Assembly (NCBI RefSeq): GCF_011043775.1
Contig: NZ_JAAKXY010000001.1
Coordinates: 535,617 to 599,616 of the forward strand
DNA: 64,000 bases
Source of the DNA: Natronolimnobius sp. AArcel1
Lineage (GTDB): Archaea; Halobacteriota; Halobacteria; Halobacteriales; Natrialbaceae
Direction of reading: 5' to 3'
Part shown: piece after piece, positions 1 through 64,000 of the stretch
Position numbering within the stretch: the first letter of the stretch is position 1
How the letters are laid out: every line of letters starts with the position of its first letter
Position numbers and translations under genes: made by a program
Notes under the pieces: model-generated
What the model saw: the letters and a program-made list of their open reading frames with translations, nothing else
What the model was told of the DNA's origin: nothing
The model's database searches: none

Positions 1-1
1 C

Positions 2-424
2 GCCATCGGTCTTCCGGCAGCGATGGCCGTCTTTCTCGTCCTCATTGTGGCCCTCGAGATCGCAGGACAAACAACGCTCCTCTCGTCGACACTCGGCCTC
101 GTCGGACTGGCCGCGTGTGCGCTCGTGATCGGACTGCAGGTCGCTGTCGAAGTCAGTGCCATTTCCGAACGCGGTACCGACGCACTGCGTCGCGGTTCGC
201 CGCCCGCAACGACCGCACGATACGTCGCCGTGTCGCTGGTGGCTGGCGCAACCGCCCTGTTTTTGCTCGCAGTCACCGGCATTGGGCTCTCGGCTGCGCT
301 TGGGGCCGTTCGTGGGGACTCCCTCGAGCCCGGCCTGTTGATCGGCCTCGCTGGGGCGTACGTGCTCTATCGCAGTGTAGAGGCGTTTGCTGCGGGTATC
401 CGGGATGAACAGCCCCGCTCGTAG
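2..424 (+). CDS. Membrane protein, 5' end cut by window edge
   Basis: The reading frame is open from base 2, before the first visible ATG at 23, so the true start probably lies outside the window. The visible product has three to four hydrophobic segments (about residues 8-25, 30-48, 75-100 and 112-130) joined by a polar loop around ISERGTDALRRGS, and a charged C-terminus. It looks like a small integral membrane protein of unknown function. It ends 54 bp before the Bat-type regulator on the same strand. No catalytic motif is visible. Confidence 0.7.
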   Translation, partial: AIGLPAAMAVFLVLIVALEIAGQTTLLSSTLGLVGLAACALVIGLQVAVEVSAISERGTDALRRGSPPATTARYVAVSLVAGATALFLLAVTGIGLSAALGAVRGDSLEPGLLIGLAGAYVLYRSVEAFAAGIRDEQPRS

Positions 425-478
425 GGACTCCCATCGCGACCGATGGATTCTATCCACCGGCCGTCGTAGAGCCATCGA

Positions 479-3409
479 ATGGGTTTTGCATACGCCGACG
501 ACGAGCCACGAGTCATCGTCGTCGAACCGGCCGCGGACGTCGAACCAATCACGGTCGAGCGAGAGTTCGCAGCCAGCGTGTCGACAGTCCCAACGGCCAC
601 AGACGCCCTCGAAGCGATCTCGAGCGGCGATCTCGACTGTCTCGTTACGCCACAGCGTCTCACCGACGGCTCCGGCCTCGCATTGCTCGAGCGCGTTCGC
701 GAACGCAGTGAGGTGCCAGTCGTCCTCGCCCCGTGGAACGGGGACGAGTCACTGGCGAGCGATGCGGTCGCAGCGGGAGTGACAGAATACGTTCCACGAG
801 ACGATGACGCCGCAGCCGACGCCCTCGCGGGGGCACTCGAGCGCGCCCTCGAGACTGGCCACGAACGCGCCGAAACGAAGGCTCGAGCCCGCCAGTTCGA
901 TGCGATTTTCGACGACCCTGAGACGGCAGCGTGGGTGCTCGCCCCCGATGGTCACATTCGACGGGCGAACGAGGCTGCACGCGAGGTGATGGACAGCGCA
1001 GATGGAAACGAGCGGACGTTTCCGGAGTTGGCGTGGTTCGACGCCGTCGACGGGGGCGAGACCACGGTATCGCAGGTACTCGAGCGCGCACTCGAGGAGA
1101 GAAGCGTCGTCCGCCAGGAGCTTCGGCGAACGATGCACGACGCGGGGCCACAGACGCTCGAACTTTCCATGCGGCCGGTGATCGACGGTGAGACGGTTAC
1201 CGCCGTCCTCGTACGGATGAGCGACGTCACCGAACGTGCGCGTCTCGAGGCCGAACTCCGAGAGTCCGAGGAACTCCATCGGGTGACGCTGAACAACATG
1301 ACCGATACGATTCTCATTACGGACGAGACGGGTGCGTTCACCTATGTCTGCCCGAACGTCCACTTTATCTTCGGCTACTCGGACGACGAAATCCACGAAA
1401 TGGGAACCATTGATACCTTGCTCGAGCCTGATCTGTTCGACCGGGAGGAACTCGCCGCCGAGGGCGTCCTGACAAATATCGAGTGTACGGCGACGGATCA
1501 GGCCGGCCGCGAACACACGCTGTTGGTCACCGTCCGCGAAGTGTCGATTCAGGACGGGACGTTACTGTATAGCTGTCGTGACATCACGAAACGCAAGCGC
1601 CGCGAGGAGGCGCTAACGGCATTGCACCGGACCTCACAGGACTTGCTGTACGCCGAAACAGACCACGAAATCGCAACCGCTATCGTCGAGGCGTCGGCGG
1701 ACGTCCTCGACCTGGACGCCAGCGCCGCGTTTCTGTTCGATACCGACGAAAACGTGTTGCGTCCGGTCGCCCACTCCCGCGAGATGACCGCTCTACACGG
1801 GCCGCTCGCGCCACGGAGAGCCACTCGAGACAGCATTACGGGCGACGTGTTCGTCGAGGGGGAGAGTCATTTCTACCGTGACGTGCAGGAGTCACCGCTG
1901 TTTTCGAATCCGACGACAGATATCAAAAGCGTAGGCATCGTTCCACTCGGCGACCACGGCGTGTTCCTTGTTGGTACTGACGAACCGGATGCCTTCGATG
2001 AGGTACTGTGTGAGTTGACCGATCTGCTGGCGACGACAGCCGAGGCGGCACTTGATCGGGTCAAACGCGAGCGCGGGCTCCGCGAACGAGATCGGACGCT
2101 CAAACAGCGGAATCGACAGCTCGCTCGGCTCAATCGAGTCAACGAGATCATCCGCGAAATCGACGTCGCACTCGTTCGCGCTGAGACGCGCGAGGAGATC
2201 GAACGCGCAGTCTGCGATCGGTTGACGACGGCCGACCGGTTCTCGTTCGCCTGGATCGGTGCTGTCAACGCTGGCAGCGATGAACTCGTTCCGCGGACGC
2301 GCGCCGAAACTGGACGCGGTAGCGACTACCTCGATGGCGTTTCACTCCACCTCGAGCGTGACGGCGACGACGTGGATGACTCACACAGCGAACCGGCGGT
2401 CAGAACAGCCCGCAATCGTGAGGTGACAATCGTCGACAACGTCGCGACTGACCTGCGCGACGCCGCCTGGCGGTCCGAAGCACTCGCCCGCGAGTACCAC
2501 TCAGTAATCAGCGTCCCAATCGCCTACGATGAGTTCACCTATGGGGTGTTGACCGTCTACGCCGATCGGCCGGACGCCATTGACGAGATGACGCGGGCTG
2601 TCCTCGCGGAACTCGGCGAGATCGTTGCCTCGGCAATCGCTGGCATCGAGCGCAAGAGCGCGCTGCTTTCCGAGTCGAGTACACGCCTCGAGTTCGACGT
2701 TGCCGATCCGGGGTTCGTCCTCTCACGGCTGGCCAGTCATAGCGAGTGTACGCTCTCGGTCGACGGCGGTGTTCGCCAGCGCGAAACCGGCGTCACGATC
2801 TTTGCGACAGTCGAGGGCGCGTCCGCTGGAGACGTTGTTCGCGCAGCCGACGACCTCGTTGCGATCGAGCACGCGTGGGTTCTGGGTGGTGACCGTACCG
2901 AGACAACGCCAGACAAGAGCGTCGGCGAGAGCGACAGTAATCGCGGCGACGACGGTAATGGCGCGACCGTCGTCCTGGCACTCGCTGGCCCGTCGCTTGC
3001 CTCACAACTCGCTGACCACGGTGCGGTGTTGCGCCACGTTGAGGCGACGCCGGAGCATGCTCGCCTGGTCGTCGAAGTCCCTCACGGCGTCGACGAGCGA
3101 AAGACCGCCGACGTCGTTTCGCACACGCTCGCAGACGTCACTCTTCGCTCGAAACAATCTGTTGAGCGAACGACCGGGCGAGACATGCGATCGACACTGC
3201 TCGAGCGAGTGACCGACCGACAACTCGAGGTCGTTCAGTTCGCGTACTACGGCGGCTACTTCCAGTCGCCACGCGAGCAATCCGGCGAGGAGATTGCCGA
3301 GACGCTCGATATTTCGCCGGCAGCGTTCTACCAGCACAACCGGACTGTCCAGCGGAAACTCTTCGAACTGGTGTTCGACGAGTGGGGGCTTCCGACGGTC
3401 GACGAATAA
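479..3409 (+). CDS. Bat-type multi-sensor transcriptional regulator (PAS/GAF, HTH_10)
   Basis: A 976-aa cytosolic sensor-regulator. Domains in order: receiver-like (about 10-125), PAS (139-255), PAS (264-375), GAF (377-520), a short coiled coil, GAF (550-700), a bacterio-opsin-activator domain (731-890), and a C-terminal HTH_10 DNA-binding domain from about 905 with the typical TDRQLEVVQFAYYGGYF start and EEIAETLDISPAAFYQHNR helix-turn-helix. The receiver has Pro where the phospho-accepting Asp is expected (CLVTPQRL), so it is probably not phosphorylated there. It probably senses redox, light or small ligands and regulates genes directly. A spacer of about 50 aa rich in Asp, Gly and Asn interrupts the Bat domain near residue 815. 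The ligand is unknown. Confidence 0.9.
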   Translation: MGFAYADDEPRVIVVEPAADVEPITVEREFAASVSTVPTATDALEAISSGDLDCLVTPQRLTDGSGLALLERVRERSEVPVVLAPWNGDESLASDAVAAGVTEYVPRDDDAAADALAGALERALETGHERAETKARARQFDAIFDDPETAAWVLAPDGHIRRANEAAREVMDSADGNERTFPELAWFDAVDGGETTVSQVLERALEERSVVRQELRRTMHDAGPQTLELSMRPVIDGETVTAVLVRMSDVTERARLEAELRESEELHRVTLNNMTDTILITDETGAFTYVCPNVHFIFGYSDDEIHEMGTIDTLLEPDLFDREELAAEGVLTNIECTATDQAGREHTLLVTVREVSIQDGTLLYSCRDITKRKRREEALTALHRTSQDLLYAETDHEIATAIVEASADVLDLDASAAFLFDTDENVLRPVAHSREMTALHGPLAPRRATRDSITGDVFVEGESHFYRDVQESPLFSNPTTDIKSVGIVPLGDHGVFLVGTDEPDAFDEVLCELTDLLATTAEAALDRVKRERGLRERDRTLKQRNRQLARLNRVNEIIREIDVALVRAETREEIERAVCDRLTTADRFSFAWIGAVNAGSDELVPRTRAETGRGSDYLDGVSLHLERDGDDVDDSHSEPAVRTARNREVTIVDNVATDLRDAAWRSEALAREYHSVISVPIAYDEFTYGVLTVYADRPDAIDEMTRAVLAELGEIVASAIAGIERKSALLSESSTRLEFDVADPGFVLSRLASHSECTLSVDGGVRQRETGVTIFATVEGASAGDVVRAADDLVAIEHAWVLGGDRTETTPDKSVGESDSNRGDDGNGATVVLALAGPSLASQLADHGAVLRHVEATPEHARLVVEVPHGVDERKTADVVSHTLADVTLRSKQSVERTTGRDMRSTLLERVTDRQLEVVQFAYYGGYFQSPREQSGEEIAETLDISPAAFYQHNRTVQRKLFELVFDEWGLPTVDE

Positions 3410-3410
3410 G

Positions 3411-3428
3411 GGGTTGAATAATGAACCC
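3411..3428. terminator. Short hairpin just after the Bat-type gene
   Basis: Arms GGGTT and AACCC enclose an 8-nt loop, starting two bases after the stop codon. The stem is only 5 bp and no T-tract follows, so a role in 3'-end formation is a guess. Confidence 0.25.
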
Positions 3429-3486
3429 TCATCGTCGAGTCTGGTGTGATAGTCAACGGCCACATATATCCTAATATCCCTATTAT

Positions 3487-3494
3487 TCTTAAAT
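3487..3494 (+). promoter_or_regulatory. TATA box for zinc ribbon-gdh unit
   Basis: The sequence TCTTAAAT is centred 26 nt before the ATG at 3517, the spacing expected for a leaderless haloarchaeal transcript. Confidence 0.55.
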
Positions 3495-3516
3495 CGAAGT
3501 CGGCCTGACTCCATCC

Positions 3517-3657
3517 ATGAAAGACGTCTATTTCGACCCACGTGAGGAATCGTCGTATGAGTGCTTTGAGTGTGGAACCGTTGTGAACACAGCAACCCCG
3601 AAATCCTGCCCGAACTGCGGTGCAGACATGCGAAACCGGCAAACACCGATTGAGTAA
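3517..3657 (+). CDS. Small rubrerythrin-like zinc-ribbon protein (46 aa)
   Basis: Forty-six codons starting 26 nt after a TATA-like box. Two CxxC knuckles (CFEC near residue 16, CPNC near 31) make a compact zinc ribbon of the rubrerythrin-like type common in haloarchaea. The stop lies only 4 bp before the glutamate dehydrogenase ATG, so the two are probably co-transcribed. A second, non-identical protein of this class is at 42844-42987. The partner or target is unknown. Regulation of, or iron/redox coupling to, the dehydrogenase is possible but not shown. Confidence 0.75.
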
Positions 3658-3661
3658 TACA

Positions 3662-4981
3662 ATGGCCTCTCACGAGCAGTCGGCATCGACGAGCGACGCA
3701 TCGACGACAGCAACGGATGCGGAGTCACAGACGGAGACAGAACCCGAAACCGCCCTCGAGACGGCGCGCCGACAGCTTGCTCGCGCAGGTTCGCAACTCG
3801 AGATTGACGAGGCGATTCGAGAGCGACTCGCCCATCCCGCAAAGGTCCACGAGGTGACGATTCCACTCGAGCGCGACGACGGGACCGTCGAGGTGTTTAC
3901 TGGCTACCGCGCCCAACACGACAGCGTGCGCGGTCCGTACAAGGGTGGACTGCGCTACCATCCCGAGGTGAGCCGCGACGAATGTGTCGGCCTCTCGATG
4001 TGGATGACGTGGAAGTGTGCCGTTATGGACCTCCCCTTCGGCGGCGCGAAAGGCGGCATCGTCGTCGACCCGAAATCGCTCTCAGCAGCCGAAAAGGAAC
4101 GACTCACGCGCCGGTTCACACAGGAAATTCGCGATGCGATCGGGCCGAACAGAGATATTCCGGCTCCTGATATGGGGACCGATCCCGCGACGATGGCCTG
4201 GATTATGGACGCCTACAGCATGCAAGAAGGCGAGACAATTCCGGGCGTCGTTACCGGGAAACCGCCCGCAGTCGGCGGCTCCTACGGCCGCGAGGAAGCC
4301 CCCGGCCGCAGCGTTGCGATCGTCACCCGTGAGACCTGCGAGTACGAAGACCAGCCGCTCTCTGAGACCACCGTCGCCGTCCAAGGCTTCGGCAGCGTCG
4401 GCGCGAGCGCCGCCCGCTTGCTCGAGGAGTGGGGTGCAACCGTCGTCGCCGTCTCAGACGTTAACGGCGCGGTCTACGAACCGGACGGGCTGGATGTCGC
4501 CTCGATCCCATCCCACGATGAGGAACCCGAGGCCGTCACTCGCAACGCAGACGATGTCCTCGAGAACGAGGCACTGCTCGAACTCGACGTCGATGTGTTG
4601 ATTCCAGCGGCCGTTGGGAACGCAATCACGGCCGAAAACGCCGGTCAGATTCAGGCAGATATCGTCGTCGAAGGCGCGAACGGGCCGACAACGTTCGCTG
4701 CCGATTCGATCCTCGAGGAACGCGGTATCACTGTCGTCCCCGACATCCTCGCGAACGCCGGCGGGGTGACGGTGAGTTACTTCGAGTGGCTGCAGGACAT
4801 CAACCGGCGATCGTGGAGTCTCAAGCGCGTCAACGACGAACTCGAGACAGAGATGGTTCGGGCTTGGAACGACGTGCGCTCGGAAGTCGACGACCAGGAC
4901 ATTCGCTGGCGAGATGCAGCCTACGTTGTTGCTCTCTCGCGTATCGCCGCGGCGCATGACGCGCGCGGACTCTGGCCCTGA
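3662..4981 (+). CDS. gdhA: Glutamate dehydrogenase (Glu/Leu/Phe/Val family)
   Basis: This 439-aa enzyme catalyses reversible oxidative deamination of glutamate to 2-oxoglutarate and ammonia with NAD(P). The substrate-binding segment [11 protein letters not shown] (about residue 92), the catalytic-lysine stretch PFGGAKGG (about 125) and the dinucleotide loop [15 protein letters not shown] (about 240) are all intact, and the length is normal. The ATG at 3662 is preferred because the upstream in-frame ATG at 3620 lies inside the zinc-ribbon gene. The Ala/Ser/Thr/Glu-rich first 35 residues are an acidic extension typical of haloarchaeal paralogues. Cofactor preference cannot be read from sequence alone. 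Confidence 0.93.
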
Positions 4982-5123
4982 GATGAGGTGCAGTCTCCTA
5001 CTCACGGTGTACCCATCGGAACGGACGGCTTGCTCGAGGACGATCCGCACTCGGGCCCCACTGATCGGTTTACCCGGTTGATAATTGGATGTCGACACAT
5101 AATTAATACACTATTTATCCATA

Positions 5124-5132
5124 CTTATTTAG
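5124..5132 (+). promoter_or_regulatory. TATA box for histidine kinase
   Basis: CTTATTTAG is centred 28 nt before the GTG at 5156. It supports a leaderless mRNA and the GTG start. Confidence 0.55.
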
Positions 5133-5155
5133 TGCTCTACAGCGGGACGTGAAGT

Positions 5156-6994
5156 GTGTCAACAAGTGACCGACTCCTGGTCGTCAGTGAGCCACTGCGA
5201 CGGCGATCACAGCGCGACGCATTGCGTGCTGGTGGCTTCACATTCGAGGAAGTGGCCGACGCGACAGCGGCACTCGAGCGATTCGATGCGGAGCCGTTCG
5301 AGGGAGTCGTGATGGCGTTTGAGCAAGCGGATGAGAGCAGACTCGAGATCTGTGAGGCGATCCGAGCACGTGATCAGGCGTGTCCGGTCATCGTCGTGGG
5401 GGAGCAACCGCAAGCGGCAGTCGGTGCGGTGCTGTTCGACGTGGATGCGACGGCCTACGTTCGACGCGACGCGCCCACGGAGACGCTAGTTGAGACGTGT
5501 CGGTCGGCTGTCGATCAGTACCGACGCTGTCGGGATGCAACTCGAGTGGCGAAAGCTGGTGGAGCAGGGCAGTGTCTCGTCCGCGATGGCATTCTCACGT
5601 ACGTGACGCCATCGCTCGGGAAACTATTCGGAACAGATCCCGCTGCGCTCGAGGGGAGTCCGTTTACTGACCTCATCACGCCAGCCCATCGCGACCGGGT
5701 GGCGAACGAACTGGCGACGGTCGAGCAGCCTCGAGAGATGCAGTTTTCAGTCGCCGCAGACGACGGCGGGCGGCGAACGTTTCACGTACAATGGCGGCCA
5801 GCGGGCGAAGAACTCGTCGGAACCGTTATCGAAGATACCGAGCGAACTCGACGGATACAATCCTTAGAACGCGACGCAGCGATGCTCGAGTCGTTACTGG
5901 AGCACCTGCCGATTTCGATCTACTTCAAGGACAGAGCGAGTCGACACGAGCGAGTCAGTGAGTACATGACGAAGAACAACCCCGAAGCGTTCATCGAGAA
6001 CAACGAGGGAAAGATTCACCCTCATGCCGAGGACCTCATCGGGAAGACGGACTTCGATCTCTACGCGACGGCGCTCGCTGAGGAGGCAATCGAGGACGAC
6101 CGAACGGTCATCGACAACGAAGCGACGATCACGGGACGCATTGAGGCGACCAGAACGGGCACGGGTCAGGAATTGTATACATCGACGACGAAAGCGCCAT
6201 GGTACGACACGGACGGACGTGTGGCCGGCGTCGTCGGTGTCACGCTCGATATCACCGATCGCGTCACCTCTCGGAAGGAACTCGAGCGCCACAACGAGCG
6301 CCTCTCGGAATTCGCCGAAGTGTTGACCCATGACCTGCGAAATCCGGTTAACGTCGCTCAGGGCTATATCGACGTTTTGCAGACGGAGTACGACCGCGAG
6401 GCAATCGATGCCTGCGAACGATCGCTCGAGCGCATCAGCCGGCTGATCGACGAAATCCGGGAGTTCGTCCTGCAGGGTCGCTCCGTCGAATCGCCAGAGC
6501 CCGTCGGCTTGCGTGCGGTCGCGAGACAAGCCTGGAAGACGGTCGACACCAAGGATGCCACCCTCGAGGTAGAGACGACACGCCGCGTGTACGCTGACCC
6601 CGAGCGCCTGCAGCGGTTACTCGAGAATCTGTTTCGAAATGCAATCGAACACGGACTGCCCGACCACCACTCCTCAGACGCGAGGAACGAAGCGGACAAC
6701 ACTGCCGCGGACCCGTCGCTGACAGTTCGCCTCGAGTGGACCGGAACTGGGTTCGCCGTTGTCGATGACGGCTCCGGCCTGTCAGAGTCGGGTGACGAGT
6801 TGGAACTGCTGTTCGAACGGGGGTATACGACCGCACGAACCGGGACAGGGTTTGGGCTTTCAATCGTTCGTGATATTGCCAACGCTCATGGCTGGAGTGT
6901 GTCGGCCGCGACCGGCACGGACGGCGGTGCACGATTCGAATTCGAGAACGTGGTCGTTGTCGATGAGGACATCGGTCAGACGTACGGACTGTGA
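5156..6994 (+). CDS. PAS-domain sensor histidine kinase with pseudo-receiver
   Basis: A 612-aa soluble kinase starting with GTG, supported by a TATA box 28 nt upstream. Order: receiver-like domain (1-120), PAS (about 130-235), PAS_4 (about 245-375), HisKA dimerisation helix with the phospho-His in THDLRNP (about 392), and an HATPase with N-box LFRNAIEHG (about 492), G1 DDGSG (about 537) and G2 GTGFGLSIV (about 563). The phospho-Asp site of the receiver-like domain is Ala (VVMAFEQ), so it is probably a protein-interaction module. No membrane helices are present. No cognate response regulator lies next to it. Confidence 0.9.
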   Translation: MSTSDRLLVVSEPLRRRSQRDALRAGGFTFEEVADATAALERFDAEPFEGVVMAFEQADESRLEICEAIRARDQACPVIVVGEQPQAAVGAVLFDVDATAYVRRDAPTETLVETCRSAVDQYRRCRDATRVAKAGGAGQCLVRDGILTYVTPSLGKLFGTDPAALEGSPFTDLITPAHRDRVANELATVEQPREMQFSVAADDGGRRTFHVQWRPAGEELVGTVIEDTERTRRIQSLERDAAMLESLLEHLPISIYFKDRASRHERVSEYMTKNNPEAFIENNEGKIHPHAEDLIGKTDFDLYATALAEEAIEDDRTVIDNEATITGRIEATRTGTGQELYTSTTKAPWYDTDGRVAGVVGVTLDITDRVTSRKELERHNERLSEFAEVLTHDLRNPVNVAQGYIDVLQTEYDREAIDACERSLERISRLIDEIREFVLQGRSVESPEPVGLRAVARQAWKTVDTKDATLEVETTRRVYADPERLQRLLENLFRNAIEHGLPDHHSSDARNEADNTAADPSLTVRLEWTGTGFAVVDDGSGLSESGDELELLFERGYTTARTGTGFGLSIVRDIANAHGWSVSAATGTDGGARFEFENVVVVDEDIGQTYGL

Positions 6995-7066
6995 CTGCGT
7001 CTCCGACGTGCTGATTGGCACTGCCCGCGCTCGACGCGGCTCACACCGATAAGAGATCCGCATGAT

Positions 7067-7093
7067 GAGACCGATGAAAGAGGTAACGGTCTC
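7067..7093. repeat. Inverted repeat between kinase and nnrD-like gene
   Basis: Perfect 7-bp arms GAGACCG and CGGTCTC with a 13-nt spacer, 60 bp before the dehydratase ATG. It could be an operator for that gene or part of the kinase mRNA end. Confidence 0.35.
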
Positions 7094-7152
7094 GAGTAGG
7101 TGCCCGAACACGCCTGCCAAACGCCTACCCAGCCCGCACCACCAGGAACGGT

Positions 7153-7929
7153 ATGGGACGACTGCAACGAACGCTTTCGAACGTTTCTGAGATGACCGGC
7201 GTCGATAACGGCCGTGTTGTGGTCGTTGGCGGCAGTATCGACTATCCGACGCAGCCAGCAATTGTTGGTCTCGCAGCACTCCGGACCGGCTCAGATCACG
7301 TCCGCACGCTAGTGACAGAACACATCTATGAAATCGTCGCAAGCCAGTCACCAGACCTCCTTGCAAGCAGGTACTCGGGCGAACGCTTCACCGCAGACAC
7401 CATCGAGCAGGTCACTGAGTGGAGTGAGTGGGCCGACGTGCTCGTCATTGGCCCCGGATTAGTCGATGCCGATTCCGACGCCATCTGCGAGGCAATCGAC
7501 GCAACCGATGTCCCCGTCGTCGTCGACGCGCTCGCGATCAAACCCGCACTCGAGGCCGACCTCTCGAACGCTGTCTTGACCCCAAGTGGGTCCGAAGACG
7601 GCCCGATTTACGACGCGTACGACTCACTCGAGGCGTTCACCGAGGAGACGGGCGCAGTGATTACCCTGACTGGCGAGGTGGACGAAATCGTCACCGCGGG
7701 CGAGCGCCTGACAAATGAGACGGGAACATCGGCACTGGCAGTGGCTGGAACGGGCGATACACTCGCCGGGATCACTGCATCGTTGCTCGGGCAAGGCCTT
7801 GATCGACAGGAGGCCGCGGAACTGGCTGCCTGGATTCTCGGCAAAAGCGGCGAACTGGCAACGGCTGAGTACGGCCCCGGCATGGTCGCGACGGACGTCA
7901 TTGATCGGATTCCGAAGACGATTCGCTAG
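7153..7929 (+). CDS. nnrD: ADP-dependent NAD(P)H-hydrate dehydratase (YjeF C-terminal type)
   Basis: This 258-aa protein of the ribokinase-like YjeF C-terminal family dehydrates damaged (S)-NAD(P)H-hydrate back to NAD(P)H. The N-terminal GRVVVVGGSIDYPTQP, the central VLVIGPGL and the nucleotide motif AGTGDTLAG (about residue 200) match the family. The NAD(P)H-hydrate epimerase half found in fused archaeal versions is missing, so epimerisation needs another gene. The protein is short on the ADP-binding side, so a diverged relative with another substrate is possible. The methyltransferase follows after 43 bp and may be co-transcribed. Confidence 0.75.
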   Translation: MGRLQRTLSNVSEMTGVDNGRVVVVGGSIDYPTQPAIVGLAALRTGSDHVRTLVTEHIYEIVASQSPDLLASRYSGERFTADTIEQVTEWSEWADVLVIGPGLVDADSDAICEAIDATDVPVVVDALAIKPALEADLSNAVLTPSGSEDGPIYDAYDSLEAFTEETGAVITLTGEVDEIVTAGERLTNETGTSALAVAGTGDTLAGITASLLGQGLDRQEAAELAAWILGKSGELATAEYGPGMVATDVIDRIPKTIR

Positions 7930-7972
7930 CGACGAGCAAACGATTACCCGGTTTCCGCACGTATGGAGAGAT

Positions 7973-8662
7973 ATGTCCTCCCACACTGACTCGAGCGACA
8001 CCGGTTCGGACAGCGAGACGGTACACGATATCGCTCACCCGCGTTTCGCCGCGCTCTATGACCTGCTTCCCCAGCGACTATTGCTTGGCCCACATCGCGA
8101 GTCACTCGCCGTCGAACTGGCCGGACGCGTCCTCGAGATTGGGGCCGGAAACGGCGCGATGTTCCCATTCGTCGCCGAGGAGGCAGCGACCGACACACTC
8201 GAGTATCACGCAATCGAGCCGGATCCACATATGCGCGAGCGAGCAGTCGCCACAGCGCAAGAAACCGGGCTTGCGGTCGAGCTTCGGGATGCCCGCGCCG
8301 AGTCGTTGCCCTACCCGGACGACGCCTTCGACGTCGTCATCTCGAGTATGGTCTTTTGTACCGTCCAAGAGCCCGAAGCCGCTCTTTCTGAGGTTTTCCG
8401 CGTCCTCCGACCGGGTGGCGAGTTTCGCTTTCTCGAGCACGTCCGAGCAGATGGCTGGCGTGAAACTGGGCAGAACCTCCTGACTCCGGTATGGAAGCGC
8501 GCTGCCGGTGGCTGTCACCTGAATCGCGACACTGTTGGGCTGTTCGTCAGCCACGATGGCTTCGCAGTCGACGAGATTGAACGGCTTTCGTTCGGTGTCT
8601 TCCCTGCGACGCCGTTCGTACGCGGAACCCTGCACAAGAGACGCGAGACGGTCGGGATTTAA
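7973..8662 (+). CDS. Class I SAM-dependent methyltransferase (METTL7-like)
   Basis: A 229-aa Rossmann methyltransferase. SAM motif I is VLEIGAGNGAMF (about 52-63), the acidic motif II is HAIEPDPHM, and DAFDVVISSMVFCTV is motif IV. The later FLEHVRA and GGCHLNRDT segments resemble the METTL7/thiol-methyltransferase branch of Methyltransf_11, which is a resemblance only. The in-frame extension back to 7715 overlaps the dehydratase, so the ATG at 7973 with its Ser/Asp-rich haloarchaeal N-terminus is chosen. The substrate is unknown. Confidence 0.82.
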   Translation: MSSHTDSSDTGSDSETVHDIAHPRFAALYDLLPQRLLLGPHRESLAVELAGRVLEIGAGNGAMFPFVAEEAATDTLEYHAIEPDPHMRERAVATAQETGLAVELRDARAESLPYPDDAFDVVISSMVFCTVQEPEAALSEVFRVLRPGGEFRFLEHVRADGWRETGQNLLTPVWKRAAGGCHLNRDTVGLFVSHDGFAVDEIERLSFGVFPATPFVRGTLHKRRETVGI

Positions 8663-8686
8663 CGCTGTCCAACCCTGAGTACTCCC

Positions 8687-9814
8687 ATGGCTGACGACCC
8701 ACTTCGAATGACCCCCGGTCCGACCGCCGTCCCAGCCGCAGTTCGCGAGCGGATGGCCGAACCAATGCCAAATCCCGACGTCGAACCCGAATTCTTCGAT
8801 ACCTATCGCTCGCTGACTGACAGCCTCGAGCAAATTTACGGTGCAGGCGGCGAGGAGTCGACTACGGGCGAACGCAGCGAGAAAACGGGCCGCGACGTGG
8901 TCGTCCTCGGCGGCGAAGGGATTTTGGGTCTCGAGGCTGCAATTGCCTCGCTGGTCTCGCCGGGTGATCGCGTGTGTTGTCTCTCAAATGGCCTCTACGG
9001 CGACGGATTCGCCGACTTCGTGACCGACTACGGCGGTGAGGCCGTCGTCTGCGAACAGTCCTGGCGTGAGCCGCTCGAGCCCGACGCCGTCGCCGCCGAA
9101 CTCGAGCGCGCGGCCGACGCTGGCGACCCCATCGACGTGGCGACGATGGTCCACTGCGAGACGCCCACCGGCATGCTAAACGACCTCGAGCCAATTCTGG
9201 ATGTACTCGACGACCACGGCGTGCTCTCGGTCGTCGATGCCGTCTCCTCACTCGGCGGGACGCCGGTGCCAACCAATCGAATCGATATCTGTCTCGGCGC
9301 GAGCCAGAAATGTTTCAGCGCGCCGCCGGGGCTGACAACCTGTGCGATCAGCGAGCGCGCATGGGACCGCATCGAAGCCACCGAGACAAACTCGCTGTAC
9401 ACCAATCTCGAGCCCTGGCGGACCGCCGTCGAGGACGAGTGGTTCCCGTATACGCACCTCTCGGCGAACATTGCTGGTCTCGAGACCGCGACGGAGTTGG
9501 TGCTCGAAGAAGGCCTCGAGAACGTTTTCGAGCGCCACGAAGCGGCTGCCGAGTACTGTCGCGAACGTGGTGCCGAGATGGGGCTCGAGACGTACGCGAC
9601 CGAGTCAGCCGCCTCCCCGACCGTCACCGCACTCGAGGTTGACGGTCGCGCCACGGAGCTACAGGAGGCGATGCGCGACGAGCACGATATCGTCCTCGCA
9701 ACTGGGCTTGGCGAGCAGACTGACGACATTCTCCGTATCGGTCACATGGGTCACAATGCCCGTCTCGAGCGAGTAACGGAGACGATGGACGCACTCGAGG
9801 ACATCCTCGAGTGA
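8687..9814 (+). CDS. Class V PLP-dependent aminotransferase (alanine-glyoxylate/serine-pyruvate type)
   Basis: This 375-aa fold-type I aminotransferase moves an amino group between small amino acids and 2-oxo acids such as glyoxylate or pyruvate. The N-terminal MTPGPTAVP, the cofactor loop GGEGILGLEAA, the Asp pocket SVVDAVSSLGG and the PLP lysine in SQKCFSAPPG (about residue 208) are all present. A TATA-like GATTTAAC lies 26 nt before the ATG. The family covers serine, alanine and aspartate substrates, so the exact one is open. It stands 24 bp behind the methyltransferase. Confidence 0.87.
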   Translation: MADDPLRMTPGPTAVPAAVRERMAEPMPNPDVEPEFFDTYRSLTDSLEQIYGAGGEESTTGERSEKTGRDVVVLGGEGILGLEAAIASLVSPGDRVCCLSNGLYGDGFADFVTDYGGEAVVCEQSWREPLEPDAVAAELERAADAGDPIDVATMVHCETPTGMLNDLEPILDVLDDHGVLSVVDAVSSLGGTPVPTNRIDICLGASQKCFSAPPGLTTCAISERAWDRIEATETNSLYTNLEPWRTAVEDEWFPYTHLSANIAGLETATELVLEEGLENVFERHEAAAEYCRERGAEMGLETYATESAASPTVTALEVDGRATELQEAMRDEHDIVLATGLGEQTDDILRIGHMGHNARLERVTETMDALEDILE

Positions 9815-9875
9815 CAGCGTCGGGCCGGAAGCTGCAGGTGCAACCGTTTCCCGGCGGTCGGTGGTAGTATTCGTC

Positions 9876-10163
9876 ATGTCCAGTCCCGACGAAGAGCCGA
9901 CGGAGAAGCCGACCAATGATAGGCAGGAAGCCGAACGCGAGGGACAGTGGATGGCTCGCAACTGGCTGGGAATCGCGGCTGTCTCGATTTTTGGGCTGTT
10001 ACTCGTCGCGATTGCCTTGATGCAAGCAACTGGCTTAGTGAGCATCTTTGCGCCGGTCGCGGACACGGCGACCCAGCAATGGGCACTGTTTGGCGTGCTC
10101 GTACTCGTCTGGCTCGGCCTTGCCGGTTGGAGTTGGCGAGCAATTACGAGCAGCCCGAAGTAA
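9876..10163 (+). CDS. Small two-helix membrane protein
   Basis: Ninety-five residues: a charged N-terminus (SSPDEEPTEKPTNDRQEAERE) followed by hydrophobic helices at about 32-52 and 66-86. The ATG at 9876 is preferred over the GTG at 9861 because it opens the typical acidic Met-Ser-Ser-Pro-Asp start. No known domain is recognised. It sits between the aminotransferase and YchF genes on the same strand. Confidence 0.65.
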   Translation: MSSPDEEPTEKPTNDRQEAEREGQWMARNWLGIAAVSIFGLLLVAIALMQATGLVSIFAPVADTATQQWALFGVLVLVWLGLAGWSWRAITSSPK

Positions 10164-10257
10164 CGCACACCGATTCAGCAAGCCTGTGTGATGAGACAAC
10201 CTAGCACTGCTGGAGCGGAGAGAAACCCGTTTAGGTGGCGCTCGCGCAGACGGGGTA

Positions 10258-11457
10258 ATGAGTAAGAGTTACCGAATCGGACTCGTCGGCAAACCCTCTG
10301 TCGGCAAGTCCTCCTTTTTCAACGCGGCGACGATGAACGACGTGCCAGAGGGCGCGTACCCGTTTACGACGATCGACCCAAGCGTCGGCGAAGCCTACGT
10401 CCGCGTCGACTGTGCCGCCCCCGAATTCGATGAGGAGTGCACGCCGAATGTCGGCTACTGCGACCACGGCACTCGCTTCGTCCCAACGAAACTCGTCGAC
10501 GTGGCCGGGCTCATTCCCGGCGCACACGAAGGCGCCGGCCTCGGCAACCAGTTCCTCTCTGACCTGAACGAAACCGACGTCCTCGTCCACGTCGTCGATT
10601 TCTCCGGCAAAACCGACATCGAGGGCGAAGCCACTGAGGGCCACGACCCGCGCGACGATATCGCCTTCTTGGAGGAGGAACTCGACCAGTGGTATCTCGA
10701 CATCCTCGAGAAGGGAATTAATAGGTACGAGTCGGGCTACACGACCGAAGACGACGCCATCGAGGAAGAACTCGCCGAGCAGATGAGCGCGTTCAAGACC
10801 AACGAAGACGAGATCAAACGCCTGATCCGGCGCGTCGACATCGGCTTCGACCCCGAGGAGTGGGAGGACGACGACCGACTCGAGTTGGCCCGCGAAATCC
10901 GAACGGAGACCAAGCCGATGGTCATCGCGGCGAACAAGATGGACACGCCCGAGGCGCAGGCGAACTACGAGGAGATCACGACCGATCCGGAGTACGAGCA
11001 CCTGACGATTGTCCCCTGTAGCGCCCACGCCGAAAAAGCGCTCAAGTCCGCCGACAAAGCCAGTGTCGTCGACTACCGGCCCGGCGATTCTGACTTCGAG
11101 ATCACGGGTGATGTCTCAGGTGACCAGGAGGAAGGCTTAGAACAGATTCGTGACTTCCTCTCCGAGTACGGCGCGACGGGCGTCCAGGCAGCCCTCGAGA
11201 CGGCCTTGTTCGACGTTCTTGGCGTGACGCCCGTCTTCCCTGGCGGTGCGAATGGACTGGGGAACGAACGCGGCGAAGTCCTGCCGGACTGTTACTTGAT
11301 CCCGCCGAACTCGACCGCCGAAGACTTCGCATACAGTCTCCACTCCGACATTGGCGACGGCTTTCTCCACGCCATCGACTGTCGGTCAAACCGCCAGCTC
11401 GGCAAGGATTACGAGGTCGAATCGCGTGACGTCATCGAGATTATCACAACGAACTGA
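10258..11457 (+). CDS. ychF: Archaeal YchF/OBG-family translation-associated GTPase
   Basis: A 399-aa P-loop NTPase of the OBG/YchF family, conserved across life and linked to ribosome function and stress. The P-loop is GKPSVGKSS (10-18), G3 is DVAGLIPGAHEGAG (about 81), G4 is NKMD (about 226), and a C-terminal TGS domain spans about 330-399. Keeping NKMD, unlike the altered G4 of bacterial and eukaryotic YchF, suggests true GTP preference. The helical insertion between G3 and G4 is acidic. A TATA-like CGTTTAGG lies 26 nt before the ATG. Confidence 0.93.
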   Translation: MSKSYRIGLVGKPSVGKSSFFNAATMNDVPEGAYPFTTIDPSVGEAYVRVDCAAPEFDEECTPNVGYCDHGTRFVPTKLVDVAGLIPGAHEGAGLGNQFLSDLNETDVLVHVVDFSGKTDIEGEATEGHDPRDDIAFLEEELDQWYLDILEKGINRYESGYTTEDDAIEEELAEQMSAFKTNEDEIKRLIRRVDIGFDPEEWEDDDRLELAREIRTETKPMVIAANKMDTPEAQANYEEITTDPEYEHLTIVPCSAHAEKALKSADKASVVDYRPGDSDFEITGDVSGDQEEGLEQIRDFLSEYGATGVQAALETALFDVLGVTPVFPGGANGLGNERGEVLPDCYLIPPNSTAEDFAYSLHSDIGDGFLHAIDCRSNRQLGKDYEVESRDVIEIITTN

Positions 11458-11802
11458 TCGCTCGAGTACCTTGAGTGTGAGTTGTGCTAGTGGTTCCAAA
11501 CAAATCGCGTGACTGCTCGATGGGCCCGGTCAGTGAGTCGCAAGAGCCAATAGCCGGGCGAGACCATTCGCAAGTCGCGTTCGTCGCCGTAAGGGTCGCG
11601 TTCACTTCGTTCGTCGTCGTCTCGACCCGCGTTCGCAACGTCGACGGCGGTCGACATCGAGCAGCGGCCGCAGGCTTCGCGGTCGGTTGCCATGAGTTTT
11701 CGTACGTCTCGCAATGGGAAACGATTTGCGCCACTAAAATTCACTGTCGACGAACTCGTCTAACGCCGACGCACTTTTCTCGCCCCCGTGGCATCACCAG
11801 CC
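11458..11802. other. Gene-poor gap after ychF
   Basis: No supported gene in 345 bp. The best candidate is a minus-strand ORF at 11487-11744 whose inner Met gives an acidic stretch with one CxxC (MATDREACGRCSMSTAVDV). It has no partner cysteines, no clear TATA box and no recognisable relative, so it is not called. A TATA-like ACTTTTCT near 11772 belongs to the next gene. Confidence 0.5.
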
Positions 11803-12447
11803 ATGGACGGAACCGAGCGCGAACAAACCGGTGACAATGCCGAGGACGAACGGGCAAGGCAGACCGACCTTCCAGCGGAACTACTCGAGAACGTCCCTGT
11901 GTGGGATGACGAGTACATTGATCGCGTGAGTGATCGGCTCATGCATACCTATGATCTCGAAAAGGACACTCGTGTCGCCGGCGAATCGTTCGACCTGTCT
12001 GGGGAACTCAGAGTCGAAAGCAGCAAACACCTGTTTCACCCGTCAGTCCAGTACGCAAATCATCATATGCGCGAATTTCTCTACGCGGACCGGCGCTCGA
12101 GTGTAACCGTTCACGATCTGGAGCGTGTAATTGACCTCGGCCACGAACTGGCGGACAAACGAGTTGAGGCGAACGACCAGCATCGAGCGACGGAGTTTAC
12201 GTTCGTGTTGATCGCGCCAAAAGTGACTGACGACGTCAAGGCGTTCGTCGATGGCTTCACTGATCGGACGCTGATCCGTTTCGGATTCTACGGACACTAC
12301 GAGATACACTGTTGCGTTGTTGCCCCTGAACGCGAGCATCTCGTCGCGAGCGACCGAACGGAGATCGGCGAGGCGTTTCGACTCTGGGACGCACCTGAGG
12401 AAAAAAGCGGATTGTTGACCCGGTTTCGGAAGACCGTCTTCCGTTAG
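11803..12447 (+). CDS. Uncharacterised soluble haloarchaeal protein
   Basis: A 214-aa acidic protein with no recognised motif. The ATG at 11803 is preferred over the GTG at 11788 because a TATA-like box near 11772 is about 30 nt away. Mixed alpha/beta composition, no signal peptide, no membrane helix. A central TEFTFVLIAPKVTDD and a later FGFYGHYEIHCCVVAPE look like core strands. Its last 4 bp overlap the end of the convergent cstA gene. Function unknown. Confidence 0.72.
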   Translation: MDGTEREQTGDNAEDERARQTDLPAELLENVPVWDDEYIDRVSDRLMHTYDLEKDTRVAGESFDLSGELRVESSKHLFHPSVQYANHHMREFLYADRRSSVTVHDLERVIDLGHELADKRVEANDQHRATEFTFVLIAPKVTDDVKAFVDGFTDRTLIRFGFYGHYEIHCCVVAPEREHLVASDRTEIGEAFRLWDAPEEKSGLLTRFRKTVFR

Positions 12448-14288
12448 TCGTCGTCTCCCGGCGTTTGGCCAGGATCTGTCTCGAGCAAGTCATCGCGCTT
12501 CGTCTGGAGGTGCTCGTACCCCATTCGAAGGATCGAAATTGCGAGCCAGATGAGAACCAACGCGATAAGCACTCTGGTCCCAGCCGACGCAATTTCGAGG
12601 AATGTCGCCTCTGCCCACCAGTCTCCGTCCATGAAGTTCTGGTAGACGTTATCGTAGACAACCAGCCATAGGAGACCGCAGATGGTGATGATCGTCATGA
12701 TGACGACCGGAACACCGGTACTCACGAGCTGTTTGGTATCCTTCCAGTTCGCCAACCAAACCGTCGCTGTTAGCAAGGCGAGCGCAGCAAGCAACTGATT
12801 TGCGCCGCCAAACAGCGGCCACAGTTCGTCCCATTGGCCGCTCGAGACGAGGATGAACGCGGCGAACGTTGCGATTGCGGTGTTGACGTACTTGTTCGAG
12901 GCGGTCTTCTCGACATCGGTCTCGGGCGTTCCGATGAGTTCTTCGATCATGTACCGGCCAAGACGGAGGCCAGTGTCGAGACTCGTCAACAGGAAGCTAA
13001 CGAAGACCAGCGCCATGAAGATCTCACCGTACTGGAACGGAATGTTGAGACTCGTCAGGATGAGGCCACCACCCTCGGCGAAGTTGGGAAGTGCCGCACC
13101 GATTCCATCTACATCCTCTGGGTCGACTTCGATAGCGATGACGGACACCGCTGCTAGCGCGACTGCCGCGAGCAGTCCTTCAGCAAGCATTCCGCCGTAG
13201 CCAATCAGACGAGCATCGCTCTCGCGGTTGAGTTGCTTTGAGGTCGTTCCCGACGAGACAAGCGAGTGAAAGCCACTGATCGTCCCGCAGGCGATCGTGA
13301 TGAACAACAGCGGGAACAGCGGCATCGCTGCAGGCGCGAGGTCGCCGCCAAAGAAGCTCGTATACGCTGGAAGCTCCGTTGTCAGGGGCTCATCGGACGT
13401 TCCGAAGAACGTCCCGATCCCGATTGCGACGAGCGCTCCGCCGACACCTGCATACAGCAGGAATGACGAGAGATAATCACGCGGTTGGAGCAAGACCCAC
13501 ACTGGCAGGATGCTGGCAACGAAGGCGTACAACAAGCCAACGATGATCCACGCGGCAGTGTTGCCGCTCTCTAACACGGTCGCACCGGGGACCCACATTC
13601 CATCGCCGGGGAACAAGACGATCGTATTCTCCGCCATTCCGCCCGGTTCGAACAGCGCAATCGGATACTGGATCCCGACCCAGATACTCCCGAAAACACC
13701 AAGGACGAACAACACTGTTCCACCGAGGAACGGCAGGTTAAGTTGGTACAGCCAGACCCCGGCAAACAGCGCGAGCGTAATGTACAACACGCTCGCCGTC
13801 GCCGCCGGTGGGTACGTATCGAGAATAATCGCAACCAGCAACGCGAACACTGCCACGACGAGGATGATGACGAGAAACGCAAACCAGAGGAACATATTCT
13901 TCCCCCGCTCGCCGATATACTCGCCGATGATGTACCCCATCGACTTCCCCTCGTGGCGAATGCTCGAGGACAGTGACATGAAGTCGTGAACGGCACCCAT
14001 CAGAGGATTCCCAATCGCGACCCACAACATTGCTGGCAGCCAGCCCCAGACGAACGCAGCGGTAATTGGGCCGGCGATTGGTGCACCACCTGCAACACTC
14101 GAGAAGTGATGTCCGAGCAACACCGGTTTCTTCGATGGGACGTATTCTTGACCGTCCTGATACTTGTGCGCAGGCGTCTCGCGCGAGTCGTCAAGTTCGA
14201 CGAATCGTGAGAGGTATCGCCCATACCCGATATAACCGACGGTGAACATCGCGAGTATTGTCGCGACGATCCAGATTACCCCTGTCAT
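12444..14288 (-). CDS. cstA: CstA-family carbon-starvation transporter
   Basis: A 614-aa polytopic membrane protein, with about 15 hydrophobic segments, of the CstA/BtsT family, whose studied members take up pyruvate or peptides with cations. Diagnostic stretches: the first helix plus GYGRYLSRFVELDD, the loop GHHFSSVAGGAPIAGPI (about 60-75), and the FHSLVSSGTTSKQL motif (about 345). The C-terminus is acidic. Full length compared with the shorter archaeal CstA forms. The promoter region carries two inverted repeats (see 14316-14331 and 14372-14390), so it is likely controlled by carbon supply. Whether pyruvate is the substrate here is inferred from the family. Confidence 0.92.
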   Translation of the reverse strand: MTGVIWIVATILAMFTVGYIGYGRYLSRFVELDDSRETPAHKYQDGQEYVPSKKPVLLGHHFSSVAGGAPIAGPITAAFVWGWLPAMLWVAIGNPLMGAVHDFMSLSSSIRHEGKSMGYIIGEYIGERGKNMFLWFAFLVIILVVAVFALLVAIILDTYPPAATASVLYITLALFAGVWLYQLNLPFLGGTVLFVLGVFGSIWVGIQYPIALFEPGGMAENTIVLFPGDGMWVPGATVLESGNTAAWIIVGLLYAFVASILPVWVLLQPRDYLSSFLLYAGVGGALVAIGIGTFFGTSDEPLTTELPAYTSFFGGDLAPAAMPLFPLLFITIACGTISGFHSLVSSGTTSKQLNRESDARLIGYGGMLAEGLLAAVALAAVSVIAIEVDPEDVDGIGAALPNFAEGGGLILTSLNIPFQYGEIFMALVFVSFLLTSLDTGLRLGRYMIEELIGTPETDVEKTASNKYVNTAIATFAAFILVSSGQWDELWPLFGGANQLLAALALLTATVWLANWKDTKQLVSTGVPVVIMTIITICGLLWLVVYDNVYQNFMDGDWWAEATFLEIASAGTRVLIALVLIWLAISILRMGYEHLQTKRDDLLETDPGQTPGDDD

Positions 14289-14315
14289 ACCTTTCCAAGG
14301 GGGTTATTTGAGTAG

Positions 14316-14331
14316 CACAATATAAATTGTG
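14316..14331 (-). promoter_or_regulatory. cstA TATA box inside an inverted repeat
   Basis: CACAAT-ATAA-ATTGTG is a perfect palindrome that contains, on the minus strand, the TATA-like TTTATATT about 36 nt before the cstA ATG. A protein bound here would block TBP. Confidence 0.55.
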
Positions 14332-14371
14332 TGGATAAAATCACCAATTCTGTACGTTCTCGCCTTCATAC

Positions 14372-14390
14372 TACTGACTGTGTGTCAGTA
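14372..14390. promoter_or_regulatory. Second inverted repeat upstream of cstA
   Basis: Arms TACTGAC and GTCAGTA with a 5-nt spacer (TGTGT), about 40 bp upstream of the cstA TATA box. It is shaped like a dimeric regulator site. Confidence 0.45.
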
Positions 14391-14473
14391 TTGAATAATC
14401 GAGGCTATACTGACACCACCGCTGCTCTCAGGCGATTTAAGTGATCAACGCCCATGGCACGAGAGCGCGTCTC

Positions 14474-15433
14474 TCAGATAGTAATCTCGAGTTCGGCGGC
14501 GACACCGTCCAGTTCGTCGAGACCAATCTCGGTAACGCGTGTCTCGAGTTCGGCAACAACCGGTGGTTCGAGATCGGTGTGCGCACTCTCAAGGCGATCA
14601 CGTTCGGTCGCGACTCGAGACCGCAGATAGCGTGCTCCGCGTCCGTCCTCATCGGGATCCGGTGCAGGTGTCAGCCGATTTGCAACGAGTCCGCTAACCT
14701 CGAGTCCCTGCTCGGAGAGATCCTCGATCGCGCGTTCTGTCTCCCTGATGGATAGCGAGTCGGGGTTGAACACGAGGACGAACGACGCCTCTTCGCGCAG
14801 CGTCTCACCAGCGTACTCGAAAAACTCCTTTCGCTGCTCGAGGTGGGCAAGAACGGGATCGCCCTCGAGAACGCGACGGGGCTCTCGACCGCCGAGTGCG
14901 GCCTTCTCGTAGCGGTCGATACTCTTGCGCCGTTTCGCCATCAGCCGGGTAATCCACCCCTCGAGCAAGTCGGGAAGCGAAAGCAGTCGTAACGTCCCGC
15001 CGGTGGGAGACGTATCGAAGACGATCCGATCGAAGCGGTCGGTATCGCGCATCACGGTGACGAACCGATCGAATAGCGCAGCCTCATATGCACCGGGCGT
15101 GCCGTGTGCCATCTCGATCTGCCTATCGACCGTGTTGACCATCGCCGCTGACACCTGATCAGACAGCGTTCGCTTGATATCTGTGAGATGGCGTGAGACC
15201 TCCTCCTCGGGATCGATCTCGAGTGCGAAGAGATTATCCACGCCGTCGACCGCTCGTGGGTCATCACCGAACGATTGATCAAAGAGGTCACCGACCGAGT
15301 GGGCTGGGTCCGTCGAAACAACGAGCGTCTCGAGACCCGCCGCTGCGCACCGGTACCCGTACGCTGCCGACACTGTTGTCTTACCAACACCGCCTTTCCC
15401 GCCGAAGAAAACGTACCGATCCATCGCCGTCAT
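14474..15433 (-). CDS. ArsA/Get3-family ATPase
   Basis: A 319-aa soluble deviant-Walker ATPase. P-loop GGKGGVGKTT (about 11-20), A-loop STDPAHSVGDLFDQSFG, and switch DTSPTGGTLRLLSLPDLLEGW match ArsA/Get3. Arsenite pumps normally carry two fused halves, while single-half archaeal proteins are more Get3-like, so a role in membrane-protein targeting is at least as likely as arsenic export. No arsB/acr3 or arsR gene is nearby. The ATG at 15433 overlaps the stop of the upstream gene (TAATG), which argues for coupled translation. The 341-aa in-frame version starts inside that gene. Confidence 0.85.
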   Translation of the reverse strand: MTAMDRYVFFGGKGGVGKTTVSAAYGYRCAAAGLETLVVSTDPAHSVGDLFDQSFGDDPRAVDGVDNLFALEIDPEEEVSRHLTDIKRTLSDQVSAAMVNTVDRQIEMAHGTPGAYEAALFDRFVTVMRDTDRFDRIVFDTSPTGGTLRLLSLPDLLEGWITRLMAKRRKSIDRYEKAALGGREPRRVLEGDPVLAHLEQRKEFFEYAGETLREEASFVLVFNPDSLSIRETERAIEDLSEQGLEVSGLVANRLTPAPDPDEDGRGARYLRSRVATERDRLESAHTDLEPPVVAELETRVTEIGLDELDGVAAELEITI

Positions 15434-15729
15434 TAGAAGTGATATTGGCGGCCCTTTCGCTCGAGGAGTGTACTGCGGTCCCAGAGACGTCGTTCCCACG
15501 CATCGAACTCGTCTTCGAGATACGGGAGGAGTTCGGCGGTGTAGTACGATACCGGCGATGGAACACCGAACGCATCAGGAAAGCACGCGAGCATGAACGC
15601 ATCCTCGAGATCTTCAGCCTCCGATTCGATCTTTTCGTACGCTGGATGCGAAATCATCCCGTGATACAGTCCGCGGAGCCACTCCTCGAGATGGGCCCTG
15701 AAAGTAGCGATCCGTTCGGCAAGAGTCAT
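15433..15729 (-). CDS. Small helical protein coupled to ArsA-type ATPase
   Basis: Ninety-eight residues starting MTLAERIATFRAHLEEWLRG. The ATG at 15729 is supported by a TATA-like CTTTTTGG centred 29 nt upstream. Mostly helical, acidic in the middle (ESEAEDLEDA), with a basic C-terminal end, and no cysteine pair or membrane helix. The stop overlaps the ATPase start, so the two products probably act together, for example as client, adaptor or regulator. No known family recognised. Confidence 0.68.
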   Translation of the reverse strand: MTLAERIATFRAHLEEWLRGLYHGMISHPAYEKIESEAEDLEDAFMLACFPDAFGVPSPVSYYTAELLPYLEDEFDAWERRLWDRSTLLERKGRQYHF

Positions 15730-15801
15730 CACTGGACATGCTCGAGTATGAGACCAAAAAGGTGTCGCGTCCGCATAGTGGACACATCGGCTGGCTGTCG
15801 A

Positions 15802-15848
15802 CACAACCGGGAACTGGGATCAGTGGAGATTCCAGCGTATCGGTTGTG
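15802..15848. repeat. Stem-loop after the Tat-exported protein gene
   Basis: Perfect 8-bp arms CACAACCG and CGGTTGTG around a 31-nt loop, beginning one base beyond the stop codon of the gene at 15850. It may define the mRNA 3' end. Confidence 0.35.
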
Positions 15849-15849
15849 A

Positions 15850-17823
15850 TTACTGCTCGACGAACACCGACCCGACGTGTGACTGCTCGTCGTATCGGAG
15901 CGTAACGTCTCTGGCATCGTCGACACCGAGGTCGACCGTGTCGCCCGCTTCGAACGTCCCGTCGACTTCGTCTGCAAGCGAGAGTTGCTCGCTGCCATCA
16001 TCACTCCAGATATCGAGTTCGAGGTCTGCAGCCGAGAGTTCGTCGCCACCGGCGTGTTCGACGCTCCCGTCATCATACTCGAGTTCAATCGACGGGCTGG
16101 TTTGTGTTGCGCCGACATGCAAGTCGTCATCGCCCCAGACAACCGAGACTCGATGGTTGCTTTCGACGGACAGTGCAATCGTTGCGTCGTCGCCGTCTGT
16201 GAGCGTTTCGTACTCGTCGGCCCACTGTGTGTCGGCGGGTTCGTCCTCGATGAGCAGTTCGTACGCCTCAGCTGGCTGTTCGACATCGGTCTCGAGAGTC
16301 GCGACGAGCTGTTCGTCCGCATACTCGTACTCGAAGTCAACGACGCCTGGTGGGTTGATCTGGTACTGGTTCAGTGAGTCCTGACTCGACGTGCCGCCCC
16401 AGGTGACAAGGAGCTGGTCACCAGGTTTGATCTCGTCGAGCGTCGTCTCGGCACCCGCCTCGAGCACGCCGTCCCAGGGTTGGTGTTTGTATTGTGGTTC
16501 AGGTTCGACCCGTTCACCGTCGTCTGTGATGTGTCCGTGTGGAGACTCATCGTAGACGACGAGATGGATGTCCTCACCCTCGAGCGGGAACTCATCGAGG
16601 TACGTAACATCGATTGTTTCAGCCTCGTAGTCGTACTCGAACTCGAAGTGGAAGGAGTTGAAGATGGTCGTTGCGCTGCCGCTCGACCCCATCTCGTGAT
16701 CGTGTTGCATTCGAATCGAGGTGTTGGGCTCGACAGCATCCATCTCGATGACGATCGTATCGCCTTCCTCGATCGTTCCGTGGCCGTCGGCCCAGATGTC
16801 GGCATCGTACTCCTCGTCGTTAACCTCGAGGGTTAGATCCTCGACTGGCGTCGGATCGCCGCGTCGAAGTTCGATCTCGAGGAGGTCGTCGTCGGGGTCG
16901 ACCTCATCGACCCGGAACGAACCGGGGCTCTCGTGGTCTCGAATCTCACGCTCGGCCTCGAGGTCGCGTTCGACGGTAAGCGAGACGAATCGACCGTCAA
17001 CGTCAGCTGTCGGTTCACTTTCGGTTGACATGTATGCGAAGTCTGCTTCGATCAGTTCGATGACTTCGTCAGTGATCTCGTCCTCGTCGTCGAAGGCGAT
17101 GACGTAGGACAACTCGATCGTGTCGCTGTCAATGACAGTTTCGCCGTACGCGACGTACACTATGTCGCCCCCGTCATCGTCGGGGTCAGCGAGCAGCGAT
17201 TCGTCGGTGAACTGGACTGTGTAGCTATCGGCGTCACCGACGCGATCGATCGCGTCGGCGAGTTCGTCGTCGGTCTCGAGCAGACTATCGGTGTCGCCAT
17301 CGACTGCGCTAAGCGCATCGTCGAGAACAGCCTCATCGTCGACGACGAACAGGAGGTCGTCGAGACTGGCGACGAATCCGTCGCCTGTGTCGACTTCGTA
17401 TCGGTCATACTCGTGGCCGTCGTCGGTTTCGGCTGTTTCGCTGTCGTCTTCGATTTCGAACGCTCCGGCGAGTATGCGAATCGGTTGGCGGTAGTCGTCG
17501 TCATCGAAGCTGGCGACAGAGACCTCAGTAGCGATCGAATCAGGATCGACATCGATAGCTGGGACGTGTGGTCGTTGTTCGTGTGGTTCATCGGCCTCAC
17601 GCCGTCGGGTGTAGTCGACTGCGTTGACGACGAGTGACTCACCACCGGCTGATGCTGGGAGATACGCAAGAACCGACTCGAGCGCGACCGTATCGGCATC
17701 GGTTGCACCGTCAGTATCAGTGTCAGTGGAGGACTCGTCAGTGGCGCTCGCGCTGGCACCGGTGAGCGCGATGGTTGCCGTCGTAGCGATACCACCGAGG
17801 AGGGTTCGGCGGGGATATTCCAT
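15850..17823 (-). CDS. Large acidic Tat-exported protein of unknown function
   Basis: A 657-aa protein with a twin-arginine signal (MEYPRRTLLGGIATTATIAL, cut near ASASA about residue 27), followed by a DTDTDGATDADT linker. There is no lipobox, so it is probably released or held on the surface. The first 300 residues form a mixed domain (VVNAVDYTRRREA, ILAGAFEIEDD, LVVDDEAVLDDAL). The rest looks like several beta-rich, Ig-like modules of about 90 residues with Asp-rich strands. About a quarter of residues are Asp or Glu. The longer frame back to 18321 runs antisense to the CobW gene and is rejected. It is divergent from that gene with 160 bp between starts. Function unknown. Confidence 0.82.
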   Translation of the reverse strand: MEYPRRTLLGGIATTATIALTGASASATDESSTDTDTDGATDADTVALESVLAYLPASAGGESLVVNAVDYTRRREADEPHEQRPHVPAIDVDPDSIATEVSVASFDDDDYRQPIRILAGAFEIEDDSETAETDDGHEYDRYEVDTGDGFVASLDDLLFVVDDEAVLDDALSAVDGDTDSLLETDDELADAIDRVGDADSYTVQFTDESLLADPDDDGGDIVYVAYGETVIDSDTIELSYVIAFDDEDEITDEVIELIEADFAYMSTESEPTADVDGRFVSLTVERDLEAEREIRDHESPGSFRVDEVDPDDDLLEIELRRGDPTPVEDLTLEVNDEEYDADIWADGHGTIEEGDTIVIEMDAVEPNTSIRMQHDHEMGSSGSATTIFNSFHFEFEYDYEAETIDVTYLDEFPLEGEDIHLVVYDESPHGHITDDGERVEPEPQYKHQPWDGVLEAGAETTLDEIKPGDQLLVTWGGTSSQDSLNQYQINPPGVVDFEYEYADEQLVATLETDVEQPAEAYELLIEDEPADTQWADEYETLTDGDDATIALSVESNHRVSVVWGDDDLHVGATQTSPSIELEYDDGSVEHAGGDELSAADLELDIWSDDGSEQLSLADEVDGTFEAGDTVDLGVDDARDVTLRYDEQSHVGSVFVEQ

Positions 17824-17983
17824 GCGAGCTAAACTCTCTTTTCTTCTAACAAGTATCTTCCTATTACATTCGCCGACACGGAGTCTACGAGGGACGACTG
17901 ACGGACAAGCAAGATCGCAGGAGATAGCGTCTCGTTTCGCCGGGAAGGGATGGTTCTTTTCTGTCGAGCCACGACCCACCGGC

Positions 17984-19231
17984 ATGCACGCGACGATCCC
18001 CGTTACCGTCCTCTCAGGGAGTCTCGGCGCGGGAAAAACGACACTGCTCAACCACCTTCTTCGAACCGCAGACGAGCGCGATCTTGCCGTGCTTGTAAAT
18101 GACATGGGCAAGGTGAACGTCGACGCCGAACTGGTCGCCGAAGGATCCGACCTAGATGTCGAAAATGGCGTCGCAGAACTGTCAAACGGCTGTATTTGCT
18201 GTGAACTTACAGATGATCTCGAGACCGCTGTCGTCCGGTTAGCCCGCGAGCGCGAGTTCGACCACCTGATCGTCGAGTCCTCTGGTATTTCAGAGCCAGA
18301 ACCAGTTGCAAAACTGTTCACGACAGCCTCGCGCGTGGCTGCACGCTATGAAATCGACGCGCTGGTGACCGTCCTCGATACACGTCTGTTTCTCGATGCG
18401 TTTGCTGGTGACGAGGTCCCCGAGCGAACCGGTGAAACCGACGACTCGAGCACCGATGGGGAGACGCGCCCGCTTTCGGATCTCCTGATCGAGCAACTCG
18501 AGACTGCACACGTTGTTTTATTGAACAAGACTGATCTGTGTGATCCCGATGAACTCACGGAAGCAACAGCGCTCGTGCAAGCGTTACAACCGAGTGCCGA
18601 AACGATTGAAACAGAGTTCAGTGCCGTCGACCCCGACAGCGTGCTCGATACAGATCTGTTTGATTCCGGTCAACTGGCTGAGCTGGCCGGCTGGAAACGT
18701 GCGCTGGATGAGAGCGATGACGACCAGTCAGACCACCACCACGGAGGCGACGGGCATCACGATGACGGTCACGCCCATCGTCATCCAGACGAACGCTACG
18801 GTATCGACTCGTTCGTCTTCCGGAACCGCCGTCCATTTCACCCGGAGCGACTCGTCTCGTTCTATCGGGAACTGCCGACAGAGGTCGTCCGATCGAAGGG
18901 AACAGCCTGGGTCGCCGGTCGAGATGTGAAAGTCGGGCTCTCACAGGCAGGCCAGTCAGTCCGTGCAACCGTTCGAGGGCCGTGGATTGCCTCACTCCCG
19001 GCGGTTGATCAGGAGCTGTACCGAGCGAATCGACCCGGCCTCGAGTGGCACGACGACCATGGCGACCGACAAACAGAACTGGTGTTCATCGGTACCGAAT
19101 TCGACGAAGAACGGCTTCGGAATCGTCTCACGGACTGTCTGGTCGACGACGGTGAGTGGGAACACGCCGACGCACTCGAGAATCCGTTCCCGACCGAGGC
19201 CGGCGAGGCAGTCGTCGTTCGCGAGCCGTAA
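17984..19231 (+). CDS. CobW/G3E-family metallochaperone GTPase
   Basis: A 415-aa P-loop GTPase of the COG0523 family that loads or supplies metals such as zinc or cobalt. P-loop GSLGAGKTT (about 10-18), the metal-binding CICC motif (about 70), guanine motif NKTD (about 181), and a His/Asp-rich metal-binding loop at about 250-268 (DHHHGGDGHHDDGHAHRHP) before the CobW_C domain. The ATG at 17984 has a TATA-like TCTTTTCT about 27 nt upstream. The frame extending to 17624 is antisense to the Tat-exported gene. The metal cannot be fixed from sequence. No cobalamin genes are adjacent. Confidence 0.9.
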   Translation: MHATIPVTVLSGSLGAGKTTLLNHLLRTADERDLAVLVNDMGKVNVDAELVAEGSDLDVENGVAELSNGCICCELTDDLETAVVRLAREREFDHLIVESSGISEPEPVAKLFTTASRVAARYEIDALVTVLDTRLFLDAFAGDEVPERTGETDDSSTDGETRPLSDLLIEQLETAHVVLLNKTDLCDPDELTEATALVQALQPSAETIETEFSAVDPDSVLDTDLFDSGQLAELAGWKRALDESDDDQSDHHHGGDGHHDDGHAHRHPDERYGIDSFVFRNRRPFHPERLVSFYRELPTEVVRSKGTAWVAGRDVKVGLSQAGQSVRATVRGPWIASLPAVDQELYRANRPGLEWHDDHGDRQTELVFIGTEFDEERLRNRLTDCLVDDGEWEHADALENPFPTEAGEAVVVREP

Positions 19232-19248
19232 TGAGGTTCTGAGGCCGC

Positions 19249-19656
19249 TCACTCGAATGCCGACTCGAGTGCGTCGGCGGCGCGTCGTAGTTCACCGCTG
19301 CGTTTCCAGGCAGCAATTCGATCCCCGAACGGAAGGGGCGCAGCAAGCGAGACGGAAGACCTGAGCGTCACGATGGTTCCTGCGCTTTCTTCGGTGAGTT
19401 CGATCCAAGTCTCCATGTGCGAAAACGGGCCGTGATCGCCCTCTTGTGTATAATAAATCGAATCGTCGTGTTCTTCGAATCGGAGTGGCAGTTCCATGCC
19501 TGGCCCGCTCGCGACAACAACTGTGGCGTCAGCCGTGTCCTCGACGTGGGAGACGCTAAAACTTCCCTCGGCGTCGACAATGGTCGCTGGCTCGAGCCAG
19601 TCCGCGATTGCAGATTTTGGGGCGGTGATCGCTCGTGAAACCGTCACTTCACGCAT
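19249..19656 (-). CDS. SRPBCC (START-like) domain protein
   Basis: A 135-aa helix-grip protein beginning REVTVSRAITAPKSAIADWL, the usual first strand and helix of polyketide-cyclase/START-like folds, and ending with a long amphipathic helix. Members bind hydrophobic ligands in an internal cavity, and no enzyme activity can be assigned. It is convergent with the CobW gene, 17 bp apart. Confidence 0.72.
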   Translation of the reverse strand: MREVTVSRAITAPKSAIADWLEPATIVDAEGSFSVSHVEDTADATVVVASGPGMELPLRFEEHDDSIYYTQEGDHGPFSHMETWIELTEESAGTIVTLRSSVSLAAPLPFGDRIAAWKRSGELRRAADALESAFE

Positions 19657-19745
19657 ATGCCACCATGCGTCGCGGCTTATATAAACCCCGACGACTGAAC
19701 CAGCCGACAGAAACGGCTAAGTGACAGACGGTCTCGTGTCTGGAC

Positions 19746-19970
19746 ATGCCGAGTTCTGACGACAACCGAGACGGGTTTCGCGACGGACTCGAGTCCTCGA
19801 GTGGTGACCCTCGTGTCCTGTTTGCCATTAACGCACTCCTTTCGGTGCTGTTCGCCTGGTTGTTGGTCTGGGTTGCTGATATTATCGATATCGTCGAATT
19901 TTCGGCTGTAAACGTCGCTCTCGTTGCAGTGGGTGTCTTCGCGCTGACGTACGTTGTGACGTCTCCATGA
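19746..19970 (+). CDS. Small two-helix membrane protein
   Basis: Seventy-four residues: a polar start (SSDDNRDGFRDGLESSSGD) and two hydrophobic helices (about 25-45 and 50-72). A TATA-like GGCTAAGT lies 28 nt before the ATG. It is 55 bp before the polyamine-synthase-like gene on the same strand, probably one transcript. Function unknown. Confidence 0.68.
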   Translation: MPSSDDNRDGFRDGLESSSGDPRVLFAINALLSVLFAWLLVWVADIIDIVEFSAVNVALVAVGVFALTYVVTSP

Positions 19971-20025
19971 GTTGCGTGCTCTCGAGGCGACAAGTACTCA
20001 GCGCCGGACCGGTTTCACACAGGTG

Positions 20026-21669
20026 ATGGATATACGGAGTGCCGTTGCGTACCGGCCAACGAAGCCGGAGCTTGCGGTATTCGTCTCGGGGATCACCAGT
20101 ATGGGCCTCGAGATTCTCGCGGTCCGAATCGTCGCGCCGCAGTTCGGCAGCCACATATACACCGTTGGCGGCATTTTGACGGTCTGTCTCGCGGCGTTGA
20201 GTCTTGGCTACTGGCAGGGTGGCAAACGGGCGGCGTTCGCCACGAACCGGGAAATGTCCTGGCTCATGCTCGGGACGGCAGTCTACATCGGCGTCGTCAT
20301 CTACGCGAGTGACCTGTTGCTGACACATACGTCAGTGCTTGCGCTGCCGCCGCGATATGCCTCGCTCCCGGCGGTCATCGTCCTGTTCGGTCCGCCGACG
20401 TACCTCCTTGGCTTTATCAGTCCCTATGCGGCTGAGCTCTCGGCGAAAGAAGGCACTGGTGAGGCCTCTGGGCACGTCTACGCACTTGGAACGATCGGCA
20501 GCATCATCGGCTCGGGGGCGACGACGTTCCTCCTGATTCCCGTCCTCACCGTCAGCCAGATCGGACTGCTGTTCGGCCTCATCCTCGTCGGAACGGCACT
20601 CGCACTTACTGGCCCGACACCCCCACGAAAGCCGACCGTCGCGAGCGTGCTCGTCGTTCTATTGCTCGTCGGCGCGGCCGGCGGCACACCCGTCGAGTTC
20701 GACCATCGCGGCGACATCGTCTACGAAACCGGAACCGCCCACCAGCAACTCGAGATTATCGACAGCGGGAGCGAACGGACGATGTACTTAGACGGCGCTC
20801 GCCACAGCGCAATGGATCTCGAGGAGCCTGATCGCCACGTCTTCACCTACACGAAGTACTTCCACCTGCCCATGCTCATGGCCGACGATGTGAATGACGT
20901 CGACCGCGTGTTATTCATCGGCGGCGGTGGCTACACCGGTCCACAGGACTTTGCAGACCAGTATGACGCCGAGATCGACGTCGTCGAACTCGATCCCGAG
21001 GTCACCGACGCCGCAGACGAGTACTTCGGCCTCGAGCGCGACGAGATGAACATCCACACCGAAGATGGTCGCCAGTTCCTCGAGCAAACTGACGACACCT
21101 ACGACGTGATCGTGATCGACGCGTACAAACAGGATCAGGTGCCGTTCCACCTCACGACGACGGAGTTCATGGACCTCGTCTCGGACCGATTGAGCGACGA
21201 CGGCATGCTCCACGCAAATGTCATCGCCGCGCCAAGCGGGCCCGCCGCCGAGTTCTATCAGGCACAGTACCACACGATGGCGGAGGTGTTCCCCGAACTC
21301 GAGAGTTACCGAACCTCTGACTCGAGTGCGATCCAGAATATTCAGATTGTCGCCTCGAACGAGCCACGAGAGCTGTCGGCTGCGGATCTCGCCGAGCGAA
21401 ACGACGAGCGTGACCTCGGCGTCGACCTCTCAGACGCAATTGAGAACCGAATGTCATCGCCTGATACCGACGACGCGCCGGTCTTGCAAGACGACCGTGG
21501 CGAAGTCGATAGCCTCCTCGATCCAATGCTTGGACAGCGCTACGTGATCGAAGAGACCAACACAGGGTCCAACGAGACAACCACCACTGATCCACCTCAG
21601 TCTGCGCTGACTGCGCCGACAGCAGCGACTGACGCGTCAGCGACCACAGCACCGAGTTACGGGAAATAA
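20026..21669 (+). CDS. Membrane-fused spermidine-synthase-like protein
   Basis: A 547-aa protein. The N-terminal half has about seven membrane helices (15-220), starting ELAVFVSGITSMGLEILAVRIVAPQFGSH. The C-terminal half is a Rossmann domain of the spermine/spermidine synthase type with LFIGGGGYTG (about 298), acidic VVELDPEV and VIVIDAYKQDQVPFHL. The last 90 residues are a Ser/Thr/Asp-rich tail. The ATG at 20026 is preferred to the TTG at 19972 because the conserved sequence starts soon after it. Such membrane fusions are widespread, and true aminopropyl transfer is unproven for most. Confidence 0.82.
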   Translation: MDIRSAVAYRPTKPELAVFVSGITSMGLEILAVRIVAPQFGSHIYTVGGILTVCLAALSLGYWQGGKRAAFATNREMSWLMLGTAVYIGVVIYASDLLLTHTSVLALPPRYASLPAVIVLFGPPTYLLGFISPYAAELSAKEGTGEASGHVYALGTIGSIIGSGATTFLLIPVLTVSQIGLLFGLILVGTALALTGPTPPRKPTVASVLVVLLLVGAAGGTPVEFDHRGDIVYETGTAHQQLEIIDSGSERTMYLDGARHSAMDLEEPDRHVFTYTKYFHLPMLMADDVNDVDRVLFIGGGGYTGPQDFADQYDAEIDVVELDPEVTDAADEYFGLERDEMNIHTEDGRQFLEQTDDTYDVIVIDAYKQDQVPFHLTTTEFMDLVSDRLSDDGMLHANVIAAPSGPAAEFYQAQYHTMAEVFPELESYRTSDSSAIQNIQIVASNEPRELSAADLAERNDERDLGVDLSDAIENRMSSPDTDDAPVLQDDRGEVDSLLDPMLGQRYVIEETNTGSNETTTTDPPQSALTAPTAATDASATTAPSYGK

Positions 21670-21734
21670 ATGGCTCTCGAGAAGACACACCGAATCAAAC
21701 CTCGCCGATAGACAAACGCGGTGGGCAGATCTGC

Positions 21735-21950
21735 TCAGCGATAAATTTCCTGATAGCGCTCGCGATACTCACGGAGTGCAATCCGGGCATTTCGGCGCGA
21801 TGAAAAGCCAAATCCGACCGACAGGCACGACTCGGTTGGACACTCCCACCGGAACGTCTCTGTCGATGGATCTCTCGAGACCGGCACATCGGTTTCACAG
21901 CGTGGACACCGCCACCCCCACCGCAGGTCGCGTACGTACTCTCGTCCCAT
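21735..21950 (-). CDS. Small zinc-ribbon protein (71 aa)
   Basis: Contains CPRC (about residue 15) and a second pair CPTESC (about 37), giving a C-x2-C...C-x4-C zinc site, followed by a basic helix with RNARIALREYRERYQEIYR. It resembles the many small single-zinc-ribbon proteins of haloarchaea. A nucleic-acid or protein partner is possible but unknown. It is convergent with the polyamine-synthase-like gene. Confidence 0.68.
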   Translation of the reverse strand: MGREYVRDLRWGWRCPRCETDVPVSRDPSTETFRWECPTESCLSVGFGFSSRRNARIALREYRERYQEIYR

Positions 21951-22426
21951 TCGTCGTACGCTCGACTAGCCGACTCCCTCGCTATAGTCGCCCGGCTTCA
22001 CACGTTCAGTAGTTATCAGTGAGTGTGAGTACTCGAGAAGGGAGCTAACATACCAGAGTGAATATACTACAGTGAAATACTCAGAATCAGTTTATGAAAC
22101 GCACTCATAGGGATGAGAGAAGAAATTGCCTCTAAAGATACTGAAGTGCCGGAACTTGAATCCTGGAAGGGATTTCGGAGGCACCTGTTTTGAGATAGAT
22201 CTGCCGTCCACTTGGCCGTCTAAATTGACTTTCTGCGGGTTACCGGCTCTCGAGGACAGATTCAAGTCCAAAATAACTACCAGAATATATAATACTATAC
22301 TTTACGAATATATACTCGGTAGAGCACAGCCACATTGCAATGGCTGCTAGTCATCAAGAATAAACGAGCAAACCAGACTGCAAACCCGAATACGGCACGA
22401 CAAATCCTGAAATCAGCGCCTGGCCC
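21951..22426. other. AT-richer gap before the sugar-utilisation block
   Basis: A stretch of 476 bp with no supported gene. A 74-codon plus-strand ORF at 22126-22350 has a basic, Cys/Pro-mixed product unlike haloarchaeal proteins and is not called. AT-rich runs lie near 22270-22320. No tRNA or clear repeat seen. Confidence 0.5.
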
Positions 22427-24631
22427 TTACCGAACCTCGAACGTCGTCGAACACTCGTCACAGGTCAGTTCGAACGCTCCTGGCTCAACAGTTCGGCGGC
22501 CTCGAGCGTCAGTCACAGCGAGTGCAGCGTTCGGAATCGTCACTGACGCGGTCGTCGACTCGCCGGCCTCGAGCGAGACGCGCGTAAAGGCAACGTGTTC
22601 GCGGACCGGACGGACGATGGAACTCACCTCATCGCGCAAGAAGAAATCAAGCGCGCGAGCGCCGGCGCGGTCGCCGGTGTTCTCGACGGTGATCGTCGCC
22701 TGAACGGACTCAGCAGGGCCAATTTCGTCGTCCTCGACCTCGAGGCTCGAGCACTCGAAGGTGGTGTAGCTTTCGCCGTGGCCGAATTCGTAGAGCGGAT
22801 CGTACGTATCTGGGTGCTCATCAGCGCCAATCGGTGTCGGGTGAGCGTAGTAGTTAAACCGCGAGGGCAACTGCTCGGCCGACCGTGGAACACTGATCGG
22901 GAGGCGTCCTGCGGGGTTGTGCTCGCCGAACAGGACGTCTGCGACAGCACGGCCACCCTCGCTGCCCGGGTAGTACGACTGCAAAATGGCTGGCACGTGC
23001 TCGTCGGCCCACGAAATCGCGAGCGGACGACCCGTAATTGTCACCAGCACAGTCGGCGTCCCCGTCGCGTGAACGGTCTCGAGCAGGTCCCGCTGTGCGG
23101 CGGGCAACTCGAGTTGCGAACGCGTTGGGAACTCGCCAGTCTCGCCGACCAGTTGCTTCGGTCCGAACTCGTGGAAGTACCAGTTTTCGCCACAGACAAC
23201 CACCGCAACGTCCGAGTCGGCTGCCGCGGATTCGACAGCCTCGAGATTGACTGAACCGGTCATCGTTGCACCCTGTTCGTACCGAACTGTCGTCGCCTCG
23301 CTGACGCGGTCTCGGACTCCCTCGAGAACGGTCGTTCCGGAGTCTGGCTCGGGATGCTGGACGCTCCAGCCGCCGTACTGATGGCGCAAGGAGTCAGCGT
23401 TCGGCCCGGTCACGAGGAGCGACTCGACCGACGGCGACAGCGGGAGCAGGCCATCCTTGTTCTTCAGGAGCGTCTGAGAATCTTTGGCCGCCTCGTAGGC
23501 TGCCTCACGGTGCTCATCCCGGCCGACCACCTCGCTCGTTCGCTCGAGGTCGACGAACGGGTCGTCGAACAGCCCGAGGTCGACTTTCAGCGCGAGAATG
23601 CGATCAACTGCCTCGTCGATGCGTTCCTCTGAGAGTTCCCCCGTTTCGACGAGCGACTCGAGGTGGGCAGCGTACTCGCCATGGCCAACCGAGACCTGAT
23701 CGAGACCGGCCTCGACGGCCAGTTTCGCCGAGTCGCGCTGGGAGGCCGTCACCCGGTGGTCGTCATGGAGATGGTCAACACCGCCCCAGTCGGAGACCAC
23801 AGCGCCGTCGAAGCCGAGCCGTTCGCGAAGCAGTTCCGTGAGATAGCGCCGCGAGCCGTGGGCGGGTTCACCATCAATCGAATTGTAACACGGCATCACG
23901 ATGGAGGGATCGGCTGCGAGGGCGTCCTCGAACGGCGCGAGCAGTTGGCCGTACATGGTTGTACTCGAGCGGTCGACGACGGCGGCGTCCTCGCCACCGG
24001 CCGAGTCGCCGTAGGCCGGGAAGTGTTTTGCCGTCGCAGCGACCTGCGGGCTGTCGGTCGTCGACTCTAATCCGGTGATTGCTGCCGCACTAAACTGCCC
24101 GCACAGAAGCGGGCTCTCGCCGTACGTTTCGAACGTTCGGCCCCAGCGCTGGTCTCGAGCCACGTCGGACGTCGGCCCGTAGTTGACGTTCGCACCCGTT
24201 GCTCGCATCTCGGTTGCCGTAATCTCGCCAGCCGTCTGTGCGTGGTCGGGGCTGCGGGTTGCAGCGACACCGAGGCCGTGGGGAAACACTGCTGCATCGT
24301 GGACGTACGCGTGCCCGTGAACAGCGTCGACGGGCAACAGAAGCGGGATGCCGTGGCTGGTCTCCTCGAGTGCCGTGCGCTGGAGGTCGTTCGCAATTTC
24401 GGCGACGCGTTCTGGGTCGTGGTAGCGGGAAACGCCAATTCCGAACGCTGCGACGGTGCCGACGTTGTCTTCGACGACTTCCCGTTGTGCATCGTCTACA
24501 GAGACATCCCGTTCACCCATCGACCCGACGAACGTGCCAACCAGTTGCCCGACCTTCTCCGAGAGCGTGAGTTCGGATCGCAGTGTCGCGACCGACTCCG
24601 GTCTCGACTCGCCATCGAATTGCGCAGTCAT
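22427..24631 (-). CDS. bglX: Glycoside hydrolase family 3 beta-glucosidase-type enzyme
   Basis: A 734-aa cytosolic GH3 hydrolase releasing terminal beta-linked sugars from short oligosaccharides. The (beta/alpha)8 domain includes PLLLPVDAVHGH, the KHFPAYGD motif and the nucleophile Asp in GAVVSDWGGV (about 280). Next come the alpha/beta sandwich domain (about 400-600) and a fibronectin-III-like end (about 640-730). No signal peptide, so substrates must be imported, which fits the ABC importer genes upstream on the same strand. The ATG at 24631 is 26 nt from a TATA box, and the GTG at 24640 is less likely. Xylosidase activity is the main alternative. Confidence 0.9.
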   Translation of the reverse strand: MTAQFDGESRPESVATLRSELTLSEKVGQLVGTFVGSMGERDVSVDDAQREVVEDNVGTVAAFGIGVSRYHDPERVAEIANDLQRTALEETSHGIPLLLPVDAVHGHAYVHDAAVFPHGLGVAATRSPDHAQTAGEITATEMRATGANVNYGPTSDVARDQRWGRTFETYGESPLLCGQFSAAAITGLESTTDSPQVAATAKHFPAYGDSAGGEDAAVVDRSSTTMYGQLLAPFEDALAADPSIVMPCYNSIDGEPAHGSRRYLTELLRERLGFDGAVVSDWGGVDHLHDDHRVTASQRDSAKLAVEAGLDQVSVGHGEYAAHLESLVETGELSEERIDEAVDRILALKVDLGLFDDPFVDLERTSEVVGRDEHREAAYEAAKDSQTLLKNKDGLLPLSPSVESLLVTGPNADSLRHQYGGWSVQHPEPDSGTTVLEGVRDRVSEATTVRYEQGATMTGSVNLEAVESAAADSDVAVVVCGENWYFHEFGPKQLVGETGEFPTRSQLELPAAQRDLLETVHATGTPTVLVTITGRPLAISWADEHVPAILQSYYPGSEGGRAVADVLFGEHNPAGRLPISVPRSAEQLPSRFNYYAHPTPIGADEHPDTYDPLYEFGHGESYTTFECSSLEVEDDEIGPAESVQATITVENTGDRAGARALDFFLRDEVSSIVRPVREHVAFTRVSLEAGESTTASVTIPNAALAVTDARGRRTVEPGAFELTCDECSTTFEVR

Positions 24632-24653
24632 ACCGTCCACTTACACCAGCCAG

Positions 24654-24660
24654 TACATAA
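24654..24660 (-). promoter_or_regulatory. TATA box of the GH3 gene
   Basis: Minus-strand TTATGTA centred 26 nt before the ATG at 24631. It gives the GH3 gene its own leaderless promoter in the 125-bp gap after the ABC operon. Confidence 0.6.
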
Positions 24661-24672
24661 ATCATTAGTATT

Positions 24673-24688
24673 TACTCGAAAAATAGTA
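24673..24688 (-). promoter_or_regulatory. TrmB-type operator at the GH3 promoter
   Basis: On the minus strand the site reads TACT-N7-GAGTA, an exact match to the consensus reported for haloarchaeal TrmB sugar regulators. It lies inside a longer inverted repeat (ATTTACT and AGTAAAT arms, 24670-24691) directly upstream of the TATA box. Confidence 0.55.
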
Positions 24689-24756
24689 AATTGGGATTGT
24701 CGACATGCCAGTGATCGTACCAGCATAACCAGGGGCCGAATCGAGACACTGCGCCG

Positions 24757-25869
24757 TCAGTCCGACGATGAGGACGCAGGTGCAGACTCTCCAGAGCGTG
24801 GGTCGTCGTCAGTCCCCGGAAGCGGGTCGCTCGACCAGTACTCGTGGCCGTCATCTTCGCGGAAGCACGCAACCTTGTGATCCGTACTGAGTTGGTACGC
24901 AGGCGGCTGTGTCTCGCCGCGACAGGCCTCGCGTGCTTTCGGACAGCGGGTGTGGAATCGACAGCCCGCTGGTGGATTCTTCGGGTCGGGAATGTCGATT
25001 TTGCGAACCGGCGGCTCGCCACCGTCGGCACCCGCTCGCAAGTCCGGCGTCGCCCAGCGAAGCACCTTCGTGTAGGGGTGTTTTGGGTTGTTGATGATCT
25101 GCTCGGGCGGCCCGACTTCGACGAGTCGCCCGAGATACATCACCCCGATCCTGCCGTCACCATGAGATGCAAAGTACCGCGCGTTCGAGAGGTCGTGTGA
25201 CACCGCGACGAACGATGTATCGAACTGCTCCTGTAACTCGAGCATGAGATCCATCATCTCGACGCGCAACGAGACGTCGAGTGCCGAAATCGCTTCATCA
25301 GCGAGGATGAGATCGGGATCCATCAACAGCGCCCGGATGAGTGCAACCCGCTGTTGCTCGCCGCCTGAGAGCTGGTGTGGATACCGACCGGCGTAATCGC
25401 CCGGCGGCGTCATCCCCACGCGCTCTAACATCTCGAGGACTTCGCGGCGACGGTCACCGGCACTCATTTCAGTTTGCCACCGTTTGAGCGGTGCCTCGAG
25501 GATCTTCATCACGCGCCGATTCGGGTTGAGCGAACTGCCAGGGTCCTGATGGATGATCTGCAACGAGCGTCGGATCTCGTCGTAGGGAATGTCGACATCG
25601 CCGCGTCGGTCTTTGGCATCCCAGATGTCTTGGCCGCGATAGCGGACGCGACCCCCAGTCGGTCGCTGCAGGCCAATTGAAGTCTTTCCGAGCGTGGTCT
25701 TGCCACAGCCGGATTCGCCGACCAGCGCGACCACGTCGTTTTCCTCGATATCGAGCGTGACATCGTCGACGGCGCGAACAACGTCTGGGTCGCCGAAATC
25801 GAACAGTCCCGTTTCTTCTTCGAAGTGTACTTCGACGTTCTCGAGTGAGACGAGTGTCTCTGCTGTCAT
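24757..25869 (-). CDS. dppF: Dpp/Opp-type ABC transporter ATPase (second ATP subunit)
   Basis: A 370-aa ATPase of the peptide/oligosaccharide importer class. Walker A GESGCGKTT (about 50), signature LSGGEQQRVALIRAL (about 168), Walker B LILADEAISALD, and the C-terminal oligo_HPY region with CRFHTRCPKAREAC. The ATG overlaps the dppD-like stop by 4 bp (ATGA). It is the last gene of the five-gene importer and is followed by GH3. In archaea this transporter class often carries beta-linked oligosaccharides rather than peptides. Confidence 0.92.
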   Translation of the reverse strand: MTAETLVSLENVEVHFEEETGLFDFGDPDVVRAVDDVTLDIEENDVVALVGESGCGKTTLGKTSIGLQRPTGGRVRYRGQDIWDAKDRRGDVDIPYDEIRRSLQIIHQDPGSSLNPNRRVMKILEAPLKRWQTEMSAGDRRREVLEMLERVGMTPPGDYAGRYPHQLSGGEQQRVALIRALLMDPDLILADEAISALDVSLRVEMMDLMLELQEQFDTSFVAVSHDLSNARYFASHGDGRIGVMYLGRLVEVGPPEQIINNPKHPYTKVLRWATPDLRAGADGGEPPVRKIDIPDPKNPPAGCRFHTRCPKAREACRGETQPPAYQLSTDHKVACFREDDGHEYWSSDPLPGTDDDPRSGESAPASSSSD

Positions 25870-27017
25870 CGGTCATCACCTGCTGGATCAGCAGTATCGG
25901 GTCGTGGTGGGTCCCCACGGCCGTACTCAGTCGTGTCGTTGTGCATCGTCGTGTTTGTCTCGACCTCACCGTCGATGTTGAACGGAATTTCCGCGGCTGC
26001 CTGTTGCCAGTGATAGCACGCAACGTTGTGCTGGTCGGAAACCGCCTGATAGTCCGGGTCAGACGACTCACATTCCTCGTCCGAAAGCGGACAGCGCGGA
26101 TGGTACGAACAGCCCGCGGGCACGTTGACAGGGTCCGGTGCCGAGCCCTCGATGGCCTGCATCTCCGAGAGCGGCGCGTCGAGATTCGGCGTCGAGTTCA
26201 GTAGTGCCCGCGTGTAGGGGTGTGCTGCGTTGCCGAGAATCTCGTCAGTCGCACCGATTTCGATCATCTCGAAGGCGTACATCACCGCCATTCGATCGGC
26301 GAGTTCTGCAACCAGCGGTAGGTCGTGTGTGATAAACAGCAGCGTCAGATCGTACTTCTCTTGTAACCCCTCGAGCAGGGACAGAATTGACCGTTGCATC
26401 AACAGGTCAAGCGCCGCCGTCGGCTCGTCCATGACGAGCACGTCCGGCTCGAGAATCACCGAGAGCGCGATCAGTGCGCGCTGTTTCATCCCCCCCGAGA
26501 GTTCGTGTGGATACGACTCGAGGACGCGTTCTGGCTCGAGATACAGATCCGACAGGAGTTGGTGGGCGCGGGCCATCCCCTCGTCGATGTCGTAGTGGTG
26601 TGCACTGAGAGTTTCCTCGAAGTGTGCGCCGACGGACATCGTGGGATTGAACGAACTCATCGCACCCTGAAACACCATCGAGATGTCTTCCCACCGGAGC
26701 TGTTTCAGTTCCTGATCGTCGAGTTCGAGGACGTTGATCGGGTCGCGGTCCTCGGGATGATAGGTAATCTCGCCCGAGAGAATCCCCGGATCGACGACGG
26801 CGTCGAGCAACGCGGACGCGAGCATCGATTTCCCGCTCCCGCTCTCGCCAACGACACCAAGGATTTCGTTTCGCTCGAGGTCGAGATTGGCGTTATCGAG
26901 CACTCTCGAGACGCCACGTTCCATATCGAATACCACTTCGGCGTCTCTGATCTCGATGATTGGATCGGCCGTCTGGTACAGTTCGCGGTCAGTTGTGGAG
27001 TCGTGTTGCATGCTCAT
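25866..27017 (-). CDS. dppD: Dpp/Opp-type ABC transporter ATPase (first ATP subunit)
   Basis: A 383-aa ATPase with Walker A GESGSGKSMLASALL (about 56), signature LSGGMKQRALIALS, Walker B VLVMDEPTAALD, and an oligo_HPY tail with CSYHPRCPLSDEEC plus an acidic extension. The ATG overlaps the permease stop by 4 bp. It forms the heterodimeric motor with the next gene. The two ATPases are clearly different sequences, as usual for this class. Confidence 0.92.
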   Translation of the reverse strand: MSMQHDSTTDRELYQTADPIIEIRDAEVVFDMERGVSRVLDNANLDLERNEILGVVGESGSGKSMLASALLDAVVDPGILSGEITYHPEDRDPINVLELDDQELKQLRWEDISMVFQGAMSSFNPTMSVGAHFEETLSAHHYDIDEGMARAHQLLSDLYLEPERVLESYPHELSGGMKQRALIALSVILEPDVLVMDEPTAALDLLMQRSILSLLEGLQEKYDLTLLFITHDLPLVAELADRMAVMYAFEMIEIGATDEILGNAAHPYTRALLNSTPNLDAPLSEMQAIEGSAPDPVNVPAGCSYHPRCPLSDEECESSDPDYQAVSDQHNVACYHWQQAAAEIPFNIDGEVETNTTMHNDTTEYGRGDPPRPDTADPAGDDR

Positions 27018-28096
27018 TGTGTCACCGTCGTCATCGGATCTGGTTCGTCGCTCTCATCTGGGTCAGTCTCACCTTCGTGTCGCGTGCGGACGCGTGGGTT
27101 GAACAGCCGGTCGGTCCCCTGTGCGAACAGCATCAGGCCAAACGAGAGGATTACGATGGGCAACATCGGGACGACCAACATGTACGTCGCGTTCGGATTG
27201 AGCAGCGCACTCGCGTTTTCGTACGCGAGGTTCATCATCACACCCCAGTTTTCCACTCCTCTAAAGGAGAGGAATCCGAGGAAGTACAGCGCAACGCTGT
27301 CGTAGATTACCCGTCTCGAGGCGAACACGAAGTTGACCAGAATGTATGGCATCAAATTCGGGAGCACATCCTTCTGAATGATCGTTCCCGTCCCGATGCC
27401 CATCGTCCGCGAAGCCTCGACGTAGGAGTTCTCACGCAGGGACAGAACCTGTGAGTGAATCGTTCGGGCGATGCCCGCCCAGACGTTGATCGTAATGATG
27501 ATCCCGATCAGCGCTGGCGATTGTGGCTCGATCAGAACGACGAGGACGATCACCAGCGGGAGGCCAGGAATCGTCATTGCGATGTCGCTTGCGGTCATGA
27601 GGATGGTCTCCGTCCGACCGCCTTTGTAGCCGGCGACAGTGCCGACGATCGTTGCGACGATGATCGTAAAGACGGCACCGGCAAGGATCATCTGGATCAT
27701 CGTCGGCGTCGCGTGAACGACACCAGAGATCATGTCACGACCACTCATGTCGGTGCCAAGCGGATGACTCATATCCTCGAACGGCTGTGTTCGGGGCTCT
27801 CCCTGGCCGGCAACCGGTTGTTCGATCAGCGTGAGTCGATCCAGCAGCCACCACGTCGACGACGAGATCCAGGCGACGAGTCCCATCCCGAGGAATCCGA
27901 AAATGATCAGTAGACCGATCTTCGTTCGCCAGTCCGACCACGCGATATGGAACGGCTTGGTGATCGACTCGTTGACCCACTCTTGGGCTCGTTGTTTGTG
28001 CGTTACTTGTGTGATCTCGGATTGGGAGAACATTCCCCCGTCCGTCCGTGCGTCACTCCCGTCGGCGGTGTCGTCAGTACGCTTCACCCTCATCAC
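27014..28096 (-). CDS. dppC: Dpp/Opp-type ABC permease (DppC-like)
   Basis: A 360-aa inner-membrane subunit with an acidic cytosolic N-terminus, a first helix near 60-80 (IGLLIIFGFLGMGLVAWI), and five more helices. The coupling motif EASRTMGIGTGTIIQKDVLPNLMPY (about 230-255) contacts the ATPases. A periplasmic-side loop after helix 1 carries PLGTDMSGRD, typical of DppC. It overlaps the upstream dppB-like gene by 23 bp. Confidence 0.9.
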   Translation of the reverse strand: MMRVKRTDDTADGSDARTDGGMFSQSEITQVTHKQRAQEWVNESITKPFHIAWSDWRTKIGLLIIFGFLGMGLVAWISSSTWWLLDRLTLIEQPVAGQGEPRTQPFEDMSHPLGTDMSGRDMISGVVHATPTMIQMILAGAVFTIIVATIVGTVAGYKGGRTETILMTASDIAMTIPGLPLVIVLVVLIEPQSPALIGIIITINVWAGIARTIHSQVLSLRENSYVEASRTMGIGTGTIIQKDVLPNLMPYILVNFVFASRRVIYDSVALYFLGFLSFRGVENWGVMMNLAYENASALLNPNATYMLVVPMLPIVILSFGLMLFAQGTDRLFNPRVRTRHEGETDPDESDEPDPMTTVTQ

Positions 28097-29087
28097 CCGA
28101 TTTGATCCGCGGATCTAGTTTGCCATACGTCGCATCACCGATCCAGATAGCGATCACCACCCCGAACGTGATGACGAGGAACGTCCCCATCATCAGCGGC
28201 ATATCGCGGTAGATGATCCCTTGCTCCATGATGAAGCCGATCCCCCGGTAATTAAAGAGGATCTCGAGGATGATCGAGCCACCGAACATGAATCCGATGG
28301 AGATCAGCAGGCTGGTATACAGCGGCAACACGGCGTTGCGGCCGACGTACCGAAGTGCGATGCGCCGATCCGACAGGCCACGTAACTGTGCGACTCTGAC
28401 GTAATCTTCACCGAGTGTTTGGATGCTGTTTCCGCGCATCGTCAGGGCAAGCAGTCCGTAGCCGGTGATGATGAACGACAGCGCAGGCAACATGGCGTGG
28501 TGGAGCGCACCGAAGATGAACTCAAATGAGAGTCCGGGATCGACACCTGATGGATAGCGCTCACCAGTTGGGAACAGCGGTGTCCGATAGCCAAGCAGTG
28601 CGATGAAGACGACTGCAGCAACGTAGTACGGCACGGAGCTAAGAAAGATCCCAACGCCCGTGTTGGCAAGGTCGAAGTACGACCCTTCCTTATAGGCCAT
28701 GATCGCCCCCAACGAGAGTGCAAGTGCGAACATGCCAAGCGTTGCAAGCGCCATCAGGAACAAGGTCCACGGCAGGACGTCTGCGATCAAGGTGTTGACC
28801 TGCTCGTCGTAGCGAATCGAGTAACCAAAGTCACCCTGTGCGAGGCTCGACATGTACTGATAGTACGCCTCGTGGATCGGTGCATCCGGATCAACCTGTA
28901 GCTGTGCGGCAATCTGTTCTCGTAACTGTTCTCGCGGGATGTTCGTCCCGGGTGAGTTTTGCTGAATCTGGGTCGCCATCATGTCCGCCGCACCGCCGGG
29001 CATGAGTCGAATAAGGCCGAACGAAAGCGTCGCGACTGCCCAGAGCGTAAAGAGTGCTTGTCCCGTCCGCTTGATAAACCACTTCAT
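28074..29087 (-). CDS. dppB: Dpp/Opp-type ABC permease (DppB-like)
   Basis: A 337-aa permease starting with the classical helix FIKRTGQALFTLWAVATLSFGLIRLMPGG. A long external loop follows (to about 95), then five helices. The ATPase-coupling loop is EDYVRVAQLRGLSDRRIALRYVGRNAV (about 225-250). Full length. It starts 36 bp after the substrate-binding gene. Confidence 0.91.
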   Translation of the reverse strand: MKWFIKRTGQALFTLWAVATLSFGLIRLMPGGAADMMATQIQQNSPGTNIPREQLREQIAAQLQVDPDAPIHEAYYQYMSSLAQGDFGYSIRYDEQVNTLIADVLPWTLFLMALATLGMFALALSLGAIMAYKEGSYFDLANTGVGIFLSSVPYYVAAVVFIALLGYRTPLFPTGERYPSGVDPGLSFEFIFGALHHAMLPALSFIITGYGLLALTMRGNSIQTLGEDYVRVAQLRGLSDRRIALRYVGRNAVLPLYTSLLISIGFMFGGSIILEILFNYRGIGFIMEQGIIYRDMPLMMGTFLVITFGVVIAIWIGDATYGKLDPRIKSGDEGEAY

Positions 29088-29123
29088 AGAGCGTTTATAT
29101 GCTGATATCGTGTCGCGTTGTCG

Positions 29124-30944
29124 TCAGTTCTCTGCAGCGGCTGTCGCTTTGAGTTCGTCCTGTTTTGCGAGCCAGTACAGCGGCCAGAACGCCATGAAAT
29201 GCTCCGAATCATCCGTGTGTGGGAACTCCCAGCCGTCTCGAGAGAGGAACGACTGTTCGTACTTCTCGTCGACAAGGTACATCGGCAGATCCTCGTTGAA
29301 GAGTCGTGCGAGGTTCTCGACGCGGTCTTGAATTTCGTCATCGTCGTTCGAGTTTGCAATCGTCGAAATTTCCTCGCGTGGATTGACGCTAAGTTCGCCA
29401 CCATCGCCGTCGTCGACGGTAATCTCCTCGTCTTCGGGGTAGTTGAAGAAGTTCGGTCGGCCGTGGTCTGGATTCTCGAACTTCCACCGGAACGAGAAGT
29501 ACGGATGATTCATCGAGGCGTTGCCACCCTCGGTGTGGTTGTAGGCGGCGACGGAGAAGTCACCATTGGCCAGGTTATCGCTCCAGACACCCTGGTCTTC
29601 AGTCTGGAGTTCTGCGTCGAAACCGGCGCTATTGAGTTGGTCGACCATGGTGCTCGTCGGCGTCACCCAGTCACCCCATCCCGCCGGAGCGATAATCTCA
29701 AACGAGAGTGCCTCGCCGTCTCGCTCCCAAGTATCGTCTTCATCTTCACGCTCGTAGCCAGCTTCCTCGAGCAGCTCTGTCACCATCTGCAGATCCTGTG
29801 CGTAGCTCTTGTACTCGTCTGTGTCGACCCAGTCGTCAAGTGCAGGAACAGTCAGGCCAGCCTGCACCGGGAACTCCATTTTGGTGTCCGAACCGGCCGA
29901 CGCAATCGCGGCATCGGTATCGACTGCGTAGGCAAACGCCTGTCGCACTTCCCGGTCGCCGAAATGCTCGTCTTCGAAGTTGAACACCATTCCCAGTCCG
30001 AAGCCGCCGGGAATCTGGATCTGCTCCAGTGTGTCCGGGAACTGTTCAAGTGCGCCAGGACCGGCGAACAGGCTGTGAATGCCGTCGATTTCCTGTGCAG
30101 CAAAGGCCTGATGAAACCCTTCGTTGCCACCAGACTGGTGGCCCATCTCGTAGCCATCCCAGTTGAAGTTGTCTGCGAGATGGTGATCATCGCGAACGCC
30201 GAACAGTGCCTGGCCCTCTTGGACCTCCTCGAGGTCTATGGGTCCGGACGGCGTCGGTTCATCGACATCGTGACCGAACAGGTCAATATCTTCGTCATCA
30301 GCAGGGTCATCGGAGTCGACGACCTGCTCGTGGACCTCGGCCCAATCGGCTGGCGGGTGATCGAGCTCGCGGTCGAGGACGACGTGGCGCATGACGTCGT
30401 GGTTCGTCCCCTCATCAAAGCCGATTTCGACGGTGTAGTCGTCGACGGCTTCGATGTCGTCGGCATCGGTGAAGTCGTAGATGTCGTCCTCGAGCGCTTC
30501 AAGAAGCTCGAGTTGCATCACGAAGTCCTCGGCGGTGATTTCCTCGCCGTCAGCCCAGGTGAACTCGTCGCTGATGTGCAGCGTCATGACGCCGTCGTCG
30601 ATATCCCAGTCCTCGACGGCGTGTGGGTAGTAATCGTCCTGTCCGACGAGGTATTTCGTCCATTCGGCGAACAGTGCAAACGAAATATGTGAGTAGCCCG
30701 CCCATGGATGCGGATTATACTGAAAGTCCGTAATCTGATGTTCGCCGTCGGCCGTCCGGAAGTACGCGTCGGCGTGGTCGACGACCTCCTGATCAGGATT
30801 GACAGCGTCTTCGTCATCGGTCCCATTCCCGTTCCCATTTCCGTTGTCATCGCCGCCGAAACAGCCTGCGAGTGCGGCTGCGCCCGCTGTCCCCGTGACA
30901 GCAAGCATGTCTCGACGTGACACTATATTGCCATAGTCTACCAT
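29124..30944 (-). CDS. Dpp/Opp-type ABC substrate-binding lipoprotein
   Basis: A 606-aa SBP_bac_5 protein. The N-terminus has a twin-arginine motif (SRRDMLAVTG) and lipobox LAGC (Cys about 28), then a Gly/Asn/Asp linker, so it is a Tat-exported, lipid-anchored surface receptor. The ATG at 30944 is 30 nt from a TATA box, and the frame to 31040 is not needed. Members of this family bind peptides or, in archaea, often cello-/manno-oligosaccharides. The downstream GH3 and the nearby GH2 favour sugars here, which is inference. Confidence 0.9.
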   Translation of the reverse strand: MVDYGNIVSRRDMLAVTGTAGAAALAGCFGGDDNGNGNGNGTDDEDAVNPDQEVVDHADAYFRTADGEHQITDFQYNPHPWAGYSHISFALFAEWTKYLVGQDDYYPHAVEDWDIDDGVMTLHISDEFTWADGEEITAEDFVMQLELLEALEDDIYDFTDADDIEAVDDYTVEIGFDEGTNHDVMRHVVLDRELDHPPADWAEVHEQVVDSDDPADDEDIDLFGHDVDEPTPSGPIDLEEVQEGQALFGVRDDHHLADNFNWDGYEMGHQSGGNEGFHQAFAAQEIDGIHSLFAGPGALEQFPDTLEQIQIPGGFGLGMVFNFEDEHFGDREVRQAFAYAVDTDAAIASAGSDTKMEFPVQAGLTVPALDDWVDTDEYKSYAQDLQMVTELLEEAGYEREDEDDTWERDGEALSFEIIAPAGWGDWVTPTSTMVDQLNSAGFDAELQTEDQGVWSDNLANGDFSVAAYNHTEGGNASMNHPYFSFRWKFENPDHGRPNFFNYPEDEEITVDDGDGGELSVNPREEISTIANSNDDDEIQDRVENLARLFNEDLPMYLVDEKYEQSFLSRDGWEFPHTDDSEHFMAFWPLYWLAKQDELKATAAAEN

Positions 30945-30969
30945 GCAATTTCCAATGTAAACCCAACCC

Positions 30970-30978
30970 ACATAAATG
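30970..30978 (-). promoter_or_regulatory. TATA box of the ABC-importer operon
   Basis: Minus-strand ATTTATGTG-like element centred 30 nt before the lipoprotein ATG, close in sequence to the GH3 TATA box. Confidence 0.55.
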
Positions 30979-30983
30979 ATTGG

Positions 30984-31004
30984 GTTTGTTGACTGTAAAC
31001 AAAC
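30984..31004. promoter_or_regulatory. Inverted-repeat operator of the ABC-importer operon
   Basis: Perfect arms GTTTGTT and AACAAAC with a 7-nt spacer, ending 6 bp upstream of the TATA box. The position parallels the GH3 site, but the sequence does not match TACT-N7-GAGTA. Confidence 0.5.
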
Positions 31005-31106
31005 AATAGTTGGGCACGGATAGCTGGCTTTGCGTGTCAAAACACCCCGCAGCAGCGCTCTTTTCCGGGATTCACCGATTGGGGCGATCAGTCACCTCGA
31101 GTCCGG

Positions 31107-32045
31107 TCACGACTCACTCTCGCTCTCGAGCCAGTCTGCCGTCTCCGTCGCGAGTGTAGCAACATCGTCGCTCGCCTCGCTCTCGGCAAACTCTTGGAGC
31201 CGACCGATTGCCGTCGTTGCCTCCGCGTATCCGAGCGCACGGACCGCTCGAGCGCGGACAAACGAGACATCGTCCTCGAGTCGAGCAATCAGCGGGCCGA
31301 TCGCGTCCGCGGCGTTGTCGGGGTCGGCCTCAGCGATGTGTCGAACAATCTCGATAGCCCCACCGCGAACGGACGGCTCCGCATCAGCAAGTGCTGGCAC
31401 AATGGCCGGGAGACGCTGTGCACACGTCGCCGGCTCGATGCGAGCAATTTCGACAAGGATATTCGCGATCACTTCTCGCGTCCCAACGGACCGCATCCGG
31501 CTGCGGGAGAGTTCGCTCCCACGGCCCGTCAACATCGACACTCGAGCCGTCTTTTCAGCCGGGGAGAGGTCTGGGGCGTCGACGAGTTCCTGTGGATCAT
31601 TGACCGTTGGGCCATCGACGAGTAACTCGAGGAGTCGGTCAGTGTGAGGGACGAACGCCGATGCGTGCGAGTCGGTCAGCGGCGCGAGCGCACCGGCAGC
31701 CCGAAACCGAAGTAAGGGCGGGTCACACTCGAGCAGTTCGACGAGCGTTGGAAGAGCCGAGACCATCGACGATGGCCGCTGGCGGGCAAGCGTCATCGCC
31801 GCCATCGCCGCGGCGCTCTGGACAGCAAGGACATCGTCCTTGAGAAGCGCGTGAACACGGTCGGTGTATTCGAGTGCCTGCTCGAGGTCGTACGTGGCGA
31901 GTACCGAAACAGCCTGTAACGCCGTTGTCCGGTCGCTTGCCAGATCGGCATCGAAACACGATTCTACAACCTCGAGGTCGATCGCGTCAGGATTGGACTG
32001 TACCGCGGCTCGCAGTGCTGTCACGTGCCGTTGCTGTGTCGACAT
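31107..32045 (-). CDS. HEAT-repeat protein
   Basis: A 312-aa all-helical protein built from HEAT/armadillo-like repeats of about 37-40 residues, for example LEQALEYTDRVHALLKDD, and later DAIGPLIARLEDDVSFVRAR with RAVRALGYAEA. Such proteins are protein-binding scaffolds. No catalytic motif. Leaderless start supported by minus-strand CTATATG about 30 nt upstream. It lies between the importer operon and the sugar enzymes, with no obvious functional link. Confidence 0.8.
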   Translation of the reverse strand: MSTQQRHVTALRAAVQSNPDAIDLEVVESCFDADLASDRTTALQAVSVLATYDLEQALEYTDRVHALLKDDVLAVQSAAAMAAMTLARQRPSSMVSALPTLVELLECDPPLLRFRAAGALAPLTDSHASAFVPHTDRLLELLVDGPTVNDPQELVDAPDLSPAEKTARVSMLTGRGSELSRSRMRSVGTREVIANILVEIARIEPATCAQRLPAIVPALADAEPSVRGGAIEIVRHIAEADPDNAADAIGPLIARLEDDVSFVRARAVRALGYAEATTAIGRLQEFAESEASDDVATLATETADWLESESES

Positions 32046-32123
32046 CGTTCACAACGATGATGATAGATCGGCATATAGTTGGCGGTTACGGGGATGTCTC
32101 CTGTGAAATAATCAGACGGCCCA

Positions 32124-32375
32124 TTACTCCGGTTGTTCGAACTCGTTGGTTACCTGCCCGCAACGCCAGACACAGTACGCGGCGGGAACGATTGTCAATC
32201 CGAGAAGCGCGATGGTGGTCAGCGAGATAACATACGCGTCCGTCTGTTGGTCTCCGAGAGCCATCGCCACCACCGTGAGCGTGAGCAACGTCGTCGTAAA
32301 AATCAACAGTAAGCGCAGGTACGGACGGTAATCACAGACGGAGTCCCAGAACTTCTCCCGGCCACTCATACTCAT
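32124..32375 (-). CDS. Small two-helix membrane protein
   Basis: Eighty-three residues starting MSMSGREKFWDSVCDYRPYL, with hydrophobic helices at about 21-40 and 50-70. The extension to 32549 overlaps the divergent dehydrogenase and is not supported. Function unknown. Confidence 0.6.
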   Translation of the reverse strand: MSMSGREKFWDSVCDYRPYLRLLLIFTTTLLTLTVVAMALGDQQTDAYVISLTTIALLGLTIVPAAYCVWRCGQVTNEFEQPE

Positions 32376-32523
32376 CTGACCCACACACCTCGCTGTCGGT
32401 TCGATCCCCGCAGATGCATACCGGTGTAGTTGCACCCTCCTCCCTAAAGTGTTGCGTCGGTATCGTATTTCGGCGTCAGTCGAATCGAAAACGCTAACCG
32501 CCGCGTTCGGAAACTGCGAGGAT

Positions 32524-33624
32524 ATGAGCCAGTACACAGTGGCAGTCATCGGTACCGGCCCCGACCCAGCTAATCCAACACTCGAGGGGTTCGCGATGGG
32601 CTACAGACACGCGGAAGGCTACCGAAGCCACGACCAGTGCGAGGTCGTCGCCTGTGCCGATATCGTCCCCGAAAACGGCGCGGCGTTCGCCGAGACGTTC
32701 GAGATCGACGCCGAGTACGTCTACGAAGACTACAACCGACTGCTCGAAGAGGTCGAACCGGATATCGTCAGCGTCGCGGTCCCGCCGGCGATTCACGAAC
32801 CCATCGCCACCGACTGTGCGAAACACGACGCTGTGCAGGCGATCCACTGCGAAAAGCCGATGGCCGATAGCTGGGCGAGCGCCCAGCGGCTAGTCCAAAC
32901 CTGCTGGCGCTCCAACACCCAACTGACGTTCAATCGCCAACGCCGTTTCGCCAAGCCGTTCATCGAAGCCAATCGACTGCTTGAGGACGGCGCAATCGGC
33001 GACCTCGAGCGCATCGAAATCGGCTGGGGCGACTTCTACGATACGGGCGCACACACGGTCGACCTCGCCACGATGTTCGCCGGCGACCAACCTGCCGAGT
33101 GGATCATCGCCCAACTCGACTACCGCGAGGAAGACGTTCGCTTCGGCGCGCATCAGGAAAATCAGATGTGGGCGCAGTGGGCCTACGACAACGGCGTTCA
33201 CGCCGTGCTCTCGACCGGTGCGCGAACCGAGGTCGTCGGCGCCGCGTTCGTCCTCCGCGGGAGTGAGGGCACGATCCGCATCGACGCCGACGACGGGCCG
33301 ATGCTCGAACTCGAGCAGGCTGGCGACCGAACGCCAGTCGACGTTGACGGCGAAGGAATCCACCGGACCAATGCCGAACCCGACGGTCGCTACGGCTCAC
33401 TGCTACACGACCGCGCGATTAGCGATCTGGTCGACGCACTCGAGACCGACACGGAACCGGCGCTCAGCGGTCGAATCGGACTCACCACTGCCGAAATCCT
33501 CTTCGGTGGCTACGAATCCGTTCGTAAACGCGGTCGCGTCGAGTTCCCACTCGAGATCGAGGACAATCCGTTCGAAGCGATGATCGACGACGGGACGCTC
33601 ACGCCCGAACCCGCAGAGGAGTGA
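32524..33624 (+). CDS. Gfo/Idh/MocA-family sugar dehydrogenase
   Basis: A 366-aa NAD(P)-dependent oxidoreductase. The N-terminal Rossmann start is VAVIGTGPDPANP, the family lysine lies in HCEKPMADSW (about 119), and the beta-sheet domain with GDFYDTGAHTVDLATMFAG (about 170-188) carries the catalytic His. Substrates of relatives are sugars or inositols oxidised at a hydroxyl. It converges with the TIM-barrel isomerase gene 22 bp away. TATA-like ACGCTAAC about 28 nt before the ATG. Confidence 0.87.
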   Translation: MSQYTVAVIGTGPDPANPTLEGFAMGYRHAEGYRSHDQCEVVACADIVPENGAAFAETFEIDAEYVYEDYNRLLEEVEPDIVSVAVPPAIHEPIATDCAKHDAVQAIHCEKPMADSWASAQRLVQTCWRSNTQLTFNRQRRFAKPFIEANRLLEDGAIGDLERIEIGWGDFYDTGAHTVDLATMFAGDQPAEWIIAQLDYREEDVRFGAHQENQMWAQWAYDNGVHAVLSTGARTEVVGAAFVLRGSEGTIRIDADDGPMLELEQAGDRTPVDVDGEGIHRTNAEPDGRYGSLLHDRAISDLVDALETDTEPALSGRIGLTTAEILFGGYESVRKRGRVEFPLEIEDNPFEAMIDDGTLTPEPAEE

Positions 33625-33646
33625 GTCGGCCCGCTATTTTGCAGTA

Positions 33647-34384
33647 TTAGCGAAGCGACTCGAGCGTCTCGGCACCGTTTTCGAGTGACTCGCGCGGGTT
33701 TTCGGGGTTGTCGTGTTCGTAGATGTACCACTCGACATCGGCGCGGGCAACGGCCTCGGTGACGGCCTCGAGGTCGAGGTCGCCTGCACCGAGTTCGACG
33801 CACTCCATGGTCTCGCCGTCAGCGTCGGCGAAGTGAGCGAGCGAAATGCGGTCGGCGTACTCCTCGACGTACTCGGCTGGGTCGACGCCGCCTGCCTGCG
33901 CCCAGCCGAGGTCGATCTCGAAGCCGATCTCGGCTCGAGCGAGTAGTTCGTCCATCGCCGCAGCCTCGCCGAGGGAAACGAACTCCTGGTCGTGGTTGTG
34001 ATAGTGCAGGTCGAAGCCGTCGTCCGCGAGAGCGGATTTGACAGCTTCGAGTCGGTCGGCTGCGGCTGCGACGGCTTCCTCGGACTCGAAGTGTTCGGGA
34101 TCGAGCCATGGAACGACGAGCGTCTCACAGCCGAGTCGGCCGTACAGATCGACCATCTCGTCGTAGCGCTCCTCGAGATCCTCGAGGCCGACGTGGGCGG
34201 CAGCAACGTCGAGGTCATTGCGCTCGAGTGCGTCGAGAACGGCGTCGACATCAGTCTCGTCCTCGCGAATGCGAAGGGCAAATTCGACGCCCTCGAGTGG
34301 GGTCTCCCCGACGAGGTCGAGAATGTCAGGCAATGGTGCGTCGATATCCCGGAGCGAGTACAGCTGGACTGCGGTTCGTGCCAT
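33647..34384 (-). CDS. Sugar-phosphate isomerase/epimerase-like TIM barrel
   Basis: A 245-aa AP-endonuclease-2/xylose-isomerase-like barrel. Start VQLYSLRDIDAPLPDIL, metal-site region LHYHNHDQEF (about 125), EIDLGWAQAGGVDP (about 153) and HFADADGETMECVELGAGDLD (about 178-198), as in sugar isomerases or dehydratases such as inosose dehydratase. Own leaderless promoter: minus-strand CCTTTATC 28 nt upstream. The sugar is unknown. Neighbouring dehydrogenases suggest a step in a sugar-acid or polyol route. Confidence 0.83.
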   Translation of the reverse strand: MARTAVQLYSLRDIDAPLPDILDLVGETPLEGVEFALRIREDETDVDAVLDALERNDLDVAAAHVGLEDLEERYDEMVDLYGRLGCETLVVPWLDPEHFESEEAVAAAADRLEAVKSALADDGFDLHYHNHDQEFVSLGEAAAMDELLARAEIGFEIDLGWAQAGGVDPAEYVEEYADRISLAHFADADGETMECVELGAGDLDLEAVTEAVARADVEWYIYEHDNPENPRESLENGAETLESLR

Positions 34385-34480
34385 GCTGTGACAACGACCT
34401 GCCCAGACGATAAAGGTGGTGACGGCGGCCGGGACCGCCGGTTCGACTGCCGACGTATCGGTTTGCGTCGCCGGCCCCGC

Positions 34481-35362
34481 CTACAGGTCGCGCCAACTCC
34501 GTTCCGGCTCCCAACCGAGCAGTTCGCGGGCCTTCTCGGTACTGATCAGTGCCTCGTGACCCTCGAGTGGGGACTGAATCTCTGCGTCAGGGAAGTACTC
34601 CGCAGCCAGCGTTGCAGCGTCGACTTCGGCCGACGTATCTCCAGCGACCGCCCAGAACGCCTCGTGGCCGTCGAACGCAGCTTCGACCGCATGACGAGCG
34701 ATCGACGCCGCATCGTCGATATGGATGTAGGAGAACACAACAGCTCGAGTCGTATGATGCCAGGCGTCTTCGAGGCCCTCGAGCGAACGATCCGGCTCGA
34801 CGAACTCCTCGCGAAGTTCGTCGTCGGTCGCAACCCACGGATACCGAAGCGAGGTAATCGTCGGCGCGTCGGGCTGGCGTCCGAAGCCGTCCGCGGTGAC
34901 CTCCATCGCGTGCTTGCTCATCGCGTAGGGGTCTCGCGGCGTGAGCGGGTGGTCCTCGTCAACCGGCAGGTATCGGACGTCCGTCGGCGCGTCCTGATAG
35001 GCCGCCCCCATCACGTTGATGCTCGAGGGGAGAACAATCGACTCGAGTCCGAGTTCGGTGGCGGCCTCGAGGACGTGATATGCGGACATGACGTTGCTCT
35101 CGTAGGTCCGGAATCCGGGATGCTCGGTCGGGCCTGGAATCGTGCCCATATGGATCACTGCATCCACGTCGCTGCGTGCGATTGCGCCGTAGGTGTCGCC
35201 CGCATCGAGGAGATCCGCCGAGCAAAACGCGTCCGAAATGTCTTCGCCACGCCGCCCACGGGAGATATTGACCGTCTCGTAGCTGTGGTCCGCCAGTTCG
35301 CGGAGAATCGCCTCGCCAATCTTTCCGTTGCCGCCCGTGACCGCAACTCGTTTGATTGTCAT
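34481..35362 (-). CDS. Uronate-dehydrogenase-like NAD-dependent epimerase/dehydratase
   Basis: A 293-aa extended SDR. NAD loop TGGNGKIGEAIL (about 9-20), active-site Ser in LPSSINVMG (about 115) and the YAMSK catalytic pair (about 145-149). It resembles uronate dehydrogenases and UDP-sugar epimerases. No nucleotide-sugar genes are nearby, so oxidation of a free sugar or uronate is more likely. It lies 66 bp after the GH2 gene on the same strand. Confidence 0.82.
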   Translation of the reverse strand: MTIKRVAVTGGNGKIGEAILRELADHSYETVNISRGRRGEDISDAFCSADLLDAGDTYGAIARSDVDAVIHMGTIPGPTEHPGFRTYESNVMSAYHVLEAATELGLESIVLPSSINVMGAAYQDAPTDVRYLPVDEDHPLTPRDPYAMSKHAMEVTADGFGRQPDAPTITSLRYPWVATDDELREEFVEPDRSLEGLEDAWHHTTRAVVFSYIHIDDAASIARHAVEAAFDGHEAFWAVAGDTSAEVDAATLAAEYFPDAEIQSPLEGHEALISTEKARELLGWEPERSWRDL

Positions 35363-35428
35363 ACCGCCAGTATACGGCTGTACGAACCGAATAGCTGTCG
35401 ATTCCAGCCAGTTTGGGACGGCTGTGCT

Positions 35429-38005
35429 TTAGGAGTACGTCGACCACAGGCTGCGCACTGATAACGCCTCCTCGAGGTCTGCATCGCTCACATCCACTTC
35501 CTCGAGCGGGACGCGAACCTCCTCGCCGGGGACGAGATGGAAATAGTTGTCCGCGAAGCGACCGGGCAGTGACCGCGCCTCGAGTTCGACGAACAGCGCT
35601 GTGGAATCCGACTCCACAGTCACTGTGCCGTCGGTAACGTCGACACCGAGGTCCGGCTCCGAGAGGTCGAGGTGTTTGAACGGCTCGAAGAAGGCAAAAT
35701 CGGGGGACGACTCGACCGGCGCGTCCGTCTCGAGTGTCGACCGGACGAACACAGCGGTCGGGTCGGCATCGCCGAACGCCGAATCGGGCACTGTTGCAAC
35801 GGCGCGACTCTCTTGGGCCTCGAGCGAGACCGACTCCTCGCGAGTGAACACGCACTCGCCATCGAACGTATAGGCTTCAATCGTGAGCGTCCCCTCGAGT
35901 GGCTCGAGTCGGTCGCTGGTCACCCAGATCTCAACGGAACAGTCGCGCTCGCCGTTCTCACCGTCGGTGTTCAGGTTCAGTTCTTTCTCGCCGTCGTCGA
36001 GACCTGGCCGGACCGACGAGACCAGTACGGGCTCGTAGAAGCGTTTCGCCATGTAGTGGAGCACCTTCCACTCGCCGCCGTACTCAATCGACGACCACGA
36101 GGCGCAGGGCCAGAGGTCGTTGAGTTGCCAGTACAGCGTTCCCATGCAGTACGGTTTCAGCCGCCGCCAGTGCTCGATGGCCGTCTGCATCGCCAGTCCC
36201 TGCTGGACCTGACTGAGGTAGACGAGATCGTCGAATTCGAAGGGCACACGGAAGTGATCCGCCATTCGCTGGAGAATGCGCTTGTTCCCACCGGGATTGC
36301 GCTGGTGGTGTTCCATGATCGGCGCGGTCGGATTCAGTTGATCGTCCGGAACAACTGTTGAAAGCAGGTCACTCGAGGCAAAGGACTGATAGCCGAACTC
36401 GGAGACAAACCGCGGTTTTACGGTCAGATAGTCTGCGAAGGGCTCGCCATCGTGCCAGACATCCCAGTAGTGAATGTCGCCGCGAGAGTGGTCGTGTGGC
36501 TCGAGTTCGCCGGTGTCTGCAAAGAGGCCGCCGCTCGAGGGCGATCCCGGCCAGAACGTTCTGGATGGGTCTTCCGCGGCGACGACGGGCGCAATCGTCT
36601 GGTCATTGAGGCGCTCGTAATCGGTGTAGAACGCCTCGATGTGTGGATTGTCGTCGAACCAGTTGACCAGCGACATTTCGTTTTCGTTGTTCCCACACCA
36701 GAGCGCGAGCGAGGGGTGGTTTGCGAGCCGACGCACCTGATAGCGAACCTCCGCTTCGACAGAGTCGAGGAACTCGTCGCTTGCGGGGTACAGCGCACAT
36801 GAGAACATGAAATCCTGCCAGACGAGCACTCCGAGTTCGTCACACAGATCGTAGAACCGCTCGAGTTCGTAGTAGCTGCCGCCCCAGACCCGGATCATGT
36901 TCATATTCGCCGCGACAGCACTCGAGAGGAGTTCTTCGTAGTCTTTGTCGTCGACGCGGCCACGCAGCGTCTCGGTCGGAATCCAGTTAGCCCCCTTCGC
37001 GTAGATTCGGTTGCCGTTGACCGCGAACGCGAACGTCTCGCCGCCGTCCTCGGTCGGCTCTCTCACGAGTTCGAGGTCACGAAAGCCGATTCGGTCGGTG
37101 ACGGTGTGGGCGGCCGCTCCATTCCGAAGCGTCACCTCGAGCGTCGACAGTGGCTGCTCGCCGTAGCCGTTCGGCCACCACAGGTCGGGGTCGGAGACGG
37201 TGAGTGCTATCGTCGCCTCGTCCTCGCCTGATGCAAGCGTCACCTCCCGCGTCGCCCGTTCGCCGTCGAGATTGGCCTCGAGCTGGTAGGTCCCGCCTGT
37301 TGGCGCGTCCGTACCGACGCGAATCGAGAGTGTGACATCGCCGTCCTCGTGATGGGTCTGTTCGGTCGTCGTATAGGAAATTTGGGGGCTCGAGTAGCCG
37401 ACGATTCGGATATCGCGCCAGATGCCGACGCCGGGGAGACACGGCCCCCAGTCCCAGCCGAAGTGATACTGTGCCTTCCGGATGAAGTTTCGTCCCGGCT
37501 GGTCGACCGGGTAGCGAAGCAGTGGCACGTCGTAGGGATACTCGTCTCGCTGGGCGGCCGCGTACTCGACTGGTGAACGAAACCGGACCGCAATTCGGTT
37601 TTCGCCGGGCTCGAGCACCTCGGAAAGATCGAACGTGTATCGGCGATGCATGTTGTCCGTCTCGCCGACCGTCGTCCCATTGACTGCGATTTCGGCGACC
37701 GTATCGATGCCGAGACACTCGAGCTCGAGTCGATCGTGGGTAAGCAGTGACTCGCCGACGTCGAACGTCCGCTGGTACACCCAGTCCGTTTTGCCGACCC
37801 ACTGGTGAGTGAGTTCGTTGTCACCGTCGTAGGGATCCGAAATGATGCCGGCGTCGAAGAGATCAGTGTAGACATCGCCCGGTACAGTGGCGCGTACCCA
37901 TTCGGTAGCTTCAGCGATATCTGCGTCTGCTGCCCGAAACTGCCAGGTACCAGTGAGTGAACGGTGACTGTGCTGTTGCGTCCGTGTCGGATCAGATCGT
38001 GCCAT
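35429..38005 (-). CDS. Glycoside hydrolase family 2 beta-mannosidase
   Basis: An 858-aa GH2 enzyme cleaving terminal beta-mannose from manno-oligosaccharides. Sugar-binding domain RSLTGTWQFRAADADI...WVRATVPGDVYTDLF, immunoglobulin-like domain (about 195-300), and a (beta/alpha)8 domain with acid/base Glu in LWCGNNENEM (about 437) and nucleophile Glu in FVSEFGYQSF (about 535). No signal peptide, so it acts inside the cell on imported sugar. The ATG at 38005 is preferred to the TTG at 38014. No TATA box is close by. The beta-mannosidase branch is inferred from domain order and the VPGDVYTDL motif. Confidence 0.9.
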   Translation of the reverse strand: MARSDPTRTQQHSHRSLTGTWQFRAADADIAEATEWVRATVPGDVYTDLFDAGIISDPYDGDNELTHQWVGKTDWVYQRTFDVGESLLTHDRLELECLGIDTVAEIAVNGTTVGETDNMHRRYTFDLSEVLEPGENRIAVRFRSPVEYAAAQRDEYPYDVPLLRYPVDQPGRNFIRKAQYHFGWDWGPCLPGVGIWRDIRIVGYSSPQISYTTTEQTHHEDGDVTLSIRVGTDAPTGGTYQLEANLDGERATREVTLASGEDEATIALTVSDPDLWWPNGYGEQPLSTLEVTLRNGAAAHTVTDRIGFRDLELVREPTEDGGETFAFAVNGNRIYAKGANWIPTETLRGRVDDKDYEELLSSAVAANMNMIRVWGGSYYELERFYDLCDELGVLVWQDFMFSCALYPASDEFLDSVEAEVRYQVRRLANHPSLALWCGNNENEMSLVNWFDDNPHIEAFYTDYERLNDQTIAPVVAAEDPSRTFWPGSPSSGGLFADTGELEPHDHSRGDIHYWDVWHDGEPFADYLTVKPRFVSEFGYQSFASSDLLSTVVPDDQLNPTAPIMEHHQRNPGGNKRILQRMADHFRVPFEFDDLVYLSQVQQGLAMQTAIEHWRRLKPYCMGTLYWQLNDLWPCASWSSIEYGGEWKVLHYMAKRFYEPVLVSSVRPGLDDGEKELNLNTDGENGERDCSVEIWVTSDRLEPLEGTLTIEAYTFDGECVFTREESVSLEAQESRAVATVPDSAFGDADPTAVFVRSTLETDAPVESSPDFAFFEPFKHLDLSEPDLGVDVTDGTVTVESDSTALFVELEARSLPGRFADNYFHLVPGEEVRVPLEEVDVSDADLEEALSVRSLWSTYS

Positions 38006-38304
38006 GGTTGCCAAGTAGCGCCGGTCTGCCGCGATCGCGCCACGGCAGACAAACTGGAATCATCCGCTGTTCCGGCTGTATCGTCTCTATACACCACCAG
38101 GCCACATACAAATATGTTATGAGGTGCATAGAACAACAGTGTTTGAGATAGTCAAAGTGACTGTCGTGAGAGAAGTAGCCTCCTCGAGACGCTTGTGAAA
38201 ACCGCCAACAGTCGGGGAACAGTCATCTACCATGGCGATTGCCTACGACGTGCAACCAGTCAGTCGGCGACAGTGGTTTCACATCATCAAACCTCTCGAA
38301 CTGA
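38006..38304. other. Intergenic region between IclR and GH2 genes
   Basis: 299 bp with no supported gene. AT-rich CATACAAATATGTTATG near 38104-38120 and a TTTGA-N5-TCAAA repeat near 38140 are candidate control elements for the GH2 gene. Confidence 0.4.
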
Positions 38305-39108
38305 CTACTGCGGAACGTTCTCTTCCCACTCAGAGTAGGTCGTATTCACTTCCACGACACCGACGATGTTCTGCAATTGATTTGGGATTGTCGTCGAGAA
38401 TCGATCACCGGTGAGTCGCGACGTTGGCCCAGAGACACTGATCGCACCCAACAGTTCGTCGGATCGATTCGTAATCGACACCGCGACACAGCGAACACCC
38501 TCGTGTCGTTCCTCATCGTCAAACGCTACATCGCGGGCGCGAATCTCCTCGAGTTCAGCCACCAACTCATCGCGGTCCATAATCGTCTCCGGCGTAAACG
38601 CTCGCAACTCGAGGTCATCGAGCAAGGCCTCTACACGCTGTGCCGGTAACGCAGCCAGAAACGCCTTCCCAGCGGCCGTACAGTGCAGTTCCTCGACTTG
38701 ACCGACGTACGAACGAGCCTGATCGACGTGTGCACCAGTCGACTGATACAGCGTAATTCCGCGCCCGCGTTGCTCGACAGCGAGTCGAACCTCTTCGCCC
38801 GTCTCGGCGGCCAGTCTGTCTACATCGTTTTTCGCCAGCTGATAGAGTCGCTGTCCTGCCCTCGCCTGGCCGCCGTAGGTTAGAAACTGCAGCCCAAGTC
38901 GGTAGCGGCCATTTGTTTTCTCGAGGCAGTTGTACAACTCGAGGGTCTTCACGTAGTGATGTGCCGTACTCTTTGACATCCCAATATCGGACGCGATTTC
39001 GGTTACTCCGGCTTCCTCGCGGCGACGAATCGACTCGAGGATCTCGAGCATCGTCTCGATCGATTTGATCGTTTTCCCCGTCTCCGACCCCGAGCGTTGG
39101 TCGTTCAT
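38305..39108 (-). CDS. IclR-family regulator of the sugar block
   Basis: A 267-aa regulator: winged HTH (KTIKSIETMLEILESIRR, then VTEIASDIGMSKSTAHHYVKTL, about 12-65) and an IclR effector domain (about 85-255) with CTAAGKAFLAALP and GAISVSGPTSRL. The start at MNDQRSG is 28 nt from a TATA box, while the ATG at 39123 would be only 12 nt away. It sits between a dehydrogenase and the GH2 beta-mannosidase on the same strand and probably controls this set. The effector is unknown. Confidence 0.88.
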   Translation of the reverse strand: MNDQRSGSETGKTIKSIETMLEILESIRRREEAGVTEIASDIGMSKSTAHHYVKTLELYNCLEKTNGRYRLGLQFLTYGGQARAGQRLYQLAKNDVDRLAAETGEEVRLAVEQRGRGITLYQSTGAHVDQARSYVGQVEELHCTAAGKAFLAALPAQRVEALLDDLELRAFTPETIMDRDELVAELEEIRARDVAFDDEERHEGVRCVAVSITNRSDELLGAISVSGPTSRLTGDRFSTTIPNQLQNIVGVVEVNTTYSEWEENVPQ

Positions 39109-39130
39109 ACTTCTTTCATCCATGGGCGAG

Positions 39131-39138
39131 TACAAATA
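39131..39138 (-). promoter_or_regulatory. TATA box of the sugar-block IclR gene
   Basis: Minus-strand CTTATTTG centred about 28 nt before the ATG at 39108. It decides the start. Confidence 0.55.
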
Positions 39139-39160
39139 AGTGCTGGGCGTTGGGAACCGA

Positions 39161-40240
39161 CTACGTCTCGGTCTCTGTGTAGATGCGATCGACGCCGCGT
39201 TGGGTCGTGAGTGCCTGTCGAACATTACACTGCTCTGGGCGTGTCTCAGTGACGACCGTCTCGAGGAACGTTGCAAGTTCATCACGGAAAGGATCGTTCT
39301 GCTCGCAAACGATTTCTGAGTTAACGAAGTGGTCGGCCGCACCACCACGCACTTCATACAGCGTGAGGTCGTTTCGTTGATCGATCCACGGATCGATCTC
39401 GTCTAAAGTGTTCGTAATATCGAGCGACGCACCTGCTTCCGTCCCTCGAACGTCGTAGGAGTGAACTGATTCGGCGTTCGTTGCCCATGCAACCTCGATA
39501 CTCGCTGTACAGTCATTTTCGAACTCGAGGAACGTATGCACCGAGTCTTCGACATCGTACATCCGCGCCTCGCCATCTTCACCCCACATCTCCAGATAGG
39601 AGTAGTCCTCTCGCGGCCCAAATTCCGAATTCGATTGACCAAGAACGTTGTCGATTGCTGGCCAGCCACAAAAGTACAGCACCATATCCAGCGCGTGGCT
39701 GCCGAGGTCCATGAGTGCGCCGCCACCAGCAATCTCTCGAGACGTGTACCACGTGCCACGCCCCGGCACCCCGCGCCGGCGAATATATTTCGCCTGAATG
39801 TGGGTAATATCGCCGAGGTAGCCCTGGTCGATGTAGTCTTTCAACACAGTGCAGGGATTGCGAAATCGGTGGTGATAGCCGACCATGCACACCCGTTCCG
39901 TCCGTTCAGCGACCTGTGCAATGCGTTCTGCACTCTCGACGGTATGTGCCAGTGGCTTCTCGAGTAACACGTCCAGGCCGGCCTCGAGCGCTTTCGTCGC
40001 GACGGGTTCGTGAAATTTCGTCGGCGACGAGATGATCACGGCGTCGATTGGTTCGTCAAACAGATTTGACGGGTGCTCGAACGTCTCCGTTTCAAACTCC
40101 GCAGCGAAGTCAGCCCGGATCGTCGGGTCCGCATCAGCCCCCAGCACGTCGTGACCTAACTCTTGAAGCGCCCGCGAGTGTCGCGTTCCGTGGCTTCCCA
40201 GCCCCACGATCCCGATCGTTAGTTGCTGCCGATCGTCCAT
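39161..40240 (-). CDS. Gfo/Idh/MocA-family oxidoreductase
   Basis: A 359-aa dehydrogenase distinct from the one at 32524. Rossmann loop IGIVGLGSHGTRHSRAL (about 9-25), lysine in LLEKPLAHTVESAER (about 95), and the catalytic-region ALMDLGSHALDMVLYFCGWP (about 175-195). NAD(P)-linked oxidation of a sugar or cyclitol is the family role. It lies just upstream of the IclR gene (52 bp) and has its own TATA box. Confidence 0.87.
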   Translation of the reverse strand: MDDRQQLTIGIVGLGSHGTRHSRALQELGHDVLGADADPTIRADFAAEFETETFEHPSNLFDEPIDAVIISSPTKFHEPVATKALEAGLDVLLEKPLAHTVESAERIAQVAERTERVCMVGYHHRFRNPCTVLKDYIDQGYLGDITHIQAKYIRRRGVPGRGTWYTSREIAGGGALMDLGSHALDMVLYFCGWPAIDNVLGQSNSEFGPREDYSYLEMWGEDGEARMYDVEDSVHTFLEFENDCTASIEVAWATNAESVHSYDVRGTEAGASLDITNTLDEIDPWIDQRNDLTLYEVRGGAADHFVNSEIVCEQNDPFRDELATFLETVVTETRPEQCNVRQALTTQRGVDRIYTETET

Positions 40241-40263
40241 AGAACCCTCGAGTAACGCAGACG

Positions 40264-40270
40264 AAATAAA
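40264..40270 (-). promoter_or_regulatory. TATA box of the Gfo/Idh/MocA gene
   Basis: Minus-strand TTTATTT centred 27 nt before the ATG at 40240. Confidence 0.5.
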
Positions 40271-40878
40271 GGTTCAGCATCACGTACCATACTTGGCGTG
40301 ACCACTCATCGCAGTACCGAACCGGCGCACTGGTGCAGGGTGCTCGCACACAATCGTCGGTTCCTGTGCAGTTTGTTTGATGATATCAAAACAGCAATTG
40401 GCCAAGTGAACGCAACCTCGAGTCGAGCGTCGCTCGAGAAGTGAATTACAGTTGTATAGTTGTAAACGGAAGCCGAATAGTCGTTGGAGAGATTCCGGCG
40501 GACGAAAAGACAGGCTGTCGGTCTGTTCACGAGGCAATTATGAGGTCAATCGTATATATTTCAACCATAATATATTTTGTCCTTTTTATCGGAGCAAAAT
40601 ACTATCTGTGAAGAAAAGAAGAGACATAGCTCAAACAGGGAGTAGCCAGCATATTGTCCCCTAACTGGACCATAGTGCTGTTCTTGTTGCACCATCATAG
40701 CGAAATGGAAAGTAAGGCAAGTTTTCAGTTGTATCACCAGAGACCCCATTTAACGTGCCCTATAGTCATCTCTGGTGGGTTTCTGGCTATCCACACACAT
40801 ATTATAATCTGTTTTATATTTCCTACCACTCATATATTAGGATTTGGTATTTAATCATCTCCGGCTCACCAAACGAGT

Positions 40879-40887
40879 GTTTATTAC
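40879..40887 (+). promoter_or_regulatory. TATA box of the E1-alpha gene
   Basis: GTTTATTAC centred 27 nt before the ATG at 40910. Confidence 0.55.
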
Positions 40888-40909
40888 AACTGCCTCCGAT
40901 CGTGGGTAC

Positions 40910-42037
40910 ATGTCACAGGCTTCGCTCGAGTCAGTCGTCTTCGACCGAGCGCCGTGCGACCAGTTGCAGGTGCTCGATACGGACGGCAACGTCGTCAGTC
41001 CCGAACTCGAGCCAGTACTCGAGGATGAAACGCTTCGGGCGATGTATCGTGATATGCGCTTTGCACGGCGATTCGACGAACGAGCGATTAGTCTCCAGCG
41101 GCAGGGGCGAGTTGGAACGTACGCCTCGCTTGCGGGCCAGGAAGGGTCACAGATTGGGTCGACGTATGCACTTGCGGATGCGGATTTGCTCTCCTATCAG
41201 TACCGCGAGCACGGTGCGGTAATCGCACGGGGACTTCCGTGGGAGTATCTGTTATACTGGCTCGGCCACGAAGCCGGAAACGCTGCGCTTGCCGACCTCG
41301 AGATCTTTCCGCTCAATATTTCGATTGGGGCGCACCTTCCCCACGTCGTTGGCTGGTCGTGGGCGGCACAGTTGAAAGACGATGATCGCGTCGGTGTTGT
41401 CCACTTCGGCGATGGGGCGACCTCCGAGGGCGACTTCCACGAGGCGCTCAACTTCGCTGGCGTCTTTGACACACCAACGATTTTCGTCTGTAACAACAAC
41501 CAGTGGGCGATTTCGGTTCCACGAAAGGCACAGACCGCGAGCCAGACGATCGCGCAGAAAGCACACGCCTACGGCTTCGAGGGCGTTCAGGTCGATGGCA
41601 TGGATCCGCTCGCCTGTTACGTTGTCACACAGGCCGCACGAGCAAAGGCGCTCGAGCCGACCGATGGGCGCGCCCGACCGACACTTATTGAAGCCGTCCA
41701 GTACCGCTACGGCGCACACACGACAGCTGACGATCCATCCGCATACCGCGACGAAGCCGAGGTCGAGCGGTGGCGAAAGCGGGATCCGATTGACCGCTTC
41801 GAATCGTATCTTCGTGGACGGGACCTCCTCGATGACGGCCAGATAGAGACGATCGAAGCCAACATCGAATCGACCCTCTCTGAACTGATCGAACGCGCCG
41901 AAGCGGTGACAGCCGATCCACGGGCGATCTTTGAACACGTCTACGACACGCCGACACAACGACTCGAGCGCCAGCGGAAGACCCTCGAGCAGTACAGAGC
42001 CGAACACGGCGACGAACGGTTACTCGAGGACGAGTAA
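40910..42037 (+). CDS. 2-oxoacid dehydrogenase E1 component, alpha subunit
   Basis: This 375-aa thiamine-diphosphate enzyme subunit decarboxylates pyruvate or branched-chain 2-oxo acids as alpha2beta2 with an E1-beta. The TPP motif runs from GDGATSEGDFHEAL to NNNQWAIS (about 167-200), with RYGAHTTADDP near 265. The ATG at 40910 is 27 nt from a TATA box. No E1-beta, E2 or E3 gene follows, so the partner must be elsewhere or the protein has another role. Branched-chain use is suggested by neighbouring acyl-CoA genes, not by sequence. Confidence 0.87.
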   Translation: MSQASLESVVFDRAPCDQLQVLDTDGNVVSPELEPVLEDETLRAMYRDMRFARRFDERAISLQRQGRVGTYASLAGQEGSQIGSTYALADADLLSYQYREHGAVIARGLPWEYLLYWLGHEAGNAALADLEIFPLNISIGAHLPHVVGWSWAAQLKDDDRVGVVHFGDGATSEGDFHEALNFAGVFDTPTIFVCNNNQWAISVPRKAQTASQTIAQKAHAYGFEGVQVDGMDPLACYVVTQAARAKALEPTDGRARPTLIEAVQYRYGAHTTADDPSAYRDEAEVERWRKRDPIDRFESYLRGRDLLDDGQIETIEANIESTLSELIERAEAVTADPRAIFEHVYDTPTQRLERQRKTLEQYRAEHGDERLLEDE

Positions 42038-42110
42038 ACTGCCGCGATTGTATATAAAGCGTACACGGGGACAGGCAAGAGGCTATCCGAGTCTCGTTCA
42101 GAGTGAGAAT

Positions 42111-42635
42111 ATGCAACTCGAGGAGCAACGACGGGAGACACAGACGGAGGCGACGCCAAATGCGGCCGCGTGGCACGGGACAGTGCCGAGCGCGCTCGAC
42201 GTGCGCGTGCTTGGATTGGTCGGTGTCGTCGCAGCGCTGGCAGCCTCGCTGAATATTCCGTTTGGTGGGGGAGCGATGGCAGCCGGTGCGTTCGTCGTCA
42301 TCGCAGCAGGCGGCGCTGTCGTTCATATACTTGGTGAGCGGAAACTCCGGCGAATTACGGCCGGACTGGTCGAACGCTGGGTCGATGCTGGCGGGCAGAT
42401 CACAGACGTAACGCGCTCGTCCGACGGGTTACAGACGAAGTGGACCGTCGAGACGCCAGACGGTGACATCGTCATCGGCGGGCTCGCATTGGTGCCGATT
42501 GCTCGTCTTTCGGTCGAGTGGCAGGGCGTCGGCGATACGATGGACGCGAGTGACGCCGAGGAGAATCTGGACAAACTCGCTGCCGGACTGTACAAGGAAA
42601 TCTTCGCGATTGGGTCGGCCCCACAACGACCCTGA
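42111..42635 (+). CDS. Membrane-anchored protein of unknown function
   Basis: A 174-aa protein: a polar N-terminus, two hydrophobic helices (about 30-45 and 52-72), and a soluble domain beginning ERKLRRITAGLVERWVDAGG that ends with a helical tail. The frame before 42111 overlaps the E1-alpha gene. A TATA-like TATATAAAG near 42050-42058 implies a leader of about 30 nt. Function unknown. Confidence 0.7.
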   Translation: MQLEEQRRETQTEATPNAAAWHGTVPSALDVRVLGLVGVVAALAASLNIPFGGGAMAAGAFVVIAAGGAVVHILGERKLRRITAGLVERWVDAGGQITDVTRSSDGLQTKWTVETPDGDIVIGGLALVPIARLSVEWQGVGDTMDASDAEENLDKLAAGLYKEIFAIGSAPQRP

Positions 42636-42843
42636 GACCGACCAAAAACAGCGCTTTCTCGCGAATCGATTCGAGCCTCGAGACGGATGGCAAACAGCCT
42701 CGTCGTCGTGATATTTTGTACACTAGTAACGGACAACACAATGGTTGTTGAGACACATCATCCACAGGCGACTCCTAACAGACATTCGCTTGAGAGTAAC
42801 ATTTATATTGGCAGACATTGTCACACACGTCTGTGAAAGCCGT

Positions 42844-42987
42844 ATGAAACGATGGGAAAGCAACTACGAATGCAAAGAATGCGAGATAACGGTTCATCCC
42901 GTTTCGTACCGTGCCGCCTGTCCCGACTGTGGCGAACCGCTACAGACGAGCGGCAGAACACCCTCGAGGTCGAGCTACGGTAGCTAA
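42844..42987 (+). CDS. Small rubrerythrin-like zinc-ribbon protein (47 aa)
   Basis: Starts MKRWESNYECKECEITVHP and carries two CxxC knuckles (CKEC, CPDC), like the protein at 3517-3657 but without an adjacent dehydrogenase. A TATA-like ATTTATATT near 42800 lies 40 nt upstream. Stand-alone and function unknown. Confidence 0.68.
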   Translation: MKRWESNYECKECEITVHPVSYRAACPDCGEPLQTSGRTPSRSSYGS

Positions 42988-43171
42988 AGTAGTCAGTGCC
43001 AGCATGGACGTCCGAATCGCATCCGACTGTGCAATCGGTATCCAGCAGTGGCAGGTGTTCCGATGACACCGCCACAGTGGAAGTCGACCCCGTACTGGAT
43101 GACAGTCAGTACCGGCGACGAGTAGTCAGATTCAACCGCGAACCGGTACGACAGACCACGTGGTACGTTCG

Positions 43172-43531
43172 TTAGTCATCTGCGTCGTCCTCGCGGTCCG
43201 TCCAGAACTCGAACGACCGACCAGGTGCGAACACATCGAGTCCGACCGCCCGCTCGTCGCCCGTGTTTTCGACCGCATGCGATTCCCAGGCGTCGAGCCA
43301 GACGGAATCGTACTGCTCGAACGTCACCGATTCGTCTTCGGTTCGAACAGTCAGTTCGCCCTCGAGACAGAAACAGACCTGCTCGTGTTCGTGGTCGTGC
43401 ATCGGCGAACTGTGGCCTGGGGGTTTCTCGAACCACTCGAAACTAAAGCGGTCGCTCCCGGCTAACGCTGCGCGTTGCCACCCGGCGTCGGGTTCGTACG
43501 TCTCAGCGTCGTCGAACGAAACTGGCTCCAT
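43172..43531 (-). CDS. Single-domain cupin
   Basis: A 119-aa cupin_2 barrel. Metal-site motif 1 SPMHDHEHEQVCFCLEGEL (about 40-58) supplies two His and one Glu, and motif 2 ESHAVENTG (about 84) another His. Relatives are sugar isomerases, oxygenases or binding proteins. The ATG lies 3 bp after the SDR stop, so the two are co-transcribed and may share a substrate. Confidence 0.8.
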   Translation of the reverse strand: MEPVSFDDAETYEPDAGWQRAALAGSDRFSFEWFEKPPGHSSPMHDHEHEQVCFCLEGELTVRTEDESVTFEQYDSVWLDAWESHAVENTGDERAVGLDVFAPGRSFEFWTDREDDADD

Positions 43532-43534
43532 CCG

Positions 43535-44323
43535 TTAGAGGTTCGACCCGGTCGTGCCGCCGTCGATGACGATGCTCTGGCCGTTAATGAAGCCAGACTG
43601 TGGCGAGGAGAGGAACGCGACGGTGTTGCCCAGTTCCATCGGATCGCCGACGCGCTCGAGTGGGTTGGTCGCCCAACTTGCCAGTCCCTCCTCGTAGGAG
43701 TCGTACTCGCCACGCTCGACGCCCTGGTCGACGAGTTCCTCGATACGAGCCGTCTCGTGTGGGCCGGGAAGCACTGCGTTCGCCCGAACGTCTGGCGCGA
43801 ATTCCTGAGAGAGCGTCTTCTCGAGGCCGATGACGCTCATCCGGACCGAGTTCGAGAGGACGAGGCTGTCGATTGCCTCCTTGACGCTGCGGGAGGTGAT
43901 GTTGACCATCGTGCCGCCATCGCCGTCTTTCAGGTGTGGCTCGGCTTCGCGAGCGAGGCGGACGACGCTCATCACGAGCAGGTCGTAGGCCTGATACCAG
44001 TCGTCGTCATCGGTCTCGAGGAACGGGCCGGATGGCGGGCCGCCGGCGCTGGTGACGAGGTGGTCGAGGCCACCGAACTCGTCGACAGTTGTCTCGACAA
44101 GTGTTTTGATATCGTCTTCGTCGGTGAGATCAGCCGGCTGGGCGACGACCTCGCCCGTTGCAACGTCTTCGATTTCGGCTTTCGCTTCGGCGAGTTGGTC
44201 CTCATCGCGGCCGTTGATGACGACGTTGACTCCTTCGCGAGCCAGCGCCGTTGCCGAGGCCTTGCCGAGTCCACTCGAGGAAGCTGTTACCAGTGCCGCG
44301 TTGCCGTCGATTTGCAGATCCAT
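43535..44323 (-). CDS. SDR-family oxidoreductase lacking the Tyr-Lys pair
   Basis: A 262-aa Rossmann enzyme with cofactor loop TASSSGLGKA (about 12-21), NAG-like SAGG (about 92) and a C-terminal GQSIVIDGGT. The usual YxxxK is replaced: the segment after ITSRSVKEAIDS reads LVLSNSVRMSV, with Leu/Ser and Arg at the active positions. Catalysis must differ from standard 3-oxoacyl-ACP reductase chemistry, or rely on other residues. TATA-like minus-strand CTTTTTCG is about 30 nt upstream. It is operonic with the cupin. Confidence 0.83.
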   Translation of the reverse strand: MDLQIDGNAALVTASSSGLGKASATALAREGVNVVINGRDEDQLAEAKAEIEDVATGEVVAQPADLTDEDDIKTLVETTVDEFGGLDHLVTSAGGPPSGPFLETDDDDWYQAYDLLVMSVVRLAREAEPHLKDGDGGTMVNITSRSVKEAIDSLVLSNSVRMSVIGLEKTLSQEFAPDVRANAVLPGPHETARIEELVDQGVERGEYDSYEEGLASWATNPLERVGDPMELGNTVAFLSSPQSGFINGQSIVIDGGTTGSNL

Positions 44324-44396
44324 ATCGTTCGTACACCGCCGCGAGAGAACGAAAAAGATTGTCGTTGCGGTAAGGGGACGTTCGCGAGCAGCGTAC

Positions 44397-44705
44397 CTAT
44401 CGGCCGGCGATGATCCCGCCGTGGCTGTGCTCGCCTCGGATGCGATAGAGCAGAAAGTAGATCCCGACGGTACCAAGCGTCAGGAGCAAGAATCCGCCGG
44501 CAAATGCAGTGAACACGATGGCGATCTCGCGGACCGCGGCCGATGCAGGACCACCGGCGACGTAGATGGCACCGACGATCAGTGCGAGGACGCTCGTCAC
44601 ACTCGTCGCAATGATCGCACTCGAGGCAAGGATATCGACGACTCTGTGTGAGCATCGCAGTCCGAGGTCGACGTAGGCTCGAGTGTGTGGGCGCCGTTCA
44701 CTCAT
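44397..44705 (-). CDS. Small membrane protein (three hydrophobic helices)
   Basis: A 102-aa protein starting MSERRPHTRAYVDLGL, with hydrophobic segments at about 25-47, 58-80 and 80-92 and a short polar end. The extension to 44894 lies in AT-rich promoter sequence. Function unknown. Confidence 0.62.
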   Translation of the reverse strand: MSERRPHTRAYVDLGLRCSHRVVDILASSAIIATSVTSVLALIVGAIYVAGGPASAAVREIAIVFTAFAGGFLLLTLGTVGIYFLLYRIRGEHSHGGIIAGR

Positions 44706-44905
44706 GGACACCGGACTCGAGCAGAGGTGGTTGGATGTGCGGGTGGAGGCGGGGACCGATGGACATAGGGTTATTTGTTGGTACTCGTGACAACCATATA
44801 AAATTATAGTTCGATAATCAGTACCAGTAACTGCTGATCGGCAGGGAACCAACACCACACAGCACGCAAGAGCGTCTCGCTGAACGACTGTCACCCCGGC
44901 GCGGA

Positions 44906-46606
44906 CTATACTGGACTGAGTTCCTCCTGATACGCGCCGTGATGGTCCTCGAAGACCTGCATAATTTCGCCCATTGTCGCGTATGCTTTCACCGCATGAA
45001 TAATGGGGGGCATGACGTTCTCATCGCTGGCAATTGCGTCAGATAGCGCCTCGAGGCGGACATCAACGGCGTCATCGTCGCGCTCGGCTTTGACGGACTC
45101 GAGGCGCTCGAGTTGCCTGTTTCGAGTGGTCTCGTCGACCTGGAGAATGTCCGGTGCGGTGTCCTCTGCAATCGTGTACGCGTTGACGCCGACGACGGTT
45201 TCCTCGCCGCGTTCGACGCGTTGTTGGTACTCGTAGCTGGCGTCGCCGATTTCACGCTGGAAGTAGCCGTCGCTGATGCCGGTGAGGACGCCATCGCGAA
45301 TCGACCCATCGCCCAACTCTCCGATCTCCTCGAGATATACCATGATCTCCTCATCAAGTTCGTTCGTCAGCGCTTCGATGGCGAAACTACCGCCCATTGG
45401 ATCGACGATATCAGCCGCACCGGATTCCTCTGCGATGATCTGTTGGGTTCGAAGTGCGACGCGGACGGCCTTCTCGCTCGGCAACGCCAGTGCCTCATCG
45501 AAGCTGTTGGTGTGCAGTGACTGAGTGCCGCCCAGCACGCCCGCAAGTGCCTGAATCGTGACGCGGACAATATTATTGAGCGGCTGTTGGGCAGTCAGTG
45601 ACTGGCCCGCCGTCTGTGTATGGAATTTCAGACGTTTGGATTCGGGTTCGGTTGCGTCGTACCGGTCTTCCATTACGCGGGCGTAGACGCGACGAGCAGC
45701 ACGGAACTTCGCGACCTCCTCGAAGATCGAGTTATGCGAGTTGAAGAAAAACGACAGCAGCGGGGCAACGTCGTCGATATCGAGGCCACGCTCGAGGCAA
45801 TCCTCCACGTAGGCAAAGCCATTGGCGAGGGTGAACGCGGCTTCCTGTGCGGCTGTCGAACCGGCTTCGCGGATGTGATAGCCCGACACCGAGATTGGGT
45901 GAAAGCGCGGGGTTTCGCCGGCCGCGAACTCGATTGTATCTGTGACGACTGCGAGTGAGGGCTCGGGTGGGATTACCCACTCCTTTTGCGCGATGAACTC
46001 TTTGAGCATGTCGTTCTGAAGTGTGCCACGAATCTCATCTCGAGGCACGCCCTGTTGATCGGCCAGCGCGACGTACATCGCGTAGATCACCGGCGCAGAG
46101 GGGTTGATCGTAAAGGATGTCGAGACGTCGCCGATGTCGATGCCGTCGAATAGAATCTCCATATCGCGGAGGGTATCGACCGCGACGCCTTCCGTGCCGA
46201 CTTCGCCCTCGCTCATCGGATGATCCGAGTCGAGGCCCATCAGCGAGGGCATGTCGAACGCCGTCGACAGCCCGGTCTGGCCCTCCTCGATCAGGTACTG
46301 AAAGCGCTCGTTCGTCTCCTCTGCCGTTCCGAAGCCGGCGAACTGGCGCATCGTCCACGTCCGCCCGCGATACATCGTCGGATACGGGCCGCGCGTGTAC
46401 GGTGGCTCGCCGGGGAATCCGAGATCCTCGTCGTACTCGAGGTCGGCGATATCGTCGTGCGTATACAGGCGCTCGACCTCGTGATTCGACACCGTGGCGA
46501 ACCGCTCTTGGCGCTCGCCGTGGCGCTCGAGGGTTGGCTCGAGTGTCTCACGTTCCCAGCGCGTGCGCCCGCTGCGGACCGCCTCGAGGTCGTCGTCATC
46601 GAACAT
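44906..46606 (-). CDS. mcmA1: Methylmalonyl-CoA mutase, catalytic (alpha) subunit without B12 domain
   Basis: A 566-aa barrel subunit converting (R)-methylmalonyl-CoA to succinyl-CoA with adenosylcobalamin. Conserved blocks RTWTMRQFAGFGTAEETNERF (about 83), GLSTAFDMPSLMGLDSDHP, FHPISVSGYHIREAGS (about 240) and HTQTAGQSLTAQQPLNN are intact. The C-terminal cobalamin-binding domain is absent, as in two-subunit archaeal mutases, so a separate small B12 subunit is required and none is adjacent. TATA-like minus-strand ACACTTTAG 29 nt upstream. Confidence 0.92.
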   Translation of the reverse strand: MFDDDDLEAVRSGRTRWERETLEPTLERHGERQERFATVSNHEVERLYTHDDIADLEYDEDLGFPGEPPYTRGPYPTMYRGRTWTMRQFAGFGTAEETNERFQYLIEEGQTGLSTAFDMPSLMGLDSDHPMSEGEVGTEGVAVDTLRDMEILFDGIDIGDVSTSFTINPSAPVIYAMYVALADQQGVPRDEIRGTLQNDMLKEFIAQKEWVIPPEPSLAVVTDTIEFAAGETPRFHPISVSGYHIREAGSTAAQEAAFTLANGFAYVEDCLERGLDIDDVAPLLSFFFNSHNSIFEEVAKFRAARRVYARVMEDRYDATEPESKRLKFHTQTAGQSLTAQQPLNNIVRVTIQALAGVLGGTQSLHTNSFDEALALPSEKAVRVALRTQQIIAEESGAADIVDPMGGSFAIEALTNELDEEIMVYLEEIGELGDGSIRDGVLTGISDGYFQREIGDASYEYQQRVERGEETVVGVNAYTIAEDTAPDILQVDETTRNRQLERLESVKAERDDDAVDVRLEALSDAIASDENVMPPIIHAVKAYATMGEIMQVFEDHHGAYQEELSPV

Positions 46607-46630
46607 GCACGCTCTATCGGCGTCCGGAAG

Positions 46631-46638
46631 CTAAAGTG
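46631..46638 (-). promoter_or_regulatory. TATA box of the mutase gene
   Basis: Minus-strand CACTTTAG centred about 29 nt before the ATG at 46606. Confidence 0.45.
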
Positions 46639-46706
46639 TTGGTACCACACCACACGGCGAGAGTGGACGGAAGTGGACACGACTGGGCAGCAGCCGACAG
46701 TACCGC

Positions 46707-47837
46707 TCACTCGAGGACGTGCCGAGCGATCACTTCTTTCTGGATTTCGCTGGTGCCTTCGTAGATTGTGGTGATTTTGGCGTCGCGGTAGTAGCGCTCG
46801 ACGTCGAAATCGGTCGTGTAGCCGTAGCCGCCGTGGATCTGGACGGCTTCGTTTGCGACGTCGACGGCGGTTTCGCTCGCGAAGTACTTCGCCATGCTCG
46901 CGGCCATCGGGTCGACGCCCGCTGTGTTCTTCCGTGCGGCGTCGCGAGTCAGCAGGCGAGCGGCTTGGACGTTCGTCTGCATCTCCGCGAGTTTGTGCGA
47001 GATCGCCTGATGGTCGCTGATTGGCCGGCCAAACTGCTCGCGCTCCTTGCTGTAGGCTACGGCATCATCGAGGGCGGCCTGAGCCAGGCCAACGGCCTGA
47101 CTCGCGATGGCGATTCGCCCGCCAGTCAGGATCGAAAACGCGGCTTTCAGTCCGTCACCGACCTCGGTGAGTCGATTTTCTGCGGGGATTCGAACGTCGT
47201 CGAAGATGAGCGTCGTCGTATCGCTCGCCCGAAGGCCGAGTTTGTCCTCTTTCTTCCCGACCTCGAGGCCGTCGGTGTCTTTCGGGACGAGAAACTGGGT
47301 GACTGTCTCGGAGTCGTCGCGGTCGGTTTTCGCGAACAGGATGACGACGCCTGCGCGCTCGCCGTTGGTGATCCACTGTTTCGTGCCGTTGATCACGTAC
47401 TCCTCGGCGTCCTCGTCGAAGCGTGCCTCAGTGCTCATCTCGGCCGGATTCGATCCTGCCTCGGCTTCTGAGAGTGCAAACGCACCAACCGGCCGGCCCT
47501 CAGCCATCTCCGGGAGCCAGTCCTCGATATGGGCCTGTGTGCCGAACTCGCGGAGACACGACGTTGCGAGCGAGTGGACCGACAGCGCCGTCGCAAGCGA
47601 GAGGTGCCCAGCAGCCAGTTCCTCGTAGACGATACTTGCCGTGAGCTGATCAGCGTCGAACCCGCCGTACTCTTCGGGGACGGTCAGTCCAGTCAGATCG
47701 AGGTCTGCGAGGCTATCCCAGACGGATTCGGGAAACTCCTGGTTCGCATCCGCCTCCTCGACTGCAGGCTCAACCTCCCGTTCGACGAACGACCGCACCG
47801 TGTCCCTGATGAGTTCCTGCTCGGCTGAAAGCGCCAT
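46707..47837 (-). CDS. acd: Acyl-CoA dehydrogenase
   Basis: A 376-aa FAD enzyme making 2-enoyl-CoA. Signature blocks include AFALSEAEAGSNP (about 125), GTKQWITNGERAG and the C-terminal YRDAKITTIYEGTSEIQKEVIAR with the catalytic Glu at about 360 (short/branched-chain type position). The ATG at 47837 is 28 nt from a TATA box. Chain specificity cannot be read directly. Proximity to the mutase and a 3-hydroxyisobutyrate-dehydrogenase-like gene hints at branched acyl-CoA. Confidence 0.9.
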   Translation of the reverse strand: MALSAEQELIRDTVRSFVEREVEPAVEEADANQEFPESVWDSLADLDLTGLTVPEEYGGFDADQLTASIVYEELAAGHLSLATALSVHSLATSCLREFGTQAHIEDWLPEMAEGRPVGAFALSEAEAGSNPAEMSTEARFDEDAEEYVINGTKQWITNGERAGVVILFAKTDRDDSETVTQFLVPKDTDGLEVGKKEDKLGLRASDTTTLIFDDVRIPAENRLTEVGDGLKAAFSILTGGRIAIASQAVGLAQAALDDAVAYSKEREQFGRPISDHQAISHKLAEMQTNVQAARLLTRDAARKNTAGVDPMAASMAKYFASETAVDVANEAVQIHGGYGYTTDFDVERYYRDAKITTIYEGTSEIQKEVIARHVLE

Positions 47838-47924
47838 AGCAGAACATCGACCGTCATCGTCGTAAACGTGCTGGCGCATCACACAGTCTGGAGGTGTAGT
47901 CCTCGAGTCGCCGCTCTGTGCATC

Positions 47925-48800
47925 TCAGCTGTCGTTCTCGCCATCCTCCATCCCATTGAGCACCTGCCAGTACGTACGCAGCGCTGCGGCGTGGCCCTCC
48001 TCGTCGCTGGTTCGCCGAACGGTTGCCTTGTACGCTTCCGCCAACACACCGGCAAGCGGCAGCGCCGTCTCGGTTTCTCGAGCAACCTGTCTGGCGTAGC
48101 CGATATCTTTGTGCCAGATTGCGAGACCGCCCAGCCCCTCGATATCCTGGCTGAAGTCGCCGCTGAAGTATCGCTCCCAGATATCGAACTCGAGGAAGTC
48201 CACGAGTGGGTCTGGGTCGACATCGTTCGCGCGCATGAACTCGATAATCTCGGCGTCGATGGCGTGGTGGCCCGCATAGCGCACCTGCAATCCGAGTTTG
48301 AAAATCGTCGCATCGCCGACCGGCCCGATTCGAGTGTGGTCCGTACAGAGCGAATCGAGGAGGTCGCTCGCGGCGTCGTAGTCGGCTTCGGAGCCGCCGA
48401 CGATCATGTGCATGCCCTCGCGTGGAGAGCCGCCCGTGATCGGGGCCTCGAGAAATCGGATGTCGGCGTCGGCACAGAGTGTCTGGCACTCGAGGCTTGT
48501 CTCGGGGAGCGTCGTCGTCACGTCGATGATGAGCGAGGGAAGCGACTCACTGGCAAGGATGCCATCAGTGCCCCCCATCGTCGCCTCGACTTCGGGCGTG
48601 CCTGGAACAGCCATCACGACGGCATCGACCGCTGTTGCCAGTGCCGCCGGCGAGGTGGCGCGACTGGCACCCCGCTCACTGGCTCGCTCGAGTTTCGTCT
48701 CGTCGATATCGTACACCGTGACGTCGTAGCCATCAGCGAGCAGGTTCTCGAGGAATCCGTTGCCGATGTGCCCGACGCCGATGACACCGATGTCGTCCAT
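47925..48800 (-). CDS. 3-hydroxyisobutyrate-dehydrogenase-like NAD(P) oxidoreductase
   Basis: A 291-aa beta-hydroxyacid dehydrogenase. NAD loop IGVGHIGNGFLENLL (about 6-20), substrate motif APITGGSPREGMHMIVGG (about 118-135), catalytic Lys in GDATIFKLGLQ (about 168), where the usual KLxNN reads KLGLQ. An all-helical C-domain follows. Substrates of the family include 3-hydroxyisobutyrate and tartronate semialdehyde. Leaderless: minus-strand GTTTATTC 27 nt upstream. Confidence 0.84.
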   Translation of the reverse strand: MDDIGVIGVGHIGNGFLENLLADGYDVTVYDIDETKLERASERGASRATSPAALATAVDAVVMAVPGTPEVEATMGGTDGILASESLPSLIIDVTTTLPETSLECQTLCADADIRFLEAPITGGSPREGMHMIVGGSEADYDAASDLLDSLCTDHTRIGPVGDATIFKLGLQVRYAGHHAIDAEIIEFMRANDVDPDPLVDFLEFDIWERYFSGDFSQDIEGLGGLAIWHKDIGYARQVARETETALPLAGVLAEAYKATVRRTSDEEGHAAALRTYWQVLNGMEDGENDS

Positions 48801-48884
48801 GTGTATAGGCCTCGAAGGAGATGAATAAACGTTGGCGCAGCGGCGGTCGATGAGTGTCGCCCCGAATCGTGAAACCCGAATCAG

Positions 48885-50201
48885 TTAGTTCTCGAGCCAG
48901 TCGCCGTCGAACTCCTCGTGGAGGTACGGTTTCGCATCCTCGCCAGCGTAGGTCGCGACGATGTGGCCATCTCCCTCGAGATGGTACTTGTAGGTGGTCA
49001 GCCCCTCGAGGCCGACGGGGCCGCGAGCGTGGATTTTACCGGTGCTGATGCCAACCTCGGCACCGAGACCGAAGCGGTAACCGTCGCTGAATCGGGTCGA
49101 GGCGTTGTGGAAGACGCTCGCCGAGTCGAGACTTCGCATGAATCGGACGGCGCGGTCGTCGTCCTCGGTGACGATGGATTCCGTATGCTTCGAGCCGTAC
49201 TCGGCGATGTGATCGACTGCGTCCTCGAGTGAGTCGACGAGTGTAATCGAGAGGATGAGATCGCCGTACTCGCTCGCCCAGTCCTCGTCGGTTGCTGGCT
49301 CCGCCTCGATGATCTCCCGGACCGCCTCGCTGCCGCGGAGTTCGACGCCGGCATCCTCGTAGCGCTCGGCGATCTGTGGAAGGAACTCGTCAGCGACGGA
49401 TTCGTGGACCAACAGCGTCTCGACGGCGTTACAGACAGCGGGATACTGCACTTTCGCGTCGAACGCGATATCGGACGCCATCTCGAGGTCTGCGTCGTCG
49501 TCGATGTAAACGTGACAGATTCCCTCAGTGTGGCCGAGCACCGGGATGCTCGTGTTGTCCTGAATATACTCGACGAACGCCGAACTGCCCCGTGGCATCA
49601 GGAGGTCGATTGCATCGTCCATCTCGAGGAGGGCGTCGACGTCCTCGCGTGCCTCGATCAGCTGTGCCCAGCCAGTCGGGAACTCGTCGGTCGCCTCTCG
49701 GATGATGTCGTACAGCACGCGGTTGGAGTGACTTGCTTCGCTTCCGCCTTTCAGAATCACGGCGTTGCCGGATTTGAGGCTAAGCGCGGCGATCTGGACG
49801 AGCGCGTCTGGGCGGGATTCGAACACCGTCCCGACGACACCGATTGGGACGGCGAGTTTGTACAACTCGAGGTCTTCGTCGAGTCGTCGCGAGACGAGCG
49901 TCTTCTCGAGCGGGTCCGTCTGCTCGGCGACGCTCCGAACCATCTCCGCGATATCCTCGAGTTTCGACTCGGAGAGTTTCAGTCGGTCGACGAGCGCCTG
50001 GCTGTACTCGCCTTCTTCGAGCAGTTCCTCGCCCGCGGCGACGTCTTTCTCGTTCGCCTCGAGAATTTCGTCCGTGCGCGCTTCGATTGCGTCGGCAATC
50101 GACCGCAGACCCGCGTTGCGCTCGTCCGCCGAGCACATTGCAAGCCTGCGTGCGGCAGTCTGTGCCTCATCGACTTTGGCTCGTGCTGTCTGTTCAGTCA
50201 T
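48885..50201 (-). CDS. proA: Glutamate-5-semialdehyde dehydrogenase
   Basis: A 438-aa second enzyme of proline synthesis, reducing glutamyl-5-phosphate with NADPH. Active-site Cys is in [14 protein letters not shown] (about 255). Other family blocks are [35 protein letters not shown] and [13 protein letters not shown]. The start overlaps the proB stop by 8 bp. Last gene of the proCBA unit. Confidence 0.95.
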
Positions 50202-51027
50202 TGATGACTCCGTTTATTGGGATAAATAGCGTTCCAACCGCCTTTTCAGCTGCGATTTTCTCGAGCACATCCGGTTCGGTGGACTTGGCGATGATTGCTG
50301 GAATGCCGTACTCGCTGACGTCGCGTGCGCCCTGGACTTTCGTCTGGATGCCACCGAACTCGCTGGTGGAACTGTCGTCGATAATCGCTTGCACCTCGTC
50401 GTAGTTGCGACCGACTCCCTCGATGAGCGTCGCCGTCTCGTCTTCTTTCGGATTCCCGGTGTAGACGCCGCCAACGTCGGTCAGCGTCACGAGCAAATCC
50501 ACCTCGATACCGACCGCGAGCGAGGACGAAAGCATATCGTTGTCGCCAATGCGAATCTCCTGCGTAGCGACGGCATCGTTCTCGTTGATAATCGGAACGA
50601 TGCCCCACTCGAGCAGCGTGTCGATCGTGTTCTGGACGTTCGTAAATCGCTCGGGGTTCTCGAGGTCGTGCTGGGTGAGAAGCAACTGGGCGATTTTCTG
50701 GTCGTAGCGCTCGAAGCTCTTGGTGTACTCACGCATGAGGTGGCTCTGACCAACCGTCGATAATGCCTGGGACGCTTCGACGGTGTCGCCATCGTAGACG
50801 ATTCGCCCCTTTCCGGCACCGACGGCTCCTGAGGAGACGAGAATTACGTCTTTGCCTCGGTCACGGAGCGCAGCGATATCATCGACGAGTTTATCGAGTT
50901 TCTCGATGTCGAGTTTCGAGGCCGCGTTGGTGAGCGAGTTCGTCCCAGCTTTGACGATGACGCGATCTGCGTCTGCAGCGAGTTCCCGTGCCTCCTCGAG
51001 TTCGGATTGGGAAACGCCCTCACTCAT
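50194..51027 (-). CDS. proB: Glutamate 5-kinase (no PUA domain)
   Basis: This 277-aa amino-acid kinase phosphorylates glutamate as the first step of proline synthesis. Blocks [11 protein letters not shown] (about 23), [10 protein letters not shown] (about 60), [18 protein letters not shown] (about 150) and [22 protein letters not shown] are present. The C-terminal PUA domain of many bacterial enzymes is missing, which can alter feedback by proline. The ATG at 51027 overlaps the proC end; an ATG six bases earlier is possible. Confidence 0.93.
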
Positions 51028-51796
51028 CGCCATATGCCTCCGCGAGTTCGCTCGAGCGGCGTTCGGCTGCCAGTACCGCATCAGTGACCGCCTCATCTGC
51101 GTCGCTGTCCCACAGGACGTCCATGCCTTCGATTGTCGTCCCGTTTGGCGAGCAGACAGCGTCGATGAGATCATCGATTGCTTCGTCAGAGCGCAACACC
51201 GTCTCAGCAGCGCCTTTGAACGTCTGTGCGGCGAGCGTTCTGGCGTCGTCGTCGTCGAGCCCAGCCTCGACGCCCGCAGATTGCATCGCACCCAGCAAGT
51301 AGAAGACGAACGCCGGGCCGCTTCCGTTCACCGCAGTCGCGATGTCCATCTGGGACTCGTCGATTTCGACGAACTCGCCGACAGCATCGAGCATTGCGCG
51401 AACCTCGTCGGTGACGCTGTCGGCCGTGACTGCCGCAGCCATGTTCTGTGTCCGCGCCGCGAGATTCGGCATCACTCGCACGACCGTCGCCGGTGTCTGT
51501 TTTTCGACGGTGTCCGTCGAGACGCCAGCCGCGATCGTCACGAGTGTCTGCTCAGCGGACAACTCGAGTTCCTCGAGGAGGACAGAGACGACCGACGGTT
51601 TCACTGCGATGACGACGAGTCCGATCTCTGTGGCCACGCTGAGGTCGGTTGTCGTCGTCTCGCAGTACGGTGCGACTGCAGCGAGCGCATCTTCGTCGAT
51701 ATCGCACGCTGTCAGCGTATAATCATCCGTTTTGGAGAGTCCCTCGAGTAAGGACGCCCCCATGTTTCCGCAACCGATCACGCAGACTTCAGTCAT
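51020..51796 (-). CDS. proC: Pyrroline-5-carboxylate reductase
   Basis: This 258-aa enzyme makes proline from pyrroline-5-carboxylate with NAD(P)H. N-terminal loop [15 protein letters not shown] (about 5-19) and the dimer domain with [26 protein letters not shown] (about 165-190). First gene of an operon (proC-proB-proA) whose reading frames overlap, so all three enzymes of the route are made from one message. TATA-like TTGTATGT about 30 nt upstream. Confidence 0.94.
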
Positions 51797-52304
51797 CCTA
51801 GTTCACAGGAGGTGCGCAAGAGAACATACAATTTGGCTTTTTGCTTAATCGACGGAGCCGTTGTATCGGTTGCAGAATCGACACGCGAAACTGACCCGCT
51901 CATTGCGGCCATACTGGTATCGTTCTGGACACGTTCATAAATTCGTCTCAGTTTATATTACCAGGGACGAGAAGACATATCTAAAGATGTCGTAGTTATG
52001 ATGTGTTGTTGGCCATACCACATTTTGGTAGCAATAGGATAATAACGCTCGGATAAGGTATGTTTTGGAGAGATGGAATAGAGAATGTGTGGATATACTA
52101 TGCGTTCCTAAAATTAGGGCCCAAATATCGTATGAGAGGGAACTCGACTCGAGTTACTACGCGAATTGGGGGTCCAGAAACGGTTCCTGCGGGGTTAAAC
52201 AGCAATTTGTATTTAGAAGTATCTGATTTCAGCCTATTGTTCACTTCCCTGATAATAAATTCCGATATAGTTTAAAGCCGGTTTCATTCAGGAGGAGACA
52301 GCTG

Positions 52305-52376
52305 GTGACAAGTAACGAAACAGTGTATGAATTGTATCGAGAGCGATACGCTGTCCAGAACAGAGTACAGGAGTAA
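52305..52376 (+). CDS. Possible 23-aa micro-ORF
   Basis: A GTG start sits behind GGAGGAG (52291-52297), a strong Shine-Dalgarno match, and a TATA-like AGTTTAAAG near 52269-52277. The product would be VTSNETVYELYRERYAVQNR plus three residues, helical and charged. It could also be a remnant of a longer gene. No relative recognised. Confidence 0.28.
   Translation: MTSNETVYELYRERYAVQNRVQE
52334..52349. repeat. Palindrome GTATCG-AGAG-CGATAC
   Basis: Perfect 6-bp arms with a 4-nt loop. A related TATCG-TG-CGATA lies at 52393-52404, 44 bp further on. Confidence 0.4.
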
Positions 52377-52599
52377 CAGCCAATGTAAATCGTATCGTGC
52401 GATATAGAATCTGCTCAAGGACGCTGTTAGGATACCAAACTGGTTCGACTCCTGTTGATCCGTTGTAGATGATTCGTTGCTCAGTCAGAGAACGAAATAC
52501 AGTATGGCTCGGTAGACAGTACGCTGCAACAGGTGTACCTCGTGTCCGCCAAGTTCACAAACAGCATCGCAATCGTCGTGTACTGACGGTGGGGATACG

Positions 52600-52607
52600 T
52601 TTTTAAT
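52600..52607 (+). promoter_or_regulatory. TATA box of the UspA gene
   Basis: TTTTTAAT-like element centred 26 nt before the ATG at 52630 but only 17 nt before the ATG at 52621. It decides the start. Confidence 0.5.
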
Positions 52608-52629
52608 CACGACCCTCGTCATGTTTGCT

Positions 52630-53073
52630 ATGGCCTCGGTACTCGTACTCCTACTGAACGACACGCCTGATCAAAAACTACTCGAGACAGCGAATCAACA
52701 CATATCTGGCACCGACATGTCTGCTGTCGTCTGCCGACTCATCGATGAGAGCCAGTATCAGAGCGAACTTCCGCAAAATGCCCGCTCAGGAAACGAACTC
52801 TCGAGCATTGACGAACTCGAAGCCGATGCGACCGAGACGGCTGAAGCCGTCGTGGCATCGACGTTCGACGACGACAGTGCAGTCACAGCCCATGGAATCG
52901 TTGGTCACATCCCAGATGCAATTCTCGAGTTCGCGGCCGAACACGAGTGTGAACACATCTTTGTGACCGGCCGTAAGCGATCACCGGTTGGGAAGGCGCT
53001 CTTCGGAGACGTTGCACAGCACGTTCTTCTCGAGTTTGATGGACCAGTAACAGTAACGACCGTCGACGAGTAA
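52630..53073 (+). CDS. UspA-family universal stress protein
   Basis: A 147-aa single Usp domain: start ASVLVLLLNDTPDQKLLETANQH, end HECEHIFVTGRKRSPVGKALFGDVAQHVLLEFDGPVTVT, where the G-x2-G-x9-G(S/D) nucleotide loop is only partly kept (GRKRSPVGKALFGD). Such proteins often neighbour transporters in haloarchaea, here the TRAP genes. The ATG at 52630 is supported by TATA spacing. Confidence 0.85.
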   Translation: MASVLVLLLNDTPDQKLLETANQHISGTDMSAVVCRLIDESQYQSELPQNARSGNELSSIDELEADATETAEAVVASTFDDDSAVTAHGIVGHIPDAILEFAAEHECEHIFVTGRKRSPVGKALFGDVAQHVLLEFDGPVTVTTVDE

Positions 53074-53121
53074 GCGTAACGCAGGGGACAACGAACGCCT
53101 GTAATTCACGGTAGAAGCAAA

Positions 53122-53141
53122 GCACTTGCGACGCAAAGTGC
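53122..53141. repeat. Hairpin between convergent uspA and dctP
   Basis: GCACTTGCG pairs with CGCA-A-AGTGC, leaving one bulged A. It lies in the 149-bp convergent gap and may mark transcript ends of both genes. Confidence 0.35.
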
Positions 53142-53222
53142 CTGTTATTCTCACGGGAGCGGACAGGGCTTAAGAGAGACAAGACTCGTGACGGACGCTG
53201 GGTCGTTGTCGGGTACCGGAAT

Positions 53223-54242
53223 TCAGAGGTTCTGCCAGTCGTCCCAGGAGCCTTCCCATGTAGAGTCGAACAGGTCTTCGACAGCCGGCTCAGCCAGATC
53301 AGCAAACGCATCCTGATCGACATCGTCGACAACTTCCATACCGTCGTCTTCGAGTTCTGCAATCAAGTCATCCTCTTCATCTTCCGCCCGATCGCTGGCA
53401 TCCAACGACGCCTCTTCGGCAATCTCGAGGATTGCATCCTGGTGTGCCTCGTCGAGACCCTCGAAGAAATCGTCGTTAACATACAGACCACCCGCTTGGA
53501 CCTGGTGCCCAGTCAGGCTGAGATAGTCCTGGACTTCCTGCAGATTGTGTGAACTGATCTGCGCGATGTCACCCTCGGAGGCATCTGCAACACCCTGCTC
53601 GAGCGCACTGTAGAGTTCATCGAGTGCAACAGACGTTGCGGATGCACCGATCTCTTCCCAGATCGTCACCCATGGATCGAGTTCAGGAAGGCGCAGGTCG
53701 ACTCCGTCGAGATCATCAGGTTCGGTGACTGCCTGATTTGCCGTGAAGTGGCGGAGACCGCGGAAGATGAACGAGCCGACGTGGCGCTGATTTCCTTCGT
53801 CAATCAACGTCTCTTGGGCGGGTTCGAACTCTTCGCTGTCTTCGATATCGCGAAGGTGATCCAGATCCTCGAGGACGAATGGGTTGTCAAAGAAGTAGTA
53901 CTCAGACGCGAACATCTCGTATGGGACGCCGCCACCGGAGTGCATTTCGATGACGCCTTCTTGAACCTGTTCGGCGATTTCATCCTCTGCCCCGTAGGAT
54001 CCGCCGGGGATCACTTCGATCGAAACAGCGCCATCCGTCTCGTCTTCAACCTGTTCAGCGAAGTCTTCGGCAGCGTCGACGAGTACGTGTCCCTCTTCGA
54101 ACGAACTCGCTAACGTTGCGTCTTCGCCGCCGTTGTCGTCGTCCATACACCCAGCAAGTCCAGCAACGCCGAGTGCACCGAGACCAATTGCTGAACGACT
54201 CAATACATCCCGCCGGGTACTGCTCGTGTAGTTACCGCTCAT
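53223..54242 (-). CDS. dctP: TRAP transporter substrate-binding lipoprotein (DctP type)
   Basis: A 339-aa surface receptor with twin Arg (STRRDVLSRSAIG), lipobox LAGC (Cys about 32) and an Asp-rich linker. The DctP fold includes the family-typical carboxylate-binding Arg region (GVDLRLPELDPWVTIWEEIGASAT, about 165-190). Binds organic acids in characterised relatives. It is divergent from the dctQM genes (265 bp between starts). The ATG at 54242 opens the signal peptide. Earlier in-frame Met codons at 54275 and 54332 are less likely. Confidence 0.89.
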   Translation of the reverse strand: MSGNYTSSTRRDVLSRSAIGLGALGVAGLAGCMDDDNGGEDATLASSFEEGHVLVDAAEDFAEQVEDETDGAVSIEVIPGGSYGAEDEIAEQVQEGVIEMHSGGGVPYEMFASEYYFFDNPFVLEDLDHLRDIEDSEEFEPAQETLIDEGNQRHVGSFIFRGLRHFTANQAVTEPDDLDGVDLRLPELDPWVTIWEEIGASATSVALDELYSALEQGVADASEGDIAQISSHNLQEVQDYLSLTGHQVQAGGLYVNDDFFEGLDEAHQDAILEIAEEASLDASDRAEDEEDDLIAELEDDGMEVVDDVDQDAFADLAEPAVEDLFDSTWEGSWDDWQNL

Positions 54243-54255
54243 AACGTCACTCGGT

Positions 54256-54265
54256 GGTTTTGCCT
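54256..54265. promoter_or_regulatory. lutC-like half site upstream of dctP
   Basis: GGTTTTGCCT here is identical to 10 bp of the inverted repeat ahead of lutC (59330-59339, opposite strand). It lies 14 bp before the dctP ATG. Confidence 0.4.
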
Positions 54266-54477
54266 GATTCCTCATGACTGTTTCGATTAGCAGAGCGTTG
54301 TTTCGTGCCGTTAGCTCGCAGTCACTAGTCAAGAGCGCAAAAAAAGATCACAAAATAGGCTTGGAAATGTATCACCTGCAACTTCACTATCCAACTGACT
54401 CGAGCGAGATCTGTCATACAAAAGTGAAGTGAAACCGTCTCGATCACAGGTTTTCCGCGCCTGCGATGAACATAATG

Positions 54478-54485
54478 CTTATTTG
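54478..54485 (+). promoter_or_regulatory. TATA box of dctQM
   Basis: CTTATTTG centred about 27 nt before the ATG at 54508. It supports that start over the ATG at 54466, which lies upstream of the box. Confidence 0.55.
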
Positions 54486-54507
54486 TCCACGACGTAATCC
54501 GCTTGAT

Positions 54508-55038
54508 ATGGAGGTCGACCAGTCACTAGACATCTCACAGGAGTCCCTCTTCGATCGGGTCGTCCTGTTCCTTGCGGCCGGCATGTTCACGCTGATGATC
54601 GTGCTGGCAACGATGCAAGTACTGATTCGAACCCTGAACCTACCGATTACCGCCCAGTGGACTGAACCAGCAGCGCGATTTACACTGATCGTTGCAACGT
54701 TCTTCGGCGCAGCTGTGGCGTCACGGAACCGCGAGCACATTCGAATGACGTTCGTCCTTAACAAACTCGAGGAGAAGCGCCCGGACGTGAGGCAGGTGTT
54801 TGACCTGATTAGTTCGGTCGTCGTTGTTGTTTTCGTTGTGTTCGCACTCTCAGGGACAGTCCCCGCAATAGTCAACAACTGGAACTCGAATCTTGGCGGT
54901 GTTGGCTTCGTCACCAGTGGGCTGTTGTACCTTGGAATTTCGGTGGGCCTTGCGTGTATGCTCATCTACGAGTCACAGGTACTGTACAACGAACACCTTC
55001 AGAAACGGTTCACCCGTTCAAGTGAGGAGAGTGAGTGA
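54508..55038 (+). CDS. dctQ: TRAP transporter small permease (DctQ type)
   Basis: A 176-aa protein with four hydrophobic helices (about 18-40, 55-75, 100-122, 140-160), the DctQ pattern. Includes TAQWTEPAARFTLIVATFFGAAVASRNREHIRM, the conserved second-helix loop. The start at 54508 fits TATA spacing. It overlaps dctM by 4 bp. Confidence 0.88.
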   Translation: MEVDQSLDISQESLFDRVVLFLAAGMFTLMIVLATMQVLIRTLNLPITAQWTEPAARFTLIVATFFGAAVASRNREHIRMTFVLNKLEEKRPDVRQVFDLISSVVVVVFVVFALSGTVPAIVNNWNSNLGGVGFVTSGLLYLGISVGLACMLIYESQVLYNEHLQKRFTRSSEESE

Positions 55039-56336
55039 CGATGGAACTGGCACTAATTGCGCTGTTGTTCCTCGGGACGTTGCTCGTGTTGTATGCCTTC
55101 GGCGTTCCAGTAGCGGTCGCAATGGGGGCAACGGTCCTCACCGTCATGGTTTCGCCGTTTGGTCCGGATCTAAACCCCTCACTGCTGAGCAATCAGCTCC
55201 TGTTTGGGTTGAACTCCTTTACGATGCTGGCGATTCCGTTCTATCTCGTTCTCGGTCGGTTGATGAACCGGAGCGGGATGACAGAGGATATTTTCGACTT
55301 CGCCAATGCTGTTGTTGGTCATATCAGAGGTGGCATCGGTTACGTCAACGTGACAGCATCGATGATCTTCTCCGGGATGTCTGGACTTGCGCTCGCTGAC
55401 GCTGCAGGCCTTGGCCGCATCGAGTACTCGGCCATGCGCGAGTACGACTACGATAAGGACGTTGCACTCGGGATTACCGGGAGTTCGGCCATCATTGGCC
55501 CGATTATTCCGCCGAGCGTTCCTATCATCATCTACGGCGTTCTCGCCGAAGAATCGATCAGTGATCTATTCCTCGCGGGAATTGTCCCCGGATTGCTGAT
55601 TGGCGCTGTATTGCTTGGAATGGTCGGAATCGTCGCCGTGCGCCGTGGGTACGGTGGTACCGGGACATTCGAGATTATGAACGTCCTGCGAACCTTCTCC
55701 GGTGCGTTTGCCGCGCTGGTAATTCCGGTGCTGATCGTTGGCGGAATCCTCTCCGGACTGTTCACCGCAACTGAGGCCGGCGCAATCACCGTTGTCTACG
55801 TGCTGATTGTTGGCACTGTCTGGGGCGACCTTACGACCACCGCAGTCCTCGAGGAGATCCGTGATGCGACAGTCGAGACCTTTGCGTTGACGTTCATTAT
55901 CGCCGTTGCCGCGGCATACGGACTTGTCGCACTCGAACTCCGTCTGCCGATGCTGATGGCGGATGCAATCACGGGCGTAACGGAGAACCCCACGATGGTT
56001 CTGCTCTTGCTCGTCCTTCTGTTCCTGCTCGTTGGAACGTTCATGGAAACCATCGCTGCGATTTCGATTCTCGTTCCCGTCCTGATGCCCGTTATCGACA
56101 TGGTCGGCATCGACCCGATCCACTTTGGGATCGTTATGATCCTGACGCTCATGATCGGCCTGCTGACGCCGCCGCTGGGGGTGATCCTGTTCGTCCTCGA
56201 GAAGGTGACTGATGCGACGTTCGAGGAAGTCATGTACGCGGTTATTCCGTGGTACATCCCGCTGTTCCTCGTGCTCATCCTGGTCATCTTCGTCCCTGAA
56301 CTGGCGACGTACATCCCGTACGAATACGGCCAGTAA
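55035..56336 (+). CDS. dctM: TRAP transporter large permease (DctM type)
   Basis: A 433-aa transport subunit with about 12 helices. Family stretches GMSGLALADAAGLGRIEYSAM (about 115-135), SSAIIGPIIPPSVPIIIYG (about 150-168), and GLLTPPLGVILFVL near 375. The GTG at 55035 forms a GTGA overlap with dctQ; an ATG two codons later is possible. Imports organic acids with sodium together with DctP and DctQ. Substrate not fixed, but lactate or C4 acids fit the neighbours. Confidence 0.92.
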   Translation: MTMELALIALLFLGTLLVLYAFGVPVAVAMGATVLTVMVSPFGPDLNPSLLSNQLLFGLNSFTMLAIPFYLVLGRLMNRSGMTEDIFDFANAVVGHIRGGIGYVNVTASMIFSGMSGLALADAAGLGRIEYSAMREYDYDKDVALGITGSSAIIGPIIPPSVPIIIYGVLAEESISDLFLAGIVPGLLIGAVLLGMVGIVAVRRGYGGTGTFEIMNVLRTFSGAFAALVIPVLIVGGILSGLFTATEAGAITVVYVLIVGTVWGDLTTTAVLEEIRDATVETFALTFIIAVAAAYGLVALELRLPMLMADAITGVTENPTMVLLLLVLLFLLVGTFMETIAAISILVPVLMPVIDMVGIDPIHFGIVMILTLMIGLLTPPLGVILFVLEKVTDATFEEVMYAVIPWYIPLFLVLILVIFVPELATYIPYEYGQ

Positions 56337-56359
56337 GGCTTGAATCTGCGTCACATCGC

Positions 56360-56365
56360 TTTTTT
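56360..56365 (+). terminator. T-tract after dctM
   Basis: Six T residues 24-29 bp after the dctM stop, a plausible archaeal termination signal. The remaining 270 bp up to lutAB (convergent) show no gene. Confidence 0.4.
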
Positions 56366-56633
56366 CGCGTCACCCAATCGAGTGGAGAGTACCTGATACG
56401 GGCAGTTGTAAGTCATAGACTGTGCAACGGCGACGTATTGTGTATGCCAATAGATCGGTACGACTGCCTGTCTGAACCGTCTCAGATGAGTCGTTATCTG
56501 TTTCACTGCGTGAGAGATCGCACCAATACACTCGAGTGCTCCCCACACTGTGTCTCGAATTTTCTCAGTGGAAGACGCCAATCCACTGTCATCCGAAAAG
56601 TCGCAAAACGAAGAGCGCAGACAGACCGCTGCC

Positions 56634-58817
56634 CTATGTGTATGTGGGGTCGATCAGTTCGATTGGGTGGGGCGGCCGGTCGCCTGAAAGATCAGCGAGT
56701 TGGTCCTGACAGGACGTTCCACTCGCAACTGCGGGAACGCCAGCGTCTTCGTGCTGGTCTTTGAGTCGGGATCCAACTTCCATGCTGAGTTCGTAGTACT
56801 CGTTCTTGTAGCCAAAGGAGCCTGCCATGCCACAGCACTCGGTTTCGCTTGTCGTAATGTCGTACTCACAATCCTCGAGAATCGCCGTCGTATACGGCTC
56901 GAGGCCGAGCGTTCGTTGCTGACAGTGGCTGTGATAGAACACCTGTTCGTCGCCGCCAGTGGCGAGTGCGTCGAGGTCAGCACCGTTTTCCCGAAGCCCG
57001 TAGACGTACTCCATAATCTCGTAGCTGTTCTCGGCCAGCGCATCGTAGTCGTCGGTGTCAACGAGTTTTTCGTACTCGCGTTTGAACATCGCGAGGTCGC
57101 TTGGTTCGATCACGACGACGTCGTAGTTCGCTTCGATGTACGGCCTAAGACGGTCACAGACCGCCTCAGCGTGCTCACCTGCCGTCTCGACCATCCCCTG
57201 TGAGAGCGGGGCGCGTCCGCTCGATCGAACCGGCGGCATCTCGACGGCGACCCCAAGTGCCTCGAGCGTCCGAACGGCAGCTTTCCCGCGGCCGGGGTCG
57301 ACGTAGTTGGTGTAGAGGTCGGGATAGCAGACAGCGCGCCGGATTGGGTCATCAGGGTCGGTTGTCTCTCGAGCCTCGAACCATTCACGGAAGGTTTCGC
57401 GTTCGAACGACGGCAGTTCGCGCCGAGAGTCGATTCCGAGAACACGCTCCATGAGGAGCCGATTCGGTTTCAGATTAGCAAGCCAGTTCGAGACAGGAGC
57501 CGTTGCGGAACCGAGTTTCGCCATCGTCTCGAAGTTCCCGAAGAAGCGCTTGCCGAGGTCCATCCCAGCAGGCTCTTCATCGGGAGTCAGTCCATCGACC
57601 AGGTGATCGAACGTCGCTGGATCTTTCCCGCGGTTGATCCGGTCGCGGACGACAGTGTTGATCCACGGAATATCGATTTTGACCGGGCACTGGTTGACAC
57701 AGCGCGAGCAGCCGGTACAGAGGTCGTTGAACTCCGCAGCGCTCTCTTGGCCGTGCACGCCGGCTTCCCAGCCGGTTGCGATACCGCCGGTGTAGGTCTC
57801 GCCACCGAAGGCGTGGCCACCGACGGACTGGAAGTTTGCACACGAGTTCAAGCAGGCCGAACAGCGCACGCAGTACAACGTTTCGCGCAACTGGTCGTCC
57901 TCGCGCATATCCATCCGACCGTTATCGATCAGCACAAGGTGGAACTCGCGTTTGTCAGCCTCGACCGGCGGCGTATCGACGGGCGGCGAGAACAGGCTCG
58001 TATAGGAGGTAATCGCCTGGCCGGTACCAGAGCGGGCGACCAGCTGAACGAACGTCGCGATATCCTCGAGCGAAGGAACAATTTTTTCGACTCCGGCGAC
58101 CGCAATGTGTGTGTCCGTCGCCTCGACGACCTTTCGGGCGTTCCCCTCGTTCGTAATGAGGGCCATCGTTCCCGTATCGGCCGCGAGGAAGTTTGCGCCG
58201 GTCATGCCGACATTCGCCTCGTCTATTCGCTCGGCAAGATGGTCTCGTGCGAACGCGGTCAGTTCCTCAGCCGTTTCTAACGGCTCGTCGTGATCGAAGT
58301 GCTCGTTAAACAACTCGGCGATATCCTCGCGAGACTTGTGAAGCCCGGGACCGACGATATGAGAGGGCTCTTCGTCGGCAATTTGGATCACCAGTTCGCC
58401 AAGGTCGGTTTCAACGGGGTCGATACCGGCGTCCTCGAGCGCGTCGTTGACCGCAATCTCCTCGCTGGTCATTGACTTGCTCTTGACGACCGTCTCGGCG
58501 TCGGCGTCCCGACACACCGTCTCGATGTACTGGTTTGCGTCTGCAGCGTCGTCGGCGACGTAGACGGTCCCGCCGTTTTGCTCGACGCGTTCGGTGAGTT
58601 GCTCGATCAGTTCCGGCAGGCGTTCGATGGCGTCTTCTTTTATCGAGCGCGCTCGCTCGCGCAGTTGGTCGTGTCGCTCCTCGCCGAGTTCGTCAAAGGA
58701 GTCGTAGCGCCGGTCATTGAACAGCCGCGTATTATCCGCGACGGCCTCGCCCTCTGTTTCCATCAAGTGACGGATGTGTGCTGCTGTATCGCCTCTCGAG
58801 TTGGGTTCACTACTCAT
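56634..58817 (-). CDS. LutB-LutA fusion: LUD domain, 2 x 4Fe-4S and cysteine-rich domains
   Basis: A 727-aa iron-sulphur protein that joins two lactate-oxidation subunits. The LUD domain (about 60-300, with TGANFLAADTGT) is followed by clusters CVRCSACLNSCANF (about 319) and CTGCSRCVNQCPVKID (about 367), as in LutB. The C-terminal part (about 480-720) is LutA-like, with the second CCG motif intact (TECCGMAGSFGYK, about 663) but the first reading RSSGRAPLSQG, so both Cys are lost. It oxidises L-lactate to pyruvate with LutC, electrons going to the membrane pool. Overlaps lutC by 8 bp. Confidence 0.88.
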   Translation of the reverse strand: MSSEPNSRGDTAAHIRHLMETEGEAVADNTRLFNDRRYDSFDELGEERHDQLRERARSIKEDAIERLPELIEQLTERVEQNGGTVYVADDAADANQYIETVCRDADAETVVKSKSMTSEEIAVNDALEDAGIDPVETDLGELVIQIADEEPSHIVGPGLHKSREDIAELFNEHFDHDEPLETAEELTAFARDHLAERIDEANVGMTGANFLAADTGTMALITNEGNARKVVEATDTHIAVAGVEKIVPSLEDIATFVQLVARSGTGQAITSYTSLFSPPVDTPPVEADKREFHLVLIDNGRMDMREDDQLRETLYCVRCSACLNSCANFQSVGGHAFGGETYTGGIATGWEAGVHGQESAAEFNDLCTGCSRCVNQCPVKIDIPWINTVVRDRINRGKDPATFDHLVDGLTPDEEPAGMDLGKRFFGNFETMAKLGSATAPVSNWLANLKPNRLLMERVLGIDSRRELPSFERETFREWFEARETTDPDDPIRRAVCYPDLYTNYVDPGRGKAAVRTLEALGVAVEMPPVRSSGRAPLSQGMVETAGEHAEAVCDRLRPYIEANYDVVVIEPSDLAMFKREYEKLVDTDDYDALAENSYEIMEYVYGLRENGADLDALATGGDEQVFYHSHCQQRTLGLEPYTTAILEDCEYDITTSETECCGMAGSFGYKNEYYELSMEVGSRLKDQHEDAGVPAVASGTSCQDQLADLSGDRPPHPIELIDPTYT

Positions 58818-59310
58818 CGTCGATCACCACAATGTGGAGTTCTGCAGGACCGTGAACACCGGTTACCAGCGCACCCATGTCACCAGTCGAACTTGGGCCA
58901 GTGACAATGACGGCGTCATTCGCGCCAGTTTGGTACCGCTTGGCGAGCCTGGCGAACGCGGATTCGACATCAGCGACGATATTTGTGCGCTCGACGACGG
59001 CAATTTGTCGCTCCGGAAAGAGACTGATCGGGCCAGTACCGTCATCCGAAGACGGGATCACAACGCTCCCAAGTGATTCGATACCAAGTGGTGACGCAGT
59101 GATTCCGGTTCGAGCGGCCCGCAACGTTTGTTCATCCGGTGCCGTCTCGAGGTCGTCTGGCAATGACACGTCCTCGATTTCGAGCGGAACACCGACCGCC
59201 GGCTGTTCAGTCAGTTCCTTGAGGGTCTCCGTTGCAGCCGTTCTCGAAACCCTCTGTACGGAGGCACCGGCCGCAGTTGCGGCGCTCGAGAAGTCATCAA
59301 TCGCGCTCAT
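58810..59310 (-). CDS. lutC: LutC-like LUD-domain protein
   Basis: A 166-aa LUD protein with the family end TGPSSTGDMGALVTGVHGPAELHIVVID (about 135-163). Third partner of the lactate-oxidation complex. Here it is the first gene, followed by the LutBA fusion with an 8-bp overlap. Two palindromes lie directly upstream. Confidence 0.87.
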   Translation of the reverse strand: MSAIDDFSSAATAAGASVQRVSRTAATETLKELTEQPAVGVPLEIEDVSLPDDLETAPDEQTLRAARTGITASPLGIESLGSVVIPSSDDGTGPISLFPERQIAVVERTNIVADVESAFARLAKRYQTGANDAVIVTGPSSTGDMGALVTGVHGPAELHIVVIDDE

Positions 59311-59313
59311 AGA

Positions 59314-59337
59314 TTTTGCCCTCCAGCGTAGGCAAAA
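59314..59337. promoter_or_regulatory. Operator-like inverted repeat ahead of lutC
   Basis: Perfect arms TTTTGCC and GGCAAAA with a 10-nt spacer, only 4-27 bp before the lutC ATG, a position suited to repression. A smaller palindrome GGGAT-A-ATCCC lies at 59351-59361. Confidence 0.55.
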
Positions 59338-59518
59338 CCCTCAGCTAGTGGGGATAATCCCGAATCTCTGCGAGCCATGCGTATGCCACTAACGCAGGTG
59401 CACATGCGAATAAAGGTTTCGCGCTTCGGCTGTCACGCTGTTTCGACCGGCATGGAACAGAGGGTTTTGATCCGGCTGTTGCGACTCCAAAACATAGTAT
59501 AGTCACTAACAGGAGGCC

Positions 59519-60298
59519 TCAGTAGTGATTGTACCGAAGTTCGGCGACGTTTGCACGGTTCCTGACTGCATTGATGATCTCTGATTTGATCTCGGTTTCA
59601 TCAGCAGTATCGACGAGTCGTTGGCGCGGGCCTGAAACGGACAGTGCGCCAACGACAGTGTCCGAGTCCGTATCAAAGATGGGAACCGCAATGGCAACCA
59701 ATCCGTTTCGATGCTCTTCATTTTCAACAGCGAAGCCGCGTTCACGAATCTGTTCAAGCTCGTTGAACAGCTGTTCGCGCTCGGTGATCGTCTGATCCGT
59801 TGCCTGTGGCAAGCCGTGTTGGTCGATGATTTCCTCAACCCGATCTGATGAGAAGTTCGCGAGTAACGACTTTCCGATTGCAGTCCAGTGCATGTACGTG
59901 AACTCACCCGTCGACGTATTATCGTAAATCGCCTCTCCTAACTCTGCCTTGTACAGGATAACTCGCTTTCCGTCCTGTTCAACACCGAGATTTGCCGCCT
60001 CCTCGACATCAGTCGCAAGCTGATCAACCTCTTCTCGAGCAGCCCGATAAACGTTGTTTCGGCGACGAACAATGCTCCCTGTCTCGAGAAAGCGAAGTCC
60101 AAGATCATACGTTCCGTCTATTTGAATTGCGTATCCGTTGTTTCGCAGTGTCTGGAGGTGGACGTAGACAGTGCTTTTTGGCATATCGACACGTTCTGCG
60201 AGAGCTGAAACTCCGATTGGACCGTGCTCACGAAGGCAGGTCACGATTCGCAATGAGTGTTCGACCGATTGAATGGACGAACTGTTTCGGTTTGTCAT
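59519..60298 (-). CDS. IclR-family regulator of the lactate block
   Basis: A 259-aa regulator: winged HTH (SVEHSLRIVTCLREHGPIG, VSALAERVDMPKSTVYVHLQTL) and an effector domain (about 80-250) with WTAIGKSLLANFSSD and GALSVSGPRQRLVD. Located directly upstream of lutC-lutBA on the same strand, so it probably controls them and perhaps the TRAP genes, with an organic acid as effector. TATA box 27 nt before the ATG. Confidence 0.89.
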   Translation of the reverse strand: MTNRNSSSIQSVEHSLRIVTCLREHGPIGVSALAERVDMPKSTVYVHLQTLRNNGYAIQIDGTYDLGLRFLETGSIVRRRNNVYRAAREEVDQLATDVEEAANLGVEQDGKRVILYKAELGEAIYDNTSTGEFTYMHWTAIGKSLLANFSSDRVEEIIDQHGLPQATDQTITEREQLFNELEQIRERGFAVENEEHRNGLVAIAVPIFDTDSDTVVGALSVSGPRQRLVDTADETEIKSEIINAVRNRANVAELRYNHY

Positions 60299-60321
60299 AC
60301 GCCGATACAGCCACTATGCTC

Positions 60322-60329
60322 GTATATAC
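60322..60329 (-). promoter_or_regulatory. TATA box of the lactate-block IclR gene
   Basis: GTATATAC centred about 27 nt before the ATG at 60298. Confidence 0.55.
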
Positions 60330-60534
60330 ACTGCGGTCAGTTTCATAGATGCGTTCGTGAGGAATAAACGGACGTCTACTACTGGGTTTGCCTTGCCGCC
60401 TGTGTTTACAACAATACTGCTGTAATTCGAGTGGGCTACTGCTTGTGAATCGGTACTACAACGCAGAGAAACGAACATAGCTCGAGAGTGGACAGCAACC
60501 AGGCATCAGAACTAGGTGCCACAATCATATCATA

Positions 60535-60554
60535 TTCTAATCATTTTATTAGAA
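60535..60554. repeat. Inverted repeat TTCTAAT...ATTAGAA
   Basis: Perfect 7-bp arms with a 6-nt loop in the AT-rich gap. Confidence 0.4.
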
Positions 60555-60568
60555 ATGAAGGTTTGAAT

Positions 60569-60582
60569 TTATGAATTCATAA
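60569..60582. repeat. 14-bp perfect palindrome
   Basis: TTATGAATTCATAA reads the same on both strands and starts 15 bp after the previous repeat. Confidence 0.4.
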
Positions 60583-60965
60583 GTAGGGTCGTTATCATAA
60601 TGCGGTTAAATCACTCCTTATTAGAGTAAATACTGAAAATTATACAGTTATTACCAAATAGTCCGATGTATGCAGCCAGAATATTCACACTATATAAATG
60701 GAATAGAACTATAATAAAAGTGCAAATATATGTGGCAGAAATATGTTTTCTGCACAATGGTAATTCCCTGGCTTTATCAGACACACATATCGTTCATCGC
60801 TCACGAACAGATGTTCGCCCTCACAAGATCGAAAGTACACCAATACAGATCAAACAATATCACTCGAGAATGACAAGCAAGAGTCGATAACGAGGAAATA
60901 GCGACGATTGACGCGAATTGGGTCGGTTTCCATAGGCTTTTGAGCGGATACGCGCACTACTGCAT

Positions 60966-63224
60966 ATGACTCTTGAAGACGATTCCCTCGAGTACCACGC
61001 GGCGCGCCCGCCAGGAAAACTCGAGACAACGACGACGAAGCCGACGAACACCCAGCGCGAGTTGAGTCTCGCGTACTCGCCGGGTGTCGCGGGCCCGTGT
61101 CGTGAAATTGCGTCGGATCCGGATGCGGCCTACCAGTACACCGTCAAAGGGAACCTGGTCGGTGTCGTTTCGAACGGCTCTGCGGTGCTTGGACTTGGAG
61201 ATATCGGCGCACAGGCATCGAAACCCGTCATGGAAGGCAAAGGCGTCCTCTTCAAGCGATTTGCAGATATCGACGTCTTCGATATCGAACTCGACCACGA
61301 GGACCCAGAGGCCTTCGTCGAGTCTGTCGCAGGGATGGAGCCGACATTCGGCGGAATCAACTTAGAGGATATCAAAGCGCCCGAGTGTTTTACCATCGAA
61401 AGCCAGCTACGCGAGCGTATGGACGTGCCGGTCTTTCACGACGACCAGCACGGCACCGCGATCATCAGCGGCGCGGCGCTGTTGAACGCCACCGAAGTTA
61501 GTGGCAAGGACCTCGCTGACCTCGAGGTGACGTTCGCCGGCGCTGGCGCTGCCGCAGTCGCATCCGCGCGGTTCTACGTCTCGCTCGGTGTCAAGCAAGA
61601 GAACATCACGATGGTCGACATCGACGGGATTCTGACGACCGAGCGGGCCGAGGATGGCGATCTGAACGCCTACAACCGAGAGTTCGCTCGCGACGCTCCC
61701 GAGGGTGGACTCGAGGAGGCGATGGTCGACGCGGACGTGTTCGTCGGGCTTGCAGCGGGCGATATCGTTAGCCAGGAGATGGTCCGGTCGATGGCGGACA
61801 ATCCGATCATCTTCGCGATGGCGAATCCAACGCCCGAAATCAGCTACGACGCGGCGAAAGCGGCGCGCGACGATACCGTCATCATGGCGACTGGGCGCTC
61901 TGACTACCCGAATCAGGTCAACAACGTTCTCGGCTTCCCGTTCATCTTCCGTGGCGCGCTCGACGTGCGCGCGACCGAGATCAACGAGGCCATGAAAGTC
62001 GCCGCCGCCGAGGCGCTCGCGGCACTCGCAAAAGAGGACGTGCCAGACGCCGTCCGCAAGGCCTACGGCGACCAGCCCCTGCAGTTCGGCTCCGAGTACA
62101 TCATCCCGAAGCCGATGGACCCGCGCGTGCTCTTCGAGGTCGCGCCAGCGGTCGCAAACGCCGCCATCGACAGCGGCGTCGCCCGAACCGATCTCGAGGT
62201 CGACACCTACGTTGAGGATCTCGAGGCCCGACTCGGAAAGTCCCGCGAGATGATGCGCGTCGTGCTCAACAAAGCCCAGAGCGATCCACAGCGCGTTGCA
62301 CTCGCGGAGGGCCACAACGAGAAGATCGTCCGCGCGGCCTACCAACTCGAGGAACAAGGCATCGCCGAACCGGTGCTGATCGGCAACGAAGAGCGAATCA
62401 AACGCATCGCCACGGAACTCGGCCTCGAGTTCGAGCCGGCCGTGGTCGACCCGAAAGGCGGGTCGTACGACGAGTACGTCGATGCGCTCTACGAGCGACG
62501 CCGACGAAAAGGAATCACTCGCCGCGAGGCCGCGGAGTTGATCGAGGACAGCAACTACTTCGCTTCGGTGATGGTCGAACAGGGCGACGCCGACGCGATG
62601 CTGACCGGACTGACCCATCACTACCCCTCCGCACTGCGCCCGCTCCTGCAGGTCATCGGCACCGCAGACGACGTCGACTACGCCGCTGGCGTCTACATGC
62701 TGACGTTCAAGAACCGCGTCGTCTTCCTCGCGGACGCGACGGTTAACCAGGATCCCGATGCCGAAACGCTCGCGGAAGTCACCCGCCACACGGCCGATAT
62801 CGCCCGGCGGTTCGACGTCGAGCCACGCGCCGCCTTGCTGTCGTACTCCGATTTCGGCAGCGTCGACAACGAGGGAACCCGCAAGCCACGGCGCGCAGCA
62901 GAGTTGCTTCGCACCGACTCGGAAGTTGAGTTCCCCGTCGACGGAGAGATGCAAGCGGACACTGCCGTCGTCGAGGAAACCCTACAGGGAACCTACGAAT
63001 TCGCCAACCTCGAGAAGCCGGCGAACGTGTTGGTCATGCCGAATCTCGAGGCGGGCAACATTACCTACAAACTGCTCCAGCGACTCGGCGGCGCGGAAGC
63101 GGTCGGCCCAATGCTGACGGGAATGGCAGAACCGGTCCACGTCCTCCAGCGTGATGATGAAGTCAAAGACATCGTAAATCTGGCAGCTGTCGCATCGGTC
63201 GAAGCCCAGCAATCCTCGCAGTAG
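60966..63224 (+). CDS. maeB: NADP-type malic enzyme fused to phosphotransacetylase domain
   Basis: This 752-aa MaeB-type fusion decarboxylates malate to pyruvate. Malic domain: LAYSPGVAGPCREIASDP (about 23-40), acidic VFHDDQHGTA (about 157), and dinucleotide loop VTFAGAGAAAVASARFYVSLG (about 188-208). The C-terminal phosphotransacetylase-like half (about 425-750) is usually inactive as an enzyme and binds acetyl-CoA as a regulator in studied homologues. It links malate or other C4 acids to pyruvate and fits the neighbouring organic-acid genes. Confidence 0.94.
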   Translation: MTLEDDSLEYHAARPPGKLETTTTKPTNTQRELSLAYSPGVAGPCREIASDPDAAYQYTVKGNLVGVVSNGSAVLGLGDIGAQASKPVMEGKGVLFKRFADIDVFDIELDHEDPEAFVESVAGMEPTFGGINLEDIKAPECFTIESQLRERMDVPVFHDDQHGTAIISGAALLNATEVSGKDLADLEVTFAGAGAAAVASARFYVSLGVKQENITMVDIDGILTTERAEDGDLNAYNREFARDAPEGGLEEAMVDADVFVGLAAGDIVSQEMVRSMADNPIIFAMANPTPEISYDAAKAARDDTVIMATGRSDYPNQVNNVLGFPFIFRGALDVRATEINEAMKVAAAEALAALAKEDVPDAVRKAYGDQPLQFGSEYIIPKPMDPRVLFEVAPAVANAAIDSGVARTDLEVDTYVEDLEARLGKSREMMRVVLNKAQSDPQRVALAEGHNEKIVRAAYQLEEQGIAEPVLIGNEERIKRIATELGLEFEPAVVDPKGGSYDEYVDALYERRRRKGITRREAAELIEDSNYFASVMVEQGDADAMLTGLTHHYPSALRPLLQVIGTADDVDYAAGVYMLTFKNRVVFLADATVNQDPDAETLAEVTRHTADIARRFDVEPRAALLSYSDFGSVDNEGTRKPRRAAELLRTDSEVEFPVDGEMQADTAVVEETLQGTYEFANLEKPANVLVMPNLEAGNITYKLLQRLGGAEAVGPMLTGMAEPVHVLQRDDEVKDIVNLAAVASVEAQQSSQ

Positions 63225-63255
63225 ATACATACCCTGCGGGATGCGAAGCTGACAT

Positions 63256-64000
63256 ATGACCGATCTCCGCTGTCATCGCCGAGATGCCATCTGCCAAAGT
63301 GCGGCCCACGAGGTCGCACTCGAGTGCCTGCTCGCTGGCATTCGAGCCGCACAGCCGTCCGCTCGAGTCGCCGAGACGCTCTCGGTCAACGACGGAACGC
63401 TCACCGTCGAGACTGACGAGGTGAGCGAGTACGATCTCGAGGCGTACGATGACGTGGTCGTGCTCGGCGGCGGAAACGCCGCAGCGCAGTTCGCCTCGGC
63501 GCTCGAGGACGAACTCGGCGAGTGGCTCACCGGCGGGGTGGTCGTCACGGATGATCCAGCCGAGACGAGCATCGTCAACGTGCACGCGGGCGACCATCCG
63601 ATTCCGAGCGACGACGGCGTGGCGGGCACGGAGCGCGTCCTCAAGGCTGCAGACGCGTGCGGGGAGGACGACCTCGTGCTGGCGACGATTACAGGCGGCG
63701 GGAGCGCACTGCTTGCAGCCCCCGCACCAGGGCTGGCGCTGTTGGACCTGCAAGCCGTCACCAACGAACTGCTGGCCTGTGGCGCCACAATCGACGAGAT
63801 CAACGCCGTCAGAAAACACTGCTCGGCGATCAAGGGCGGCCACCTCGCTCGCGCTGTGGCACCAGCATCCCTCGTGACGCTCGTCCTGAGCGATGTCGTT
63901 GGCGACAATCTGAGCGTCATCGCCAGCGGCCCGACCGTTCCCGACGACTCGACGTACCGCGACGCGCTCGGCGTCCTCGAGCGCTACGACCTGTCCGTCC
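63256..64000 (+). CDS. Glycerate 2-kinase (GckA/MOFRL family), cut by window edge
   Basis: Open from ATG 63256 to the right edge, 248 codons seen. Phosphorylates D-glycerate to 2-phosphoglycerate. Family blocks VVVLGGGNAAAQFA (about 67-80), HAGDHPIPSDDGVAGTERVL (about 112-130), ITGGGSALLAAP (about 145), and INAVRKHCSAIKGGHLA (about 184-200). The MOFRL end lies outside. It begins 31 bp after maeB on the same strand and may be co-transcribed. Confidence 0.88.
   Translation, partial: MTDLRCHRRDAICQSAAHEVALECLLAGIRAAQPSARVAETLSVNDGTLTVETDEVSEYDLEAYDDVVVLGGGNAAAQFASALEDELGEWLTGGVVVTDDPAETSIVNVHAGDHPIPSDDGVAGTERVLKAADACGEDDLVLATITGGGSALLAAPAPGLALLDLQAVTNELLACGATIDEINAVRKHCSAIKGGHLARAVAPASLVTLVLSDVVGDNLSVIASGPTVPDDSTYRDALGVLERYDLSV

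Follow-up and report, generated by a model that had tools for sequence, protein, structure and literature searches.

A TrmB-type palindrome at the promoter of a GH3 glycoside hydrolase gene in Natronolimnobius sp. AArcel1: a putative operator with a new target

Background

The closest described relatives of the element studied here belong to the TrmB regulon of haloarchaea, represented by VNG1451C of Halobacterium salinarum and HAH_1548 of Haloarcula hispanica. The regulator binds mainly in the absence of glucose and is released by the sugar (PMC10817205, PMC4158304, PMC3794607). The consensus printed for Halobacterium TrmB is TACT-N7-8-GAGTA (PMC4158304, PMC3794607). In Haloarcula, a motif upstream of the initiation features goes along with activation and a motif overlapping the BRE with repression, with one exception (PMC10817205). 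TrmB targets shared by Halobacterium and Haloarcula include gapII and ppsA, the former being activated by TrmB in Haloarcula (PMC10817205). In Haloarcula hispanica, gdh is ChIP peak 4, without significant change in expression, and the TrmB table lists no glycoside hydrolase among its 15 peaks (PMC10817205).

A second group of systems comprises TrmB of Pyrococcus and Thermococcus with its TM and MD operons, where a TrmB-family protein controls oligosaccharide uptake and breakdown. Its TACT/AGTA half-sites are found at the BRE/TATA box (PMC4158304). They are separated by N3, and the regulator gene lies beside the sugar operon.

Here we analyse a palindrome at the promoter of a gene for a GH3 glycoside hydrolase in Natronolimnobius sp. 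AArcel1. With the haloarchaeal regulon it shares the TACT-N7-GAGTA palindrome adjoining BRE and TATA box, and the same genome contains the equivalog TrmB. Related palindromes also occur here before gapII and gdh, whose promoters are both bound in Haloarcula (PMC10817205). It differs in that one half-site is TACTA and the putative target is a GH3 gene. The likeness to the Thermococcales systems lies in the half-sites and their promoter position; the spacing is N8 instead of N3, and the core TrmB gene resides on a different contig from GH3, with no TrmB-family match near the latter. Among the literature matches listed, no title or abstract opening links haloarchaeal TrmB with GH3.

Results and discussion

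Architecture of the GH3 promoter

The window is the whole stretch of DNA that was analysed, 64,000 nucleotides long. We compared the source genome (G000) with one congeneric genome (G001), whose GH3 is 91% identical. The relevant features of the window are as follows.

22427..24631, minus strand: GH3 glycoside hydrolase, 734 aa, with GH3 N, GH3 C and Fn3-like domains (Pfam)
24654..24661, minus strand: TATA-like TTTATGTA, centred at -26.5 from ATG 24631, kept in G001
24662..24668, minus strand: BRE region, placed by distance, one base off the inner edge of the palindrome
24670..24691, minus strand: putative TrmB operator, inverted repeat ATTTACT-N8-AGTAAAT, -39 to -60 from the GH3 ATG
24673..24688, minus strand (24688-24673): core TACT-N7-GAGTA, TACTATTTTTCGAGTA, by pattern match and matrix
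24757..25869, minus strand: ABC transporter ATPase B (ORF; family by reading the sequence; same gene order in G001)
25866..27017, minus strand: ABC transporter ATPase A (ORF; family by reading the sequence)
27014..28096, minus strand: ABC permease B (ORF; family by reading the sequence)
28074..29087, minus strand: ABC permease A (ORF; family by reading the sequence)
29124..30944, minus strand: family 5 solute-binding protein, SBP_bac_5 (Pfam), with ATG 30944 as the start suggested by its TATA
30986..31002, no strand assigned: palindrome TTGTT-N7-AACAA at the promoter of the solute-binding protein, directly upstream of its TATA, arms and spacing kept in G001

Read on the minus strand, positions 24691-24670 are ATTTACTATTTTTCGAGTAAAT (ATTTACT-ATTTTTCG-AGTAAAT), with arms complementary at 7 of 7 positions and a spacer of 8 nt. 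Both the coordinates and the minus-strand TACT-N7-GAGTA inside 7-bp arms had been given in the initial annotation and proved correct when the sequence was re-read. The distance of "about 13 bp" from the TATA box is likewise fair, there being 8 nt between box and palindrome edge, or 12.5 nt when measured from the TATA centre. The site lies between the last gene of the ABC transporter cluster and GH3, both on the minus strand. Because the centring of TTTATGTA at -26.5 agrees with the usual distance of the haloarchaeal TATA box (PMC10817205), we favour ATG 24631 as the GH3 start, and the mRNA is probably leaderless from this codon. The palindrome adjoins the BRE and TATA elements and is thus placed where control of the promoter would be possible, provided that start and promoter are as the sequence suggests. 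Assignment of the protein to the GH3 family is borne out by Pfam, while "oligosaccharide hydrolase", the function ascribed to it earlier, goes beyond this; the substrate is unproven and no NCBIfam family cut-off was reached.

The ABC transporter cluster extends over 24757-30944. The palindrome at its promoter, TTGTT-N7-AACAA, has 1 match where 0.02 are expected and may be a separate operator of the transporter operon, for another regulator. Since it differs from the GH3 palindrome, uptake and hydrolysis may obey different regulators. No TrmB-family gene is present inside the GH3 cluster of either G000 or G001; the PF01978 match nearest to GH3 is about 35 kb off at C1:595723, and contig C1 has no PF11495 match.

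Frequency of the bare consensus

The GH3 site fits TACT-N7-8-GAGTA as published for Halobacterium TrmB, just as had been claimed. In the window, TACT-N7-GAGTA yields 3 strand-matches against 0.15 expected, two of the three representing one palindrome at 42021. A looser palindrome, TTACT-N8-AGTAA with at most 2 mismatches, shows no clear excess in the window (8 matches against 5.5 expected); the 2 perfect ones among the 8 are the GH3 site and 42020. Over the whole genome we counted 33 strand-matches of TACT-N7-GAGTA and 24 of a backwards control. The former fall at 24 separate places, of which a simple ORF caller assigns 11 to intergenic and 13 to coding DNA. The initial annotation had regarded equal frequency in coding and promoter DNA as an argument against the site. 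The raw counts go half of the way in this direction, but intergenic DNA is the smaller part: as 86.7% of the window is coding by the same caller, the intergenic places are over-represented, which AT-richness could explain in part. With 13 of 24 places coding and 33 matches against 24 in the control, we rejected the exact consensus as stand-alone evidence. The bare consensus is weak evidence for an operator, and for this reason an independent matrix was built from gapII and ppsA promoters.

A matrix from gapII and ppsA promoters

In the gapII and ppsA promoters of relatives, a palindrome whose core is ACTC-N6-GAGT appears repeatedly, some 83 nt ahead of the domain start. In the interval -82 to -85 it is found at 14 of 25 gapII loci (at most 3 mismatches) and at 12 of the 26 ppsA loci examined (at most 4 mismatches). 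The 30 loci for the matrix were picked after the gapII and ppsA lists had been seen, and are hence selected for having the pattern; 29 sites having no more than 4 mismatches went into it, L106 was dropped and the GH3 site was excluded. As positive control, fbp gave no good site in any of the 26 loci examined out of 30; the PF00316 matches begin inside the protein and the upstream stretches are partly coding. The source genome's own ppsA promoter has a degenerate site with one good half-site.

The GH3 site scores 17.59 bits, the second highest value in the window, and is the only non-coding one among the window's 4 matches of at least 14 bits. A matrix scan of the whole genome had been proposed earlier; the ranking here is that within the 64,000-nt window, and the whole genome was covered by the pattern search instead. 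First-order simulated non-coding DNA attains the score of the GH3 site 0.0003 times per 200 nt. One half of the site has T where the matrix has a near-invariant G. This T is shared by G001, and halves of the TTACTA type are also present at gdh and the gene after it. As a prediction the earlier reading is right in kind, while its word "exact" is true of the literal TACT-N7-GAGTA and overstated against the gapII/ppsA core.

The top matrix score in the window (20.1) belongs to positions 42020-42037, where a perfect TTACTC-N6-GAGTAA overlaps an E1 dehydrogenase gene at its stop codon and is followed by a TATA-like box and a 174-aa ORF; it is kept in G001 (L348). A weaker TrmB-like site (12.2 bits) occupies the non-coding positions 42779-42802; a TATA-like box and a short ORF come immediately after it.

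Conservation in a congener

Between G000 and G001, the GH3 palindrome is identical at 20 of 22 positions, the intergenic DNA upstream of it at 31 of 65, the 38 nt from palindrome to ATG at 34, and fourfold sites of GH3 at a rate of 0.70. For the palindrome, the binomial probability is 2.6e-5 when the upstream rate is taken as reference and 0.02 with the fourfold rate. In G001 the site scores only 12.4, a value attained 0.008 times per 200 nt of simulated non-coding DNA.

TTACTC-N6-GAGTAA with at most 1 mismatch is present 13 times in G000 (control 5) and 8 times in G001 (control 3). The simple ORF caller places 7 of the 13 in intergenic and 6 in coding DNA. An orthologous site exists in G001 for 5 of the 7 intergenic and 1 of the 6 coding palindromes; at the rest, the pattern has no match in G001. 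The five kept intergenic ones belong to GH3, the gene after gdh, two paralogous small genes, and a position between PCC-domain and CBS-domain genes; the sole coding one with a counterpart overlaps the stop codon at window position 42020.

These small genes (L059:1123-1518 and L064:1150-1518) encode 122 and 113 aa without Pfam match, and each has a palindrome about 10 nt before its start, both kept in G001. Elsewhere, an ORF of 50-51 aa (L060:1501-1663 / L350:1501-1660, MSKILAILAAYTKTGAK...) begins inside a conserved perfect palindrome and recalls the small TrmB-induced proteins (<50 aa) reported for Haloarcula hispanica.

Several findings weigh against a TrmB operator at GH3: the T in place of the near-invariant G, the lower score in G001, the occurrence in one genus only among the full-length orthologues, the outcomes at fbp and at the genome's own ppsA promoter, the small margin of the bare consensus over its backwards control, and the Haloarcula gdh peak with no significant change in expression. 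The core promoter beside the palindrome is also conserved equally well, so that part of the conservation may reflect promoter constraint. One could go further and suppose that there is no regulator, only an AT-rich stretch, conserved as core promoter, that resembles the TrmB pattern by accident. The number of exact matches in coding DNA and the ordinary frequency of the loose palindrome in the window are in keeping with this, and the site was chosen from many promoters. Yet conservation falls off just outside the palindrome on its upstream side, the matrix score is hardly ever reached by chance, and similar palindromes recur at gdh and gad, so we hold such a coincidence to be quite improbable. 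A TrmB-type operator is well supported as a prediction, since the published consensus, the TrmB equivalog and conservation in the congener come together.

Related palindromes at gdh and the following gene

TrmB-like palindromes, both kept in G001, were found at two further promoters.

L024:2397-2420: palindrome before gdh
L067:1501-1518: palindrome before the next gene

The GH3 site most resembles the one at the gdh promoter, ATTTACTATTAACTGGGTAAAT, with which it is identical at 17 of 22 positions (manual count). The gene after gdh is of the MR/MLE family and probably encodes gluconate dehydratase (gad). Counted manually from the ATG, the site centres are -66.5 at gapII, -49.5 at GH3, -41.5 at gdh and -20.5 at the next gene.

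Which regulator binds

The initial annotation had made its reading dependent on a TrmB gene, and the source genome does have one: the haloarchaeal TrmB equivalog NF047392 is matched with 607 bits (cut-off 500). The equivalog is likewise found in all 16 genomes with a full-length GH3 orthologue. The sugar-binding domain of this core TrmB scores 212.7 bits with PF11495, and the Gly and Glu residues that bind sugar can be aligned with those of Pyrococcus TrmB 3qph; these residues of TrmB are named in PMC10817205. As G000 has four more full-length TrmB paralogues (97-177 bits), the binder at the GH3 site can only be inferred. In G001, core TrmB is found with 602 bits, all other matches there are partial (45-53 bits), and no counterpart of the four full-length paralogues was detected at E 0.001. 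Core TrmB would be the likeliest binder, because it is the only full-length TrmB found in G001, which keeps the site.

Instead, a functional operator might serve another regulator: a short TrmB-like winged-helix protein, the IclR-family protein at 38305-39357 inside the window, or, in G000 only, a full-length paralogue such as L024. The additional full-length proteins of G000 lend some weight to this idea, as does the location of L024 just upstream of gdh, whose site resembles that of GH3, and partial TrmB-like matches of 44-53 bits are present in both species. Against it, the pattern is the published TrmB one, and G001 keeps the sites at GH3, gdh and gad with none of the four full-length paralogues matched at E 0.001. 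L024 in particular was rejected as the binder, G001 retaining the GH3 and gdh sites without an orthologue of it. On balance, we think another regulator unlikely, and we are moderately confident that the sugar-sensing haloarchaeal TrmB uses the palindrome as a functional operator at the promoter of GH3 itself.

Proposed mechanism

We suggest that core TrmB, presumably as a dimer, sits on the GH3 operator when glucose is scarce. Binding of sugar in its C-terminal domain would then cause release from the operator, as is known for Halobacterium and Haloarcula TrmB. GH3 would thereby join the circuit of gdh and the next gene (probably gad), which oxidise the sugar freed by such hydrolases. The operator abuts the BRE and is nearer to the positions seen at the catabolic genes, which makes us lean slightly towards repression without sugar, relieved by sugar, over activation; the initial annotation had named neither.

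Occurrence in other genera

Among 125 genomes of the family we collected 16 full-length GH3 orthologues at an identity of at least 66%, leaving out G054 (partial, 68%) and G074 (interrupted, 70%). The site is present in 2 of the 16, both from one genus, and in all 14 full-length GH3 promoters of other genera no site of at least 7 bits occurs within 200 nt upstream. Across the orthologues studied, the GH3 site is confined to this genus.

In 11 of the 16 genomes a TrmB-family paralogue directly follows GH3 (loci L255 and L258-L267; split into two pieces in G070); G000, G001, G087, G009 and G008 lack it. The same type of transporter stands beside GH3 in 7 of the 11. In four of them (L264-L267), the neighbour of GH3 is a different ABC transporter with divergent orientation. 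In all 11 genomes, the 200 nt upstream of GH3 contain nothing comparable to the site, the best score being 6.8 bits. These clusters share an orthologous GH3 (66-73%) with our locus and show the reverse arrangement, a TrmB paralogue after GH3 and no site of at least 7 bits. The site is present in 2 of 5 genomes without the local paralogue and in 0 of 11 with it; the two represent one lineage, so we make no statistical claim on the association. On the GH3 tree, the local-paralogue label needs two changes, and one change remains compatible. The second GH3 of the source genome (52%) has TrmB paralogue L025 alongside.

Considering how frequently a TrmB paralogue accompanies GH3 elsewhere, while this genus has none there, the palindrome might be a relic, i.e. 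the operator of such a paralogue that was lost here. A relic deprived of its binder should not be conserved at 20 of 22 positions, and the very genomes that possess the paralogue are without a comparable site; we consider this explanation highly improbable. We therefore retain the reading of a functional operator of core TrmB and propose, tentatively and with doubt prevailing, how it may have arisen: GH3 was ancestrally under control of the adjacent TrmB paralogue, and in this genus the paralogue was lost and an operator for the global TrmB gained, which tied GH3 to gdh and gad and left the transporter operon on its separate operator. An exchange of this kind, local for global control, is conceivable, and the case for it rests on one lineage.

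Conclusions

Taken together, the GH3 site is a good candidate for an operator that would be ordinary in kind and new in its target. If our interpretation is true, haloarchaeal TrmB extends past gluconeogenesis to intracellular glycoside breakdown, similarly to the oligosaccharide role of TrmB in Thermococcales. If the proposed rewiring is true as well, this GH3 clade would represent a compact case in which a local paralogue was swapped for a global one within one regulator family.
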